From Thermoplasmatales archaeon SW_10_69_26 (GTDB taxonomy: Archaea; Thermoplasmatota; SW-10-69-26), in the NCBI GenBank assembly GCA_003009755.1, contig PXUB01000046.1:1-51083 (forward strand): 51,083 nucleotides of DNA, read 5' to 3'. Both the position numbers and the translations under genes were made by a program. Shown here in pieces: positions 1-51,083 of this stretch. The notes beneath the pieces are model-generated. The model was not told the DNA's origin, did no database searches, and was given only the letters and a program-made list of their open reading frames with translations. Numbering within the stretch: position 1 is the stretch's first letter; the number at the start of each line of letters is the position of its first letter.

Positions 1-64
1 ACCAGCTCGACCGTCCGGTCACAGACGACAAGGGTCCTTTTCGCCCTCTGCACCCCGATGCTAC

Positions 65-92
65 TCCCGTCAGATCCCGTGACCTGACGGGA
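65..92. repeat. Perfect 9-bp inverted repeat in the left-edge intergenic region
   Basis: Bases 65-73 (TCCCGTCAG) and 84-92 (CTGACGGGA) are exact reverse complements around a 10-base loop. No open frame of useful length covers bases 1-340, so this could be the terminator of a gene left of the window or a protein-binding site. No T-run follows it. Apart from this hairpin I see nothing recognisable between 1 and 335. Confidence 0.45.
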
Positions 93-335
93 CCCCTGAG
101 TCTCCGAGACTGAGTTCCAGTATCTGTAGGTCGGGCGTTGGCAGTTTTCATCTCGCGCCAGTTCGACCAGAGCGAGAAGGCAGCCTCTATTGAGAGCCAA
201 CGGTCAGCACCCAGCATTGAGTAATGGTCCTCGAGTGGGGCTGGCGGCCCGCCGGCAGGCTCCAGTCAGAACGCCTCGCCGGTCATCGTCTCGAGTATAC
301 CCCAGGCTGCCCCCCCCAACCAACACATTGACCCC

Positions 336-357
336 AGTCTATATGTGTGTATAGACT
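336..357 (+). promoter_or_regulatory. ars operon promoter with palindromic operator over the TATA box
   Basis: AGTCTATA (336-343) and TATAGACT (350-357) form a perfect 8-bp inverted repeat with a 6-base spacer. The left arm contains the TATA-like CTATAT, centred about 27 bp before the ATG at 372. ArsR/SmtB repressors bind such imperfect palindromes over their own promoters. A repressor here would block TBP binding, giving autoregulation relieved by arsenic. The operator role is inferred. Confidence 0.6.
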
Positions 358-371
358 CTCGTCTATGCGAG

Positions 372-740
372 ATGGTTCCCGCCGACGACATCGAGACCCG
401 CCTCGAACGGCTCTCGAACGAGACCGACACGTGTTCGCTCGCCGAGTTCCAGGACAAGGCCGAGGACCTCCGCTCGGACCCCGGCTTCGAGCGGGCTGTC
501 CTCCAGGCGGGCGCCCTCGCCAACGAGAAACGCCTGATCACGCTGGCTCTACTGGCGGAACGCGACAGCCTGTGCGCCTGCGAGATCCAGGCCGCACTGG
601 ACTGCACGAACCCCACGGTCAGCCACCACATGGACTGCCTGCTCACGGCCGACCTCGTCACGAGCGAGAAGCGCGGCAAGTGGAAGCACTACGAACTCAC
701 CGACGACGGCCGCCGGCTGGTGGCCGAGGTGCTGCCCTGA
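372..740 (+). CDS. arsR: ArsR/SmtB-family arsenic-responsive repressor
   Basis: A 122-residue winged-helix protein. The middle (LCACEIQAALDCTNPTVSHH) matches the ArsR metal-site helix and recognition helix, with a Cys-x-Cys pair where classical ArsR proteins bind As(III). It is followed by the wing (GKWKHYELTDDGRRL). The frame opens at a GTG at 345, but that codon lies inside the operator palindrome. ATG 372 sits just downstream of the expected start of transcription, so I choose it, giving a nearly leaderless message. The permease gene begins 2 bases after the stop, and an acetyltransferase of the ars type follows. Role: dissociates from DNA on binding arsenite, derepressing the operon. Family assignment is firm; the exact inducer is inferred. 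Confidence 0.85.
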   Translation: MVPADDIETRLERLSNETDTCSLAEFQDKAEDLRSDPGFERAVLQAGALANEKRLITLALLAERDSLCACEIQAALDCTNPTVSHHMDCLLTADLVTSEKRGKWKHYELTDDGRRLVAEVLP

Positions 741-742
741 CG

Positions 743-1651
743 ATGCTCGGTGTCGAGCTCAGCCGGGAAGCGCTCGCGTTCCTCGGCTTCCTCACGGTCG
801 AGTTGACGGCCATCTACCTAGCAGTCGTGTTCCTGGTGGAGATCGTCCAGTCCCGCCTCGGAGACGACCGGATGCGCGATCTGATGGGCGGAGACATGGG
901 CCCGTCCCGGTTCCTCGTCGCCGCCGGGCTGGGAGCCTTGACGCCGTTCTGCTCCTGCTCGACGGTCCCCGTCGTCGCGGGCATGAACCGGGCGGGCGTG
1001 GCCTGGCCGGTGCTCAGCTCGTTCCTGATCATCTCGCCGCTCGTGAACCCGGCGCTGTTCGCCCTCATGTGGGGCCTGGTCAGCGTCGAGTACGCCCTCC
1101 TCTACGTCGGCGCCTCCCTGCTGGTCGCGGTCGCCGTGGGGATCGTCATCCACAACGCCGGATGGGGACAGGAGGCCACCTCGACCGAGACCGAGCCTTG
1201 CTGCGACAGCGGCGAGACCAGCCAGCGCCAACAGGACGGCTGGGCGCTCCGCGAGGCGTGGGCCGAAGCCTGGTCCTCGACGGTGCACATGGTCCCGATC
1301 TTCGTGGCCGCCGGCCTGATCGGCACGGCGCTGAAGTTCTGGATCGGGACCGGATGGATCGAATCCATCCTGGCCAGCACCGGCTGGTGGGGCGTCCCCG
1401 TCGCCGCCGTCGTCGGCCTGCCCGTCTACGCGTCGACCGCGGTCCTGCTCCCGCTGGGCGCCCTGTTGCTCCAGCAGGGCGCCGGGCTCGGCATCGTGAC
1501 GGCGTTCCTGATGGGTGCGACCGGGTTCAGCATCCCCGAGGGGATGATGCTCCAGGAGATCATCGGCGGTCGCCGGTTGGCCGTGATCGCGGGCGCGTTC
1601 ACCGTGGCCGTCGTGGGCGCCGGCTACGGGTTCCAGCTGCTGGGGGTGTAG
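743..1651 (+). CDS. arsP: ArsP-like permease (COG0701/DUF318), organoarsenical efflux
   Basis: A 302-residue polytopic membrane protein with about eight hydrophobic segments. The family signature LTPFCSCSTVPVVAGM lies at roughly residues 66-81. ArsP-type permeases expel trivalent organoarsenicals such as methylarsenite, with these cysteines implicated in binding. The second half has a similar hydrophobic block with GATGFSIPEGMML. Between the halves is a hydrophilic loop carrying a CC pair (residues ~153-154), possibly a second thiol site. The gene starts 2 bases after arsR and is followed 5 bases later by the acetyltransferase, consistent with one transcript under the upstream operator. COG0701 also holds permeases of other function, so the substrate rests mainly on context. 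Confidence 0.8.
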   Translation: MLGVELSREALAFLGFLTVELTAIYLAVVFLVEIVQSRLGDDRMRDLMGGDMGPSRFLVAAGLGALTPFCSCSTVPVVAGMNRAGVAWPVLSSFLIISPLVNPALFALMWGLVSVEYALLYVGASLLVAVAVGIVIHNAGWGQEATSTETEPCCDSGETSQRQQDGWALREAWAEAWSSTVHMVPIFVAAGLIGTALKFWIGTGWIESILASTGWWGVPVAAVVGLPVYASTAVLLPLGALLLQQGAGLGIVTAFLMGATGFSIPEGMMLQEIIGGRRLAVIAGAFTVAVVGAGYGFQLLGV

Positions 1652-1656
1652 CAAGG

Positions 1657-2115
1657 ATGAGCTTAGCGATCGAGCCCGCCCGCGACGAGCTGGCCCTCGT
1701 CCGTCGGTTGTTGGCGGCCAACGGCCTCCCCCACGCGGACGTCCACGACAAGCCACAGGCCTTCCACCTCATCCATCGGGCGGACGAACTCGTCGGAGCC
1801 GCAGGCCTCGAGATCCACGACCCGCATGCCCTCTTACGGTCGCTCGTCTTCCGCCCCCGCCACCGCGGTCACGGGCACGGGACCGAGATCTGCCGGCGGC
1901 TGGAACGGCGGGCCCAGACCCAGGACGTTCAGACGATGTACCTGTTGACGACGACCGCGGCCGGCTTCTTCCGCCAGCGGGGCTACGAGGTGATCAAGCG
2001 GACCGCGGCGCCGGCTGCGATCCAGCGGACGAGCGAGTTCTCCAAGCTTTGCCCGGCCTCCGCCACCTGCATGGCCAAGCCCCTGGACAGCTCCTCGACC
2101 AATAGGGGTCGGTGA
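1657..2115 (+). CDS. arsN2: ArsN2-like GNAT acetyltransferase
   Basis: A 152-residue GNAT protein starting at ATG 1657 behind GCAAGG. The acetyl-CoA loop is the R-x-x-G-x-G/A type (RHRGHGHGTEICRRLERRA). The tail (YLLTTTAAGFF, then IQRTSEFSKLCPASATCM) is the conserved C-terminal pattern of ArsN2 proteins, which occur in arsenic operons. ArsN-type enzymes N-acetylate arsenic-containing amino compounds; for ArsN2 the substrate is less certain. It is the third gene of the ars operon and converges on the cupredoxin gene, with stops only 4 bases apart. Identification rests on motif recall plus the neighbouring arsR and arsP. Confidence 0.75.
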   Translation: MSLAIEPARDELALVRRLLAANGLPHADVHDKPQAFHLIHRADELVGAAGLEIHDPHALLRSLVFRPRHRGHGHGTEICRRLERRAQTQDVQTMYLLTTTAAGFFRQRGYEVIKRTAAPAAIQRTSEFSKLCPASATCMAKPLDSSSTNRGR

Positions 2116-2119
2116 GCGG

Positions 2120-2704
2120 TCACCGCCGGCGACGGCAGAGGAGGCCGGTGGCTCCGAGAGCCGCCAGCGCGATCCACGGCCCGGACGGGATCCGGTCCTC
2201 GCCGGGGTCGCCGATCGTCTGGTTCTCGGCCTTCTGGACGGAATCGCCAGGGTACACGTTGCGGCTGAGGTGCATGCCTTGCTGCTCGTGGTCGCCGACG
2301 TCGCAGAACAGGTGCAGCGTATCGGTGCCACGGGGGACCGCGACCGTCTGCTCGACCGACTCGCCGGGCTCGATCGGGCCCAGTTCGACGAACGCCGCTT
2401 CGGTAGGGGTACCGTTCCCGGGGTCGGCCTCGGCCCCGGGCGCGATGACCAGCCGGTGCGAGCTGGTGCCGTTGTTCGTGAACGTGAGCGCCAGCTCGTC
2501 GTCGTCCTCGATGAGGCCGGTGGCGTCACCGCCGATCGCGAAACACGGGGCGGTCTCCTGCACGCAAGAGGACGCCTCGTCGTGCGCGGTGACGGGCATG
2601 CCGTGGACGTCCCGGTCGGCCACAGCGGAGCCGGCGAAAGCCACCGAGGCGACCAACGCCACAACCACGGCCGCGAGGACGATCCGGACCGAGGTCGCTC
2701 GCAT
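2120..2704 (-). CDS. Secreted, C-terminally anchored cupredoxin (type-1 copper protein)
   Basis: A 194-residue protein from ATG 2704 (ATG 2743 in frame would add 13 residues). It has an N-terminal signal (MRATSVRIVLAAVVVALVAS), a beta-rich body, and the copper site: a His in NGTSSHRLVIAP and the C-x4-H-x4-M motif in CDVGDHEQQGM near residue 135. These are the four ligands of plastocyanin/halocyanin-like blue copper proteins, which carry electrons outside the membrane. The C terminus is IPSGPWIALAALGATGLL followed by CRRRR: a short signal, one hydrophobic helix and a basic end, like other secreted proteins in this window. It follows the bioY remnant on the same strand. The redox partner is unknown. 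Confidence 0.75.
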   Translation of the reverse strand: MRATSVRIVLAAVVVALVASVAFAGSAVADRDVHGMPVTAHDEASSCVQETAPCFAIGGDATGLIEDDDELALTFTNNGTSSHRLVIAPGAEADPGNGTPTEAAFVELGPIEPGESVEQTVAVPRGTDTLHLFCDVGDHEQQGMHLSRNVYPGDSVQKAENQTIGDPGEDRIPSGPWIALAALGATGLLCRRRR

Positions 2705-2732
2705 CTCGACCCCGCCAGGGAACCGGAGGCTT

Positions 2733-3366
2733 TCAACGTTCATGGTTGAGGGCCTCCCCGGACCGGCGGGGAGGGACGAGCAAGCTGGTGGCGCCGGCGG
2801 CCACGAACCCCTTGGCGAGGTCGACGGGCACGAACTGGACCACGCCCTGGGCCAGCGCCGGACCCCACCCCATGCCGGTGACGGTGACAAGGCCAACCCA
2901 ACCGAGCGCGTAGACCGCAAGCAGCCCGACGAGACCGGACGCCGTGCGCGCCAGGAAGGCGGCGGACTCGCCCCTCGACCAGCGCCACAACAGGCCCGAG
3001 AGCAGACGGGCACGCTCGACACGAGCACGGTCCGGCCATGGCCCTCGGTCGCCGATAGCCCGGAGACGCCAAGCAGACCCAGGCCGAGCCCGAAGAGGGT
3101 GACGTAGCCGGCGAGGGCGGGCACGCCCGGCGAGCCACCGTGTCCTGGCTGGCTTTGTCGAGGGAGCGCCGGAATCGGTCGCCGGTGGCGCCGGCGGCCA
3201 GCGGCATCGCGAAGAGGGAGCCGGCGGTCGCTGCGAGGAAGACCTCGGCTCCGCTGCCCTCGTCGCCGAAGACCGGCAGCCCGAACGCTCCCAACAGGAG
3301 GTAGACGTCCATCGACGCGTACCCCTTCCAGACGCCGAGCACGAGACCGGCGCGAGAGCGTAAGCA
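2733..3366 (-). pseudogene. bioY: Decayed bioY (biotin transporter S component)
   Basis: Pieces of BioY appear in different minus-strand frames. Around 3190-3330 the frame reads VYLLLGAFGLPVFGDEGSG, matching the BioY YLLLGAxGLPVF block. Around 2750-2930 another frame reads GLVGLLAVYALGWVGLV and GVVQFVPVDLAKGFVAAG, matching its C-terminal half, normally ending LPFLPGDLLKALLAA. The first 50-60 residues of the family (the PVPVTLQ region) are missing, and at least two frame changes separate the halves. BioY captures biotin for import. No bioM/bioN or biotin genes are near. The BioY-like reading begins right where a 25-bp dispersed repeat ends (3344-3368). Sequencing error could explain one shift, not the missing start. 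Confidence 0.65.
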
Positions 3367-3368
3367 AA
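3344..3368. repeat. 25-bp dispersed repeat, copy 1
   Basis: The sequence AGACCGGCGCGAGAGCG, then T, then AAGCAAA recurs at 18602-18626 with one mismatch (C for T). Copy 1 lies at the truncated 5' end of the bioY remnant; copy 2 lies in a gene-free stretch. A weaker partial match (ACCGGCGCGAGA) occurs near 29251. The nature is unknown: a remnant of a small mobile element or a conserved regulatory sequence. Confidence 0.5.
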
Positions 3369-3382
3369 ACACGTCCGGCAGT

Positions 3383-3715
3383 CTAGGGGTCGGGGAAGTC
3401 GGTGTCCGGTTGGCCGATCTTGCCTTCCCGGATCTGGTCGAAGAAGTTCTCGACGACGTGACGCCCGTCCTCGCCGAACCCGTGGAAGATGTTCTGCAGG
3501 AAGCTGAGGGTGTTGCCGGCTTCGTCGGTGAGCTCCAGGCGGGACTCCTCGAAGTCGCAGTTGACGATCCGGACCCCGGGGGAGCCGTCGTAGACGAGCC
3601 GGCAGCTCTCGAACCGGCAGTTCCGGAACTCGTCGTCGCCGAGCTCGATCCGTTCCTGGGTGAAGACCTCTCCCTCGTGGCGCATCAGGGGGTCAGCCGG
3701 GAAGGGGCTCATCAC
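3383..3715 (-). CDS. Small acidic hypothetical protein, pentapeptide-repeat-like
   Basis: A 110-residue acidic protein. The centre reads FRNCRFESCRLVY and VRIVNCDFEESRLEL, alternating Cys/Phe/Leu strands like a short right-handed beta-helix. The C-terminal half (NTLSFLQNIF ... VVENFFDQIREG) looks helical. No signal peptide or membrane segment is present. I know similar small bacterial and archaeal proteins only as uncharacterised. The start is ATG 3715, with a second ATG at 3712. It stands alone: the bioY remnant lies downstream on the same strand and the receiver gene is divergent. Codon composition matches neighbours, so I regard it as real; function unknown. Confidence 0.6.
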   Translation of the reverse strand: MMSPFPADPLMRHEGEVFTQERIELGDDEFRNCRFESCRLVYDGSPGVRIVNCDFEESRLELTDEAGNTLSFLQNIFHGFGEDGRHVVENFFDQIREGKIGQPDTDFPDP

Positions 3716-3842
3716 CGTTCGCCCCCAAGACAGGGCTCGCGGCGCGGGGAGATGGGTGGGAGGGGAACCAGGGCAAGCGGTTTATGACCCGAGGTCGGGA
3801 GCCACGGGGGACGCCGAGGGCCGCCGCTCTTGGAGGACCCAC

Positions 3843-4241
3843 ATGGGACGCAACATGCTCGTCGCCGACGACTCCCCGGCCATCCGGGCAGTGATCACGG
3901 ATGCCCTGCAGGAGTCGGGGATCCGCGAAGAGGACATCGCCACCGCCGAGAACGGGGAGCAGGCGGTCGAGAAGTACCAGGAGGTCGATCCCGAGATCAT
4001 CTTCATGGACCTCAACATGCCGCGGAAGAACGGCTGCGAGGCGGCCGAGGAGATCTTGACCCAGAACCCTCGCGCGCACGTGGTCGCCGTCACCGGGTTG
4101 CGCGAGGACAAGGAGATCGTCGAGGAGATCCGCTCGGTCGGGGCCTTCGACATCCTGCAGAAACCGCTGAGGTTCCAGGACATCAAGGACGTGCTCAACC
4201 GGGTCCGGGAGGAGCGCCGTGGTGCCGACCGGATCCCCTAG
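3843..4241 (+). CDS. CheY-like single-domain response regulator
   Basis: A 132-residue stand-alone receiver domain. The acidic pair is D9/D10 (VADDSPAIR), the phospho-acceptor is D56 (FMDLNMP), the switch Thr is T84 (VAVTG) and the conserved Lys is K107 (QKPL), so it should be phosphorylatable. There is no output domain, so it acts by protein contact or as a phosphate sink. ATG 3843 has a Shine-Dalgarno-like GGAGG about 6 bases upstream (3833-3837), and a TATA-like GGTTTATGA lies at 3779-3787, so this gene has a real leader. A second, damaged receiver overlaps its 3' end. No chemotaxis genes or histidine kinase lie in the window. Confidence 0.85.
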   Translation: MGRNMLVADDSPAIRAVITDALQESGIREEDIATAENGEQAVEKYQEVDPEIIFMDLNMPRKNGCEAAEEILTQNPRAHVVAVTGLREDKEIVEEIRSVGAFDILQKPLRFQDIKDVLNRVREERRGADRIP

Positions 4242-4657
4242 CGCGGCCGGCCCTGGGATCGATATCGGTCACGTGCTCGTGGTCGACGACTCGCCCGCGA
4301 TCCGTCGGACCGTCGAGGACGCGTTGGCGAACCTCGGTGTGCCCGACGAGCGGATGACCGTGCTCGAGTCCGGTGACGACGCCTTGGCGACGTTCACGCC
4401 GTCGTCACCGGATCTGGTGCTTTTGGGTCCCTCGATGCCGAGCCTGGACCCCTACGACGACCCGGGCGATGCTGTTAGAGGAACCGGACACGACGATCGT
4501 CCCGCTCACGGAGAAGACCAAGGACCACCCCCGCATCGGTGAGCTGGCGTCCTTCGGGGTGTACGACGTTCTCCGCAAACCGGTGCGGGTCAGCGATCTG
4601 GAATCGCTGATGCGCTCGATCGAGGAGGAGAACGCCGGTGCCGGCCGGATCTCTTGA
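4219..4657 (+). pseudogene. Degenerate tandem receiver with lost phospho-Asp and frameshift
   Basis: A second receiver overlaps the first by 23 bases from GTG 4219. It begins well (VLVVDDSPAIRRTVEDALANL), but the position matching D56 is Gly (LVLLGPSMPSL, residue ~70). Between about 4440 and 4466 the frame must change by one base. The remainder (VPLTEKTKDH ... GVYDVLRKPVRVSDLESLM) then runs to the stop at 4657. The ends of both copies match (EERRGADRIP and EENAGAGRIS), which points to tandem duplication followed by decay. A sequencing indel could explain the shift but not the Asp loss; two separate short proteins are also possible. Its stop abuts the rpiA stop with no spacer. Confidence 0.7.
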
Positions 4658-5332
4658 CTAGTTCTTGCGCTCTTGGACGCCGTCGTCGGTGCCGACCAGG
4701 CAGCGCTCGGCGACATCGAGGAACAGGCCGTGCTCGAGCACGCCCACGGTGCGGTCCAAGCGGTGAGCCAGCGCCTGGGGGTCCTCGATCGGGCCGGTGG
4801 CGAGGTCGAGGATGACGTTGCCGTTGTCGGTGCGGAACGGGTCCCCGTCGTCGGTGCGCAGCTCGGGGTCGAGGTCCACCAGTTCCTCGCGCACGAGCGG
4901 GAGCGCGTACTCGACGACCTCGATGGGGAGATCGAAGCCCTCGCCGAGCGTGTCGGCCGCCTTGGAGGCGTCGACGATCGCGACGAAGCGGTCGCTGGCC
5001 GTGGCGACCACCTTCTCGCGGAACAGGGCGCCGCCGCCACCTTTGATGAGGTCGAGGTCGGGGGCGACCTCGTCGGCGCCGTCGATCGTGAGCGCCAGTC
5101 GAGGTTCCTCGTCGAGGGTCGTCGTCGGGATGCCCAGCTCCTCGCAGCGGCGCTGGGTGTCGTGGCTGGTCGGGACCCCGCGCACGGAGAGGGTCTCCTC
5201 TTCGATGCGGTCGGCGAGCGCGACGAGGAAGGCGGCCACCGTCGAGCCCGATCCCAGTCCCAGCAGCTGTCCGTCGTCGACGAGCTCCGCGGCGCGGCGT
5301 CCGACCTTGCGTTTGGCCTCGGCTTGGTCCAC
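4658..5332 (-). CDS. rpiA: Ribose-5-phosphate isomerase A
   Basis: A 224-residue protein of normal family length that interconverts ribose-5-phosphate and ribulose-5-phosphate, supplying pentoses for nucleotides. Signature motifs are in order: LGLGSGSTVAAF (substrate loop), LTIDGADEVAPDLDLIKGGG (catalytic Asp and Glu region and Gly-rich loop), and an ALFREKVVATAS block with the conserved Lys. The start is GTG 5332 (MDQAEAKRKVG), about 11 bases after the expected transcription start from a TATA box shared with divergent kptA. The 3' end abuts the decayed receiver. Cytosolic; assignment is firm. Confidence 0.93.
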   Translation of the reverse strand: MDQAEAKRKVGRRAAELVDDGQLLGLGSGSTVAAFLVALADRIEEETLSVRGVPTSHDTQRRCEELGIPTTTLDEEPRLALTIDGADEVAPDLDLIKGGGGALFREKVVATASDRFVAIVDASKAADTLGEGFDLPIEVVEYALPLVREELVDLDPELRTDDGDPFRTDNGNVILDLATGPIEDPQALAHRLDRTVGVLEHGLFLDVAERCLVGTDDGVQERKN

Positions 5333-5365
5333 GGTTCCACCGGCGATGCGCAGTCACCGAAGCCC

Positions 5366-5372
5366 TATAATA
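5366..5372. promoter_or_regulatory. TATA-like box shared by divergent rpiA and kptA
   Basis: TATAATA at 5366-5372 is the only AT-rich stretch in the 71 bp between the two genes. Its centre is about 35 bp from the kptA ATG (5404) and about 37 bp from the rpiA GTG (5332). Starts 26 bp to each side would give leaders of about 9 and 11 bases. A single symmetric box may serve both directions. Confidence 0.5.
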
Positions 5373-5403
5373 CCCCCCTCTGCTTGCTCGGCGAGACCCG
5401 AGG

Positions 5404-6036
5404 ATGTTGCGCGAGTGCCCGGAGCACGGCGACTATCGGGGCGGTGAATGCCCCGATTGCGGGGCCGAGGGTGACTACCTGATGAACGACGAGGAGCTGA
5501 ACCACCTCGGTCGCATCATGGCCGGGATCTTGCGGCACTTCCCGGACCGGTTCGGGCTCGAGATGGACGAGACGGGCTGGATCGATCTCGAGGAGATGGT
5601 CGAGGCGATCCAACGCAAGCGCGATCGGTTCCACTGGCTGTCGCCTCGCCACGTGAACGCCGTCGTCCAGACGGATCCGAAGGGTCGCTACGAGCTTGAG
5701 GACGACCGGATCCGGGCGACGTACGCGCACTCGCTGGACCTAGCATGGGACTTCCCCACCGAGGGGATCCCTGAGACGCTGTACTACCCCGTCTCCGAGG
5801 AGGAGCTGGATCTCGTGCTCGACCGCGGGTTGCAGCCCCGCGACCGCTCGCTCGTGCACCTGTCCGAGACCTACGAGTCGGCGGTCTCGGCGGGCCTGCG
5901 CCGCGTGGAGAACCCGATCATCCTGGAGGTCGCCGCCCAGAAGGCCAACGAGGACGGGAACACGGTCTGGAACGCCGCCAAGACCGTGTACACGACCGAG
6001 GAGGTCCCGCCGGAGTACATCTCCCGCAGCCAGTGA
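5404..6036 (+). CDS. kptA: Archaeal RNA 2'-phosphotransferase, Tpt1/KptA family
   Basis: A 210-residue protein. Residues 5-19 form an archaeal-type zinc-ribbon knuckle (CPEHG ... CPDCG). The winged-helix half follows with the RHFP core arginine (ILRHFPDRFGLEMDETGWI), then KGRYEL and IRATYAHSLDL. The ADP-ribosyltransferase-like half contains LVHLSETYESA and ends in EEVPPEYI. Tpt1/KptA moves an RNA 2'-phosphate to NAD+; in archaea the role may be RNA repair or NAD-dependent end modification. The usual HGT strand reads YYPVS here (LYYPVSEEELD), a noticeable departure from the common LYHGT motif. It stands directly upstream of a tRNA gene. Confidence 0.85.
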   Translation: MLRECPEHGDYRGGECPDCGAEGDYLMNDEELNHLGRIMAGILRHFPDRFGLEMDETGWIDLEEMVEAIQRKRDRFHWLSPRHVNAVVQTDPKGRYELEDDRIRATYAHSLDLAWDFPTEGIPETLYYPVSEEELDLVLDRGLQPRDRSLVHLSETYESAVSAGLRRVENPIILEVAAQKANEDGNTVWNAAKTVYTTEEVPPEYISRSQ

Positions 6037-6096
6037 CCTCGTCCGGGTGGCAACCTTCTTCAGGGGGGACCCGTTAGCCGGCCCCGCTCACATCGT

Positions 6097-6170
6097 GCCG
6101 GGGTGGCTCAGTCTGGCAGAGCGCCGGACTCATAATCCGTAGGTCTCGGGTTCGAATCCCGATCCCGGCA
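6097..6170 (+). tRNA. tRNA-Met (CAU), elongator-like
   Basis: A 74-nt cloverleaf: acceptor GCCGGGG pairs with TCCCGGC (one G-U), discriminator A; D stem GCTC/GAGC; anticodon loop CTCATAA with anticodon CAT; T arm TCGGG-TTCGAAT-CCCGA. The acceptor begins GCCGG as in archaeal elongator tRNA-Met rather than the GGG of tRNA-Ile2, so Met is preferred. The outermost anticodon-stem pair (27-43) is a C-T mismatch, a small oddity. No CCA is encoded. The last 18 bases recur 129 bp downstream. Confidence 0.9.
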
Positions 6171-6300
6171 TCGATCGCACCCGAGGGTGAGGGATGAGAA
6201 CCTCCGGGTTCGTCTCAAGAGACGGCAACGATCACGCTGTCTCTTGAGACGCCACGGGCCGAGCACCGCGAGGCCCGTCCGCGAATCCCGATCCCGGCAT
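6171..6300 (+). repeat. Structured tRNA-Met trailer ending in a copy of the tRNA 3' end
   Basis: Bases 6282-6300 repeat 6153-6171 exactly (CGAATCCCGATCCCGGCAT: last part of the T arm, the acceptor strand, discriminator and one flanking base). The likeness continues more weakly, 14 of the next 17 bases from 6171 and 6300. In between are three consecutive inverted repeats: GAACC/GGTTC (6198-6211), a perfect 13-bp stem CGTCTCAAGAGAC/GTCTCTTGAGACG (6211-6223, 6239-6251), and ACGGGCC/GGCCCGT (6254-6260, 6272-6278). It may be a scar of a tRNA-targeting element, a partial duplication, or a structured RNA co-transcribed with the tRNA. No credible protein frame covers it. From 6301 to 6511 I see nothing further. 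Confidence 0.6.
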
Positions 6301-6511
6301 AGACCGCACCCAAGGGCTGGTGGATCGAGCACGGCCTTCGGCCCAACACGTCCCGAGGCCGCAGCCTCAGCGCCGCTGGTTTCGTCTGCTGGTGGACCTT
6401 CACGCAGGACGATCGTGGCCTGACCCGTGTCGGCGCGGGCGCGTCGACGCAAGCTGGCACCCCTCCCTCCAGCCCCTGACCCTCGTCCCATCTGCGAGTA
6501 GGTACCCACCA

Positions 6512-6521
6512 GCTTTTATGC
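6512..6521 (+). promoter_or_regulatory. TATA box of ribA
   Basis: GCTTTTATGC is centred about 27 bp before the ATG at 6543. This predicts a leaderless message and argues against the in-frame ATG at 6531, which would lie upstream of the transcription start. Confidence 0.55.
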
Positions 6522-6542
6522 AGGGTTGCTATGGCGTCGGTG

Positions 6543-7148
6543 ATGGCCCCTGACGGGCTCAAGATCGTCGGTCCCGCGGACCTGCCGACGCCGATCGGCC
6601 GCTTCGACGTGTACGCGTTCGAGCATCCGGACCTCGAGGGCAAGCACGCCCTGCTGGTCAAGGGCGACGTCGACGTCGGCGGGGACGAGGGCGTCCTGTG
6701 CCGCGTGCACAGCGCCTGCCTCACGGGCGAAACGTTCCACTCCGCACGGTGCGATTGCGGCGCGCAGTTCGACGAGGCGCTCGAGCGCATCGACGAGGCG
6801 GGCTGCGGCGTGCTCGTGTACCTTAACCAGAAGGGCCGCGGCATCGGGCTCGTCAACAAGATCCGCGCGTACAAGCTGCAGGACGAGGGCCACGACACGG
6901 TCGACGCCAACCAAGAGCTGGGCTTCCCCGCGGATGCGCGAGGCTACGAGCCGGCCGCCGACGTGCTCGCCGAGATCGGTGTCGAGCGGGTCCGCTTGAT
7001 GACGAACAACCCCGACAAGGTTCAGGCCCTCCAGGAAGCCGGCGTGCGCGTGGAGGAGCGCGTGCACCTGCACGTGGAAGCCGGCGAACGGGGTCAAGAC
7101 TACCTCGCGACGAAGCGCGACCGGATGGGCCACCTGTTGCCGCGCTGA
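6543..7148 (+). CDS. ribA: GTP cyclohydrolase II (RibA type)
   Basis: A 201-residue protein from ATG 6543. It opens the GTP imidazole ring in the first step of riboflavin synthesis. Motifs: the zinc site in HSACLTGETFHSARCDCG (three Cys), the nucleotide-binding YLNQKGRGIGLVNKIRAY, the catalytic region EGHDTVDANQELGF, and VRLMTNNPDKVQAL near the C terminus. Many archaea use the unrelated archaeal enzyme ArfA instead, so the bacterial-type protein may reflect transfer, although codon use matches neighbours. There is no fused DHBP synthase domain and no other riboflavin gene in the window. glyA follows on the same strand after 72 bp with its own TATA-like box. Confidence 0.9.
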   Translation: MAPDGLKIVGPADLPTPIGRFDVYAFEHPDLEGKHALLVKGDVDVGGDEGVLCRVHSACLTGETFHSARCDCGAQFDEALERIDEAGCGVLVYLNQKGRGIGLVNKIRAYKLQDEGHDTVDANQELGFPADARGYEPAADVLAEIGVERVRLMTNNPDKVQALQEAGVRVEERVHLHVEAGERGQDYLATKRDRMGHLLPR

Positions 7149-7220
7149 GGCGCGGCTGGTGGTCGGCTCGGAGAAGGTTTTTGCGCGCGGGCATGGTTGC
7201 AGCGCCGGCCGGTGGCTTCG

Positions 7221-8516
7221 ATGGCTGACCCCGAACAGCACGCGGACTTCGTGTACGACCAGATCGAGCAGCACCACGACCTCTTCGGCACGGGCCTGCC
7301 GATGATCGCGAGCGAGAACTGCATCTCGCCCACCGCGCGACGGCTGCTGGCCAGCGACTTCCACGACCGCTACGCCGAGGGGCGGCCCGGCAAGCGCTAC
7401 TACCAGGGCCTCGAGCACGTCGACGAGGTCGAACGCCGCTGCGAGCAGCTCGCCGGCGAGCTGTTCGATGCCGCCTACACCGATACGCGGCCCACCGCGG
7501 GCACGACCGCGAACATGGCCGTGTTCTTCGCCCGCACCGAGCCCGGCGACACCGTGCTCACGCTCGACACCGACGACGGAGCCCACATCAGCCACGCGCC
7601 GATCGGTGCGGCCGGGCTGCGGGGTCTGAACGTCGAGAAGCTGCCCGCCGACCCCGACCGGTTGACCGTCGACGCCGACCGCGCCGCCGAGCAGATCCGC
7701 GAGGTCGAGCCCGACGTCGTCCTGCTGGGGCAAAGCCTGTTCCTGTTCCCGGCACCGGTCGAGCAGCTGGCGGGCCCGGCCGCCGAGGTCGGTGCCGACC
7801 TCGTCTACGACGGCGCCCACGTGCTGGGCTTGATCGGCGGCGGCCAGTTCCAGGATCCGCTGCGGGAGGGGGCCGACGTCGTGACCGCCAGCACGCACAA
7901 GACCCTGCCGGGTCCCCAGGGCGGCATCGTGCTCTCGGACAAGGACCCCGAGGAGGCGGAGTCGTTCACCGACGGCCTCGACAAGGGCGTGTTCCCCGGC
8001 ACCGTCTCCAACCACCACTTGCACCACATGGCAGCCAAGACCGTTGCCTTCGCCGAGCACCTTGCCTTCGGCGAGGACTACGCGGAGGCGATCGTCGAGT
8101 CCAGCCAGGCGCTGGCGGGAGCCCTGGCCGAGCGCGGCCTGACCGTCCTCTGCGAGGAGCACGGCTACACGGAGAGCCACCAGGTGGCCGTCGACGTCGG
8201 CGACCACGGCGGCGGGAAACAGCTCGCCCAGCGCCTCGAGGAGGCCGGCATCATCTGCAACATGAACATGATCCCCGGCGACGAGAACCCGCTCGATCCC
8301 TCAGGCCTGCGGCTGGGAACCCAGGAGCTGGTCCGCACCGGCATGGGACCCGACGAGATGGATCAGGTCGCCGAGTTCTACGCCCGTGTCATCCTGAAGG
8401 ACGAGACCCCGGACAGCGTGGCCGAGGACGTGGCCGCGTTCGCCGACCGGTTCGACGAGGTGCACTACTGCTTCGACCCTGGGCAGGAGGCTTACCGGTT
8501 CTGGGAGCTGTCTTGA
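7221..8516 (+). CDS. glyA: Serine hydroxymethyltransferase
   Basis: A 431-residue PLP enzyme converting serine and a tetrahydrofolate-type cofactor to glycine and the methylene form. Visible are IASENCISPTARRLL, the Y-rich substrate segment RYAEGRPGKRYYQGLEH, the Asp/His pair VYDGAHVLGLI, and the PLP-lysine motif STHKTLPGPQGG. Late in the protein are the SH(Q)VAVDV and GLRLGTQELVRTGM blocks. Length is normal. I choose ATG 7221 (MADPEQHADF); a TTG at 7197 extends the frame by eight residues without resemblance to the family. A TATA-like GTTTTTGCG lies near 7178-7186. Archaeal members may use tetrahydromethanopterin; the sequence does not settle which pterin. Confidence 0.92.
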   Translation: MADPEQHADFVYDQIEQHHDLFGTGLPMIASENCISPTARRLLASDFHDRYAEGRPGKRYYQGLEHVDEVERRCEQLAGELFDAAYTDTRPTAGTTANMAVFFARTEPGDTVLTLDTDDGAHISHAPIGAAGLRGLNVEKLPADPDRLTVDADRAAEQIREVEPDVVLLGQSLFLFPAPVEQLAGPAAEVGADLVYDGAHVLGLIGGGQFQDPLREGADVVTASTHKTLPGPQGGIVLSDKDPEEAESFTDGLDKGVFPGTVSNHHLHHMAAKTVAFAEHLAFGEDYAEAIVESSQALAGALAERGLTVLCEEHGYTESHQVAVDVGDHGGGKQLAQRLEEAGIICNMNMIPGDENPLDPSGLRLGTQELVRTGMGPDEMDQVAEFYARVILKDETPDSVAEDVAAFADRFDEVHYCFDPGQEAYRFWELS

Positions 8517-8536
8517 CCCTCGATCGACGCCGAAAA

Positions 8537-8545
8537 CTTTTATAC
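8537..8545 (+). promoter_or_regulatory. TATA box and leader of the coiled-coil gene
   Basis: CTTTTATAC is a strong archaeal TATA box. The ATG at 8624 lies about 83 bp away, so a leader of roughly 57 bases is predicted. It carries the inverted repeat CCGGTG-GCTTT-CACCGG near 8575-8591 and two copies of TCACCGGT. This is one of the few genes here with a clear leader. Confidence 0.55.
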
Positions 8546-8623
8546 GGGCTAGCCCTACCCTGGGGTGCGCCCTCACCGGTGGCTTTCACCGGTCTTCGGG
8601 ACGATCGCTGAGAGGTTCGTCGG

Positions 8624-9508
8624 ATGACAGAAGCTGCGACCGAAGAAACCTTGGAGGAGTTCATCGAGAAAAAAGAACGGCTCAACGAGCGTGCCAACGA
8701 GCACCGGAGCCAACGAGATGAACTCAACCAGAAGACGAAAGAATGGGCTCAGCGCCGAGACGAGCTCAACTCGAAGGTGCGCAGCCTCGTCGACAAGGCG
8801 AACGCGCACCGCTCGAAGCGCGACGAGCTCAACGAGAAGGTGCAGGAAGCCAAAGAGGTCCGTGACGAGTACAACGAGAAGGCGGCCGAGGCCCGCGAAG
8901 AGTTCGAGGCCGCCCGAGAGCAGCAGAAGTCCGACGACGGACCCTCCATCGACCAGCTGAAGTCCAAGCTCCGCAAGCTCGAGGAGCGCCACATGACCGA
9001 GGCGCTGTCCCCCGACAAGGAGCGCGACCTCATCGACGAGATGAAGGACCTCCAGACGAAGATCGACCAGAAGGAGGAGAAGCTCGAGAAGGACGAGGGC
9101 GCCAAGGACGCCTTCCGCGAGTACAAGGAGATCAAGGAGAAGGCCGAGGAGGCCCACGACCGGGTCACCGAGCTCGCCGAGCAGGCCCAGGAGGAGCACG
9201 ACCAGATGGTCTCCCTCTTCGAGGAGGCCGACGAGGTCCGCAAGAAGGCCGACGACGCGCAGGACAAGTTCGTCGAATCCAAGGAGAAAGCGGATCGGGT
9301 CCACCAAGAGTACATCGAGATGGTAAACCAGATCCGCGACTACGAGAAGGTCATCGTCAGCCTGAAGAAGCGCGAGCGCGAGGCCAAGAAGGAGGTCTCC
9401 GAGCAGGAGGCCAAGGAGGCCGCCAGCGAGATCTACGAGCGCTTCAAACGCGGCGAGAAGCTCTCCACCGACGACCTGATGGCGCTACAGAAAGCCGGGT
9501 TCCTCTAA
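8624..9508 (+). CDS. Archaeal coiled-coil protein, COG1340-like
   Basis: A 294-residue highly charged protein, almost entirely coiled coil from about residue 8 to 265 (heptad-like repeats such as LNERANEHRSQRDELNQK). A conserved-looking C-terminal box follows: EIYERFKRGEKLSTDDLMAL and QKAGFL. This architecture matches a widespread archaeal family (COG1340) of unknown function, with neither signal peptide nor ATPase domain. The repeated RDELN and KRDELNEK segments suggest internal duplication. It is transcribed alone from a strong TATA box. A structural or chromosome-associated role is possible but not shown. Confidence 0.8.
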   Translation: MTEAATEETLEEFIEKKERLNERANEHRSQRDELNQKTKEWAQRRDELNSKVRSLVDKANAHRSKRDELNEKVQEAKEVRDEYNEKAAEAREEFEAAREQQKSDDGPSIDQLKSKLRKLEERHMTEALSPDKERDLIDEMKDLQTKIDQKEEKLEKDEGAKDAFREYKEIKEKAEEAHDRVTELAEQAQEEHDQMVSLFEEADEVRKKADDAQDKFVESKEKADRVHQEYIEMVNQIRDYEKVIVSLKKREREAKKEVSEQEAKEAASEIYERFKRGEKLSTDDLMALQKAGFL

Positions 9509-9539
9509 GCGCGAGCCGCCATCGTTCGTCGACCCCGAT

Positions 9540-9573
9540 CCCGTGACGATGCGTTCCGCATCGGCATCACGGG
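9540..9573 (+). terminator. Long GC-rich hairpin downstream of the coiled-coil gene
   Basis: CCCGTGA-CGATGCG (9540-9553), loop TTC, CGCATCG (9557-9563), bulge GCA, TCACGGG (9567-9573) make a 14-bp stem with one 3-base bulge. No T-run follows, so it may be a terminator, a 3'-end stabiliser or a processing site. Confidence 0.45.
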
Positions 9574-9701
9574 CGGTGACGCCTGCTTCGACGTCCGCGT
9601 CAATCTCACTACCGACCGAACGACCACCAACCGCCTGGGCCGGCGGATCCACGTTCCCGGTATCGTCGGGTTTTTGATGGACCTAGCTCACGACGGGGTA
9701 G

Positions 9702-9995
9702 ATGGACCTGGACTTCCACCCGGGCCTTCCCTTGGAGGTACGGGTCGACCTCGTCGAGGATGGCCGGGGCGCCGGGGTCCCGCTGTGGCAGCTCGAGCTC
9801 CTCGGCCAAGACGAGGGGATCGCCGAGGACTTCCTCGATGCATGCCGGGACGACCGGGCGAGGTCGTTTCTGGCGGACGTCGAGTGGGACGTGCTCGAGG
9901 CCCGCTACCAGGATCGCCAGCGCCGGGAGGAGGGGCCCTTCTGGCGACGGCCGAACATGACGCCCTCCTTCCCCGAGCTGCTGCCGCACACCTGA
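9702..9995 (+). CDS. Small acidic hypothetical protein
   Basis: A 97-residue acidic protein (MDLDFHPGLPLEVRVDLVED ...). It has no signal peptide, Cys motif or membrane segment. The middle looks helical (DEGIAEDFLDACRDDRARSF) and the end is Pro-rich. Support for the gene: a TATA-like GTTTTTGAT at 9670-9678 is centred 28 bp before the ATG, the same leaderless spacing as neighbouring genes, and the codon composition is typical. I do not recognise a family. Confidence 0.5.
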   Translation: MDLDFHPGLPLEVRVDLVEDGRGAGVPLWQLELLGQDEGIAEDFLDACRDDRARSFLADVEWDVLEARYQDRQRREEGPFWRRPNMTPSFPELLPHT

Positions 9996-10181
9996 TCGCA
10001 GCCTCACCGTCGAGACCGCGGACCCGGTGTTATGGTCGTTCGTTGTCGTTAGAAGGTGGTGAGCATGTCCGCCTGCGCAAGCCCTATGTAGCCAGGCCGA
10101 GTGAGGAAGTTACCAGGCGACCGACACCCTCGACGGTGTCAACGCGCGGTCGCCGACTCCTGGGGAGGAGTGTGTCAGCGC

Positions 10182-10322
10182 GTGAACTACGGTCAAGAAT
10201 GGTTCGACATCGGAACCAGCATCTCTGTGGCCGAGGTCCTCTCTACGAGGGGATTCGAGGTCAAAGCCGACACGGATCCGATCTCGCGCAAGCGGTCGTT
10301 CTACGCCCGCGTCTCGCGATGA
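10182..10322 (+). CDS. Possible 46-residue protein of unknown function
   Basis: From GTG 10182 the frame reads VNYGQEWFDIGTSISVAEVL, then about 26 more residues ending FYARVSR. A purine-rich GGGGAGGAG at 10162-10170 lies upstream. The sequence looks protein-like (mixed aromatic and hydrophobic residues rather than the Arg/Pro/Ala of shadow frames). It is short and isolated, and I recognise no family. It could be a fragment of a lost gene. Nothing else readable lies between 9996 and 10400. Confidence 0.3.
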   Translation: MNYGQEWFDIGTSISVAEVLSTRGFEVKADTDPISRKRSFYARVSR

Positions 10323-10408
10323 CGGGACCACCGTTCGGCAACACGGGATCCTGGATACGTCGTCCCGACGCACGTTAAGGGGGATGGGACGGCGACGACG
10401 TCACCAAG

Positions 10409-10440
10409 CCCCCCGGGTTCGCCGGGGGGTCCTTCTCTCA
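10409..10440 (+). terminator. GC hairpin with pyrimidine tail
   Basis: CCCCCCGG (10409-10416), loop GTTCG, CCGGGGGG (10422-10429) is a perfect 8-bp stem followed by TCCTTCTCTC. It fits a terminator for the small upstream genes. From 10441 to 10651 I see nothing. Confidence 0.55.
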
Positions 10441-10651
10441 TCTTCTCGTCGACCGACAGCGGACGGTCTGGCCAAGCTGTCGATGGGATCCACGCGGGTC
10501 CCAGAGAGACGGACAAGGCAAGCCAGGGACGGGTCGGAGAGACAGGTTGCTCGGCGCCGGCGTCCTGCCGGAGCGGTCGCTGGCACGGACGTGGAAGCAG
10601 AGATCCCCTGCTGCGCCGCGATGGGAGACCCTGAGAGCTGGCCCCAAGGAG

Positions 10652-10785
10652 TAGCCCGGCCAGGATTGCGCACGTCCTCCCTGCGGTCGGACGTGCTCGT
10701 CCGAGACGCGCACGGTTCCCCCGCGCCCCGGACTCGAACTGAAGTTCGAATCCTGGCCCTCGCTGCTTGGGTGTTGTTGGGTCTA
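10652..10785 (-). repeat. tRNA-Gln trailer with direct and inverted copies of tRNA parts
   Basis: TAGCCCGGCCAGGATT at 10652-10667 repeats 10786-10801, the 3'-terminal 16 bases of the minus-strand tRNA-Gln including the discriminator, 134 bp away. A 15-bp inverted copy of T-arm and acceptor bases (GTTCGAATCCTGGCC, 10744-10758) is complementary to 10792-10806. Also present are GCACGTCC/GGACGTGC (10670-10677, 10689-10696) and TCGAAC/GTTCGA (near 10733-10748). This parallels the tRNA-Met trailer in spacing and type. Confidence 0.55.
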
Positions 10786-10858
10786 TAGCCCGGCCAGGAT
10801 TCGAACCTGGGTAACGAGGACCAGAACCTCGTATGATTGGCCTCTACACCACCGGGCT
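10786..10858 (-). tRNA. tRNA-Gln (CUG)
   Basis: A 73-nt cloverleaf on the minus strand: acceptor AGCCCGG/CCGGGCT with discriminator A, anticodon stem CGAGG/CCTCG with loop TTCTGGT (anticodon CTG), T arm with GGTTCGAATCC. No CCA is encoded and no intron is seen. A TATA-like box lies about 35 bp upstream. The 3' 16 bases recur downstream (10652-10667). Confidence 0.92.
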
Positions 10859-10887
10859 AGGACGACACCGGGGCCAACCCCGGACCC

Positions 10888-10897
10888 CTATTTTAGC
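10888..10897 (-). promoter_or_regulatory. TATA box of tRNA-Gln
   Basis: On the minus strand the sequence reads GCTAAAATAG, centred about 35 bp before the tRNA 5' end at 10858. This predicts a leader of about 9 bases. The 250 bp between here and the next gene on the plus strand hold two small hairpins (TGCCAGC/GCTGGCA at 11006-11024 and GGACG/CGTCC near 11046) and nothing else. Confidence 0.55.
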
Positions 10898-11151
10898 TTC
10901 ACGGCTCCCGCCGACCCCAGCAGGAAAGCATGCCACACCTTGACGGTATTCTTCGGGCGAATCGCGGCGCAACCTCCTCGCTTCGTTCCCCCTCCTCTTT
11001 TGTAGTGCCAGCCGACCGCTGGCATCCTCGTTCAAGTGCATTCCGGACGCTGCGTCCAGAACCCTCTTGCGCTCAGGGAGGGATGGCCGCGTGGCTCGAG
11101 GACATGGGAGGCGAGACCCGGTCTCACCTTTCGAGCCAGGAGCGGCAGACG

Positions 11152-13695
11152 ATGGAATCGCGACTCGCTACCGTCATCGGAGCACTGTTGTTGATCGGGG
11201 GATCGTTCGTCACCCTGGCTGGGGCCCAGATCCCGGACCCGCCCGAGGACCCACCCTCCTCGGTCGGCGTTTCGCTGGGCGACGCCTACTACGAGGACTT
11301 CCAGGATGACGACGGCGGATGGGATACCTATGCCCCACCGGCTCCGGCGATCTCCTCCTGGGAGCACGGGGAGCCCACATCCGGACCCGGCCAGGCCAGC
11401 CTCGGCGAGAACGTGTGGGCCACGAACCTCGATGGTGACTACCTCGGGAACGAGTGCAGCGCGCTCGTCTCGAGCCCGATCGACCTCTCCGACGCGTCGA
11501 GCGCCGAGGTCAGCTACGACCAGTGGCTGGACACCTTCGAGCCCTCCTACGGCACCGCCGAAGGAGGCGCCCTGTTCGTGTCCACCGACGGCGGCGAAAC
11601 GTTCGACCACGTCACCCCCGAGGGCGGGTACGACGCCGAGTTGTCGTACTCCGTCCGCGACTGCCTGGATCTCTCCTATGGCTCGGAGGGGTTCGTCGGT
11701 CCGGACACCCCTTCGGATTACGAGTCCGTGACCCTCGACCTCGACGACTACGTCGGCGAAGAGGACGTGCGCGTCGCGATCGGCATGGGGACCGCCTACT
11801 CCTCGACGGAGGCCGGCTGGTACGTGGACGCGTTCACTGTCACCGAGGACGGGTCGAGCACCGTCGAGGACTTCAGCACCGACGCCGGCTTCGAGACCCA
11901 GGAGTGGACCGAGGCCGAGGAACCGAAGGGCTGGGAGTGGGGCGAACCGACGACCGGGCCCTCGCTCGACGACGATGACCGCAAGATGTGGGCCACGAAC
12001 CTCGGCGGGGACTACGGCCCCAACGAGTGCAGCTGGATCGAGTCGCCCACGATCGATCTGACACCGACGGGCAACGAAATGGCCGCCCTGGCCAACCAGG
12101 CCACGCTGTCCTGGGAGCAGTGGTTCCAGTCCTCGTCGCTCTCCGCCGGCGGCGTGGTGCAGATCGGTGTGGACGGCGACTACACCACGATCGCCCCCGA
12201 GGACGGGTACCCCGACGACGCCGACGACGACCTCGTCGATTGCCTGGACAACGACGGCATCGGGCAATACGACGGCAACGAGGACAGCAGCTTCCAGGGA
12301 CCCAGCTCCCACCAGGCGGACATCACCGGCTTCCTGGGCGAGGAGATCACGATCCGCTACCTCCTCGGGTCCGAGGACTCCACGTACACGGGCCCCGGCT
12401 GGTACCTCGACAACGTCGCCGTCGAGCTCGGCGTGAGCGCCGACCTCCCCGGTGAGCAGACGGCCACCCTCGACCACCCCGGATGGAGCTCCGACGACGG
12501 CGACTGGGACTGGGGACCGGTCGCCAACGAGGGCCCGATCGGCGAGCTCGCCTACGGCACGAACACGCAGGGCGAGTACGCGCCCGGCCCCTCGTGCTCC
12601 GTCGTGGAGACGACGATCGACGTCCCCGTCGGCACCGAGGGCGACCTGACGTGGGATCAGTGGCTGCGCTCCTCGAGCTTCTCGGCCGGCGGCGTGATCC
12701 AGGTCGCCGACGACGAGGGCGTCCACAACATCGTGCCCGAGGGCGGGTACGCCAACGACCCCTACAGCTTGGAGACCGACGACTGCACGCAGCACGAGAC
12801 GCAGGACACCGGCGTCATGAACGGGTTCGAGCAGTCCACCGGCGACCCGATGGAGACCTGGTCGGCCGACCTCTCCGACTGGGCCGGCGAGCAGATCACG
12901 CTGCGCTTCGTGTGGGCTGTCGAGGACACCTCGTTCACGTACGACGGCTGGTACGTGAACAACGTCACGCTCGACGGCACGCCGCTGGTCGCCCCGAGCC
13001 CGGTGGACCTGAGCTTTCTCGCCGATACGAACCCCGAGGACGTCGTCGCGGACGTGCAGGCGAGCCTCGAGGAGAACCTCACGGCGGCTCAGAGCTTCAC
13101 CGACAGCCAGCCGGACCAGTACACCGGCTGGACGGTCGGCGGCCAGCACATCTCCTGGGCCTACGACGAGGCGACGACCGGGCCCGAGGGCGAGAACGTG
13201 ACCGCCACGAACCCCCACGGCGTCCACAGCGAAGAGGAGTACGAGTGCAGCTACGTGCAGTCGCCCACGGTCCCGACCGCGATGATCGGCGAGGATCTCC
13301 AGCTCAGGCTCGACCACTACCGGGACATGTCGTACTCCGATGGCTGGTACTCCAGCGGGGCCCGCACGGCGGGCTCGATCCTCGTCTCCACCGACGGAGG
13401 CGCCAGCTGGGACCTGTTGAACACGGACGCCAACGACATGGACGTCCAGTACACGCGGATCTACGACTGCTTCGCCCAGCTCGGCGTCGACGGCGGCGAG
13501 GACGAGATCGAGGACACCGGCGTCATCAGCGGTGAGTCCAACGCGATGGAGACCCTCACCGTCGATCTGAGCGAGTACGAGGACGCCTCCTCGATCACGG
13601 TCCGCATGATCTTCGGCACCGGAACGACCGTCTACGCCCAGGGCGGCTGGTCCTTCAACAACGTCAGCCTGGGCGACGTCGAGCTGATGGAGTAG
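11152..13695 (+). CDS. Large secreted protein of four Cys-paired InhA/MAM-like repeats
   Basis: An 847-residue secreted protein with a signal peptide (VIGALLLIGGSFVTLAGAQ). It consists of four repeats at about residues 46-233, 240-427, 435-611 and 642-846. Each contains WEHG/WGEP-TTGP, a WATNLDGDY-like strand, an (N/Y)ECS or SCS motif before S-P-x-I-D-L, a GG-x-(L/I)-x-V-(S/D) strand, EGGY, a D-C segment, and a closing GWY-(V/L)-(D/N)-(N/A)-V. This resembles the MAM-like module of immune-inhibitor-A metallopeptidases, a carbohydrate- or protein-binding jelly roll. The two Cys per repeat probably form a disulfide. No catalytic domain or membrane anchor is seen. I start at ATG 11152; the open frame upstream (to 10930) is not signal-like. 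The next gene carries the same repeats plus a protease. Confidence 0.8.
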   Translation: MESRLATVIGALLLIGGSFVTLAGAQIPDPPEDPPSSVGVSLGDAYYEDFQDDDGGWDTYAPPAPAISSWEHGEPTSGPGQASLGENVWATNLDGDYLGNECSALVSSPIDLSDASSAEVSYDQWLDTFEPSYGTAEGGALFVSTDGGETFDHVTPEGGYDAELSYSVRDCLDLSYGSEGFVGPDTPSDYESVTLDLDDYVGEEDVRVAIGMGTAYSSTEAGWYVDAFTVTEDGSSTVEDFSTDAGFETQEWTEAEEPKGWEWGEPTTGPSLDDDDRKMWATNLGGDYGPNECSWIESPTIDLTPTGNEMAALANQATLSWEQWFQSSSLSAGGVVQIGVDGDYTTIAPEDGYPDDADDDLVDCLDNDGIGQYDGNEDSSFQGPSSHQADITGFLGEEITIRYLLGSEDSTYTGPGWYLDNVAVELGVSADLPGEQTATLDHPGWSSDDGDWDWGPVANEGPIGELAYGTNTQGEYAPGPSCSVVETTIDVPVGTEGDLTWDQWLRSSSFSAGGVIQVADDEGVHNIVPEGGYANDPYSLETDDCTQHETQDTGVMNGFEQSTGDPMETWSADLSDWAGEQITLRFVWAVEDTSFTYDGWYVNNVTLDGTPLVAPSPVDLSFLADTNPEDVVADVQASLEENLTAAQSFTDSQPDQYTGWTVGGQHISWAYDEATTGPEGENVTATNPHGVHSEEEYECSYVQSPTVPTAMIGEDLQLRLDHYRDMSYSDGWYSSGARTAGSILVSTDGGASWDLLNTDANDMDVQYTRIYDCFAQLGVDGGEDEIEDTGVISGESNAMETLTVDLSEYEDASSITVRMIFGTGTTVYAQGGWSFNNVSLGDVELME

Positions 13696-13732
13696 CTCCC
13701 GAGACCACGCACCCGTACGCAGGAGCCCCACC

Positions 13733-16700
13733 ATGCCCCAACGCCCACGCTCCCCACCGACCCACCGAGCCCTGTCGCTCGTCAGCGCGCTGCTCATGCT
13801 GACGATGGGCCTCGCCCAGGCCCCAGGCCTCGCTCAACCGGCCCCGCCGGACGAGGTGACCGTCGAACCGCCCTTCCTCGGAGCACCCGCCTACGAGGAG
13901 GACTTCCAGGAGGACCGCGGGGGCTGGGAGGCGGACACGCCGCCAGCCCCGGCGATGACGTGGGAGCACGGCGACCCCTCGTCCGGGCCGGGCGAGGCCA
14001 GCCTCGGCGGGAACGTGTGGGCGACGAACCTGGACGGCGACCACCGCCCGTACGAGTGCGGGGTGCTCGTCTCCGGTCCGATCGACCTCACCGACACCTC
14101 GTCGGCCGAGATCGCGATCGAGCACGCCTACGAGCTCTACCAGAGCTCGTGGGAGGGCGACGGCGCCGTGCTGTTCGTCACCACCGACGACGGCGACAGC
14201 TTCGAGCAGGCGTCCCCGGTCGAAGGCTACGACGCCCAGCTGTCCTACAGCGTGCGCGACTGCCTCGACCTCGAGGACCACGCCGCCGGGTTCACCGGCG
14301 AGCAGCTCGACAGGCAGACCTCGACGGTGGACCTCGACCCCTACACGGGCCAACAGATCCGCATCGCGTTCGGGTTCGCCTCGGGCGAGAGCTCCGAGGT
14401 CCGCGAAGGCTGGTACATCGACGGGTACCACCTGACCACCGACGGGCAGACCCGGACCGAGGACCTCGCCACGGACGCGGGGTTCACGGTCGAAGCGTTC
14501 ACGCAGCCCGAGCAACCGCTCGGTTGGGCGTGGGGCAACCCCTCCTCCTCGGAGGGTCCCTCCTTCCAGGAGGCCACACGCCTGTGGGGGACCAACCTCG
14601 ACGGCGACCACGGCAAGAACGAGTGCAGCACGATCGAGTCCCCTCCGATCGACCTCAGCGACGTCACGGCCGAGGCCGCCCCCCAAGCGAGCCTCAGCTG
14701 GGACCAGTGGTTCCGCAGCTCCAGCGCGTCCGGCGGAGGCGTCGTCCAGATCGGCGTCGACGGCGAGTACCACAACGTCGAACCCACGCAGGGCTACCCG
14801 GCCCACCCCGACCAGGCCCTCGACGAATGCCTCGACCACCGCACGCAGGCGACCGGCGCCTTCGCAGGCAGCCTGCAGTACCGCGGCGACGACATGGTCG
14901 AGAGGCGCGCCGACGTCACCGAGTTCCTCGGCGAGGAGATCACGGTCCGCTTCGTGTTCGCCACGACCGACAGCAAGTACCTCGTCGACGGCTGGTACGT
15001 GAACGACGTCGCCATCGAGCTCGGCGCCGGCGCCGACCCCGTCACCGTGGACGTCCCCGAACCCGAGGACGTCCCCGACCAGCAGGCCTTCGAGCCCGTG
15101 GACACCGTCTACCAAGAGGACTTCGAGGGCGACGACGGCAACTGGACCGACGTCGGCGTCGCCACGTGGGAGCACGGCACCCCCGTCAACCCGCCCGAGG
15201 TCCCTGTCGGCAGCCTCGAGATGTGGGGCACCAACCTCCTCGGCGACACGCGCGAGCGCGCCTGCAGCTACGTCGACAGTCCCACGATCTCGCTCCCCGG
15301 CGTGAACACGTACGGGACCGCCGAGACGATCCAGCTCACGCTGGAGACGTTCCGCGACCTGGCCGAACACGTCGATGGAGCCGTCGTCTGGGTGAACGGC
15401 GAGGACGACAACTGGTACCGCATCGAGCCGCGCGAGGGCTACGACGGCCGGCTGGGTGGCTTCGCCGAGATCGTCTGCCTGGGCGGCCCCAAGGTGTCCT
15501 CCACGTACTGGACCGGGGCGGCCGAGAGCGGCGACGACTGGCACATGGACACGTTCGACCTGTCGGCGTTCGCCGGCGAGGACGTCGAGATCCGGCTCGC
15601 CTACACCAGCGGGCTCGACGAGGACCACCGTGGCATCTACCTCGACGAGGCCCGCATCGACGTCGGCGTCGGCGCCAGCGCCTCGCCGGCCGAGCTCACG
15701 CAGCCCCAAGCCGTCGCCGACGAGCTGTGCCAGGAGGACACGCCCGCCTGGAACGTGCAGCGCAACTCCGCCACCTGGTGCCGGGGCGTGCCCACGACCG
15801 GGCCCTCCACGGTGCAGACCGTTTGGGCCACCGACCCGCACGGCGGCCACGAGATCGGCGAGTGCAGCTACCTGACGTCCGAGCCGATCGACGCCAGCAA
15901 CGTGCCCGGCCTGGGCTCGCTGACGCTCAGCTTCGAGCACTTCCTCGACACGCGCCGCAACACCGGCGCGATCGTGGAGATCTCCGACGATGGCGGGCAG
16001 ACGTGGGGCAAGATCTCCCCCGTCGGCGGCTACGACAGCACGTCCTGGGATGACCTGGTCAACGGCTGCCTTGACGGCCCCGACACGATGACGGTCTTCC
16101 AGGACACCGACGACACCTACGAGCCCGTCGAGTTCGACTTGCGCGGCTCCGAGGACAGCACGTTCCAGCTCCGCTTCGCGTTCGCCGGCATGGACCTCCC
16201 CGACCCGGGCTGGTACCTGCGCGACATCCAGCTCGACCGGGGCCTCGGCAGCGTGCCCGTCAGCGGCCTCGCCGCCGCCTCGCAGGCCGCGCCCGCGGCG
16301 CCCGCCGACCGCGGCGCGTCCAGCGTCGATGCGCTGCGCGAGATCGCCGGCCCGAGCCTGACCGAGACCCTCGACGAGGGCCCAAGCGGCCCCGTGGAGG
16401 CGATCGTGACCGGGCCCGCGCACGACACCGACCAGCGCTTCGCGGACCGGCAGACGGCGATGGCCCACTTCGACGAGGCCGCCCAGCCGTTCTTCGACCG
16501 GCTCGAACGCACGGTCGACGCGGTCGGCGGCGAGATCACGGACACCTGGTCCCCCGCGCCGGCCGTCGAGGTCCGCGCGCCGGTGAGCACGCTGGCCGCG
16601 CTCGCCGAGCTCGACGCGACCCGCCACGTCGCTCGGGACCACCCCGGCTCCGTCGAGCTCGTGGAACCGCTGCCGCCCGAGGACGAGGGCGTGTCGCTGA

Positions 16701-18460
16701 TGAACACCGAGGGCCGTCAGATGCTGCAGGCCGAGCAGGCCTGGGCCGAGGGCTTCCGCGGCGAGGACACGACGATCAGCGTGATCGACACCGGCATCGA
16801 CGACCGGCACGAGGCGTTCCGCAACGCCGACGGATCCTCGCGCGTCGTCGGATGGCTGGATCTGTACAACGGCGAGCCCGAGCCCTACGACGACCACGGC
16901 CACGGCACGCATGTCGCCGCCAGCGCCGCCGGCTCGTCCGCGTGGGAGCACCCGCACTACGGCGCGTTCGAGGAGACCGGCGTCGCGCCCGAGGCCGACC
17001 TGCTCGGCGTCAAGTTCCTCTCCAGCGGCGGCGGGGGCACGTTGTCCGACGCGCTGGACGCCCTCGAGTGGTCCTTCGAGCAGGGCGCCAACGTGACATC
17101 GAACTCCTGGGGAGCCTCTTGCGAGGCGACAACCTCCATCGTGGCGCTCGTCGACCAGCTCACCGACCAAGGCATGCGGAGCGTATTCGCCGCCGGCAAC
17201 AGCGGACCGGCCGCCGGCTCGATCGGTGGCCCCGGATGCGGCGAGGAGAGCCTCACCGTCGGCGCCACCGACGACGAGCGCGAGGTCGCCAGCTTCTCCA
17301 GCCGCGGCCCGTGCACCGACCCCGCCAGGGAGGACGCCGAGCCGCGCACGTGCCCGGACGTCGTCGCCAAGGGCGAGGCCGTGCGGAGCGCGGTGCCACG
17401 CGAGGGAGCCGCCGGCGGGGCGCCCGAGGGCTACCGCACCTGGAGCGGTACCAGCATGGCCACGCCCCAGGTCGCCGGCGCCGTCGCCCTCATGGAGCAG
17501 ATGAAGATCGCGGAGACCGGCACCGGCTGGGACACCGCCAGCGGCGCCGACGTCACCACGATCAAGGACACCGCCCACCGGCTGCCCAGCTTCGACGCGG
17601 AGCCCAACGACGACTACGGCTGGGGTCTGCCCCAGCTCATGGGCGTGCACACGGTGCTGACGACCGGCGAGGAGGCCGAGATCCGCGAGAGGTTCTCGAT
17701 CGCGGACGACGAGCTGCGGATCGGCGACCGGACCGAGTACCGGTTCACCGTCCGCAACTACGGGGCGATCACCGCCTCGGGCCCGCTGGAGGCCACGCTG
17801 ACGCACCCGGACGGGACGACGCAGACGCTCGTGGACGAGCCCACCGACCTCGGCTACCTCGACGTCGCCGGCGTCGCCGACGGGTTCCCCGTGCAAGGCC
17901 GCACGCTGCCCGGCACCTACACGTTCGCCGGCAGCTACGATTACGCCTGGGAGGACCCGGACACGGGGGACACGATCGAGGGGCAGATCGCCCACGAGGA
18001 CACGTTCACCGTGGTCCGGCCCTACCTCGAGCTGGCGATGCACGGCCTCGAGGGCACCGCAGCCCCCGGCGTGCCGCAGTCGCTCACGTTCGCGGCGACG
18101 AACGTCGGGAACGAAGCAGCCAGCGACGTCGAGCTGCGCCTCACCGTGCCCGACGCGTACGCCTTCCTCCCGCCCGGGGACGTCGATCCGACGGACCCGG
18201 ATAGCCGCTACTCGTCGCCGCCGCCGGACGAGACCGTCGACCACGAGGACGGCGTGACGCTCGTGTACGACGCCGACGAGCTCGGGATCGACGACGAGCA
18301 CGAGATCGATCTAACGCTGGCGGCGACCGAGCCCGGCGACCACCAGCTGTTGACGGTGGCCACGTTCACGGACGCCGCGGACCGCGGCTTCGCGCAAGGC
18401 GCCGCGCACGACCAGAGCGTGGAGACGCCCCTCGCCACGCTCCTCGACCCGGTCCGCTGA
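13733..18460 (+). CDS. Secreted subtilisin-family (S8) protease with four InhA/MAM-like repeats
   Basis: A 1575-residue multidomain protein. Order: signal peptide (LSLVSALLMLTMGLAQ); four MAM-like repeats (about 54-240, 242-436, 460-646, 664-839) with the same ECS...DC cysteines as the preceding gene; an I9-like propeptide region (~886-980); the S8 domain with Asp1019 (VIDTGID), His1057 (HGHGTHVA), Asn1156 (AAGNSG) and Ser1241 (SGTSMATPQVAGA); then two CARDB/Ig-like beta domains to the end. All catalytic residues are intact, so an active extracellular protease is expected. It is unusual that the repeats precede the propeptide, so maturation may release them. A Shine-Dalgarno-like AGGAG lies 7 bases before ATG 13733. 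Only 37 bp separate it from the upstream gene, suggesting one transcript. Confidence 0.88.
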   Translation: MPQRPRSPPTHRALSLVSALLMLTMGLAQAPGLAQPAPPDEVTVEPPFLGAPAYEEDFQEDRGGWEADTPPAPAMTWEHGDPSSGPGEASLGGNVWATNLDGDHRPYECGVLVSGPIDLTDTSSAEIAIEHAYELYQSSWEGDGAVLFVTTDDGDSFEQASPVEGYDAQLSYSVRDCLDLEDHAAGFTGEQLDRQTSTVDLDPYTGQQIRIAFGFASGESSEVREGWYIDGYHLTTDGQTRTEDLATDAGFTVEAFTQPEQPLGWAWGNPSSSEGPSFQEATRLWGTNLDGDHGKNECSTIESPPIDLSDVTAEAAPQASLSWDQWFRSSSASGGGVVQIGVDGEYHNVEPTQGYPAHPDQALDECLDHRTQATGAFAGSLQYRGDDMVERRADVTEFLGEEITVRFVFATTDSKYLVDGWYVNDVAIELGAGADPVTVDVPEPEDVPDQQAFEPVDTVYQEDFEGDDGNWTDVGVATWEHGTPVNPPEVPVGSLEMWGTNLLGDTRERACSYVDSPTISLPGVNTYGTAETIQLTLETFRDLAEHVDGAVVWVNGEDDNWYRIEPREGYDGRLGGFAEIVCLGGPKVSSTYWTGAAESGDDWHMDTFDLSAFAGEDVEIRLAYTSGLDEDHRGIYLDEARIDVGVGASASPAELTQPQAVADELCQEDTPAWNVQRNSATWCRGVPTTGPSTVQTVWATDPHGGHEIGECSYLTSEPIDASNVPGLGSLTLSFEHFLDTRRNTGAIVEISDDGGQTWGKISPVGGYDSTSWDDLVNGCLDGPDTMTVFQDTDDTYEPVEFDLRGSEDSTFQLRFAFAGMDLPDPGWYLRDIQLDRGLGSVPVSGLAAASQAAPAAPADRGASSVDALREIAGPSLTETLDEGPSGPVEAIVTGPAHDTDQRFADRQTAMAHFDEAAQPFFDRLERTVDAVGGEITDTWSPAPAVEVRAPVSTLAALAELDATRHVARDHPGSVELVEPLPPEDEGVSLMNTEGRQMLQAEQAWAEGFRGEDTTISVIDTGIDDRHEAFRNADGSSRVVGWLDLYNGEPEPYDDHGHGTHVAASAAGSSAWEHPHYGAFEETGVAPEADLLGVKFLSSGGGGTLSDALDALEWSFEQGANVTSNSWGASCEATTSIVALVDQLTDQGMRSVFAAGNSGPAAGSIGGPGCGEESLTVGATDDEREVASFSSRGPCTDPAREDAEPRTCPDVVAKGEAVRSAVPREGAAGGAPEGYRTWSGTSMATPQVAGAVALMEQMKIAETGTGWDTASGADVTTIKDTAHRLPSFDAEPNDDYGWGLPQLMGVHTVLTTGEEAEIRERFSIADDELRIGDRTEYRFTVRNYGAITASGPLEATLTHPDGTTQTLVDEPTDLGYLDVAGVADGFPVQGRTLPGTYTFAGSYDYAWEDPDTGDTIEGQIAHEDTFTVVRPYLELAMHGLEGTAAPGVPQSLTFAATNVGNEAASDVELRLTVPDAYAFLPPGDVDPTDPDSRYSSPPPDETVDHEDGVTLVYDADELGIDDEHEIDLTLAATEPGDHQLLTVATFTDAADRGFAQGAAHDQSVETPLATLLDPVR

Positions 18461-18478
18461 CCGGGCCCGATCCGGGCC

Positions 18479-18520
18479 TGATCCGGGCCGGCCGCTCGCC
18501 GGCGGCCGGTCCCCGGATCA
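18479..18520. terminator. Very strong bidirectional terminator hairpin
   Basis: TGATCCGGG-CCGGCCGC (18479-18495), loop TCGCCG, GCGGCCGG (18502-18509), bulge TC, CCCGGATCA (18512-18520) form a 17-bp stem between the protease gene and the convergent regulator. A second hairpin (CAGCCGCAGC/GCTGCCGGCTG, 18534-18557) and CCGCC/GGCGG near 18580 follow. These fill much of the 224-bp gap. Confidence 0.6.
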
Positions 18521-18601
18521 TCCGCGAACCCCCCAGCCGCAGCGAGGCTGCCGGCTGTGCTTGGGTTCAGCTCTCGCCGCCCTCAGGCGGTGAAAACGCT
18601 C

Positions 18602-18626
18602 AGACCGGCGCGAGAGCGCAAGCAAA
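18602..18626. repeat. 25-bp dispersed repeat, copy 2
   Basis: AGACCGGCGCGAGAGCG, then C, then AAGCAAA; it differs from 3344-3368 at one base. A half copy (AGACCGGCGC) follows about 30 bases later. It lies in the gap downstream of the minus-strand regulator. Confidence 0.5.
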
Positions 18627-18684
18627 CCAAGACCGGCGCTAGGCCAGGGTGACGCGCGAGCGCAGGCCGGACCGGCTGGCGTCC

Positions 18685-18978
18685 TCAGGCCAGCCCGTAC
18701 CGGGCGAGCTTGTTCGCGACGTCGTCCACGTCGTCGATGAACCGCCGACCGTGGGGCGTCAGCTCGAGTTCGTCACCGTCGTCGAGCAACCCCAGCTCGG
18801 CCATCTGTTCGACGTGATCCCAGAAGCGGTCGTGCGGTAGGTTGGCCTGCGATCTGACCCGGCTCGTCCGCAACGGCCCGGGTTGCGAGCGCTGCTCGCA
18901 GATGCCCTCGAGGACGTCGGCCCAGATCTCGAACCGATAGCGCTGTCGCTTGGCGCCTGGGATGGCGACCCTCCCCAT
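18685..18978 (-). CDS. Winged-helix transcriptional regulator (HTH_45-like)
   Basis: A 97-residue basic protein: RFEIWADVLEGICEQ, RTSRVRSQANLPHDRFWDHV, ELGLLDDGDELELTPHGRRF. This is the archaeal one-domain winged-helix pattern (helix 1, the T-R-x-x-x-x-ANL recognition region, GLL, wing, T-x-x-G-x-x-F). ATG 18999 is in frame but lies within the TATA-like CGTATATGTTC (plus-strand 18995-19005). ATG 18978 is about 22 bp past its centre, so a leaderless start there is more likely. The promoter also holds two TACGAAT copies spaced 16 bp apart, possible sites for itself or the divergent regulator at 19228. Its targets are unknown. Confidence 0.7.
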   Translation of the reverse strand: MGRVAIPGAKRQRYRFEIWADVLEGICEQRSQPGPLRTSRVRSQANLPHDRFWDHVEQMAELGLLDDGDELELTPHGRRFIDDVDDVANKLARYGLA

Positions 18979-18983
18979 ACTAT

Positions 18984-19010
18984 GTACGAATCTGAACATA
19001 TACGAATGTT
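18984..19010 (-). promoter_or_regulatory. Promoter with direct TACGAAT repeats
   Basis: An AT-rich island contains the minus-strand TATA-like CGTATATGTTC and two TACGAAT copies (plus strand, ~18985 and ~19001), about 1.5 helical turns apart. A dimeric repressor could bind here. Between 19011 and 19227 I see only one hairpin (GCTCTCC-CC-GGAGAGC, 19107-19122). Confidence 0.4.
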
Positions 19011-19227
19011 ACGTAGGGCCATCGTCACCCGGCCGCCCTGACGGCAGATGGATTGTCGCCGCCTCGAACGGCCCCGCCGAGGCTCGCCGACCGGCGCTCG
19101 TTTCCCGCTCTCCCCGGAGAGCTCCGGGTCCCCGAACCCACCCGCTGGGCTGCGAAGATGTTCGTGCGCACGTCCAAGCCCTACTCCGCGGATGGCAGGG
19201 GTGCGAGCGGGAAGGAGTTGACCCACG

Positions 19228-19977
19228 ATGCCTACGAGATCGAGTTCTGCGGAAACCAGCGAGGAGACGGACGGTGAGGACGGCGTGGGCCGGATCCCCA
19301 GCGAGCCCGTCGTCGAGAAACGGGTCGATCTCCCCTGCCGTGCGGCCGGGTTCACGACACCGCCCTGCAAGGTCCAGCTGAAGTTCCTCCAGGAGGACGA
19401 GGGCTGGACGCTCGTGGCCACGACGCCGCCCGCCAAACCGCCGAAGGTGGCCCAGTGGCTCGAGGACCGCGACCCCGTGTCGATCCACATCGCGCCGGGC
19501 CTGTCGCCGAAGGTGCTGCGGGCCAACTTCGACGAGCTGCCGACGGACTGGGAGGCGCTGCTGACGATGGCCGACATCCGGTTCATCGAGGTCAACCCTG
19601 GCGGAGCGGCGTCGATCTTCGTGGAGGACACCTCCGCTCGCATCGAGGAGCTCGTCTCCTCGCTCGAGGAGGAGACCGCGGACGTGCGTGTCCGCGAGAT
19701 GCAGTCCGGTCCGCGCGAGGCCGGCGTCACCGCGCGCCAGCAGGAGATCCTCTCGCTGGCCGTGGCCCACGGCTACTACGAGATCCCGCACAACCTGACG
19801 CTGCGCGACCTCGCCGAGAAGCTCGACCTCAGCGTCGGCACCGTCTCCCAATTGCTGCGACGCGCCGAGGCGCGCATCATCACCAGCTACGTGGACGCCG
19901 TCTCGGAGTCGCGCTGGGAACGCGAGTCGATCCGCGAGTCGATCGAGACCCTCGACCTGGCGCCCTCCGACGTCTGA
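19228..19977 (+). CDS. Bacterio-opsin activator-type HTH regulator (HTH_10)
   Basis: A 249-residue protein. The C-terminal part, from about residue 165, is a Bat-type HTH: VTARQQEILSLAVAHGYYEI, then TLRDLAEKLDLSVGTVSQLL and RRAEARII. The N-terminal 150 residues are a beta/alpha sensor-like region (VDLPCRAAGFTTPPCKVQLK ... DIRFIEVNPGGAASIFVED) with two close cysteines that might respond to redox or metal. Haloarchaeal and related archaeal relatives activate membrane or energy genes. ATG 19228 follows a purine-rich GGAAGGAG about 10 bases upstream. The next gene on the strand is a secreted protein starting a glycan operon, a plausible but unproven target. Confidence 0.75.
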   Translation: MPTRSSSAETSEETDGEDGVGRIPSEPVVEKRVDLPCRAAGFTTPPCKVQLKFLQEDEGWTLVATTPPAKPPKVAQWLEDRDPVSIHIAPGLSPKVLRANFDELPTDWEALLTMADIRFIEVNPGGAASIFVEDTSARIEELVSSLEEETADVRVREMQSGPREAGVTARQQEILSLAVAHGYYEIPHNLTLRDLAEKLDLSVGTVSQLLRRAEARIITSYVDAVSESRWERESIRESIETLDLAPSDV

Positions 19978-20238
19978 TCGTCGCGCTCGGCCTCGAGCCG
20001 ATCGAGGCCGGGCTCTCCTCCGCCGGCCGCTTGCTTCTCCCCCAGCCGAGACCTTCGCCGGATCGGTCTCGGCCCTCGAGGTTCGCACCTCAGCAGGGCC
20101 GATGCTCACCGACTCACGAGGCGCCCTGGGACCGGGCATCACGGGTGGAGATCGACGCCGGCGGAGCCCCGACATGTGGCCGTCAGCGAGGGTCCATGTG
20201 TTGGCCCCGACGCAAGGAGGGAACGCGGGTGACGCGCA

Positions 20239-21018
20239 GTGGTATGCAACGAACGCGAGAAGGCTGAGACGGCGGGCGGTGCGGACGGTCGATCACGGTC
20301 CCGGTTCCCGGGCTTCTCCTTCCTCTGGGTCGTGGCCGTCGTCAGCCTGCTCGGGCTCGCCGCGCCCGCCCTCGCGCAAAGTCAAAGCGGCGGCGGAAGC
20401 AGCGAGGACTGCACCGGCGGCGGCGTCAACGGCGAGTGCAACGCGTTCGGCAGGATCGCCATGCAGAACCGCGAGGAGGTCCGCGGCGAGCCGGTCGACG
20501 TGAACACGACCGTGACGCTGAACACCTCCTACGAGGACCGGGGCGCCCGCTGGGTGATGTTCTCGGTCCGCAACGTCACCGCCGACGGCGACAGCCCCGT
20601 CTCGATCCGGCTGAACTCGTTCGCCACGGACGAGGGCGAGGTCGTCACGACGCGCGTCGTGCACGAGGAGCCCAACGAGCTCAACCTGTGGGTGGACGTG
20701 CTCGATCTCCCCGTCCACAAGGAGATCGAGATCGACGTCACCGTCGGCGTGACCGACGAGGGCGCCTACGCGTTCGAGACGCTCGTGCTGGCCTTCGACC
20801 GCGGCTACGACCCCGTGCAGATGGCGAACGGTGACAAGGCCAGCCTGTTCTCGTACACGCTGCTCGGTGTCAACGAAGCCACCGACCCGATCGGCAGCTC
20901 TACCTCCTCGGACGGCGCCTTGGGCGTGCTGAGCGAGATCCCCGCTCCTTCGGCGCTGGCCACACTGGGCACGATCACCCTAGCCGCCGCAGCCTGCCTC
21001 GGGAGGGAGCCGCGATGA
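20239..21018 (+). CDS. Secreted protein with C-terminal sorting-like anchor (SEIPAP)
   Basis: A 259-residue protein from GTG 20239, the only convincing start. A basic N-region is followed by a signal (FLWVVAVVSLLGLAAPALAQ), a Cys pair (EDCTGGGVNGEC) and a beta-rich acidic body with several N-x-T/S sites. The end is VLSEIPAPSALATLGTITLA, then AAACLGREPR: a short S-E-I-P motif, a hydrophobic helix and basic residues. This resembles sortase-type tails (PEP/PEF-CTERM class) and matches the ends of four other secreted proteins here. The stop overlaps the start of the double winged-helix regulator (ATGA). Function unknown. The 260 bp before it hold no gene I can see. Confidence 0.65.
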   Translation: MVCNEREKAETAGGADGRSRSRFPGFSFLWVVAVVSLLGLAAPALAQSQSGGGSSEDCTGGGVNGECNAFGRIAMQNREEVRGEPVDVNTTVTLNTSYEDRGARWVMFSVRNVTADGDSPVSIRLNSFATDEGEVVTTRVVHEEPNELNLWVDVLDLPVHKEIEIDVTVGVTDEGAYAFETLVLAFDRGYDPVQMANGDKASLFSYTLLGVNEATDPIGSSTSSDGALGVLSEIPAPSALATLGTITLAAAACLGREPR

Positions 21019-21740
21019 TCCGCGGCCCCGATCCCGAGATGGGGAAGGTTCCCCGCCAGCTGACCGAGATCGTCGGGGACCGCCCCGGGATCCACTTCCG
21101 GGAGCTCAAACGGGCCGCGGATCTGTCCTCGAACGGGCAGCTTCGCCACCATCTGGACCGGCTGAAGCGCGAAGGCGTGCTCGTCGAGATCAAGGACGGC
21201 GGCTTCAAGCGATTCTTCATCGCCGGCGAGCACGACCCCGAGCTCCGGCGAGGCCTGGCCCGGTTCGCGCGCCGCGTCCCGCGGTTGATCGCCAAGCTGC
21301 TGCTCCGGCAACCGTTGAACCGGACCGAGCTCCGCCAGCGGTTGGACTGCGCCGATTCGACGCTGGGCTACCACCTCAACCGCATGATCGAGCTCGGCGA
21401 TCTCGAGCGCAACCGCCAGGGCAACATGTGCCTGTACTCGCTGACGGACCCACCCTTCGTGCGGCACGTGCTGCACGATCTCGGCGAGACGTTCCCGGGG
21501 GAGGCGCCCAAGACGGACGGCGAGGTGCCCGCCGCCCAGATCGCGCGCCGTCACTACGAGAACCTGGGCCCCGGCTGGTCCCTGCACCGGGACCACCCGC
21601 CGCAGCGATCGCCCGACGGCGAGCCCGAGGCCAAGGCGATGGGGGCTGCCCGTCGACGGGATGGCAAGGCCGAGTCCTCCCTGGACGCCGGCACCGTCGG
21701 CGAGGACCTGGAGGTCGTCGAGTGGCCCCGTCCTGGGTAG
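21015..21740 (+). CDS. Double winged-helix transcriptional regulator
   Basis: A 241-residue protein with two winged-helix units: residues ~14-65 (RPGIHFRELKRAADLSSNGQ, LRHHLDRLKREGVL) and ~88-140 (LLRQPLNRTELRQRLDCADS, TLGYHLNRMIELGDL). Such tandem-HTH proteins are common euryarchaeal regulators without a ligand domain. The last 90 residues are hydrophilic and probably disordered. It overlaps the secreted-protein gene by 4 bases and the flippase gene by 19 bases, so it is translated within the glycan operon and may control it. Confidence 0.75.
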   Translation: MIRGPDPEMGKVPRQLTEIVGDRPGIHFRELKRAADLSSNGQLRHHLDRLKREGVLVEIKDGGFKRFFIAGEHDPELRRGLARFARRVPRLIAKLLLRQPLNRTELRQRLDCADSTLGYHLNRMIELGDLERNRQGNMCLYSLTDPPFVRHVLHDLGETFPGEAPKTDGEVPAAQIARRHYENLGPGWSLHRDHPPQRSPDGEPEAKAMGAARRRDGKAESSLDAGTVGEDLEVVEWPRPG

Positions 21741-23050
21741 CATGGATCCGCCGATGGAGCCCACGGCTCGCCGACATCCTGGAGAAAGCCCAGCACCGCA
21801 ACGCCTACTACCTGATGGCCAGCCAGGCGGCCGCGGCCGCTGCCGGCCTGCTGTTCTGGTGGCTTCTGACGGCGGTGGGCCAGGTACCCGCCGACCAGGT
21901 CGGTGTCGGGTACGCGATCGTGTCGATGGGCGCCACCGTGGGCGTCATCGCCAAGGGCGGCTTCGACGCCGCGCTCGTGCGCACCGTGCCCGAAGCCAGC
22001 GCCGACCACGGCCGTCGGTTGCTGTGGCTGGCCGTCGGCCTGGCGTCCGCCATCGCCATCGGGCTCGCGCTCGCGCTCGGCCTGGCCGCCACGGTCACCT
22101 CGGCGCTGCCCGACTTCACCGCGCTCGGCTGGACGCTCGTCGCCGCGATCGGCGCGCTCATGGTGACGACCTGGCTGCAGGACGCCTACTTCATGGGCGA
22201 GGGCGACGCCAAGCACACCTTCCACCGCAACGCGGTCCTCTCGGGCGCCCGCATGCTGCTCCCGCTGCCGGTGGTCGCGCTCGCCTTGCCCCAACCGGTC
22301 GCGACGAGCTGGGGCTTGGCTCTGGGTGTCTCGGCCGCGACCGCGGCCATCGCCACCTACCGGCTCCCTTCGCGGCAGGGCGAGATCGTCCCGGAGGGCA
22401 CGTTCCTGCGGCGCGCGGTCCGCAACATCACCGGCGGCGCCGCCCAGTTCCTGCCCGGCCTGTTGCTCGTCCCGATGATCTTGGTCATCAACGGGCCCGA
22501 CGCGGCCGGGTACTTCGGGATCGCCTGGACGGCGGCGAACCTGCTGTTCCTCGTGTCCTCGGCGATCGCGCGCAGCGCCCTGGCCGAGATGGCCGGCGAT
22601 CGTCCCGAGCGCGAAGAGGCCGAGGCGATCCGCAAGGGCACCCTGCAGCACCTGTGGATCGTCGCCCCAGCCGCGATCGTCGGCATCCTGTCGGCCCCGT
22701 ACCTGTTGGCGATCTTCGGGCCGGCCTACGCCGACCGCGCCGCGACCACGTTCCGCATCCTGTGCGCCAGCAGCGCGTTCGTCTCGCCCTTCTACCTGTA
22801 CTTGGCCGTGCTCCGTGCCCGCGACGACCCCGGTCCGTTGATCGTGTTCCCGGCGGCGATGATCGCCGTCCTGTTCGTGATCGCGCCGCCCTTCAACGCC
22901 CGGTTCGGGTTCTCCGGCGTGGCCGTGGCCTGGTTCCTGGCCAACGTGCCCTTCGGGCTCTACGCCGCCCTCAAGCTCAAGCAGCACGCCAGGGAGGTGA
23001 TCCAGCCTGCCGGACCCGCGCCTGTCCGTGCTGATTCTCACCTGGAATGA
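21722..23050 (+). CDS. Polysaccharide flippase (MATE/Wzx-like)
   Basis: A 442-residue integral membrane protein with about 12 hydrophobic segments, starting at GTG 21722 inside the end of the regulator gene. The N-terminal helix pair (AQHRNAYYLMASQAAAAAAG) and the FFxMGEGDAKxxF-like loop (AYFMGEGDAKHTFHRNAVLS) are typical of O-antigen/teichoic-acid flippases. These move lipid-linked glycans across the membrane. The following gene, a GT2 glycosyltransferase, overlaps its end by about 44 bases. Substrate unknown; surface-glycan export is the natural reading. Confidence 0.8.
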   Translation: MAPSWVAWIRRWSPRLADILEKAQHRNAYYLMASQAAAAAAGLLFWWLLTAVGQVPADQVGVGYAIVSMGATVGVIAKGGFDAALVRTVPEASADHGRRLLWLAVGLASAIAIGLALALGLAATVTSALPDFTALGWTLVAAIGALMVTTWLQDAYFMGEGDAKHTFHRNAVLSGARMLLPLPVVALALPQPVATSWGLALGVSAATAAIATYRLPSRQGEIVPEGTFLRRAVRNITGGAAQFLPGLLLVPMILVINGPDAAGYFGIAWTAANLLFLVSSAIARSALAEMAGDRPEREEAEAIRKGTLQHLWIVAPAAIVGILSAPYLLAIFGPAYADRAATTFRILCASSAFVSPFYLYLAVLRARDDPGPLIVFPAAMIAVLFVIAPPFNARFGFSGVAVAWFLANVPFGLYAALKLKQHAREVIQPAGPAPVRADSHLE

Positions 23051-23987
23051 GGTCGAGGACATCACCGACTGCCTGCACGCGATCGAGGACCAGACCGAGC
23101 GCCGGATCGAGGCCGTCGTGGTCGACGCCGACAGCGACGACGGCACGATCGAGGCGATCGAGGCCGCCCGGGACCGGATGGAGGTGCCGGTGCGGCTGGA
23201 CGTGGCCGACGAGCGGTTGCCGATCGGGGAGGCCCGCAACCGGGCCGTGGGCTTGGCTGGCGCCCCGAACGTGGCCTTCGTCAGCGCCGACGTCGAGCTG
23301 CACGAGGACTGGGCCCGCCAGGCGCTGGCCTCGCTCGAGGACGCCGACATGGTTTTCTCCCGCCAGGTGCACGCCCCCCGATCCTGGTCCGTGGGCGCGG
23401 CCGCCCGCGGCCTGCGCTACCACTTCCCCGACGAGCCGACCGACGACCCGCTGCGGTATGCCTCCAACGCGGCCGCCGCCTACCGACGCGAGGTCCTCGA
23501 GACGTTCCCCGTCGACCCCGCCGTCGTCGCCGTCGACGACCTGTTGCTCGCCGCCCGCGCCGCCCGCGCCGGCCACGAGGCCACCTACAACCCGGCGATG
23601 GTCGCCTACCACCACGACGTCGCCGACCTCGCGGGCGAAACGAGTAAGTGCGTGCGCGAGGCGCGGGGATGGGGCCTCAACGTGCACGAGCTGGGCCCCA
23701 TGACCCCCGTCCTCGCTTGGGGCTTGGCTCTGCTCGCGGTCTTGGCCGTCCTCGCCGGCGGCCTGCTCGGGCTCGGGCTGGCGACCGTGCTCGCCGTGGT
23801 CGTCCTGTGGGCGCCGGTCGTGCGGCGGGTGCCGCGGGCCCTCGGCCAGATGCCGCCGACGGCGCTGGCCGGTGGGGTCCTGGTGGGCCCGTTCCTGGAT
23901 CTCGTGTTCCTGTTCAACTACGCGCGGGGGCTTTGGGAGGCCCTGGTCTCGCGACCGAGCGCCGACCCCGAGGGGATGCAACGATGA
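23007..23987 (+). CDS. GT2-family glycosyltransferase with membrane tail; probable CTG start
   Basis: A GT-A enzyme: LSVLILTWNEVEDITDCL at the N terminus, VVVDADSDDGT (nucleotide site), VAFVSADVELHEDW (DXD-like), VAVDDLLLAARA. Then two or three C-terminal membrane helices (ALLAVLAVLAGGLLGLGL ... PTALAGGVLVGPF). The only usual start is GTG 23028, which would cut the first beta-strand. CTG 23007 gives the expected PDPRLSVLILTWN, and a perfect Shine-Dalgarno-like GGAGGTGA (22993-23000) stands 6 bases before it, while an in-frame stop at 22998 bars anything further upstream. I therefore mark 23007 (326 residues). It overlaps the next gene by ATGA. Role: transfers a sugar to a lipid or surface glycan at the membrane. 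Confidence 0.75.
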   Translation: MPDPRLSVLILTWNEVEDITDCLHAIEDQTERRIEAVVVDADSDDGTIEAIEAARDRMEVPVRLDVADERLPIGEARNRAVGLAGAPNVAFVSADVELHEDWARQALASLEDADMVFSRQVHAPRSWSVGAAARGLRYHFPDEPTDDPLRYASNAAAAYRREVLETFPVDPAVVAVDDLLLAARAARAGHEATYNPAMVAYHHDVADLAGETSKCVREARGWGLNVHELGPMTPVLAWGLALLAVLAVLAGGLLGLGLATVLAVVVLWAPVVRRVPRALGQMPPTALAGGVLVGPFLDLVFLFNYARGLWEALVSRPSADPEGMQR

Positions 23988-25312
23988 CCACGATCGAGAA
24001 CGCCAACCCGAGCGCCGACCACGCGACCGTGTTCGTGATCCTGGACGCAGGCCGGTCCGACTACGTCCGCGAAGACGCGATGCCGTTCCTGCACGGGCTC
24101 AGCCGGACCGGCTACCGGGGCTCGTTCGAGAGCCCGCCCGGCTTCGCCCAGCGCACGACGATGTTCAGCGGGCGCTACCCGGACACCTCCGGCAACTTCA
24201 GCCAGTTCGTGTTCGCCCCCGAGCGCTCGCCCTTCGACTGGGTCGAGTCGCTGGGCCCGTTAGGCAAGCTCGTCCGTCCGCGCAAGGTGCTGGCCCCCAC
24301 GCGCTGGGCGATCGACTGGATCACCGCGAAGAAGACCGGCCACTTCCAGACCGATCCCGCCTGGATCCCGCCCGAGTTCATGCCCTACTTCGCGATGTGC
24401 GAGGACACCCAGCCCGTGTTCGAGGACGGGGCGCTGGGCGCGCCCAGCATCTTCGACCTGTGCCGCGAGCACGGGTTGGCCTTCCGCTACCTGGCGCACC
24501 CGGTCAGCGGCGACGACGAGGAGGTGTTCGACACGCTCGTCCGCGAGCTCCGCCAGCATGCCCCCTACGATCTCTACCTGGCGCAGTTCAGCATCACCGA
24601 CGAGGGCGGCCACGAGCACGGCCCGTTCAGCGACGCGATGCAGCAGCGGTTCCTGCGCGACGTCGACGCCAAGCTGGCCACGATCCACGCGCTGTTGTCC
24701 ACCCGCTACGACTCCTGGGACCTGTTCGTCGTCGGCGACCACGGCATGGCGCCGGTCGAGCAGCGCGTCGACGTGCTCTCGGCGTTGGCGGAGACCGAGG
24801 CCGAGCCAGCCGAGGATTACGTCGTCTTCGTCAACAGCACGCTCGCGGTCCTGTGGTACCTGACCCCGAAGGGACGGAAGGCGATCCGGGCCAAGCTGCC
24901 CGAGATCGAGGGCGCCCGCGTGCTCGACGAGGACGAGCGCCGCGACCGTCGCATCCCGACCGAGGAGCGCTGGGGTCAGGACATGCTCGCCGCCGAGTCG
25001 GGCGTGCTGTTCTGGCCGGACTACTTCCACGTGAGGGACTCCACCGTGCGCGGCATGCACGGCTACCTCGACAAGTCCGACGAGGGGCTGGGCATGGCCG
25101 TGCTGGCCTCCAGCGACCCCGTCGTGGAACCCCGGGAGGCCGACCCGCGCTCGCTGGTGGACGTGTTCGCCACGCTTTGCGGGCTGCTGGGCCTGCCCGT
25201 TCCGGACACCCAGGAGGGCACCAGCCTGCTGGATCGGGCCCGCAGGGAACCGCCGGTGGCCGAACCCGAGCAAGAGCCCCCCGAACCCGAGCAGGTCGTC
25301 TCCGATGGCTGA
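23984..25312 (+). CDS. Alkaline-phosphatase-superfamily phosphodiesterase/sulfatase-like enzyme
   Basis: A 442-residue soluble protein. It has the metal-site start VFVILDAGRSDYVRED, a nucleophile region (PPGFAQRTTMFSGRYPDTSG, where a Thr or Ser would be attacked), TDEGGHEHGPFSD, and the VVGDHGMAPVEQ metal motif of type-I phosphodiesterases. A late VRGMHGYLD supplies another His. Such enzymes hydrolyse or transfer phosphodiesters, for example phosphoglycerol or phosphoethanolamine on glycans. There is no signal peptide, so it acts inside. The start overlaps the GT2 stop (ATGA) and its end overlaps the next gene by 8 bases. Exact substrate unknown. Confidence 0.75.
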   Translation: MTTIENANPSADHATVFVILDAGRSDYVREDAMPFLHGLSRTGYRGSFESPPGFAQRTTMFSGRYPDTSGNFSQFVFAPERSPFDWVESLGPLGKLVRPRKVLAPTRWAIDWITAKKTGHFQTDPAWIPPEFMPYFAMCEDTQPVFEDGALGAPSIFDLCREHGLAFRYLAHPVSGDDEEVFDTLVRELRQHAPYDLYLAQFSITDEGGHEHGPFSDAMQQRFLRDVDAKLATIHALLSTRYDSWDLFVVGDHGMAPVEQRVDVLSALAETEAEPAEDYVVFVNSTLAVLWYLTPKGRKAIRAKLPEIEGARVLDEDERRDRRIPTEERWGQDMLAAESGVLFWPDYFHVRDSTVRGMHGYLDKSDEGLGMAVLASSDPVVEPREADPRSLVDVFATLCGLLGLPVPDTQEGTSLLDRARREPPVAEPEQEPPEPEQVVSDG

Positions 25313-26348
25313 GCCCACGTACACGATCCACGACTCCCCCGAGGTCGTCGAGCGGATCGAGACCGATCTGGCCACGATCGTCGATCGCGTTCGCGAGGCC
25401 GACCCGCACCTGCGCTCGTTGATCTTGACCGGCGGGTTCGCCCGCGGCGAAGGAACGGTCGTCGACGGGGCCCCGCAAAACGACTACGACCTCGTGGGCA
25501 TCCGGGGCCTCGGCAGCCCGCAGCGACCCTACGAGGACGTGCGCCGCGAGCTGGAGGACGAGATCGGGCTCCACATCGATCTGGCCCGCGTCCCCTCCTG
25601 GCGGCTGCGCTGGGTTCCGGCCTCGATCTTCTGGTACGAGACCCGCCACCGGGGCCGATGCCTGTGGGGGGAGGACCTGCTGGGCCGCATCCCGATCGAG
25701 GACCGCGAGGACCTGGCCCCCAGCGAGGGTTTGCGCTTGCTCGTCAACCGGGCGGCCGGCCTGTTGCTGGTGACCCGGGCCAACGACGATCACGCCCACC
25801 GCATCCAGGCGGCCAAGGGCTTGCTCGCCGCGCTGGACGCCCACCTGTTCGCGCTGGGCGCCTTCCCCCCCAGCCAGACCGAACGCTGGGACCGGTTCCG
25901 CTCGCTGCGAGCCGACGACGCGGTGCCGGCGGTGCTGGACCGCCACACCGACTGGCTGCGCTGGGCGTTGGGGTTCAAGGTCGACCCCGAGGGGGTCGAC
26001 GCCCGGGACGGGCTCGAGGCCTGGCGGGCGGCGGCGCGAGCGATCCTGGACGCGGTCCCCGTCTCCCTGGACCACGCGGGGTACGACTCGTTGGAGGACT
26101 ACGAGACCAGCGACGGCCTGATCGACCACCTGCACTTCTTCCGTCACGCCGGCGCGATCCCGCAGGCGCCGCGCCTTATGCGCCATCCGACCGGCCGGGT
26201 GCGGACGGCGACGCTGCGGTTGCTGGAGGCCTCCCAGGACGGGCTCGTCCGGCACGAGGACGCCCGCGAGTGCCTGGGCTCGATCGCCGAGGTCGACGGG
26301 CAACCCCTCAAGCTGTTGGACGACCTGCGCGACGCCACGCTGCAGTGA
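25305..26348 (+). CDS. Nucleotidyltransferase-fold protein
   Basis: A 347-residue protein. The NTase signature LILTGGFARGEGTVVDG ... QNDYDLVGI places the G-(G/S)-x(7-13)-D-x-D core at residues ~40-67, and a third acidic residue is available in GLHIDLARVP. The rest is helical (RLLVNRAAGLLLVTRA). The family transfers nucleoside monophosphates to sugars, antibiotics, proteins or RNA. Within this operon, activation or modification of a glycan precursor is plausible, but nothing in the sequence names the substrate. It ends 3 bases from the convergent GT4 gene. Confidence 0.7.
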   Translation: MAEPTYTIHDSPEVVERIETDLATIVDRVREADPHLRSLILTGGFARGEGTVVDGAPQNDYDLVGIRGLGSPQRPYEDVRRELEDEIGLHIDLARVPSWRLRWVPASIFWYETRHRGRCLWGEDLLGRIPIEDREDLAPSEGLRLLVNRAAGLLLVTRANDDHAHRIQAAKGLLAALDAHLFALGAFPPSQTERWDRFRSLRADDAVPAVLDRHTDWLRWALGFKVDPEGVDARDGLEAWRAAARAILDAVPVSLDHAGYDSLEDYETSDGLIDHLHFFRHAGAIPQAPRLMRHPTGRVRTATLRLLEASQDGLVRHEDARECLGSIAEVDGQPLKLLDDLRDATLQ

Positions 26349-26351
26349 GGC

Positions 26352-27482
26352 TCAGGGTGGGCCGGCGCGGAGGGCCTCGGCCAGCACGCTCTCGGTGCGG
26401 GACGCCAGGCGGCCCCAATCGTGGTCGGCCAGGACGCGTTGGCGGCCCCGACGACCCAGCCGGGCGGCCAGCTCGTCGTCGTCGAGCACCTCGATCAGCC
26501 GATCGGCCAGGTGCTCGGGGTCGCCCGGGCGGGCCAGCAGCCCGTTGTCGCGGTGGTCGACGAAGTCGGGGATGCCGCCGATCTTGGACCCGACGACCGG
26601 GCGCCCGCAGGCGTTGGCCTCGGCGAGGACCATGCCGAAGGACTCGGCCTCGCTCGTGCTCGGCAACACGACCACGCGCGAGCGCTGGTAGGCGTCGACG
26701 AGGGCTCGATCGGAGACCCGGCCCAGGACCTCCAAGGCGCCGTCGACACGGGAGCTGCGGGCCTGGAACTCGGCCACGCGGTCGCCCTCGCCCACGATCG
26801 TCAACCGAGCCTCGGGCCGTCGTTTGCGCACCCGTTGGAAGGCCTCCCACAAGGTGTCCAGGCCCTTCCACTCGTACGTGGAGGACAGCGGGCCCACGAA
26901 CAGGATCCGGCCGCCCTCGGGCCCGCCGTCGGGGGCGAAGCGCTCGGCGTCGACCCCCGGCGGGACGACGGTGACGCGGTCGCGGTGGTCGGCCAGCGCC
27001 TGCTCGCGCACGAACGGGCTCGCCGCGATCAGGCGGGCGCTTTTCTCCAGCACCAGGGCCTCGACGGTGCGCCGGTGGAGGCCGGCGAGGACGTCCAGGA
27101 GACGTGAGCTGCCGTGCAACCGACCGGCGTGGTAGGTGACGACGAAGGGGACACGGGCCCGCCAGGCGGCCAAACACGCCGACTCGGCGGGGAACGGGAC
27201 GGGGGTGTGGGCGACGACGACGTCGGGGTCGCGCCGCTGGACGGTCGCGTGCAGCTCTCGTGGGAAGCTCGGGGACACGGGCGCGTTCCCGATGCGGACC
27301 GCCGGCTGCCGCCGGTCGACCGTGACCCCATCTCGCTTGCCCTCGCCGGGATCCTCGCGGGTGAACGTCGCCACGTGCACGTCGTGGCCGCGGCCGGCCA
27401 ACCGGTGGTTGATCTCGTGGGCGTAGCGCTCGAGCCCGCCCCCCTCCGGCGGGTAGTAGGGGGTCACCGTCAGGACGTCCAC
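26352..27482 (-). CDS. GT4-family glycosyltransferase A
   Basis: A 376-residue GT-B enzyme. The N-terminal half has VLTVTPYYPPEGGGLERYAH (acceptor-side Gly loop) and VVVAHTPVPFPAE; the C-terminal half has VVPPGVDAERF, ILFVGPL, LTIVGEGD and the donor E-x7-E block (STSEAESFGMVLAEANACGR). The start is GTG 27482, preceded by GGAGGAG; it overlaps the upstream GT4 by 13 bases, so the two are co-translated. It transfers a sugar from a nucleotide donor, probably to a lipid-linked or protein glycan together with its neighbour. Confidence 0.85.
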   Translation of the reverse strand: MDVLTVTPYYPPEGGGLERYAHEINHRLAGRGHDVHVATFTREDPGEGKRDGVTVDRRQPAVRIGNAPVSPSFPRELHATVQRRDPDVVVAHTPVPFPAESACLAAWRARVPFVVTYHAGRLHGSSRLLDVLAGLHRRTVEALVLEKSARLIAASPFVREQALADHRDRVTVVPPGVDAERFAPDGGPEGGRILFVGPLSSTYEWKGLDTLWEAFQRVRKRRPEARLTIVGEGDRVAEFQARSSRVDGALEVLGRVSDRALVDAYQRSRVVVLPSTSEAESFGMVLAEANACGRPVVGSKIGGIPDFVDHRDNGLLARPGDPEHLADRLIEVLDDDELAARLGRRGRQRVLADHDWGRLASRTESVLAEALRAGPP

Positions 27483-28636
27483 GGGGGCTCCTCCTCTTCG
27501 CTGGGGGGGGCCTCCAGCGGCGACGGGCCAGCGACCTCGAGCACCTCCTCGTAGACCGAGAGCACGCGCTCGGTGACCGCGTCCCAGGCGTACCGGTCGT
27601 GGATGCGCTCGGCCAGCGCGGGCCCGCGGGGCACGTCCTCGTAGGCCAAAGCTTCGCGCAACCGGTTGCGCAGGTCCGGCACGTCGCCGGGCTCGACGAC
27701 GTAGCCCCCCTCGCGGGCGACCTGGCGGACGCCGGGCAACCCGGAGGCGACGACCGGCGTGCCACAAGCCATGCTCTCCAGCAGGCAGATCCCGAAGGCC
27801 TCCTGTTGGTTCACGCTGGGCAGCACCGTCCAGCGAGCCCCGCGGTAGAGGGCCCCCAGCCGGTCGCCGTCGACGTAGCCGAGGAACTCGGCGTCAACGT
27901 CGAGGTCGCGAGCCCGGGCTTCGAGCGCCTCGCGGCGCGGGCCAGCACCGGCGACGCGCAGCGGTGGCACGTCCTCGAGACCGGCCAACGCCTCCAGCAA
28001 CACGCCCAGGCCTTTGTAGGGGACCAGGCGGCCGACGAACAGCAGGTAGTCCCCCGCTTCGGCGGGGCCCTCGGCGTGGAAACGGTCGGGATCGATCCCG
28101 TTGGGGACCTCGCGCAGGAGCTCGGTCGCCACGTGGTCGAGGCTCGGGATCGATCGGGCGTACTCGCGCGAGTTGACGAGCACGCGGTCGGCGCGACGGT
28201 AGGTGCGCGTGGCCAACCGGCGGTAGAGGCCGGCGGCCGCTTGCCCGAGCAAGGAGCCCAGCTCCGGTTCGAAGTGGAAGTCGAGGATGGTCGGCAGACC
28301 CAACCGGTCGGCCGCGCGGAGCACGGAGGGGGTCGTGAAGGGGTAGGTGGCAGGCACGTGGACCAGGTCGGTCTCGGGGTCCAGGTGGCTGGCCAGGCGG
28401 ACCAGGGGGGCGCGGAACAGGGTGCCGGCGCGCGGGACGCGCACGGTCTCGACGCCGCCCTCACGGGTGTTGCGACCGGGACCGTCGGTCGAGCAAAGCA
28501 GCCGCACGTCGTGACCGTGGAGCGCCAGGTTCAGCGACAGCTGCGAGAACACGCGCTCGACCCCGCCGACGTGAGCCTCGCCCGTGTGCGAGCGTTCGGG
28601 ATCGGGATCGAAGGGCGAGACGAGCGTGACGTGCAT
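27470..28636 (-). CDS. GT4-family glycosyltransferase B
   Basis: A 388-residue GT-B enzyme with MHVTLVSPFDPDPERSHTGE, HVGGVERVFSQLSLNLALHG (acceptor Gly loop), VPNGIDPDRFH, LLFVGRLVPYKGLGVLLEAL, and the donor motif NQQEAFGICLLESMACGTP. The last 20 residues are acidic and Pro-rich (EAPPSEEEEPPWTS) and overlap the next gene. The start is ATG 28636. It forms a two-gene operon with GT4 A, convergent with the flippase operon; together these genes look like one glycan assembly locus. Confidence 0.88.
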   Translation of the reverse strand: MHVTLVSPFDPDPERSHTGEAHVGGVERVFSQLSLNLALHGHDVRLLCSTDGPGRNTREGGVETVRVPRAGTLFRAPLVRLASHLDPETDLVHVPATYPFTTPSVLRAADRLGLPTILDFHFEPELGSLLGQAAAGLYRRLATRTYRRADRVLVNSREYARSIPSLDHVATELLREVPNGIDPDRFHAEGPAEAGDYLLFVGRLVPYKGLGVLLEALAGLEDVPPLRVAGAGPRREALEARARDLDVDAEFLGYVDGDRLGALYRGARWTVLPSVNQQEAFGICLLESMACGTPVVASGLPGVRQVAREGGYVVEPGDVPDLRNRLREALAYEDVPRGPALAERIHDRYAWDAVTERVLSVYEEVLEVAGPSPLEAPPSEEEEPPWTS

Positions 28637-29171
28637 CGCGGTCAGGTGGGCGGGCGAGCGGGTCGTTCACGCGCGGTCCCCGGTCTCCGTTCGTGCGGAC
28701 GCCGGGTCCTCGTGGTGGACCTCGCCGGGGTCCGGGTCGGACCCGCGGCGGTGGGCCCCGCCGCCCGGCTGGTCCGGCATGTCCGAGCGGTCGCCTTCCT
28801 CTCCGGCTTCCTGGCTCTCGTCGCGCCGGCCGGGGTGCTTGGATCCGGGCATCGGGACCACGTCGCTTTTGTGCCGGCCTCGACGGGTAAGGTTTCACGG
28901 ACAGAACCGAGAGGTCACCGACGGCGAGCTCCACGGCCGGACGTGATGGGGGACCCTCTCGTTGCCCTCGGGAGGGGCAAGCGCGCAGGCAAGAGGAGGG
29001 CCCATCTTGCTGTACGGATCGACGATACGCAGCCGAGACCGGTGTGCCTTGCCGACCGGTGCTCGGCCGTTGTCGCCCCCTGAGATCTCGCCCGTCCGGG
29101 CGATCGCAGGCACGCCCGAATCTCTGATCCGGGCAGTATCCGTCGACAACCCACAGGGGGTTTCCTTCCTC

Positions 29172-29234
29172 GGCCTCCGCGAGCCTGACACGCTCCCTCG
29201 CACGAGCCCTCCGGGCTCGCAGGCTCGGGAGGCC
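29172..29234. other. Branched hairpin element in a 650-bp gene-free stretch
   Basis: GGCCTCCGCGAGCCTG (29172-29187) pairs with CAGGCTCGGGAGGCC (29220-29234) over 15 pairs with a small asymmetry, and the interior holds a second perfect hairpin, CGAGCCC-TCC-GGGCTCG (29203-29219). No T-run follows on either strand. It could be a small structured RNA. The rest of 28637-29288 holds no gene I trust. A 64-codon hydrophilic minus-strand frame at 28667-28861 is possible but unsupported. Confidence 0.4.
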
Positions 29235-29288
29235 GTCCCCGGTCTCCCGAAACCGGCGCGAGATCTTGCGCACATCGAGTCCGGCAGG

Positions 29289-29963
29289 CTAGGAGCCGGC
29301 GAACGCGCCGGGATCCTCGGAGGGCTCGGAGCCGTGGGCCTGGGAGCCCTCGGCGGCGAGCACGGCATCGAGGTAGGCGTTGAGCCGCTCGGTGCGGGCC
29401 TCGAGCTGGAGCACCGTCTCCTCGAGCCCGTCGACCGATTGCTGGAGGTCGGGCCCCAGCTCGTCGGCGTCCTGCAGGACGCCGAGGTAGTTGCCGATCG
29501 CGGCGAGGAGGTTCCACTGTTCGTGGAAGAGCCGGCGGACCTCGCGCCGGGGGTCGGCCTCGCGGTGGGGACGATCGGCGTGGCCGTGGATCGCCTCCTC
29601 GAGGACCTGGGCCAGCTGTTCCTTGCTGAAGGGCTTGGAAAGGTACCCCCAAGCATCGTGGCGAGCGGCGGTATCCTCGACGTCCTCGACGGCGGAGGCG
29701 AACACGATCGGCATGTCGTCGGTGGTGGGGCTCAAGCGGAGCACGGCGACGAGCCCGGAGAGGTTGAGGTCCGGCATCTTGAGGTCCTGCAGCAGGACGG
29801 CGGGCTGCTCGCGCTCGGCCGTCTCGAGCACCTGGGCGGGATCCGAGAGCGTGATCGGCTCGTAGCCCAGGGATTCGACGAGCAAGGCGGTGGACTCGAG
29901 CACGTCCGGGTCGTCGTCCACGATGAGGACCTTGCGCTCGTCCGGGTCGGCCTCCCCGTCCAT
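29289..29963 (-). CDS. Response regulator with kinase-like (DHp-like) helical tail
   Basis: A 224-residue protein. A receiver domain comes first: KVLIVDDDPDVLES, phospho-Asp in LLQDLKMPDLNL, switch residues FASA and LSKPF. Then about 85 residues of helices, including RRLFHEQWNLLAAIGNYLGV, which reads like the H-E-x-x-N-x-L-x-x-I phospho-His helix of histidine kinases, and a second helix (GLEETVLQLEARTERLNAYL). No ATP-binding domain follows. It could therefore dimerise or relay phosphate between proteins. ATG 29963 lies 28 bp past the centre of a TATA-like GCGTTTATGGG (plus 29986-29996), fitting a leaderless start; the frame is open further up to 30092. Confidence 0.7.
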   Translation of the reverse strand: MDGEADPDERKVLIVDDDPDVLESTALLVESLGYEPITLSDPAQVLETAEREQPAVLLQDLKMPDLNLSGLVAVLRLSPTTDDMPIVFASAVEDVEDTAARHDAWGYLSKPFSKEQLAQVLEEAIHGHADRPHREADPRREVRRLFHEQWNLLAAIGNYLGVLQDADELGPDLQQSVDGLEETVLQLEARTERLNAYLDAVLAAEGSQAHGSEPSEDPGAFAGS

Positions 29964-29985
29964 CCCCCCAGCCTCTGCCCGGCCT

Positions 29986-29996
29986 CCCATAAACGC
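29986..29996 (-). promoter_or_regulatory. TATA box of the receiver gene
   Basis: On the minus strand the sequence is GCGTTTATGGG, centred 28 bp before ATG 29963. This supports the shorter start. Confidence 0.5.
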
Positions 29997-30088
29997 CCTC
30001 GGAGGTCCGTGCATGTCGAATCCGTGCCAACATATGTCACGACTTGGGCGGGAAAAATTGAAATATCCCCTTTCGTCGGCAGATTCTA

Positions 30089-30170
30089 TCATAAAAGGTG
30101 TTGGACATCCGTTATCTGGGGGATGTGACGAAGGAGGGGTTGCGGGTCACCCAGGACCGCCCGGTCCTGG
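30089..30170 (+). promoter_or_regulatory. TATA box and hairpin leader of the PKD protein gene
   Basis: TCATAAAAGG (30089-30098) is a strong TATA box inside the only markedly AT-rich island nearby. Transcription should begin near 30119, leaving an ~80-base leader. The leader contains GAAGGAGGGG near 30130 and a perfect 8-bp hairpin CCAGGACC-GCCC-GGTCCTGG (30151-30170) just before the start region, which could regulate translation. Confidence 0.5.
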
Positions 30171-30200
30171 AGGCAAGGCACCGCAGAAGTGAGCTCCTCT

Positions 30201-32927
30201 ATGAGAAACGGTATACTGACTGGCCTCCTGGCCATCGGACTCTTGACAGGGAACCTGGCGCTCGTTGCCGGCTCCGCGTCGGCATCGAGCACGGACGAAG
30301 CCGTCGAGTTCGGGATGGGGCCCGGCTCGATCGAACCCCAACAGAACCACGGGGTTGCGCCTGACTACCAGACCATCTGGATCGGTCCATGGACCCTGGA
30401 ATCCGGTTGGGCAGGCGTGAACGACCAACTCGAGTACATGCAGTCCCAAGGTGTCACTCCCGTCATCCAGTTCTACTACTGGGGCGACGACATCTCCCCG
30501 AGCTGCTTCGAGAACGGCTGCTGGTCGGACCTCCACGACACGCACAAGTACAAGGAGGAGTGGCAGCAGCTCGCCAGGGAGCTCGTCGACAACCTCCACA
30601 AGACGATGGACGGCGACCGGGTCGTCATCCTGCTGGAGACCGAGTTCAACAAGAACGGGATGGAGGACTACGAGCCCTTCGACGAGGCGCTGGAATCGAA
30701 GGCCCACTACTTCCACGACGAGTACCCGGCCTCCGAGGTCGTGCTCTCGTTCGGGAACTGGAAGAGCTGGGCGTGGGACACCTACGACCGGTCCGCGGCG
30801 GCCTCCGACTACATCGGGATCCAGGGCCTGCGCGGATCGACCCAGGACTCGTGGGACTCCTACCACAGCCTGTACGAGGACACCCTCCACGGTGTCGAGA
30901 AGATGCAGGACATCTTCGGGCAGCCGATCTTCATCACCGACATCGGGCTCTCGAGCTACCCCGAGCCCGACTACCTCGATCCGCAGGCCAACGAGCTGCA
31001 GGACTTCTTCGACGGCATGAGCGAGCTCAAGGCCGCCGGCGTCGAGGCGATGGTGTACCGCGGCTGGCACGACAACCCGGACATGGACACGAACAACTAC
31101 TACGGCGAGGCCGAACGCCACTGGGGCATGGCCCACTCCGACGGCTGGGAGAAGCCGGCCGCCGACGTCTGGATCAACGGGGTCCAGGCCGAGCGCGACG
31201 GCTCGCCGGTCGGCAGCTTCGACGCGAGCGCCGAGGGTCGCACGGTCACCTTCGACGCCTCCGCCTCGAGCGACCCCGACGGCGACGACCTCACGTACAC
31301 CTGGGACTTCGGTGACGGCAACCGAGGCGACGGCGAGGTCGTCGAGCACACCTTCGACGAGGCCGGCACCTACGACGTTCACATGAGCGTCTCCGACGGG
31401 GACACCAAGGACACCGTGTACAAGTCCCTCTCCGTCGAGAACGCCGCCCCGTCGGCCACGTTCGAGGTGACCAGCAACGGGACCGAGGCCTACTTCGATG
31501 CCGACGAGTCCACCGACCCCGACGACAGCAACCTGACGTACACGTGGGACTTCGGCGACGGGGCCCGTGCCACCGGCATGCACGCCGAGCACGCGTTCAC
31601 CGAGGACGGAACCTACGACGTCCACATGAGCGTCTCCGACGGCAAGACCAAGGACGTCACCCACCAGCGCGTGTCCGTCGAGAACGGCGCGCCGACCGCG
31701 AAGCTCGAGCTCTCGACCGACGGTCGCGAGCTCACGGCCGACGCCTCCGGCTCGGCCGACCCCGAGGGTGAGGACCTCGAGTACCGGTGGGATCTCGGCG
31801 ACGGGACCCGAGCGACCGGTGCTCAGGTCGACCACACGTACGAGCGCGAGGGGACCTACACGCTCTACATGAGCGCCTACGATGACGACGACCGCGACAC
31901 GGTGAAGCGCGTCGTCGAGATCGACGACCCCAACAACACCGCGCCCGAGGCCACCTACGACGTGACGAAGGGCGGGCTCGATGTCTCCCTGGACGCCTCC
32001 GCGTCCTCGGACCCGGACGGGGACGACCTGACGTACACGTGGGACTTCGGCGACGGCGCCCGCGCGACGGGCCAGACCGTCGACCACACGTACGCCGAGC
32101 CCGGGACCTACAAGGTCCACATGAGCGTCGACGACGGACTGACGAAGACGACGACCAAGCAGACGATCACCGTCGGCGAGGCCAACGACGCGCCCGACGC
32201 CGCGTACAACGTGAACAAGAACGGCCTCAAGGTCCACGTCACCGGCTGGCCCTCCGAGGACCCCGACGGGGACGGGTTGAACCACGTCTGGGACTTCGGC
32301 GACGGCAACCGGGCCAGCGGGCAAAGCCTCGTCCACTACTTCGACGAGCCCGGGACCTACAAGGTCCACATGAGCGCGAGCGACGGCGAGTACAAGGACA
32401 CAACGAAGCAGACGATCACCGTCGGCGACGCGAACGAGGCCCCGACGGCGTCGTACGAGTACAACAAGGACGCGCTCGACGTCAGCTTCGACGCGACCGC
32501 CTCCGAGGACCCGAACGGCGACGGGCTGACGTACGTCTGGGACTTCGGCGACGGGACCCGCGCTCGCGGGGAAACCCCCGACCACACGTTCGACGAGCCC
32601 GGGACCTACAAGGTCCACATGAGCGTGAGCGACGGCGAGTACAAGGACACCACCATGCACGAGATCACGGTCGGTGAACCGTACTCGGCCGAGTTCGACC
32701 CCAAAAGCCAGGACAACGAGTGGTGGGTCGAGGTCGGCGTGAACGCGGACCCGAACCCGGCCAAGGTCGAGTTCCGAGCCGACGGCGGGGACTGGGTCAA
32801 GCTCGACAAGACCGACTGGGGCACCTGGGCCAAGAGCGTCCACGTCGAGCCCGGCAGCGAGGTCGAGTTCCGTGCGACCTCGACGGCTGGCGAGACCGAC
32901 ACCAGCCGCAGCTACACGTGGGGCTAG
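30201..32927 (+). CDS. Secreted glycoside-hydrolase-like protein with six PKD domains
   Basis: A 908-residue protein with signal peptide (ILTGLLAIGLLTGNLALVAG). Residues ~30-320 look like a (beta/alpha)8 hydrolase: IWIGPWTLESGW, VTPVIQFYYWGDD, VVILLETEFNKNG (candidate acid Glu), VVLSFGNWKSW, PIFITDIGLSSYPEPD (a nucleophile-like strand, Asp where Glu is common), AMVYRGWHDNPD. Six PKD repeats follow (~333-830), each with TYTWDFGDG and GTYDVHMSVSDG-type strands. A final ~80-residue module (NEWWVEVGVNADPNPAKVEF ... WGTWAKSVHVEPG) resembles starch/carbohydrate-binding beta modules. Start ATG 30201; a GTG at 30189 is also open. There is no C-terminal anchor. Likely role: extracellular glycan attachment or breakdown. 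Confidence 0.75.
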   Translation: MRNGILTGLLAIGLLTGNLALVAGSASASSTDEAVEFGMGPGSIEPQQNHGVAPDYQTIWIGPWTLESGWAGVNDQLEYMQSQGVTPVIQFYYWGDDISPSCFENGCWSDLHDTHKYKEEWQQLARELVDNLHKTMDGDRVVILLETEFNKNGMEDYEPFDEALESKAHYFHDEYPASEVVLSFGNWKSWAWDTYDRSAAASDYIGIQGLRGSTQDSWDSYHSLYEDTLHGVEKMQDIFGQPIFITDIGLSSYPEPDYLDPQANELQDFFDGMSELKAAGVEAMVYRGWHDNPDMDTNNYYGEAERHWGMAHSDGWEKPAADVWINGVQAERDGSPVGSFDASAEGRTVTFDASASSDPDGDDLTYTWDFGDGNRGDGEVVEHTFDEAGTYDVHMSVSDGDTKDTVYKSLSVENAAPSATFEVTSNGTEAYFDADESTDPDDSNLTYTWDFGDGARATGMHAEHAFTEDGTYDVHMSVSDGKTKDVTHQRVSVENGAPTAKLELSTDGRELTADASGSADPEGEDLEYRWDLGDGTRATGAQVDHTYEREGTYTLYMSAYDDDDRDTVKRVVEIDDPNNTAPEATYDVTKGGLDVSLDASASSDPDGDDLTYTWDFGDGARATGQTVDHTYAEPGTYKVHMSVDDGLTKTTTKQTITVGEANDAPDAAYNVNKNGLKVHVTGWPSEDPDGDGLNHVWDFGDGNRASGQSLVHYFDEPGTYKVHMSASDGEYKDTTKQTITVGDANEAPTASYEYNKDALDVSFDATASEDPNGDGLTYVWDFGDGTRARGETPDHTFDEPGTYKVHMSVSDGEYKDTTMHEITVGEPYSAEFDPKSQDNEWWVEVGVNADPNPAKVEFRADGGDWVKLDKTDWGTWAKSVHVEPGSEVEFRATSTAGETDTSRSYTWG

Positions 32928-32949
32928 CCGAGCTCGCCGCTCCGGTCAC

Positions 32950-34164
32950 CTAGGCCGGGCCCTTCGGGCCCGGTCCTCCCTTCTTCTGTTGTCTCCATCG
33001 ACGTCCAGCGGACCGCTTGGCGGTGGTTAGGCCAAGCGCGCTGAGGGTGAACGCGAGCGCGGCCAACGCGCCGGGCGTGGGTACCTCGGAGACGAGGCCG
33101 CCGGGGCTGGCGGGATCCGGCGGGTCCAGGCGCCCGATGGCGCCGCGCTCGGCGTAGTAGATCGAGCCCCCGTGAGCTTCGACGTCGAAGACGGAGGCCT
33201 CGCCGTCGTAGACGACGTTGTCGTTCCAGTCCCCGGTCTCGGGGTCCTGGGTCAACCGGTGGATCGTTCCCTCGTTGAACGAGCCCCAGTAGAGGTCGCC
33301 CTCGAGGACGGCGGCACCGGTCGGGGCGCTGGTGTCGTTGTCGTAGAAGACCCCGATCGGGTCGGTGTAGCTGGGGTCGGTGCAGGAGGCCTCGAGCGCG
33401 GTGTAGTTGGCCGCGTCGTAGCGGTGGTGGCCTTGGCACTCGGGCCAGCCGTAGTTGTGGCCGGCCTCGATCAGGTTCACCTCGTCGCGCTCCTCGTTGC
33501 TGTTCTCGGTCGCGAACAACCGATCGTTGGCCTCGTCGTAGGCGAGCCCGAACACGTTGCGGTGACCGACCGAGTACGAGTAGTTGGCGATCGTCTCGTC
33601 CGTCGGGGTCCCATTCGGGTGCATGTGGAGGATCGAGCCCAGCGGGTCCTCGGGTCGCTGGGCGCGCACGGGGTCCTGGTTGTCGCCGGTGGAGACGAAC
33701 AACCGACCCTCGTCGTCGAACACGATCCGGCCGCCGTTGTGGTTGACGTGGGCGGGCAGCGTCAACAGGCGCGTCCGCTCGCCGTCCTCGACGCGTTCGA
33801 GCACGTTCGTGCCGCCTTCGGGATCGTTCGGATCCTCGAGCGTGTAGAAGACGTAGAACATGCCGTTGTCGGCGACGTCGGGATCGAGCGCGAGACCGAC
33901 GAGGCCGCGCTCGGCGTGGGTGTGGATCGCCTCGGTCTCGAGCACGATCTCCTGTTCGCCGGTGTCGGGATCGTGGCGGACGACGTGGGATTCGCCGATC
34001 GCGTTCCACCACAGGTCACCCGCGGGAGCGATTGCGAGGTCGACGGGGGCGCCGAGGTCGTCCACGACCGTCTCGGCTTCGAAGCCCTCGTCGCTGGGCT
34101 GGGCGAGGCCGGCGGCGGCCAGGGCGAGCACGGCCAGGCCAGCGGGGAGGAGCAGGCGCCTCAT
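32950..34164 (-). CDS. Secreted sorbosone/glucose dehydrogenase-like beta-propeller (GSDH 1)
   Basis: A 404-residue protein with signal peptide (LLPAGLAVLALAAAGLAQPS). Beta-propeller motifs of the PQQ-dependent sugar dehydrogenase family are present: GLVGLALDP, VNHNGGRIVFDDEGRLFVST (catalytic-type His), YSVGHRNVFGLAYD (Arg-Asn), EVNLIEAGHNYGWPEC. The family oxidises sugars outside the membrane, though many archaeal members are unproven. The C terminus has VSEVPTPGALAALAFTLSAL, then a very basic tail. The last codons run through the terminator of the convergent PKD gene. The start (ATG 34164) overlaps the stop of GSDH 2 (ATGA). Confidence 0.8.
   Translation of the reverse strand: MRRLLLPAGLAVLALAAAGLAQPSDEGFEAETVVDDLGAPVDLAIAPAGDLWWNAIGESHVVRHDPDTGEQEIVLETEAIHTHAERGLVGLALDPDVADNGMFYVFYTLEDPNDPEGGTNVLERVEDGERTRLLTLPAHVNHNGGRIVFDDEGRLFVSTGDNQDPVRAQRPEDPLGSILHMHPNGTPTDETIANYSYSVGHRNVFGLAYDEANDRLFATENSNEERDEVNLIEAGHNYGWPECQGHHRYDAANYTALEASCTDPSYTDPIGVFYDNDTSAPTGAAVLEGDLYWGSFNEGTIHRLTQDPETGDWNDNVVYDGEASVFDVEAHGGSIYYAERGAIGRLDPPDPASPGGLVSEVPTPGALAALAFTLSALGLTTAKRSAGRRWRQQKKGGPGPKGPA
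32955..32992 (+). terminator. Terminator of the PKD gene, inside the GSDH 1 3' end
   Basis: CCGGGCCC (32955-32962), TTC, GGGCCCGG (32966-32973) followed by TCCTCCCTTCTTCTGTTG. The same bases encode the last residues of the convergent GSDH 1 (GGPGPKGPA). Confidence 0.65.
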
Positions 34165-35441
34165 CGTCGAGCCTCGGGGCGTGTGGCGAGCGCGAGGGCT
34201 GCGAGAACGGGCACGAGCCCGCTCGCGGCGGGGATCTCGGAGACGGCTCCCGAGCCGGTCGGATCGGTCGCCTTCGCGCTGTCGTGGACGGGCACGTGCT
34301 CGCCGTCGGTCCGGCCGAGATCGAGGCGGACGACTTGGGTCCAGTTCGTGTAGTAGAGGGCGCCCTCGTGGGCTTCGACGTCGTGGATGCGGTCGTCGGT
34401 CTCGTGCACGACGCGGTCCCGCCATTCGCCGCTGTCGGCCCTGGTCATGCGGTGGATCTCGCCTTGGTTCCAGGCCGCCCAGTACAGGTCGCCGTCGAAC
34501 ATCGTGGCCCCGGTGGGGGCGGCGGTGTAGTTGGCGTAGAACTCGCCGATCGGGTCGGTGTAGTCGGGATCCTCGCAGGGCTCGTCGGTGGGTTCGCCGC
34601 GCTGGACGTCGTAGGCCTTGGTGCCCTGGCAGTCGGGCCAGCCGTAGTTGTGGCCGGCCTCGATCAGGTTCACCTCGTCGCGTTCGAGGTCGTTGTTCTC
34701 AGTGGCGAACAAGCGGTCGGTCTCCGCGTCGTAGGCGAGCCCGTACACGTTGCGGTGCCCGATCGAGTACACCGGGCCCTCGATCGTGTCGTTGGCGGGG
34801 GTGCCGTCGGGGTCGAGGTGGAGGATCTTGCCGAGCAGGGAGCCGGTGTCCTGGGCGGGGTGGCGCTCGGTGTTGTCGCCGGTGGAGACGAACAACCGAC
34901 CCTCGTCGTCGACCGTGATGCGGCCGCCGTTGTGCCGCTGGTGGGCGGGGATCTCGAGCAAGCGGGTCTGTTGACCGTCCTCGACGCGAGCCAGGTGATT
35001 GGTGCCGCCGGCGGGGTCCTCGGGATCCTCGACGGTGTAGTAAACGTAGAAGACGCCGTTGTCGGTCACCTCGGGGTCGAGCGCGAGGCCGACGAGGCCG
35101 CGCTCGACGGGGTCCTCGATCGGGTCGGTGTGGAAGGTGGTCTCGATCGTCTCGCCGTCGTAGCGGCGGACGTCGCCGCTGTAGAACTCGTTCCACCACA
35201 ACGCTCCGTCGGGCGCGATCGCCAGGTCGACGGGGCCCTCGAGGTCGTCGAGGACGACGGTCTCCTCGGCGGTCCGCCAGCCGGTTGGGCTCTCGGCGTG
35301 GAGGGCGGGGGCCGCGAGCACGACCAGACCAAGGCCGAGCAGAGCGGCCAGCAGGCGTCGCGAGGGGAGGGGCAGACAGGCGGGCACGGGCGACACCCCG
35401 CCACGACGGCGGGCCTGCCACATCAGTCCGCGGCCGGACAT
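34161..35441 (-). CDS. Secreted sorbosone/glucose dehydrogenase-like beta-propeller (GSDH 2)
   Basis: A 426-residue paralogue of GSDH 1: GLVGLALDPEVTDNG, QRHNGGRITVDDEGRLFVST, YSIGHRNVYGLAYDAETDRL, EVNLIEAGHNYGWPDC. The signal is RLLAALLGLGLVVLAAPALH after a long basic N-terminus; ATG 35423 is an alternative start. The end is GAVSEIPAASGLVPVLAALA, then basic residues: the same sorting-like tail. Alignment by eye with GSDH 1 shows duplication with matching Cys pair (PDCQG/DEPCEDPDYTDPIG). It starts 10 bases after the lipoprotein stop. Whether PQQ is bound is not shown. Confidence 0.8.
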   Translation of the reverse strand: MSGRGLMWQARRRGGVSPVPACLPLPSRRLLAALLGLGLVVLAAPALHAESPTGWRTAEETVVLDDLEGPVDLAIAPDGALWWNEFYSGDVRRYDGETIETTFHTDPIEDPVERGLVGLALDPEVTDNGVFYVYYTVEDPEDPAGGTNHLARVEDGQQTRLLEIPAHQRHNGGRITVDDEGRLFVSTGDNTERHPAQDTGSLLGKILHLDPDGTPANDTIEGPVYSIGHRNVYGLAYDAETDRLFATENNDLERDEVNLIEAGHNYGWPDCQGTKAYDVQRGEPTDEPCEDPDYTDPIGEFYANYTAAPTGATMFDGDLYWAAWNQGEIHRMTRADSGEWRDRVVHETDDRIHDVEAHEGALYYTNWTQVVRLDLGRTDGEHVPVHDSAKATDPTGSGAVSEIPAASGLVPVLAALALATRPEARR

Positions 35442-35451
35442 CTTGGCGGGG

Positions 35452-36969
35452 CTAGTCTTCGATCGGTTGCACCTGCCGGGGCGCCGGCAACGTCGCGTTC
35501 AACGGGACGGCGAGATCGTGGACGAGCAGGGCTCCGCGTTCCAGGCTCTCGTCGGCCGGTCGCACCGGTGTGATCAGCTCCACCGTGTCGTCGCCGTCGA
35601 CGTCGACGGGGTGGGGAGCGCGCAGCATCTTCCAGGGATGCAGGGAGAGGAACCCCTCGGCGCGGCCGTCCTCGGTGGACAGGCGCCAGACGCCGTCGTT
35701 GCCGTCGACGGGCGCGTTGAGCAAAAGCTCCTGGTCGGGGTCCGGGTCGAAGTCGCCGAGCACGATGTTCTGGTTGGACCACCAGGTGTCGATCTCGCGC
35801 ATCCAGACGTCGTCGCCGGTTGCGTCCAGGCGGAAGACGTGGGCGGGACCCAGGCGTTCCCAGTTGCCGGGGCGGTGCCCGATCGTGTTCCAGTCCATGC
35901 CGAAGATGTCGGGGGAGCCGTCGTCGTCGACGTCGTCGACGACGAGGCGCGTGTAGCTCATCGGGTTCGCCCACGCCGGTTCGCGCAGCCACACGAGCTC
36001 GGAGGAGCCGTTGGTACGGTCGCCGTGGATCGCGAAGATGCCCATGCGGTTGCGGTCGTACTGGCCTTCGACGTCGTGGGTTGCGTTCCGGGCGGTGAAC
36101 AGGATCTCCTTGGGCTCCTCGCCGTCGAGGTCGGCCACGGTGGGGGCCACCGTGACCGAGGCCGGGTCCATGTGCTCGGCCGCATCGAAGGTCCAAAGCG
36201 GGTTCCCGCTGGCGGCGTCGAACACGGTGATGAGGCCGGCGTCGGAGGCGAAGACCGCCTCCACGGAGCCCTCCCCGGCGAGGTCGGTGGCCACGGGTTC
36301 GGCGTTGCCGGCGCCCCAGCAGTGGTTCCACATCGTCGAGCCGTCGGTGTCGAGCCCGTAGATGCCCTGCTCTTCGGTCTGGACGAGGATCTCGAGCGTG
36401 TCGTCGCCGTCGAGGTCAGCCAACACGGGGCCCGCGTCCATGCTCGGGCTGTCGTTGCAGTTGGTCAGGCGGTTCTCCCACCGCTTGTCGAAGGCGATCT
36501 CGTCCTCGCCGCCGGCGTCGGGGTTGACCTGCCAGGCGGAGACGTAGCCGGCGTGGTTGGTGACGACGACGGTCGGCGGCTGACCGGGCTCCATCACCGC
36601 GGCCGCGGGAGAGTTGAGGATGCGTTGGATGTGCCAGGCCGGCGGGTAGTGGGGCGACAGCGTGGCCAGCTCCGTGCCGGACTGGGGATCGTAGATGTGG
36701 ACGTCGGCGTCGTTGCTGTGCGCGATGACCTCCTGGATCCCGTCGTCGTCGAGGTCGTAGGTCTCCGGGTCGTTGTCGAACGGGCCCGGCCAGTCGTCGG
36801 CCCCGGACGTGTCGGGATCGCCCAACGTCGCGGTGAGGCCGGGACCGCTGTCGCCGTCCTCGGTCCAGTTGGAGGCCTGGTCGCTGGCGGTGTCCGAGGA
36901 CAGAAGGCACCCGCCCATCGGGGCCGACAACATCACCACGCCGATGAGGAGGGCGCGAGCGCGGGTCAC
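35452..36969 (-). CDS. Lipoprotein with FG-GAP/VCBS-like beta-propeller repeats
   Basis: A 505-residue protein from GTG 36969, overlapping the GT2 stop (GTGA). The N-terminus is a lipoprotein signal (LIGVVMLSAPMGGCLLSS; lipidated Cys21). The body has repeated D-x-D-x-D-G-x-x-E strands: DLDDDGIQEVIAHSND, LADLDGDDTLEILVQTEE, ADLDGEEPKEILFTA, VDDVDDDGSPDIFG, VDVDGDDTVELITP. These form calcium-binding FG-GAP-like blades (integrin-type propeller) on the cell surface. It has no catalytic motif. Its place between a GT2 and two dehydrogenase-like propellers suggests a scaffold or glycan-binding partner. Confidence 0.8.
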   Translation of the reverse strand: MTRARALLIGVVMLSAPMGGCLLSSDTASDQASNWTEDGDSGPGLTATLGDPDTSGADDWPGPFDNDPETYDLDDDGIQEVIAHSNDADVHIYDPQSGTELATLSPHYPPAWHIQRILNSPAAAVMEPGQPPTVVVTNHAGYVSAWQVNPDAGGEDEIAFDKRWENRLTNCNDSPSMDAGPVLADLDGDDTLEILVQTEEQGIYGLDTDGSTMWNHCWGAGNAEPVATDLAGEGSVEAVFASDAGLITVFDAASGNPLWTFDAAEHMDPASVTVAPTVADLDGEEPKEILFTARNATHDVEGQYDRNRMGIFAIHGDRTNGSSELVWLREPAWANPMSYTRLVVDDVDDDGSPDIFGMDWNTIGHRPGNWERLGPAHVFRLDATGDDVWMREIDTWWSNQNIVLGDFDPDPDQELLLNAPVDGNDGVWRLSTEDGRAEGFLSLHPWKMLRAPHPVDVDGDDTVELITPVRPADESLERGALLVHDLAVPLNATLPAPRQVQPIED

Positions 36970-37742
36970 TCGCCCATCTCCGGGGCCGAGGGGTAGCTGT
37001 TGGGCGTGGGCCGTTCGACCGGTTGCTCGCGGTCGAGGGGCACGAACCGGGATCGCACCAGCCACCAGACGATGCGGACCGCGTCGAAGAGGCTGAGCTT
37101 CGAGGAGCCGCGGCGCGGCAGGTAGTCGATCGGCACGTGTTCGATGTCGAGGCCGAAGCGGCTGGCGAGGGCGAACATCTCGGCCTCGAGCTCGAACCGG
37201 TAGCTTTGCAGCGGCAGCGCGTGCAGCGCCTCGCTGCGGAAGCTCCACATGCCCGTGCACAGGTCCGGGCACCGTTGCTGGTAGAGGCCACTGGCGAGCA
37301 TCGACAGGGTGGCGTTGCCGAAGCGATGGAGGCTGGACATGGCGCCTTCCTGCGGGTGGCGGCTGCCCATGACGACGTCGGCCTCCCCCCAGGCCAGGGG
37401 GGCCAGGATGCGGGGGATCGCCTCGGGCGGGTAGGTGCCGTCGGCGTCCAGCATGACGACGTAGTCGCCGTCGAAGAGGTGGCGGGCGTTGATCAGCGCC
37501 TGCGCCTTGCCGGGGTGGCGGTCGAAGACGACGGTGGCGCCGCCGTGCTTGTACACGATGTCGCGGGTCTGGTCCTCGCTGTGCCCGTCGAGCACCATCG
37601 TCTCGACGTCGAAGCCGAGCGTCTCCAGCGTCTCGTAGGGGATCGAGCGAAGCGTGGGCCCGATGGCCTTCTCCTCGTTGCGGGCGGGCAGCACGATCGT
37701 GACGAGCCCTGTCTCGGGCTTGGTCCCGCGGTGGGCGCTCAT
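36966..37742 (-). CDS. GT2-family glycosyltransferase, dolichol-phosphate sugar synthase-like
   Basis: A 258-residue GT-A enzyme: VTIVLPARNEEKAIGPTL, VETMVLDGHSEDQT, YVVMLDADGTYPPEAI (DxD), VVMGSRHP, and the family's C-terminal R-x-G-S-S-K-L segment (LPRRGSSKLSLFDA). These features match dolichyl-phosphate mannose/glucose synthases, which make lipid-linked sugar donors for GT-C enzymes. The gene lies directly after a GT-C enzyme (ATGA overlap), supporting donor supply to it. No C-terminal membrane helices are present. Confidence 0.85.
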   Translation of the reverse strand: MSAHRGTKPETGLVTIVLPARNEEKAIGPTLRSIPYETLETLGFDVETMVLDGHSEDQTRDIVYKHGGATVVFDRHPGKAQALINARHLFDGDYVVMLDADGTYPPEAIPRILAPLAWGEADVVMGSRHPQEGAMSSLHRFGNATLSMLASGLYQQRCPDLCTGMWSFRSEALHALPLQSYRFELEAEMFALASRFGLDIEHVPIDYLPRRGSSKLSLFDAVRIVWWLVRSRFVPLDREQPVERPTPNSYPSAPEMGE

Positions 37743-39490
37743 CCCTGCACCCCCGTGAGCTCGTGAAGCACGACGCGGTGGCGGGGGCTGATCTCCTCCG
37801 AGCACCAGCTGTCGACGACGCGCCAGTCCTCGCTCTCGAGGAACGAGGCGTCGGCGTCGGGGTGCTCGTTGCGCAGATGGCGGTCCTCGACGACGTACAG
37901 GGGCTGGCCCTCCTCGCGGGCCAACGTCATCGCATCCTTGCGTTCGCGCTCGTCGACCCAGAACGTTTCCTTGTACCACACGCGGTCGGGGTTCTCGGTG
38001 ACGGCGGAGAGCACGATCGCGGGCCGCCAGTCGCCGCCGACGACGACGGCGTCGGGATCCTGCTCGGCGACCTCGGAGACGTCGTGCATGGCCTCCATCT
38101 CGCAGGGCTCGTACAGGCGGTACCAGCCGTCGGCGTAGTGGCTGGGCGTGCCGGCGAAGACGGCCCCGCCGAGGCTGCCGGCGACGAGCAGGACGGGCGC
38201 CATCGCGACGACGGGGCGCTCGAGCGCGCCTTGCACCGGCGAGGGCTTGGCAACGTGGTCCTCCCAGGCGACGCGGGCCCATCGGGCGAAGTGGCCGCCG
38301 GCGACGCCGACGAGCAGGACCAAGCCCATGCCGAGGTAGACGACGGTGCGGTGGGGCCAGTAGGGGCTGCCCAGCGGGTTGTACATCACCAGCGGGTAGG
38401 TGGCGGTCGCGATCGCGCCGGCCAGGTAGGCCAACCGGCCAGCCATGAACGGCAACAGGACGAAGGCGAGCGCGGCCAGGCCCAGCAGCGGCCAGCCGAG
38501 CATGCGCGGGGGATCGACCAGCAGCGGGAGGCCGCCGGCGAGGGCGGGCCAGGTGACGCCGACGAGGGCGAGCGCGAGCACGAGGCTGACGCCCGCGCGC
38601 AGCCACACCGGTCGCGGCCCGGCGTCGCGTTCGGGCAGCCAGCGCTCGAGGTTGTCGGACTGCACGACGAGGAACACCGCCGGCAGGAAGCTGAGCACGA
38701 GGACGAGCGGGGCGATCATCGTGAACAGGTTCCCGTAGGGCAGGATGCCGCCGAACCCGGGGCCACAGAAGCCGGCGCAGGTGGACAACACCAAGCCCAA
38801 GCTGCCGCCGACGACGGCGAGCGCGGCCGCGAACCCTGGGGAGGATAGCCGCGGCGAGCGCGTGGTCGGCCAGGGGAGCACCAGGGCGAACACCGCGAAC
38901 ACGACGCCGGTCAGCGCCAGCAGGCCGTACAGCCACGGGTGGGCGAACACGAGGAACACGGCCAACGGGGCCGCGATGCCGACCCAGGCCAGCTTGCCCT
39001 CCAACACCTCCAGCAAGGCGAAGAACAGGAACGGGAGCAGCGCCAGGTCGACGGCCGTGGGGGCCATCATCGTGGTGCGGTGGATCAGCTCGGGCGCCAG
39101 CGCCATCGCGAGCGTGCCGACGAACGCTGCCACGCGGCCGGCGTGCTTCCACAAGAGGACCGCCGTGCCGATCATAGCCAGGGCACCGAGCAGGACCGGC
39201 GAGAACCGGACGAGCTGGTACAGGTCGACCCCGGTGAAGGTCCACAACGCGGCCACGAGGGCGTGCATGCCCGGTGGGTAGAGGCCGCCGGGTGGGTTCA
39301 GCGGGTCCAGGGTCCCGGTGAGCAGGTGCTCCTTGACGAGCACCATATGGGTGAAGGGATCCTCGGCGGGCAACACGGGGGTGGACAGCGGGTCGCTGAG
39401 GCGGAGCAAGGCTCCCAGGGCGATCGCGAGGGCCACCGGGACGGCGCCGATGAGGTGGGCTGGGTCAAGGTTACGAAGCGCCCCTTTCAT
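37739..39490 (-). CDS. Multi-spanning GT-C glycosyltransferase-like protein
   Basis: A 583-residue membrane protein with about 12 hydrophobic segments and a soluble C-terminal domain of ~150 residues. Near the N-terminus, LPAEDPFTHMVLVKEHLLTG sits where STT3/AglB and PMT-type enzymes carry their catalytic acidic motif (D-x-Y/F-x-H), and GGLYPPGMHALVAALW resembles the following luminal loop. The C-terminal domain contains VVVGGDWRPAIVLSA. It lacks an obvious WWDYG motif, so it is not a classical oligosaccharyltransferase. ATG 39490 is about 26 bp past the centre of a TATA-like CCTTTAGCCG: leaderless. It heads a five-gene operon. Confidence 0.75.
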   Translation of the reverse strand: MKGALRNLDPAHLIGAVPVALAIALGALLRLSDPLSTPVLPAEDPFTHMVLVKEHLLTGTLDPLNPPGGLYPPGMHALVAALWTFTGVDLYQLVRFSPVLLGALAMIGTAVLLWKHAGRVAAFVGTLAMALAPELIHRTTMMAPTAVDLALLPFLFFALLEVLEGKLAWVGIAAPLAVFLVFAHPWLYGLLALTGVVFAVFALVLPWPTTRSPRLSSPGFAAALAVVGGSLGLVLSTCAGFCGPGFGGILPYGNLFTMIAPLVLVLSFLPAVFLVVQSDNLERWLPERDAGPRPVWLRAGVSLVLALALVGVTWPALAGGLPLLVDPPRMLGWPLLGLAALAFVLLPFMAGRLAYLAGAIATATYPLVMYNPLGSPYWPHRTVVYLGMGLVLLVGVAGGHFARWARVAWEDHVAKPSPVQGALERPVVAMAPVLLVAGSLGGAVFAGTPSHYADGWYRLYEPCEMEAMHDVSEVAEQDPDAVVVGGDWRPAIVLSAVTENPDRVWYKETFWVDERERKDAMTLAREEGQPLYVVEDRHLRNEHPDADASFLESEDWRVVDSWCSEEISPRHRVVLHELTGVQG

Positions 39491-39510
39491 GGCCGTGGTT
39501 CTATCGCGGA

Positions 39511-39520
39511 CGGCTAAAGG
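39511..39520 (-). promoter_or_regulatory. TATA box of the GT-C operon
   Basis: On the minus strand the sequence is CCTTTAGCCG, centred 26 bp before ATG 39490, predicting a leaderless message for the five-gene operon. Confidence 0.55.
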
Positions 39521-39634
39521 GGGTGTTGGGACGACCATCGGTAGAGCCTTGCTACGTGGTGGGGATGGCGGTTCGAGCGCTCGCGCGCTGGGACGATCGT
39601 GGTGGAACCCTGATGGGGCGAGGGCCGGCTGGTC

Positions 39635-40111
39635 GTGGACGTGAGCCCTCGAGACCGCCTCGACCGTGGGGACGACGTTGCCGGAAGCGACGACGGTGGG
39701 CTCGCCCGCCTCAAGCGTTCGGCCGACATCCTCGTCGTCGTGGGCTTGGCGCTGGCGTCGGCGGCCGCCGCGGCCGTGTTGCCGGCCGGCAGCACGGCCC
39801 GGATCGTGTTGGCGGTGCCGATCGTGTTGCTGGCACCCGGGTACCTGCTTTTGCAGGCCCTGCTCGTGCCGACCCGGTCGCGGCGCGAGCGCGGCCGCCA
39901 CCTGCTGTTCAGTCTGGGCCTGAGCCCGGCGCTCGTCGGCCTGCTGGCCCTGTCGACCGCGATCGTCCCCGGCGGGTTCAAGCGTGCCGTCATCGCGGCC
40001 GTCGTCACGGTCGGCTGCGTGGCCTTCGCCGGCGTGGGCCTCTGGCGCCGGTGGTCGACCGAGCGCGTGCTCGCCGGCGAGGACGAGGACGACGTGACGC
40101 ACACGGCGTGA
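39635..40111 (+). CDS. DUF1616-like membrane protein
   Basis: A 158-residue protein from GTG 39635 (GTG 39641 is also possible). It has four hydrophobic segments: ILVVVGLALASAAAAAVLP, IVLAVPIVLLAPGYLLLQAL, HLLFSLGLSPALVGLLALS, AVIAAVVTVGCVAFAGVGLW. The PGYLLLQAL-(L/V)-P turn and the R-x-R-x-x-E loop before the third helix match the N-terminal membrane part of archaeal DUF1616 proteins, common near surface-glycan genes. The usual extracellular half of longer members is missing. Function unknown. It is divergent from the GT-C operon. The 213 bp after it hold only the promoter of the next gene. Confidence 0.6.
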   Translation: MDVSPRDRLDRGDDVAGSDDGGLARLKRSADILVVVGLALASAAAAAVLPAGSTARIVLAVPIVLLAPGYLLLQALLVPTRSRRERGRHLLFSLGLSPALVGLLALSTAIVPGGFKRAVIAAVVTVGCVAFAGVGLWRRWSTERVLAGEDEDDVTHTA

Positions 40112-40293
40112 GGTATCGCCGGGGGCCAACCGTCCGCCCAGCAGCCTCGACGGTGGTCAGGGGTGGTTGCCCGCGGTCCTCCCCAGAGGGGTCGTCTCGT
40201 TCCTCGGCCGAGGGCGACCACGGGCGCTACACCCCACACTGAAACGTGGACGGACGGACATCTCTCTGGCGGGAAGATATCAACGTCCCGCTG

Positions 40294-40302
40294 CCTATAA
40301 CG
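40294..40302 (+). promoter_or_regulatory. TATA box of the anchored secreted protein
   Basis: CCTATAACG is centred about 27 bp before GTG 40325 and 33 bp before ATG 40331, consistent with a leaderless or near-leaderless message. Confidence 0.55.
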
Positions 40303-40324
40303 ACGGTGACCGAGCACGCTAGCG

Positions 40325-41155
40325 GTGCCGATGGACCGAACCGGTCGAAGCCGCGGAAGCCGAGCCAGCACCGTGACCGTGCTCCTGATCGCCGCCACCC
40401 TCGCGCTGTGGGGGGCCGCCCCCGCGATCGCCTCCGCGGGGGTGGACTCGCCCGAGGCCTCACAGGTCGACGACGGAGGCGAGCCCTCCTGTGAGGACGA
40501 CGGGCTCGAGCTCTTCAACGACAACAATCAGTCCCAGCCGGAGATCAACGTGACCTGGGACGACGACGCCAAGGGGTTCTGCGTGGAGTCCTCGAAGGAG
40601 ATCTCCAACGTCTGGGTCGAGTTCTGCAGCGGGACCAAGCACAAGCACGACAACCTCGACGGCAAGGTGTACGACCACCGGGAGGACGAGGAGATCACCC
40701 GCATCTGGGTGAAAAGCGGCAACAACGGTCAGGAGGACAACCAGCCGCCCGGCGCCGGCGAGGAGTTCACCAACCCCCACGTCGAATGCGAACCCGGCGA
40801 CGAGTGCAGCGGGCCCGAGGACCTCGAAGGTGAGGCTCTCGAGACCGAGGCCAATCGCCTCAACTGGTCCTCTGTCGAGGACGCCCACGCGTACCACGTC
40901 TACCGGGCTGTCGAGAACGGGTCCTTCCAACGCATCGCGACGCTGAACGCGACCCAGTACGTGGACGCCAACGTGACGGTGGACATCACGTACCACTACT
41001 TCGTCACGGCCTCGATCGGCCAGACGGAGACGGAGGGGTGCGTGAAGATCGAGGTCATCGCGATCCCGACCTTCCCGTCGGTGTTCACGGCAGCTGCCGC
41101 CTCGCTGGGCGGGCTGGCGTTGTACGGGACCTACCGCTACCGGAGCGACGACTGA
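40325..41155 (+). CDS. Secreted Fn3-like protein with C-terminal anchor
   Basis: A 276-residue protein (274 from ATG 40331). Signal peptide: TVTVLLIAATLALWGAAPAI. The first half is acidic with five Cys (PSCEDD, FCVES, EFCSG, VECEPGDECSG) and HKHD/DH segments that might bind a metal. The second half is a fibronectin-III-like strand set (NRLNWSSVEDAHAYHVYRAV, then TYHYFVTASIG). The end is VIAIPTFPSVFTAAAASLGG, a hydrophobic stretch, then YRYRSDD: an I-P motif, helix and charged end like the other anchored proteins. It stands alone between a TATA box and a strong terminator. Function unknown. Confidence 0.65.
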   Translation: MPMDRTGRSRGSRASTVTVLLIAATLALWGAAPAIASAGVDSPEASQVDDGGEPSCEDDGLELFNDNNQSQPEINVTWDDDAKGFCVESSKEISNVWVEFCSGTKHKHDNLDGKVYDHREDEEITRIWVKSGNNGQEDNQPPGAGEEFTNPHVECEPGDECSGPEDLEGEALETEANRLNWSSVEDAHAYHVYRAVENGSFQRIATLNATQYVDANVTVDITYHYFVTASIGQTETEGCVKIEVIAIPTFPSVFTAAAASLGGLALYGTYRYRSDD

Positions 41156-41169
41156 GGGCCACCTCCGTG

Positions 41170-41206
41170 CCCGGCGGCGCTGCCGCCGGGTTCTCTTCTT
41201 GTCTGT
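41170..41206 (+). terminator. Terminator hairpin with T-rich tail
   Basis: CCCGGCGGC (41170-41178), GCT, GCCGCCGGG (41182-41190), then TTCTCTTCTTGTCTG. A 9-bp perfect stem plus pyrimidine tail; it ends the anchored-protein transcript. Confidence 0.75.
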
Positions 41207-41223
41207 TCGTCGACCTGGGCCGC

Positions 41224-43185
41224 CTAGGACGGTTCGCCGGGTTCCTGGGTCGACTCCATGCCGACGGTCTCGGGCGGCGGCGCCACCTCGAACTCGACCC
41301 AGTCCTCGGGCTCGGCGTCCTGCAGGGGGATGCCGTCGAACTCGGCCGGCTCCAGCGTCCGGTAGGAGAGGTAGGCGTACGTCGGAGCCGAGAGGAAGAA
41401 CAGACCGTACAGCGTCAGCCATCCCGCCAGGAACGCGGTCCCGATCGCCTCGGGATCGGGGCGGACGAGCGTGGCGTTGACGGCGGCGACGGCGACGAGC
41501 ACGATCCCCATGACGGTCTCGAACGTCGTCAACCGGATCGAACGCAGCAGCGCTCCCGAGCGGGACAGATCCTGGCCCAGGCCCTTGGGGGTGCGCACGA
41601 ACGGCGTGCTGAAGCCGAGCATGTACTTCAGCGTCGCCGCGACGTTCGTGATCTTGATCGAGAACCACATCCCCTGCACGAGCAACGAGTCCCACACGCG
41701 CACGTCGTCGGCTTGGCGCAACACCAGGTGCAACCGGACGATGCTGTCGACGAACAGGGCGATCGGGACCAACGTCAACAGCAACAGCTCGCGCTGGTGG
41801 TGGGTGACGGCGTCGTAGCCGATGACGGGTCCCAAGCCCATGTACAGCAAGGCGAGGGCGATCGCGGTGACGAACAGGCCGTCGAACCAGTGGAGGTTCG
41901 AGACCATGAAGTCGACCTTCTGGCGGCGGCTCATGTCCGAGCGGAGGATCGCCTTGGCCCGCGAGAACAGGATCTTGACGTTGCCGAACGCCCACCGATG
42001 GAACTGGCTTTTGTAGGCCTCGAACACGGCCGGCATCAAGCCCTCGCCGAAGGACTCGTCCACGTACAACGAATCCCAGCCGGCCGCGGCCAGGCGGACG
42101 CTGATCTCGGCGTCCTCGCAGATCTGATCCTCGGCGAACCCGCCCACGTCCTCGAGCGCGCTGCGGCGCATCATGCCCATCGTGCCGCAGAAGATGATCG
42201 CGTTCTGCTCGTTGCGCGAGGGCATGATGGCGTGGTAGAAGTACGCCTCTGCGCGCTTGTACTGGCGCGTGAGGAACGACTCGTCCTCGTTGCGGTAGTC
42301 CTGGGGCGTCTGGACGAAGCTGATGTTCGGGTCGGCGAAGTACCCGACGATCGACTTCGCGTAGTCGGGTTCCACCCAGTAGTCGGCATCGATGACCGAC
42401 ACCAGCTCGTAGGTGGGCGGCAGGCGCGCGATCGCGTGGTTCAACGCGCCGGCCTTGAAGCCCTCGCGCTCCTCGCGGGTGACGTGTTGGGCGCCGGCGC
42501 GCTCGCAGAAGGCCTTCAGCTCCCGGCGAGCCTCGGGATCGTCGCTGTCGTCGATGACGACGACGGTGAACCGGTCGCTGGGGTAGTCCTGGCGGACGAG
42601 GTGGGCGACGGTCTGCTGCACGAGCTCCACCGGCTCGTTGTAGACCGGCACCAGGAACGCGAGCTTGGGTTGCAGCATCGGATCCCACTCGCGGACCTCC
42701 GCCAGGCGGGTCCAGCGCCGCCGCGTGGCAGCGTCGAGGCTGTAGAAGCTGAAGATCACGATGAGGGGGAGGCCGCCGGTCTCGGCGGCGAGCAACAGGT
42801 AGCTGAGCCAGCGTTCGCCGGGCGGGACCTGCGGGATCGAGACGGTGACCGAGTAGACCAGGAACCCGACGATCAACGAGACGAGCCCGAAGTAGCTAAG
42901 CAGGCCGGCCCCCCGCCAGCGGTAGCGGGCCACAGCGACCCCCATCGCGGCGCCGGCCCCGACGAGCACGACCAGCCAGGGCGTCAGCTCTTGGAAGGGA
43001 TGCAACAGCTCGTAGGGCAGCTGGCTGAAGGAGGCCTCCGCGATGACCGGAGCTGCCATCAGCAACGCACCCAGACCGTAGGTCAGCAACCCGAAGATGC
43101 CGCCGGTCACTGCCCCGAGGAGCCACCGCCAGGCCCGCAACCAGAGAGGGTCGAGGGACGAAGCGGGGTCCGGGCTCGGGGTCAC
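41224..43185 (-). CDS. Cellulose-synthase-like processive GT2
   Basis: A 653-residue membrane enzyme with four N-terminal helices, a cytosolic GT-A domain and four C-terminal helices. Processive GT2 motifs: VVVIDDSDDPE, SVIDADYWVEPD (DxD), QICEDAEISVRLAAAGW (E-D of the catalytic base) and KSQFHRWAFG (Q-x-x-R-W). It therefore polymerises and extrudes a beta-linked polysaccharide. The start is GTG 43185, overlapping the stop of the upstream small membrane protein (GTGA). No PilZ domain is present; the upstream partner may control it. The product (cellulose, hyaluronan-like or other) cannot be told from sequence. Confidence 0.88.
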   Translation of the reverse strand: MTPSPDPASSLDPLWLRAWRWLLGAVTGGIFGLLTYGLGALLMAAPVIAEASFSQLPYELLHPFQELTPWLVVLVGAGAAMGVAVARYRWRGAGLLSYFGLVSLIVGFLVYSVTVSIPQVPPGERWLSYLLLAAETGGLPLIVIFSFYSLDAATRRRWTRLAEVREWDPMLQPKLAFLVPVYNEPVELVQQTVAHLVRQDYPSDRFTVVVIDDSDDPEARRELKAFCERAGAQHVTREEREGFKAGALNHAIARLPPTYELVSVIDADYWVEPDYAKSIVGYFADPNISFVQTPQDYRNEDESFLTRQYKRAEAYFYHAIMPSRNEQNAIIFCGTMGMMRRSALEDVGGFAEDQICEDAEISVRLAAAGWDSLYVDESFGEGLMPAVFEAYKSQFHRWAFGNVKILFSRAKAILRSDMSRRQKVDFMVSNLHWFDGLFVTAIALALLYMGLGPVIGYDAVTHHQRELLLLTLVPIALFVDSIVRLHLVLRQADDVRVWDSLLVQGMWFSIKITNVAATLKYMLGFSTPFVRTPKGLGQDLSRSGALLRSIRLTTFETVMGIVLVAVAAVNATLVRPDPEAIGTAFLAGWLTLYGLFFLSAPTYAYLSYRTLEPAEFDGIPLQDAEPEDWVEFEVAPPPETVGMESTQEPGEPS

Positions 43186-43706
43186 GGTGCCACATCACCC
43201 GTCCGGACCTCGAAGATGCACGCCCTCGTCTCTTCGGGGTGGCACGAGACCTGCACCACCTCGGTGCCCGGTAGGAACTCACCCAGCGACCGTTCGAGCG
43301 TGTCCTGCTTCCAATCGCATCCGCCGCGAGACCCGCCCGGTCGGCAGGCCAGCCCGTCGACGAGCACCAGCGCGTGCGGGCCGGGCATGCCGGTCACGAT
43401 CTGGGGGGTGCCGACGCCGGCGCGCGCCGCGGCCATCAACAACAGCTCCTGCACCGCCAGCCGGGACTCGGGCGCGGGGCCGACGTCGGCGGACTCGAGG
43501 CCGCCCGTCGTCCGCTTGCGGCGGGGGCCGACGCTGGGCGTGGGTGAGCCGCGGCGAAGCGGCGTCCGCCTGGCGGCGAGGGCGAACGTGAGCGACAGCA
43601 CGAGGACGGCCGTCCCACCGAGGACGAGGATCAATGACCCTTCCTCCGGTGGCAGCAACCGCCGGGGATCGGTGACGTCGACGAGGGCGATGGCGGCAGG
43701 AGTCAT
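43182..43706 (-). CDS. Small membrane protein with Cys-containing C-terminal domain
   Basis: A 174-residue protein from ATG 43706, with AGGAG 8 bases upstream. One membrane helix (SLILVLGGTAVLVLSLTFAL) is followed by a basic linker and a globular domain (RLAVQELLLMAAARAGVGTP, ALVLVDGLACRPGGSRGGCD, TLERSLGEFLPGTEVVQVSC, HPEETRACIFEVRTG). The end pattern (C-x5-7-C-x-F-x-V) recalls the C-terminal part of V4R small-molecule sensor domains, a remote likeness only. Translationally coupled to the polysaccharide synthase (GTGA), it is a candidate regulator or partner. Confidence 0.6.
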   Translation of the reverse strand: MTPAAIALVDVTDPRRLLPPEEGSLILVLGGTAVLVLSLTFALAARRTPLRRGSPTPSVGPRRKRTTGGLESADVGPAPESRLAVQELLLMAAARAGVGTPQIVTGMPGPHALVLVDGLACRPGGSRGGCDWKQDTLERSLGEFLPGTEVVQVSCHPEETRACIFEVRTGDVAP

Positions 43707-43939
43707 CGAGATCGCTCCTGGCAGGAACGCCGGCGAGCGGGCCGAGGGCAACTCCTCGGTGTTCGGGTAAGGGCTTGGAGGGACAGACGTCGGGCCGACC
43801 CGACCGCGCTGAGATGTTCGTCGCCGGCAAATGGCATGCGGGCTGCAGGGGATGGCACGGGCGCTGTCCCTGGACTCGCGCCCGGCCTCCCTCGTGGGAC
43901 GGCTGGATCCGGGTCCGGTGGACGGCGGAGGGTCGTCCC

Positions 43940-44239
43940 ATGACCGAGCAACGATGCGTCGTCTGCGAACGTGTTGGCCCCGACCGGCAACGGATCGAGA
44001 ACGAGGACACCGGCGAACAGGTGAGCATCTGCTGGGAGTGCCTGCGCTCCCGCATGCGCGCCCGAGCCGACGCCTCCGACGAACGCGCCCGCCGCCTGCT
44101 CTCCCGCGACGCCGAGCGCTTCGGTTGGCACCTGTGGCGGACGGCGACCGTGGTCTACCTGTTGCCGCCGATCGAGGACGCCAGCGTCGAGGACGCCGAG
44201 GGCGACCCCGAGCCCGTGGTCGATGTCACCCATGGGTGA
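43940..44239 (+). CDS. Small zinc-ribbon-like protein
   Basis: A 99-residue protein: TEQRCVVCERVGPDRQRIEN, then QVSICWECLRSRMRARADAS give a C-x2-C...C-x2-C zinc knuckle in the first 40 residues. A basic helix (ERARRLLSRDAERFGWHLWR) and an acidic end follow. I choose ATG 43940, directly before the Cys motif; the frame is open upstream without protein-like sequence. No family recognised; it may bind nucleic acid or protein. It has no overlap with neighbours. From 44240 to 44444 I see nothing clear. Confidence 0.55.
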   Translation: MTEQRCVVCERVGPDRQRIENEDTGEQVSICWECLRSRMRARADASDERARRLLSRDAERFGWHLWRTATVVYLLPPIEDASVEDAEGDPEPVVDVTHG

Positions 44240-44444
44240 ACACCGGCCGACCGGGTCGACATGTTCGGAGCTGGGAAGGAACATCCCCGCTGCGGCGTTG
44301 TGGGGACGTGATGCAGCGATCTTGCAGCCCGCGGTCTCGGTCGAGCCCCGCCCACGGGGACGAGGACGGCTCGCGAGGGCCGCCCGACGCCTCGCTATCG
44401 GCCCGGCCTCGAGGGCCTGGTTCCGCCGGGAGGCCTGATCGCGG

Positions 44445-46355
44445 ATGATGGCCCTGCTGTCCGGCAACTCGCGGCTGCTGTTGACGATCGACGAGCGCGG
44501 TGGCTGGGAGCAGCTGTACTACCCGCACCCGGGCCTGCAACGCCAGCTCCACAGCGCCCGGCTGGGCCTGTACGACACCGACACCGAGGAGATCGCCTGG
44601 GTCGACCGCGAGGGCGCCCCGCCCGCCGAGATGGGTTACATCGAGGATTCGAACGCCGCCCGCGTCGTCACCGAACGCCAGGGCCTCGAGGTCACCGTCG
44701 ACAGCATGGTGCACCCCGAGCTGGACCTGGTGATCCGACGCATCGAGCTCGACAACCCCGGCCGGGCGCCGCGAGAGATGCGGGTGTTCCACTACCAGAC
44801 CTTCGACATGGCCCAGCGCCTGTACCAGGACACCGCGTACTGGGACGACGAGCGCGGTGTCATCACCCACTACAACCGAGGGTCTTTCTTCCAGCTCGTC
44901 GGCCAGCCCGGCTTCGACGGGTTCACATGCGGCGAGCACACCCTGCGCGGGCTCGAGGGCAGCTACGTCGACGCCGAGGACGGCGAGCTCGAGGCCAACC
45001 CGATCACGCACGGCGCCGCCGACAGCATCGTGCAGTGGAACCTCGAGGTCCCCCCGGGCGAGGCACGCGACGTCCACCTGCTCGGGCTGGCCGGCCGCTC
45101 GCGCGAGGACGTCCACGAGCTGTACGACCGGGTGACCGGCCGCCCCGCCGAGCTGTTCACGCGGGAGACCGTCGGCTACTGGAACCACTGGGTCGAGAAC
45201 CGGCGCGTGGAGCCGACGAGCAAGCTGTCGACGGACGCCCGCGAGGTCTACCGGCGCAGCCTGTACGTCCTGAACGACTGCCAAAGCGAGGACGGCGCGA
45301 TCATCGCCTCCCCGGACTCGCGCACGCTGAAGTGGGGCGGCGACACGTACTGCTACTGCTGGTGGCGCGATGGCGCCTTGATCTCGCGCGCTCTGGGCGA
45401 GGTCGGCCTCCATCGCGACGCGATCGCCTTCCTGCGGTTCGCCGCCAAGTGCCAGGAGCCGGAGGGCTACTTCCAGCACCGCCACTACCCCGACGGCTCC
45501 GTGGGCTCCACCTGGCACCCGCCGCCGTTCCTGCAGATCGACCAGACAGCGAGCGTGATCAACGCTGTGCGGCACTACTACCGGTGCTCGGGCGTGTTGG
45601 ACGAGCTGCCACCCTGCTGGGAGCTGGTGCGCCGCGCCGCCGACTTCCTGATGGCGTTCGTCGACGAGGACGGGCTGCCCGAACCCAGTTGGGACCTGTG
45701 GGAGGAACGCGAAAGCGTCAACACGTACAGCGTGGCGACCGCGATCCAGGGGCTGCGCAGCGCGGCCGAGATCGGGCAGGCGCTGGCCAAGCGCACCGAG
45801 TACTGGGAGACCGCGGCCGACCGCATGGAGGAGATCGCGCTCGACGAGCTGTGGAACCCCGACCGCGGCACCTTCTACAAGAGCGTCCGCCCCGAGGACG
45901 AGACCGTCGACGCCTCCTCGCTGCTGGCGCTGCTCACCGGGCTGGTGAACCCCGAGGACCGCCGCTTCGAGACGGTGGTCGACACGGTCGAGGACGTGCT
46001 CTGGGTCGAACCGACCGGCGGCATCGCGCGCTACGAGGGCGACGATTACTACGGCCACGAGAACGCCTGGATCATCTGCACGCTGTGGCTGGCGCGCTGC
46101 CACCTCCAGCTGGGCAACGACGACCGCTGCCGCGAGCTGATCGAGTGGGTGACCTCGCAGGCGAGCCCGACGGGCCTGTTGCCCGAGCAGGTCGACCGCC
46201 GCACCGGCCAGCACACGAGCGTGACCCCGCTGGTGTGGAGCCACTCGACGTTCCTGGAGACCGTGAACGCGTACACCTGGCACCGTGAGGATCCCCAGAT
46301 GCTCGCCCAGCCGGCCGCATCGGAACCGCTCGCGGGGGAGACGCAGGTACGATGA
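44445..46355 (+). CDS. GH15 glucoamylase-type glucan hydrolase
   Basis: A 636-residue protein. The N-terminal beta-sandwich (residues 1-250) is typical of archaeal/bacterial GH15 (LLTIDERGGWEQLYYPHPGL). The (alpha/alpha)6 barrel follows, with KWGGDTYCYCWWRDGALISR (substrate Arg-Asp), DLWEERESVNTYSVATAIQG (general acid among Glu420/Glu421) and SPTGLLPEQVDRRTG (Glu581, general base), ending in LVWSHSTFLETVNAY. It releases glucose from alpha-glucans. With no signal peptide it acts on internal glycogen. ATG 44445 or 44448 may start it. It overlaps the glycogen synthase gene by ATGA, so the three glucan genes form one operon. Confidence 0.88.
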   Translation: MMALLSGNSRLLLTIDERGGWEQLYYPHPGLQRQLHSARLGLYDTDTEEIAWVDREGAPPAEMGYIEDSNAARVVTERQGLEVTVDSMVHPELDLVIRRIELDNPGRAPREMRVFHYQTFDMAQRLYQDTAYWDDERGVITHYNRGSFFQLVGQPGFDGFTCGEHTLRGLEGSYVDAEDGELEANPITHGAADSIVQWNLEVPPGEARDVHLLGLAGRSREDVHELYDRVTGRPAELFTRETVGYWNHWVENRRVEPTSKLSTDAREVYRRSLYVLNDCQSEDGAIIASPDSRTLKWGGDTYCYCWWRDGALISRALGEVGLHRDAIAFLRFAAKCQEPEGYFQHRHYPDGSVGSTWHPPPFLQIDQTASVINAVRHYYRCSGVLDELPPCWELVRRAADFLMAFVDEDGLPEPSWDLWEERESVNTYSVATAIQGLRSAAEIGQALAKRTEYWETAADRMEEIALDELWNPDRGTFYKSVRPEDETVDASSLLALLTGLVNPEDRRFETVVDTVEDVLWVEPTGGIARYEGDDYYGHENAWIICTLWLARCHLQLGNDDRCRELIEWVTSQASPTGLLPEQVDRRTGQHTSVTPLVWSHSTFLETVNAYTWHREDPQMLAQPAASEPLAGETQVR

Positions 46356-47560
46356 AGGTCGCGATGATCGGCTGGGAGTTCCCTCCGTTCATCGCGGGCG
46401 GGTTGGGCGTGCACAGCCTCGAGCTCACGGCCGGGCTGGCCCGCTCGGGGGTGGACATCGACTTCTACATGCCCCGGATGGAGACCGGCGAGGACCAGCC
46501 CCAGCCGGGCAGCCACCACGACCACGTGGAGATCAACGAGGTCGCCGCCGCGCCCGCCGAGAGCCCCTACGCCGGGACCGGCGGCTCGCAGACGAGCGAG
46601 GGCGCCGGCTACGGCGACGACTTCAACCAGGCCGTCGACCGGTACAACGACCGCGTCGTCGACGCCTTCGACGCCCACGACGCCGACCTGTTGCACTGCC
46701 ACGACTGGATCACGGTGCCCGGCGCGCTCGAGATCCGACGGCGCACCGGGCTCCCGCTCGTCTTCACCGTCCACAGCACCGAGTACGACCGCAGCGCCGG
46801 CCTGGACCCCCAGCACTGGATCGAGACCATCGAGCGCCGCGGCGTGCACGAGGCCGAGCGCGTGATCGCCGTCAGCGAGTACACGAAACAGCTCGTCGAG
46901 GATCGCTACGACGCCGACCCCGACACCGTGGTCGCGATCCACAACGGCGTCGACCTCGCTCGGTGGGACCAACCGCCCGAGCCCCGCACCGAGCAGACGG
47001 CCGGCACGGTGCTGTTCCTCTCGCGGCTCGTCCGTCAAAAGGGCCCGCTGTTCTTCCTCGAGGCCGCCGAGCGCGTGCTCGAACAGGCCCCCCAGGCCCG
47101 GTTCGTCGTGACCGGCAAGGGCTCGATGCTGCGCGAGTGCCTCGAGCACACGATCGATCGCGGCATCGCCGACCGCGTGCACTTCACCGGGTTCGTCCCC
47201 GAGGAGGAGCTGGCCGAGGTCTACCAGGCCAGCGACGTGTACGTGCTGCCCAGCGTCAGCGAACCGTTCGGGATCACCGTCCTGGAAGCGATGGCCTCCG
47301 GCGTGCCGACGATCGTCTCGAAGACCAGCGGCGTCGGCGAAGCGCTGGACCACGTGCTCACGGTCGACTTCTGGGACACCGACGAGCTGGCCGACCTCAT
47401 CCTGGGCGTGCTCGACCACGAGCCGCTGCGCTCCGAGATGCGCACCCGGGGCGGCGAGGAGGTCCGCCAGTTCTCCTGGGACGACACCTGCCGCGAAACG
47501 CTGTCCGTCTACGAGGATCTGCTTCAAGAGACACCGACCGTCGAGGTGACCGCGAGATGA
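46352..47560 (+). CDS. Glycogen synthase-like GT4/GT5 enzyme
   Basis: A 402-residue GT-B enzyme. N-terminal MKVAMIGWEFPPFIAGGLGV, where the synthase K/R-x-G-G-L-G loop reads AGGLG; LLHCHDWITVPGAL; VFTVHSTEYDRSAGL; then VIAVSEYTKQLV, IHNGVDLARW, VLFLSRLVRQKGPLFFLEAA, and the donor loop SVSEPFGITVLEAMASGVPT. The H-C-H-D-W and EPFGIT motifs match archaeal glycogen/starch synthases rather than general GT4 enzymes. It elongates alpha-1,4-glucan from a nucleotide-glucose. It overlaps both neighbours by 4 bases (ATGA), so synthesis and breakdown enzymes are made together. Confidence 0.85.
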   Translation: MKVAMIGWEFPPFIAGGLGVHSLELTAGLARSGVDIDFYMPRMETGEDQPQPGSHHDHVEINEVAAAPAESPYAGTGGSQTSEGAGYGDDFNQAVDRYNDRVVDAFDAHDADLLHCHDWITVPGALEIRRRTGLPLVFTVHSTEYDRSAGLDPQHWIETIERRGVHEAERVIAVSEYTKQLVEDRYDADPDTVVAIHNGVDLARWDQPPEPRTEQTAGTVLFLSRLVRQKGPLFFLEAAERVLEQAPQARFVVTGKGSMLRECLEHTIDRGIADRVHFTGFVPEEELAEVYQASDVYVLPSVSEPFGITVLEAMASGVPTIVSKTSGVGEALDHVLTVDFWDTDELADLILGVLDHEPLRSEMRTRGGEEVRQFSWDDTCRETLSVYEDLLQETPTVEVTAR

Positions 47561-48804
47561 CGTCGATCTGCCTGTACTTCCAAGTCCACCAACCCCGCCG
47601 CCTGCGCCGCATCCAGTCCTTCAAACCCCCCACCGAGCCCGACTACTGGGACGCCGAGGAGAACGAGCGCATCCTCGACCGGGCGGCCGAGAAGTGCTAT
47701 CTGCCCGCCAACGAGACGATCCGCGATCTGATCCACGAGACCGACGGCCGGTTCAAGGTCGCCTTCTCGCTCAGCGGCGTCTTCCTCGACCAGGCCCGTC
47801 GCCACCGGCCCGACGTGCTCGCGTCCTTCCGGGAGCTGGCGCGCACCGGCAACGTCGAGTTCCTCGCCGAGACCTACTACCACTCGCTGGCCGGTCTCTG
47901 GGACGAGGGCACCGAGTTCGAGGCCCAGGTTCGCCGGCACGGGGAGGCGATCGAGCGAGAGTTCGGCCACGAACCGACGGTGTTCCGCAACACCGAGCTC
48001 ATCTACGACGACCGGATCGCCGACCAGGTGGACGGGCTCGGGTACGAGGCGATCTTGACCGAGGGCAGCGATCGGCTGTTGGGCTGGCGTTCGCCCAACC
48101 ACCTCTACGAGCCCCAGAGCGAGGGCAACGATCTGTCCGTCCTGTTGAAGAACTACCAGCTCAGCGACGACGTCGCCTTCCGCTTCTCGACACCCGGCTG
48201 GAGCGAGCAACCGCTCACGGCCGACAAGTTCACCGCGTGGCTGGACGAGACGCCCGGCGAGACGATCAACCTGTTCATGGACTACGAGACGTTCGGCGAA
48301 CACCAGTGGCCCCAAACGGGCATCTTCGATTTCCTCGAAGCCCTCCCGCGCCACGTCGACGAACGCTCGGGCCTGTCCTTCGCGTCGCCGAGCGAGCTCG
48401 TGGACGAGCTGGACCCGGTCGGCACGATCGAGGCGCCCCAGGCCGTGTCCTGGGCCGACCAGGAGCGCGACGTCTCCGCCTGGCTGCACAACAAGATGCA
48501 GCAGGAGTGCTTCGCCGAGCTGCAACGGCTGGAGCCGCTGGTCCACGCGGTCGGCGACCGGGACCTGATGCAGGCCTGGCGGTTGTTGCAGACGAGCGAC
48601 CACCTGTACTACTGCTCGACGAAGGGCTACGGGGACCAGGAGATCCACGAGTACTTCTCGCCCTACGATTCGCCCTACGTGGCCTACATCAACTTCATGA
48701 ACGCGTTGGGCGACCTGAAGGAGAAGGCCCGTCGCCGCCTCCGCGAGCAGGGGGAGACCGAGATCGAAGCCACCGCTCCCGCCCAAGCCCCCCTCCCGGG
48801 CTGA
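47557..48804 (+). CDS. GH57-family alpha-amylase-type enzyme
   Basis: A 415-residue GH57 protein. The five family blocks are visible: LYFQVHQPRRL; GNVEFLAETYYHSL; EPTVFRNTELIYDDRIAD (nucleophile Glu147); INLFMDYETFGEHQWP (acid Asp242); and the helical late block with SDHLYYCSTKGYGD. It is of the short alpha-amylase type encoded next to glycogen synthase in many archaea, and probably trims or remodels intracellular glucan. There is no signal peptide. The C-terminal 15 residues are Ala/Pro-rich. It is the last gene of the glucan operon and converges on dcd with a hairpin between. Confidence 0.88.
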   Translation: MTSICLYFQVHQPRRLRRIQSFKPPTEPDYWDAEENERILDRAAEKCYLPANETIRDLIHETDGRFKVAFSLSGVFLDQARRHRPDVLASFRELARTGNVEFLAETYYHSLAGLWDEGTEFEAQVRRHGEAIEREFGHEPTVFRNTELIYDDRIADQVDGLGYEAILTEGSDRLLGWRSPNHLYEPQSEGNDLSVLLKNYQLSDDVAFRFSTPGWSEQPLTADKFTAWLDETPGETINLFMDYETFGEHQWPQTGIFDFLEALPRHVDERSGLSFASPSELVDELDPVGTIEAPQAVSWADQERDVSAWLHNKMQQECFAELQRLEPLVHAVGDRDLMQAWRLLQTSDHLYYCSTKGYGDQEIHEYFSPYDSPYVAYINFMNALGDLKEKARRRLREQGETEIEATAPAQAPLPG

Positions 48805-48862
48805 GGCGGGACCCGGAGACGTCCGGATGAAGACCCATCCCGGGCGATCTCGCTATCCCGAC

Positions 48863-48880
48863 GCTCGCCGGACGGCGAGC
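48863..48880. terminator. Hairpin between convergent GH57 and dcd genes
   Basis: GCTCGCC (48863-48869), GGAC, GGCGAGC (48874-48880) is a perfect 7-bp stem in the 151-bp convergent gap. It has no T-run. The gap is otherwise featureless. Confidence 0.5.
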
Positions 48881-48955
48881 CTCGGCGGGTGGGACCACCG
48901 TCTCCACGGCCCTTGCACCCACCCGCCCTCACCCCTTCCTCGCGCAGGGTGGAGG

Positions 48956-49447
48956 CTAGCCGTCGTTGGCGAGCGTGACGCCTTGCTGGTCCTGGTAGTT
49001 GCCCGATCGCTCCTCGTACAACGCCTCGGCATCCCCGGTCAGGGCTTCGAAGGCGATCTGGCAGAACCGCTCGCCGATCGGGATCTCCACGGCCTCCCGA
49101 GCCGCGTTGAAGCAGCTGATCGTCAACGTGCCCGAGAAGCCGGCCTCCACCTTGCCGAAGGCGGCCATGACGCCTCGACGGGCGAACGTCGTCCGCAGCC
49201 ACAGCTGGGCGCACAGGCTCGAGCCGAGGGTGACCGTCTCGGCGGTGGAGACGACGAACCGCTCGCGGGGCGGGATGCGGGCCAGGCCCTCCTCGCGCAA
49301 GGTATCCGGTTCCCGGTCGGGCAACAGGACCTCGGCGACGGAGAGGTCGTAGCCGTTCGGGGTGAGGTTCTCGGGGTCGAAGGGGTCGATCCCGAGCATC
49401 TCATCCTCCACGAGTGCCTGGATCGTGCTGTCGGCGAGGACGGGCAT
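48956..49447 (-). CDS. dcd: dCTP deaminase (or deaminase/dUTPase)
   Basis: A 163-residue trimeric dUTPase-fold protein: PNGYDLSVAEVLLP (strand with substrate contacts), LGSSLCAQLWLRTTFARRGV, KVEAGFSGTLTISCFNAARE (the D/E-x-G-F-x-G-x-L-T active-site block) and IPIGERFCQIAFEAL. It makes dUMP precursor by deaminating dCTP, or by combined deamination and hydrolysis. It is shorter than bacterial Dcd (about 190) but usual for archaeal forms. The start is ATG 49447. It follows the stress-protein gene on the same strand by 66 bp and may share its transcript. Confidence 0.85.
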   Translation of the reverse strand: MPVLADSTIQALVEDEMLGIDPFDPENLTPNGYDLSVAEVLLPDREPDTLREEGLARIPPRERFVVSTAETVTLGSSLCAQLWLRTTFARRGVMAAFGKVEAGFSGTLTISCFNAAREAVEIPIGERFCQIAFEALTGDAEALYEERSGNYQDQQGVTLANDG

Positions 49448-49513
49448 CCTGGAACGTGAGGCAGGCCTCGGCCTTGACGCCCCAGGGGGAGGCTTCGTCT
49501 GCGACGGGTGCAG

Positions 49514-49930
49514 CTACTCCAGGCGGACGACCTGCACCGGGCAGGGGGCCTGGCGGACGAGCTCGGCGGCCACCGACCCCACGTGGTAGTCGCCGCCGTT
49601 GACGTTCGCCATCCGTCGGGTACCGATGACGACGAGGTCACGGGGCGCCAGCTCGTCGAGGATCTCCTGGGTCACGTCGTCGCGACCGGCGGTGCGCTTC
49701 GTGAGCTCGACGTTCCACTTCTCGCACAGCTTCTCGATGAACGAGAAGTGGTCCTCGTGCAGCTCCTCCTCGCGCCCGCTGGTGACGTGCAGGGCGTGGA
49801 CGCGGATGTCGAGCGAGGCGGCCAACTCGGTCGCCCACTGCTGGGCCTCGAACTCCCGATCGGAACCCTCGACCGGGACGACGATCCTGTCCATCGGCTG
49901 GAACGAATCCGGAGCCTCGCGAGGGGGCAT
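49514..49930 (-). CDS. Universal stress protein (UspA family)
   Basis: A 138-residue protein: MDRIVVPVEGSDREFEAQQW, VHALHVTSGRE, a long helix pair, then LVVIGTRRMANVNGGDYHVG-SVAAELVRQAPCPVQVV. The ATP-binding G-x2-G-x9-G-S/T motif is modified: GTRRMANVNGGDYHVGSVAA keeps the final G-S. Usp proteins respond to stress and energy status. ATG 49930 lies about 33 bp past a TATA-like CCAAAACATC; ATG 49894 is a shorter option. A 6-bp inverted repeat ATCATG/CATGAT (49937-49942, 49955-49960) covers the presumed transcription start and may be an operator. Confidence 0.85.
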   Translation of the reverse strand: MPPREAPDSFQPMDRIVVPVEGSDREFEAQQWATELAASLDIRVHALHVTSGREEELHEDHFSFIEKLCEKWNVELTKRTAGRDDVTQEILDELAPRDLVVIGTRRMANVNGGDYHVGSVAAELVRQAPCPVQVVRLE

Positions 49931-50035
49931 GGTACTATCATGCATGGCGGCGACCATGATGTTTTGGGGTGGGACCCCAGCCCGGGATTGATGTGCGATG
50001 AGGCGCGAGGACGGCCGCGTCCCTCGGCCCAGACC

Positions 50036-50044
50036 CTGAAAAGG
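50036..50044 (+). promoter_or_regulatory. TATA box of the winged-helix gene
   Basis: CTGAAAAGG is centred 25 bp before GTG 50065, giving a leaderless start. Confidence 0.45.
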
Positions 50045-50064
50045 GCGGGCAGCGTTCGGTCGGC

Positions 50065-50889
50065 GTGTCCTCGCTGGCGCTGCCGTTGGCGGTGCTCGCC
50101 GAGCTGGCCGAGCCCCGGTCGACGATCGCGCTCGCCGAGACGTTGGACCGGGACCAAGTCGACGTCGAGCAGGCCGTCGCCCGCCTCGAGGAGGCCGGGC
50201 TCGTCGAACGCGAGGGCTTCGGCGCCAAGACCCAACTGGTGCCGGTGGGCCCGGATCTGCCGCGGTTGGCCGGCCAGGCGCGCTCGGCGACGAGCGGCGA
50301 AGCCTGGCAAGCGCTGTTCGGGGAACAGCGGGCCCAGCTGGCCTACGTTCTCGATGCCGTGCCTCGCCTCGAGCTGGCCGCTTGCGTGCTCGACGAGCCT
50401 GTGGAAGCCATCCGCGGGGACGCGTTCGACCTCGTCGAGGTCGGCGTCCTGGCGACCGAGCCCTTCCAGCTGGACCCCGCGATCGCCGGCTTGGGCGATC
50501 TGTTGGCCGCGATCGACGCCTTGCGGGCCCGCAAGTGGGTGCAGGCGCGGACCCTGGAGGGCGAGGTCGTCTGGCACCTGGGCCCCGAGATCGTCTTCCG
50601 CGCCGATCCGCCGGTCAACGATCCCGAGGTGGCCTACGGTGGACCCTCGGCGTTCGACGACCACGGCCTCGCCTGGGACGGACCCGAAGATGTGTACGTG
50701 CGAACGCGGCGGACCCTCGACGCAAGCGACGCCATCCTGCATTCGCTTCTCGTCTACCCGCACGACGAGGACGTGCGCGAGGCTTGCCGGCAGCTTTTCG
50801 CCAGCGAGCCGACGCCGACCTTCGACGAGAAAGCCGAGATCTACGGGCTCGGGGACGACGCTCGGGACCTCGACGAGGCAGCCGTGTGA
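50065..50889 (+). CDS. Winged-helix protein with uncharacterised C-terminal domain
   Basis: A 274-residue protein. Residues 3-58 form a winged helix (LALPLAVLAELAEPRSTIAL, then RDQVDVEQAVARLEEAGLVE). The remainder is alpha/beta: a helical stretch (QALFGEQRAQLAYVLDAV), a strand-rich part (DLVEVGVLATEPFQLDP) and an acidic end (LLVYPHDEDVREACRQLF). The N-terminal layout recalls ArsR-like archaeal regulators, but I do not recognise the rest. GTG 50065 is leaderless by TATA spacing. It lies between the stress protein (divergent) and tRNA-Leu. A regulatory role is likely; targets unknown. Confidence 0.6.
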   Translation: MSSLALPLAVLAELAEPRSTIALAETLDRDQVDVEQAVARLEEAGLVEREGFGAKTQLVPVGPDLPRLAGQARSATSGEAWQALFGEQRAQLAYVLDAVPRLELAACVLDEPVEAIRGDAFDLVEVGVLATEPFQLDPAIAGLGDLLAAIDALRARKWVQARTLEGEVVWHLGPEIVFRADPPVNDPEVAYGGPSAFDDHGLAWDGPEDVYVRTRRTLDASDAILHSLLVYPHDEDVREACRQLFASEPTPTFDEKAEIYGLGDDARDLDEAAV

Positions 50890-50956
50890 TGACCTTCCCC
50901 GCCAACTACAAATAGGGCGTCCTGGTTCCAAGCCGCGCTTGGGTTCAACTCCTAAC

Positions 50957-51041
<85 letters not shown>

Positions 51042-51083
51042 CTTCTCAACAGTCCCCCACCGGGTCACAGCTAGTCGTGCGGA

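Follow-up and report, generated by a model that had tools for sequence, protein, structure and literature searches.

The rtT repeats of Escherichia coli (~178 bp) stand in tandem behind tyrT, and in each of them the 3' end of the tRNA is repeated; they are not known to have an antisense arm of their own. Phage and plasmid integration of the e14/icd type, at the 3' ends of protein-coding genes, replaces the end of the gene. Islands that target tRNA genes are mapped by an intact tRNA and its displaced 3' fragment (PMC4383910). Integron cassettes with their attC sites are now described from archaea as well (PMC9668308), and REP/RAYT palindromes and MITEs form a further group of small dispersed elements (PMC3733652).

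The window analysed here is the whole of one contig (C46; 51,083 nt, G+C ~69%) of the genome of the uncultured Thermoplasmatales archaeon SW_10_69_26 (2.82 Mb in 49 contigs, 95% complete). (A DUF7121 protein has 80% identity to that of a relative labelled Thermoplasmata archaeon CSSed11_322R1.) Three tRNA genes in the window are followed by units or tails of the kind to be described (Table 1). The tRNA-Gln(CTG) gene lies on the minus strand, so that its downstream side is that of falling coordinates. A first-pass annotation of the sequence had claimed that its last 16 nt, ending at the discriminator base, recur downstream, and they do so exactly (AATCCTGGCCGGGCTA; 134 bp, start to start); the 15-nt inverted copy and the hairpins that it had placed in the interval are likewise there. 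We read the direct copy as the displaced original end of the gene. The antisense segment has two possible partners, the tRNA end (forming hairpin H1) or the copy (forming helix P1). The tRNA-Met gene, for which a downstream copy of the 3' end had also been claimed, has it 129 bp on. The tail of tRNA-Leu(GAG) is identical at 41/41 positions to that of tRNA-Leu(CAG) on contig C47. Its truncation has a parallel in contig C3, which ends inside the array of tRNA-Gly(tcc) (positions 1-293); contigs that end within tail arrays suggest that the assembler breaks at near-identical cassettes, and such arrays are probably undercounted in the assembly. A gene for the RNA 2'-phosphotransferase Tpt1/KptA (5404-6036, plus strand) directly precedes tRNA-Met. 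The tRNA-Gly that ARAGORN calls at 35668-35757 (plus strand), in coding-dense sequence, has no Rfam support and is probably spurious.

Table 1. Features of the three tRNA loci in the window
Feature	Position	Strand	Basis
tRNA-Gln(CTG), gene that hosts the array; CCA not encoded	10786..10858	-	Rfam RF00005, 54 bits; ARAGORN 10785-10859
Spacer from tRNA 3' end to antisense segment, loop of hairpin H1	10759..10785	-	
Antisense segment, 15 nt, perfectly complementary to T-arm and 3' acceptor strand of the tRNA	10744..10758	-	
Hairpin P2 (TCGAAC TTCA GTTCGA)	10734..10749	-	
Hairpin P3, stem sequence differs among units with compensation	10699..10733	-	
Hairpin P4 (GNACG...CGTNC), stem sequence differs among units	10670..10696	-	
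Direct copy of tRNA-Gln 3' end, T-loop to discriminator	10652..10667	-	
Entire tRNA-Gln unit	10657..10758	-	Covariance model R1, 89.7 bits (unit itself in the model)
tRNA-Met, second host gene	6097..6170	+	Rfam
tRNA-Met unit: short antisense segment (GAGGGAT) and P2	6189..6211	+	
tRNA-Met unit: P3 hairpin	6212..6250	+	
tRNA-Met unit: P4 hairpin	6253..6279	+	
tRNA-Met 3'-end copy, 19 nt exact; homology on to 6316 at 91% (35 nt)	6282..6300	+	
tRNA-Leu(GAG), third host gene	50957..51041	+	Rfam
Start of tail element behind tRNA-Leu(GAG), cut by contig end	51043..51083	+	

Of the described systems, rtT is what we take to be the nearest single-locus precedent, sharing tandem repeats with a tRNA 3'-end copy, but its sequence is different and it is confined to one locus. 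In eight tRNA loci searched with Rfam's RtT model nothing matched at E ≤ 1, and in the window the model has no match at its gathering score; no other Rfam family matches there, which rejects the known families as the identity of the units. Like tRNA-targeted islands, the units have an intact adjoining tRNA, a 3' fragment displaced to the far side of the insert, downstream and in the same orientation, a restored gene end, the possibility of tandem arrays, and the T-loop region as boundary. In contrast to islands, they are only 0.1-0.35 kb long, carry an antisense arm to their target and occur by the dozen in a genome; none encodes a protein, and all are too short for the tyrosine integrase of an island, which three larger neighbours do encode. 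Since Islander rejects candidates that are shorter than 2 kb or lack an integrase (PMC4383910), that published search would miss them. With integron cassettes the units share tandem arrays and a conserved structure whose stem sequence is free. They differ in attaching at the end of a host gene, and the attC core boxes R'' (RYYYAAC) and R' (GTTRRRY) are found in 0/15 units, so that the unit is not an attC site. REP palindromes and MITEs are also short, non-coding, dispersed and probably moved in trans, but the units carry copies of host genes and lie in register with gene ends. They are not GTAG-tagged REP sequences, since GTAG is practically absent (one occurrence in the 15 units). CGTC, the tag of REP palindromes for which no dedicated transposase is known, occurs 18 times in them, there as part of the P4 stem instead of an unpaired tag. 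In the open-licence literature we found no report of non-coding cassettes with their own antisense at multiple tRNAs, and nothing on this arrangement under rtT/tyrT or post-tRNA repeats; Rfam has no such entry.

The reading that we favour, with moderate confidence, is that the units are non-coding integrative cassettes of small size (~0.1-0.35 kb), which insert one after another at the 3' ends of genes and supply them with replacement ends. Its basis is genome-wide. Rfam finds 41 tRNA places in the source genome, 39 of which entered counts in which the last 30 nt of each tRNA was searched for within 400 bp and matches of at least 14 nt were accepted. Direct copies of a tRNA's own 3' end lie downstream of 14 of the 39, against 0/1482 swapped tRNA/flank pairs, 0/390 dinucleotide shuffles and 1/39 upstream flanks; own inverted copies lie downstream of 12 (swapped 8/1482, shuffled 0/390, upstream 0/39). 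One or the other is present at 20 of the 39, about half of the tRNA genes. The controls rule out chance as the origin of the copies. The scan that the first-pass annotation had called for, over 200 bp behind every tRNA, is thereby carried out with a wider limit, and its outcome is positive. The recurrent process that this annotation had proposed on the strength of two tRNAs is supported by the presence of the same arrangement at many tRNAs of this genome and of two others, and tRNA-Gln and tRNA-Met are not alone in having a 3'-end copy at 100-150 bp. The proposal of equal spacing survives in part, for the 10 of 15 direct copies that begin at 92-117 nt from the tRNA; the remainder begin at 185-324 nt. 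The units are specific for their targets, stand serially in tandem and are bounded by displaced gene ends. Copies start in the T-loop and most stop at or near the tRNA end, with homology continuing into the trailer at some loci, and several loci, such as those of Arg-tcg and Leu-tag, hold two or three units in tandem. That the copies are own-specific and downstream only argues for an integrative cassette, as does their extent from T-loop to end, which is the signature used for mapping tRNA-targeted islands.

The flanks of these tRNAs are also rich in palindromes. Perfect stems of at least 11 bp number 2.25/kb behind tRNAs of the source genome and 0.45/kb before them, 0.105/kb in a 400-kb sample away from known tRNAs (it included one tRNA-Pro), and 0.09/kb behind the tRNAs of the relative G001. 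The density behind tRNAs is ~20 times that of the sample, which, together with G001, rules out a generic hairpin richness of the genome as the cause. (Non-tRNA loci were drawn from the 400-kb sample and from covariance model matches.) Proceeding from the tRNA, a unit comprises a spacer of ~10-30 nt, the antisense segment, P2 (a small hairpin, GAACC..GGTTC), a long P3, P4 and the tRNA-end copy. Fifteen units align well and share a fold of four helices, in which the pairing of antisense with copy, P1, closes a four-way structure around the three hairpins. The hairpins covary: pairing over all 27 pairs is retained in 94.6% of cells versus 76.6% when shuffled, both sides have changed in 9/10 pairs of P3, and the covariation score is 0.518 versus 0.195 for shuffled and at most 0.10 for slid versions. 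As read from the alignments, linkers and apical loops appear conserved, which RNA function would fit too. Homologous tails also stand behind different tRNAs (86% over 91 nt for Gly-gcc and Leu-cag).

The same arrangement is found behind two protein-coding genes, AspRS (a class II synthetase) and COX3. The AspRS gene ends in TTC CCA CGA GAC AGA GAC CGA CTG AGG CCA TAG, behind which come 18 nt of antisense; ~100 bp on stands a displaced copy, TTC CCG AGA GAT CGG GAC CGA TTG CGT CCA TAG, with its own antisense, different from the proximal one. Both ends encode FPRDRDRLRP*, and 8/8 nucleotide changes between them are synonymous (simulated p 2.5e-6), as are 4/4 between the COX3 end, VYAIVYLQWI*, and its displaced copy (p 1.3e-3), where the p values assume even substitution and both cases were found by peptide similarity. 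The peptide scan, of 453 CDS ends, is itself blind to codon choice, and neither of its two high-scoring cases has a non-synonymous change. By eye, further displaced copies appear more decayed, and a more distant AspRS remnant seems to retain part of the peptide only. A displaced end that still spells protein was once a working gene end or came from an element selected to restore one. Such ends fit the logic of integrative elements and are hard to derive from tRNA processing or slippage; recoded C-termini behind protein genes point to inserted replacement ends, not tRNA processing, as the primary cause. In their recoded, peptide-preserving replacement ends AspRS and COX3 resemble integration of the e14/icd type, from which the units differ in being tiny, non-coding and serial and in forming a hairpin at the gene end. 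These cases are exceptional: direct copies of at least 14 nt follow 2 of 339 CDS ends and inverted copies follow 1, close to the swapped controls, so that a general trait of all gene 3' ends is rejected. At two further loci (L115 7126 and L121 15208) the 3' end of a protein gene has its own antisense arm and a P4-like hairpin, with the stop codon in the loop; no displaced copy was found within 300 bp.

Larger elements share these sites. Three Phage_integrase (PF00589) genes are present in the genome, next to tRNA-Gly(ccc), -Phe and -Glu(ctc); each belongs to an element of 4-13 kb that uses the same tRNA ends as the cassettes. Past these elements, at distances of 4.4, 13.4 and 8.4 kb, respectively, cassette arrays with the end of the tRNA in question resume; it follows that large elements and cassettes have one attachment point in common.

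The distribution of the units is patchy. Covariance model R1 matches ~24 places in the source genome at E < 1e-4, most of them directly behind tRNAs, the strongest being downstream of the tRNA and on its strand. The genomes compared included one other of the source family (G001) and seven of the class. In G001, the nearest relative, of a sister genus, 0/28 tRNAs have copies, direct and antisense alike. Among 390 genomes of the phylum, R1 has one further match, in G021, of another class, where own copies of at least 12 nt are found at 9/32 tRNAs versus 2/992 swaps and tRNA-Ala(tgc) is followed by exact tandem units of 145 bp. Model R2, built from G021, adds G010 of the same family (4/4 matches directly behind tRNAs) and matches the source-genome arrays weakly. 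Each model matches 2/390 genomes, three in all, in searches whose strict filters and lineage-biased models leave absence elsewhere unproven. Homologous tails behind different tRNAs, absence from G001 and rarity in the phylum all favour a cassette. Units at tRNA-Ala(ggc), -Glu(ttc) and -Thr(ggt) are common to G010 and G021, which long vertical residence would fit too; at the first two, stem sequences differ between the genomes. Carriage of the units by viruses was considered and rejected, since none of 60 stretches of viral contigs that matched a degenerate pattern has a credible R1 match.

According to the cassette reading, insertion would occur at a gene's 3' end, mostly that of a tRNA gene and rarely that of a conserved protein gene; the left end of the cassette would be the replacement copy that restores the gene, the old end would be displaced downstream to survive as the direct copy, and repeated insertion at one point would yield tandem arrays. 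The antisense segment directly behind the replacement end would have the gene end fold as hairpin H1; in the hairpins that come next, stem sequence is free and linkers and loops are more constant. The joining would be done in trans by a recombinase of the tyrosine type, with the T-loop/3' end of the tRNA as the point where cassette and gene end meet. By analogy with integron attC, the antisense arm may allow a single cassette strand to present the target as a duplex. The cassettes may be mobile at present. Several considerations count against this reading. The cassettes encode no protein, three integrase genes are few for ~20 occupied tRNAs, a mobile element that changed targets would have to alter copy and antisense arm together, a simple T-loop crossover would give direct copies that overlap the whole T-loop, which these do not, and no empty/occupied strain pair was seen among the genomes compared.

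Among the alternatives, a structured 3'-trailer RNA has the most to recommend it, although we think it unlikely. The array would be transcribed with its tRNA, and the antisense arm would alternate between the tRNA end and the copy, controlling maturation or yielding a stable small RNA. The strong covariation is what such an RNA would show, loop motifs are similar across distant genomes (P3 CGGYRRRGA and P4 GAGCGNAGCGA, as read from alignments), and the top R1 matches have the expected strand and position. Compensation in DNA palindromes can also be obtained by template switching, however, so that covariation alone is no proof of RNA. Entire stems differ between orthologous tRNAs, the sister genus manages without, no Rfam family matches, and a trailer has no need of tandem gene-end copies or of the same design, with recoded copies, behind AspRS and COX3. 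A structured trailer could, at the same time, coexist with cassette insertion.

Template switching is at the centre of a second alternative, a good deal less probable, in which local replication errors (slippage, or a switch of template, at hairpins close to the ends of heavily transcribed genes) make the copies and keep the palindromes perfect without selection. This would account for own-specific antisense and compensatory stems in DNA, and the exact tandem duplications of G021 are in its favour; a shared element is nevertheless required by the homology of tails behind unrelated tRNAs and the likeness of loops in different classes, the synonymous-only recoding of AspRS is unexpected, and very few CDS ends are affected. 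Casposon-like or other cut-and-paste transposition, with the repeated tRNA end as target-site duplication, has the precedent of casposases that target tRNA 3' ends and insert in tandem (PMC6977970, PMC6563490). We regard it as very improbable: Cas1 (PF01867) was not detected in this 95%-complete genome by a search whose controls were positive, no terminal inverted repeats were seen, a duplication would begin identical, not recoded, and in M. mazei the 14-bp duplication shares no more than the final 4 bp with the tRNA (PMC6977970), whereas 14-19 bp lie inside the tRNA here.

As cassettes the units would be integrative elements of a new form, and there is a fair chance that they constitute a class by themselves. 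It is possible, but we say so tentatively, that this is a new archaeal class of gene-end cassettes, protein-free and equipped with an antisense arm and a recoded host 3' end, whose serial insertion by a recombinase acting on a self-folded single strand leaves a time-ordered stack of former ends at each tRNA gene. Site-specific gene-end integration would then be reduced to ~100 non-coding bp and repeated at a large part of the tRNA genes. The reading would also account for a structure of tRNA flanks that Islander's length and integrase filters exclude, and a natural record of successive insertions would be at hand. Two questions arise from this: how inserts are matched to so large a variety of targets, and whether tRNA maturation is affected.

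Other structured tails accompany those described. A second family of ~100 nt (..CTCCCGTCGCCAG..GCTGACGGTGTCGC..), 74-86% alike between different tRNAs, is found at Gln-ttg (L004), Gly-gcc (L021), Leu-cag (L041), Met (L025) and Thr-cgt (L002) and sometimes shares one cassette with the first. The tRNA-Thr(ggt) loci of G021 (L154) and G010 (L261) have a different tail family that is common to the two genera; it includes a GATGAAACTTT hairpin and repeats 24 nt of the T-arm and 3' end. The archaeal SRP RNA gene on contig C25 (14925-15239, minus strand) is likewise followed closely by a hairpin array, at 14650-14911 (L120).
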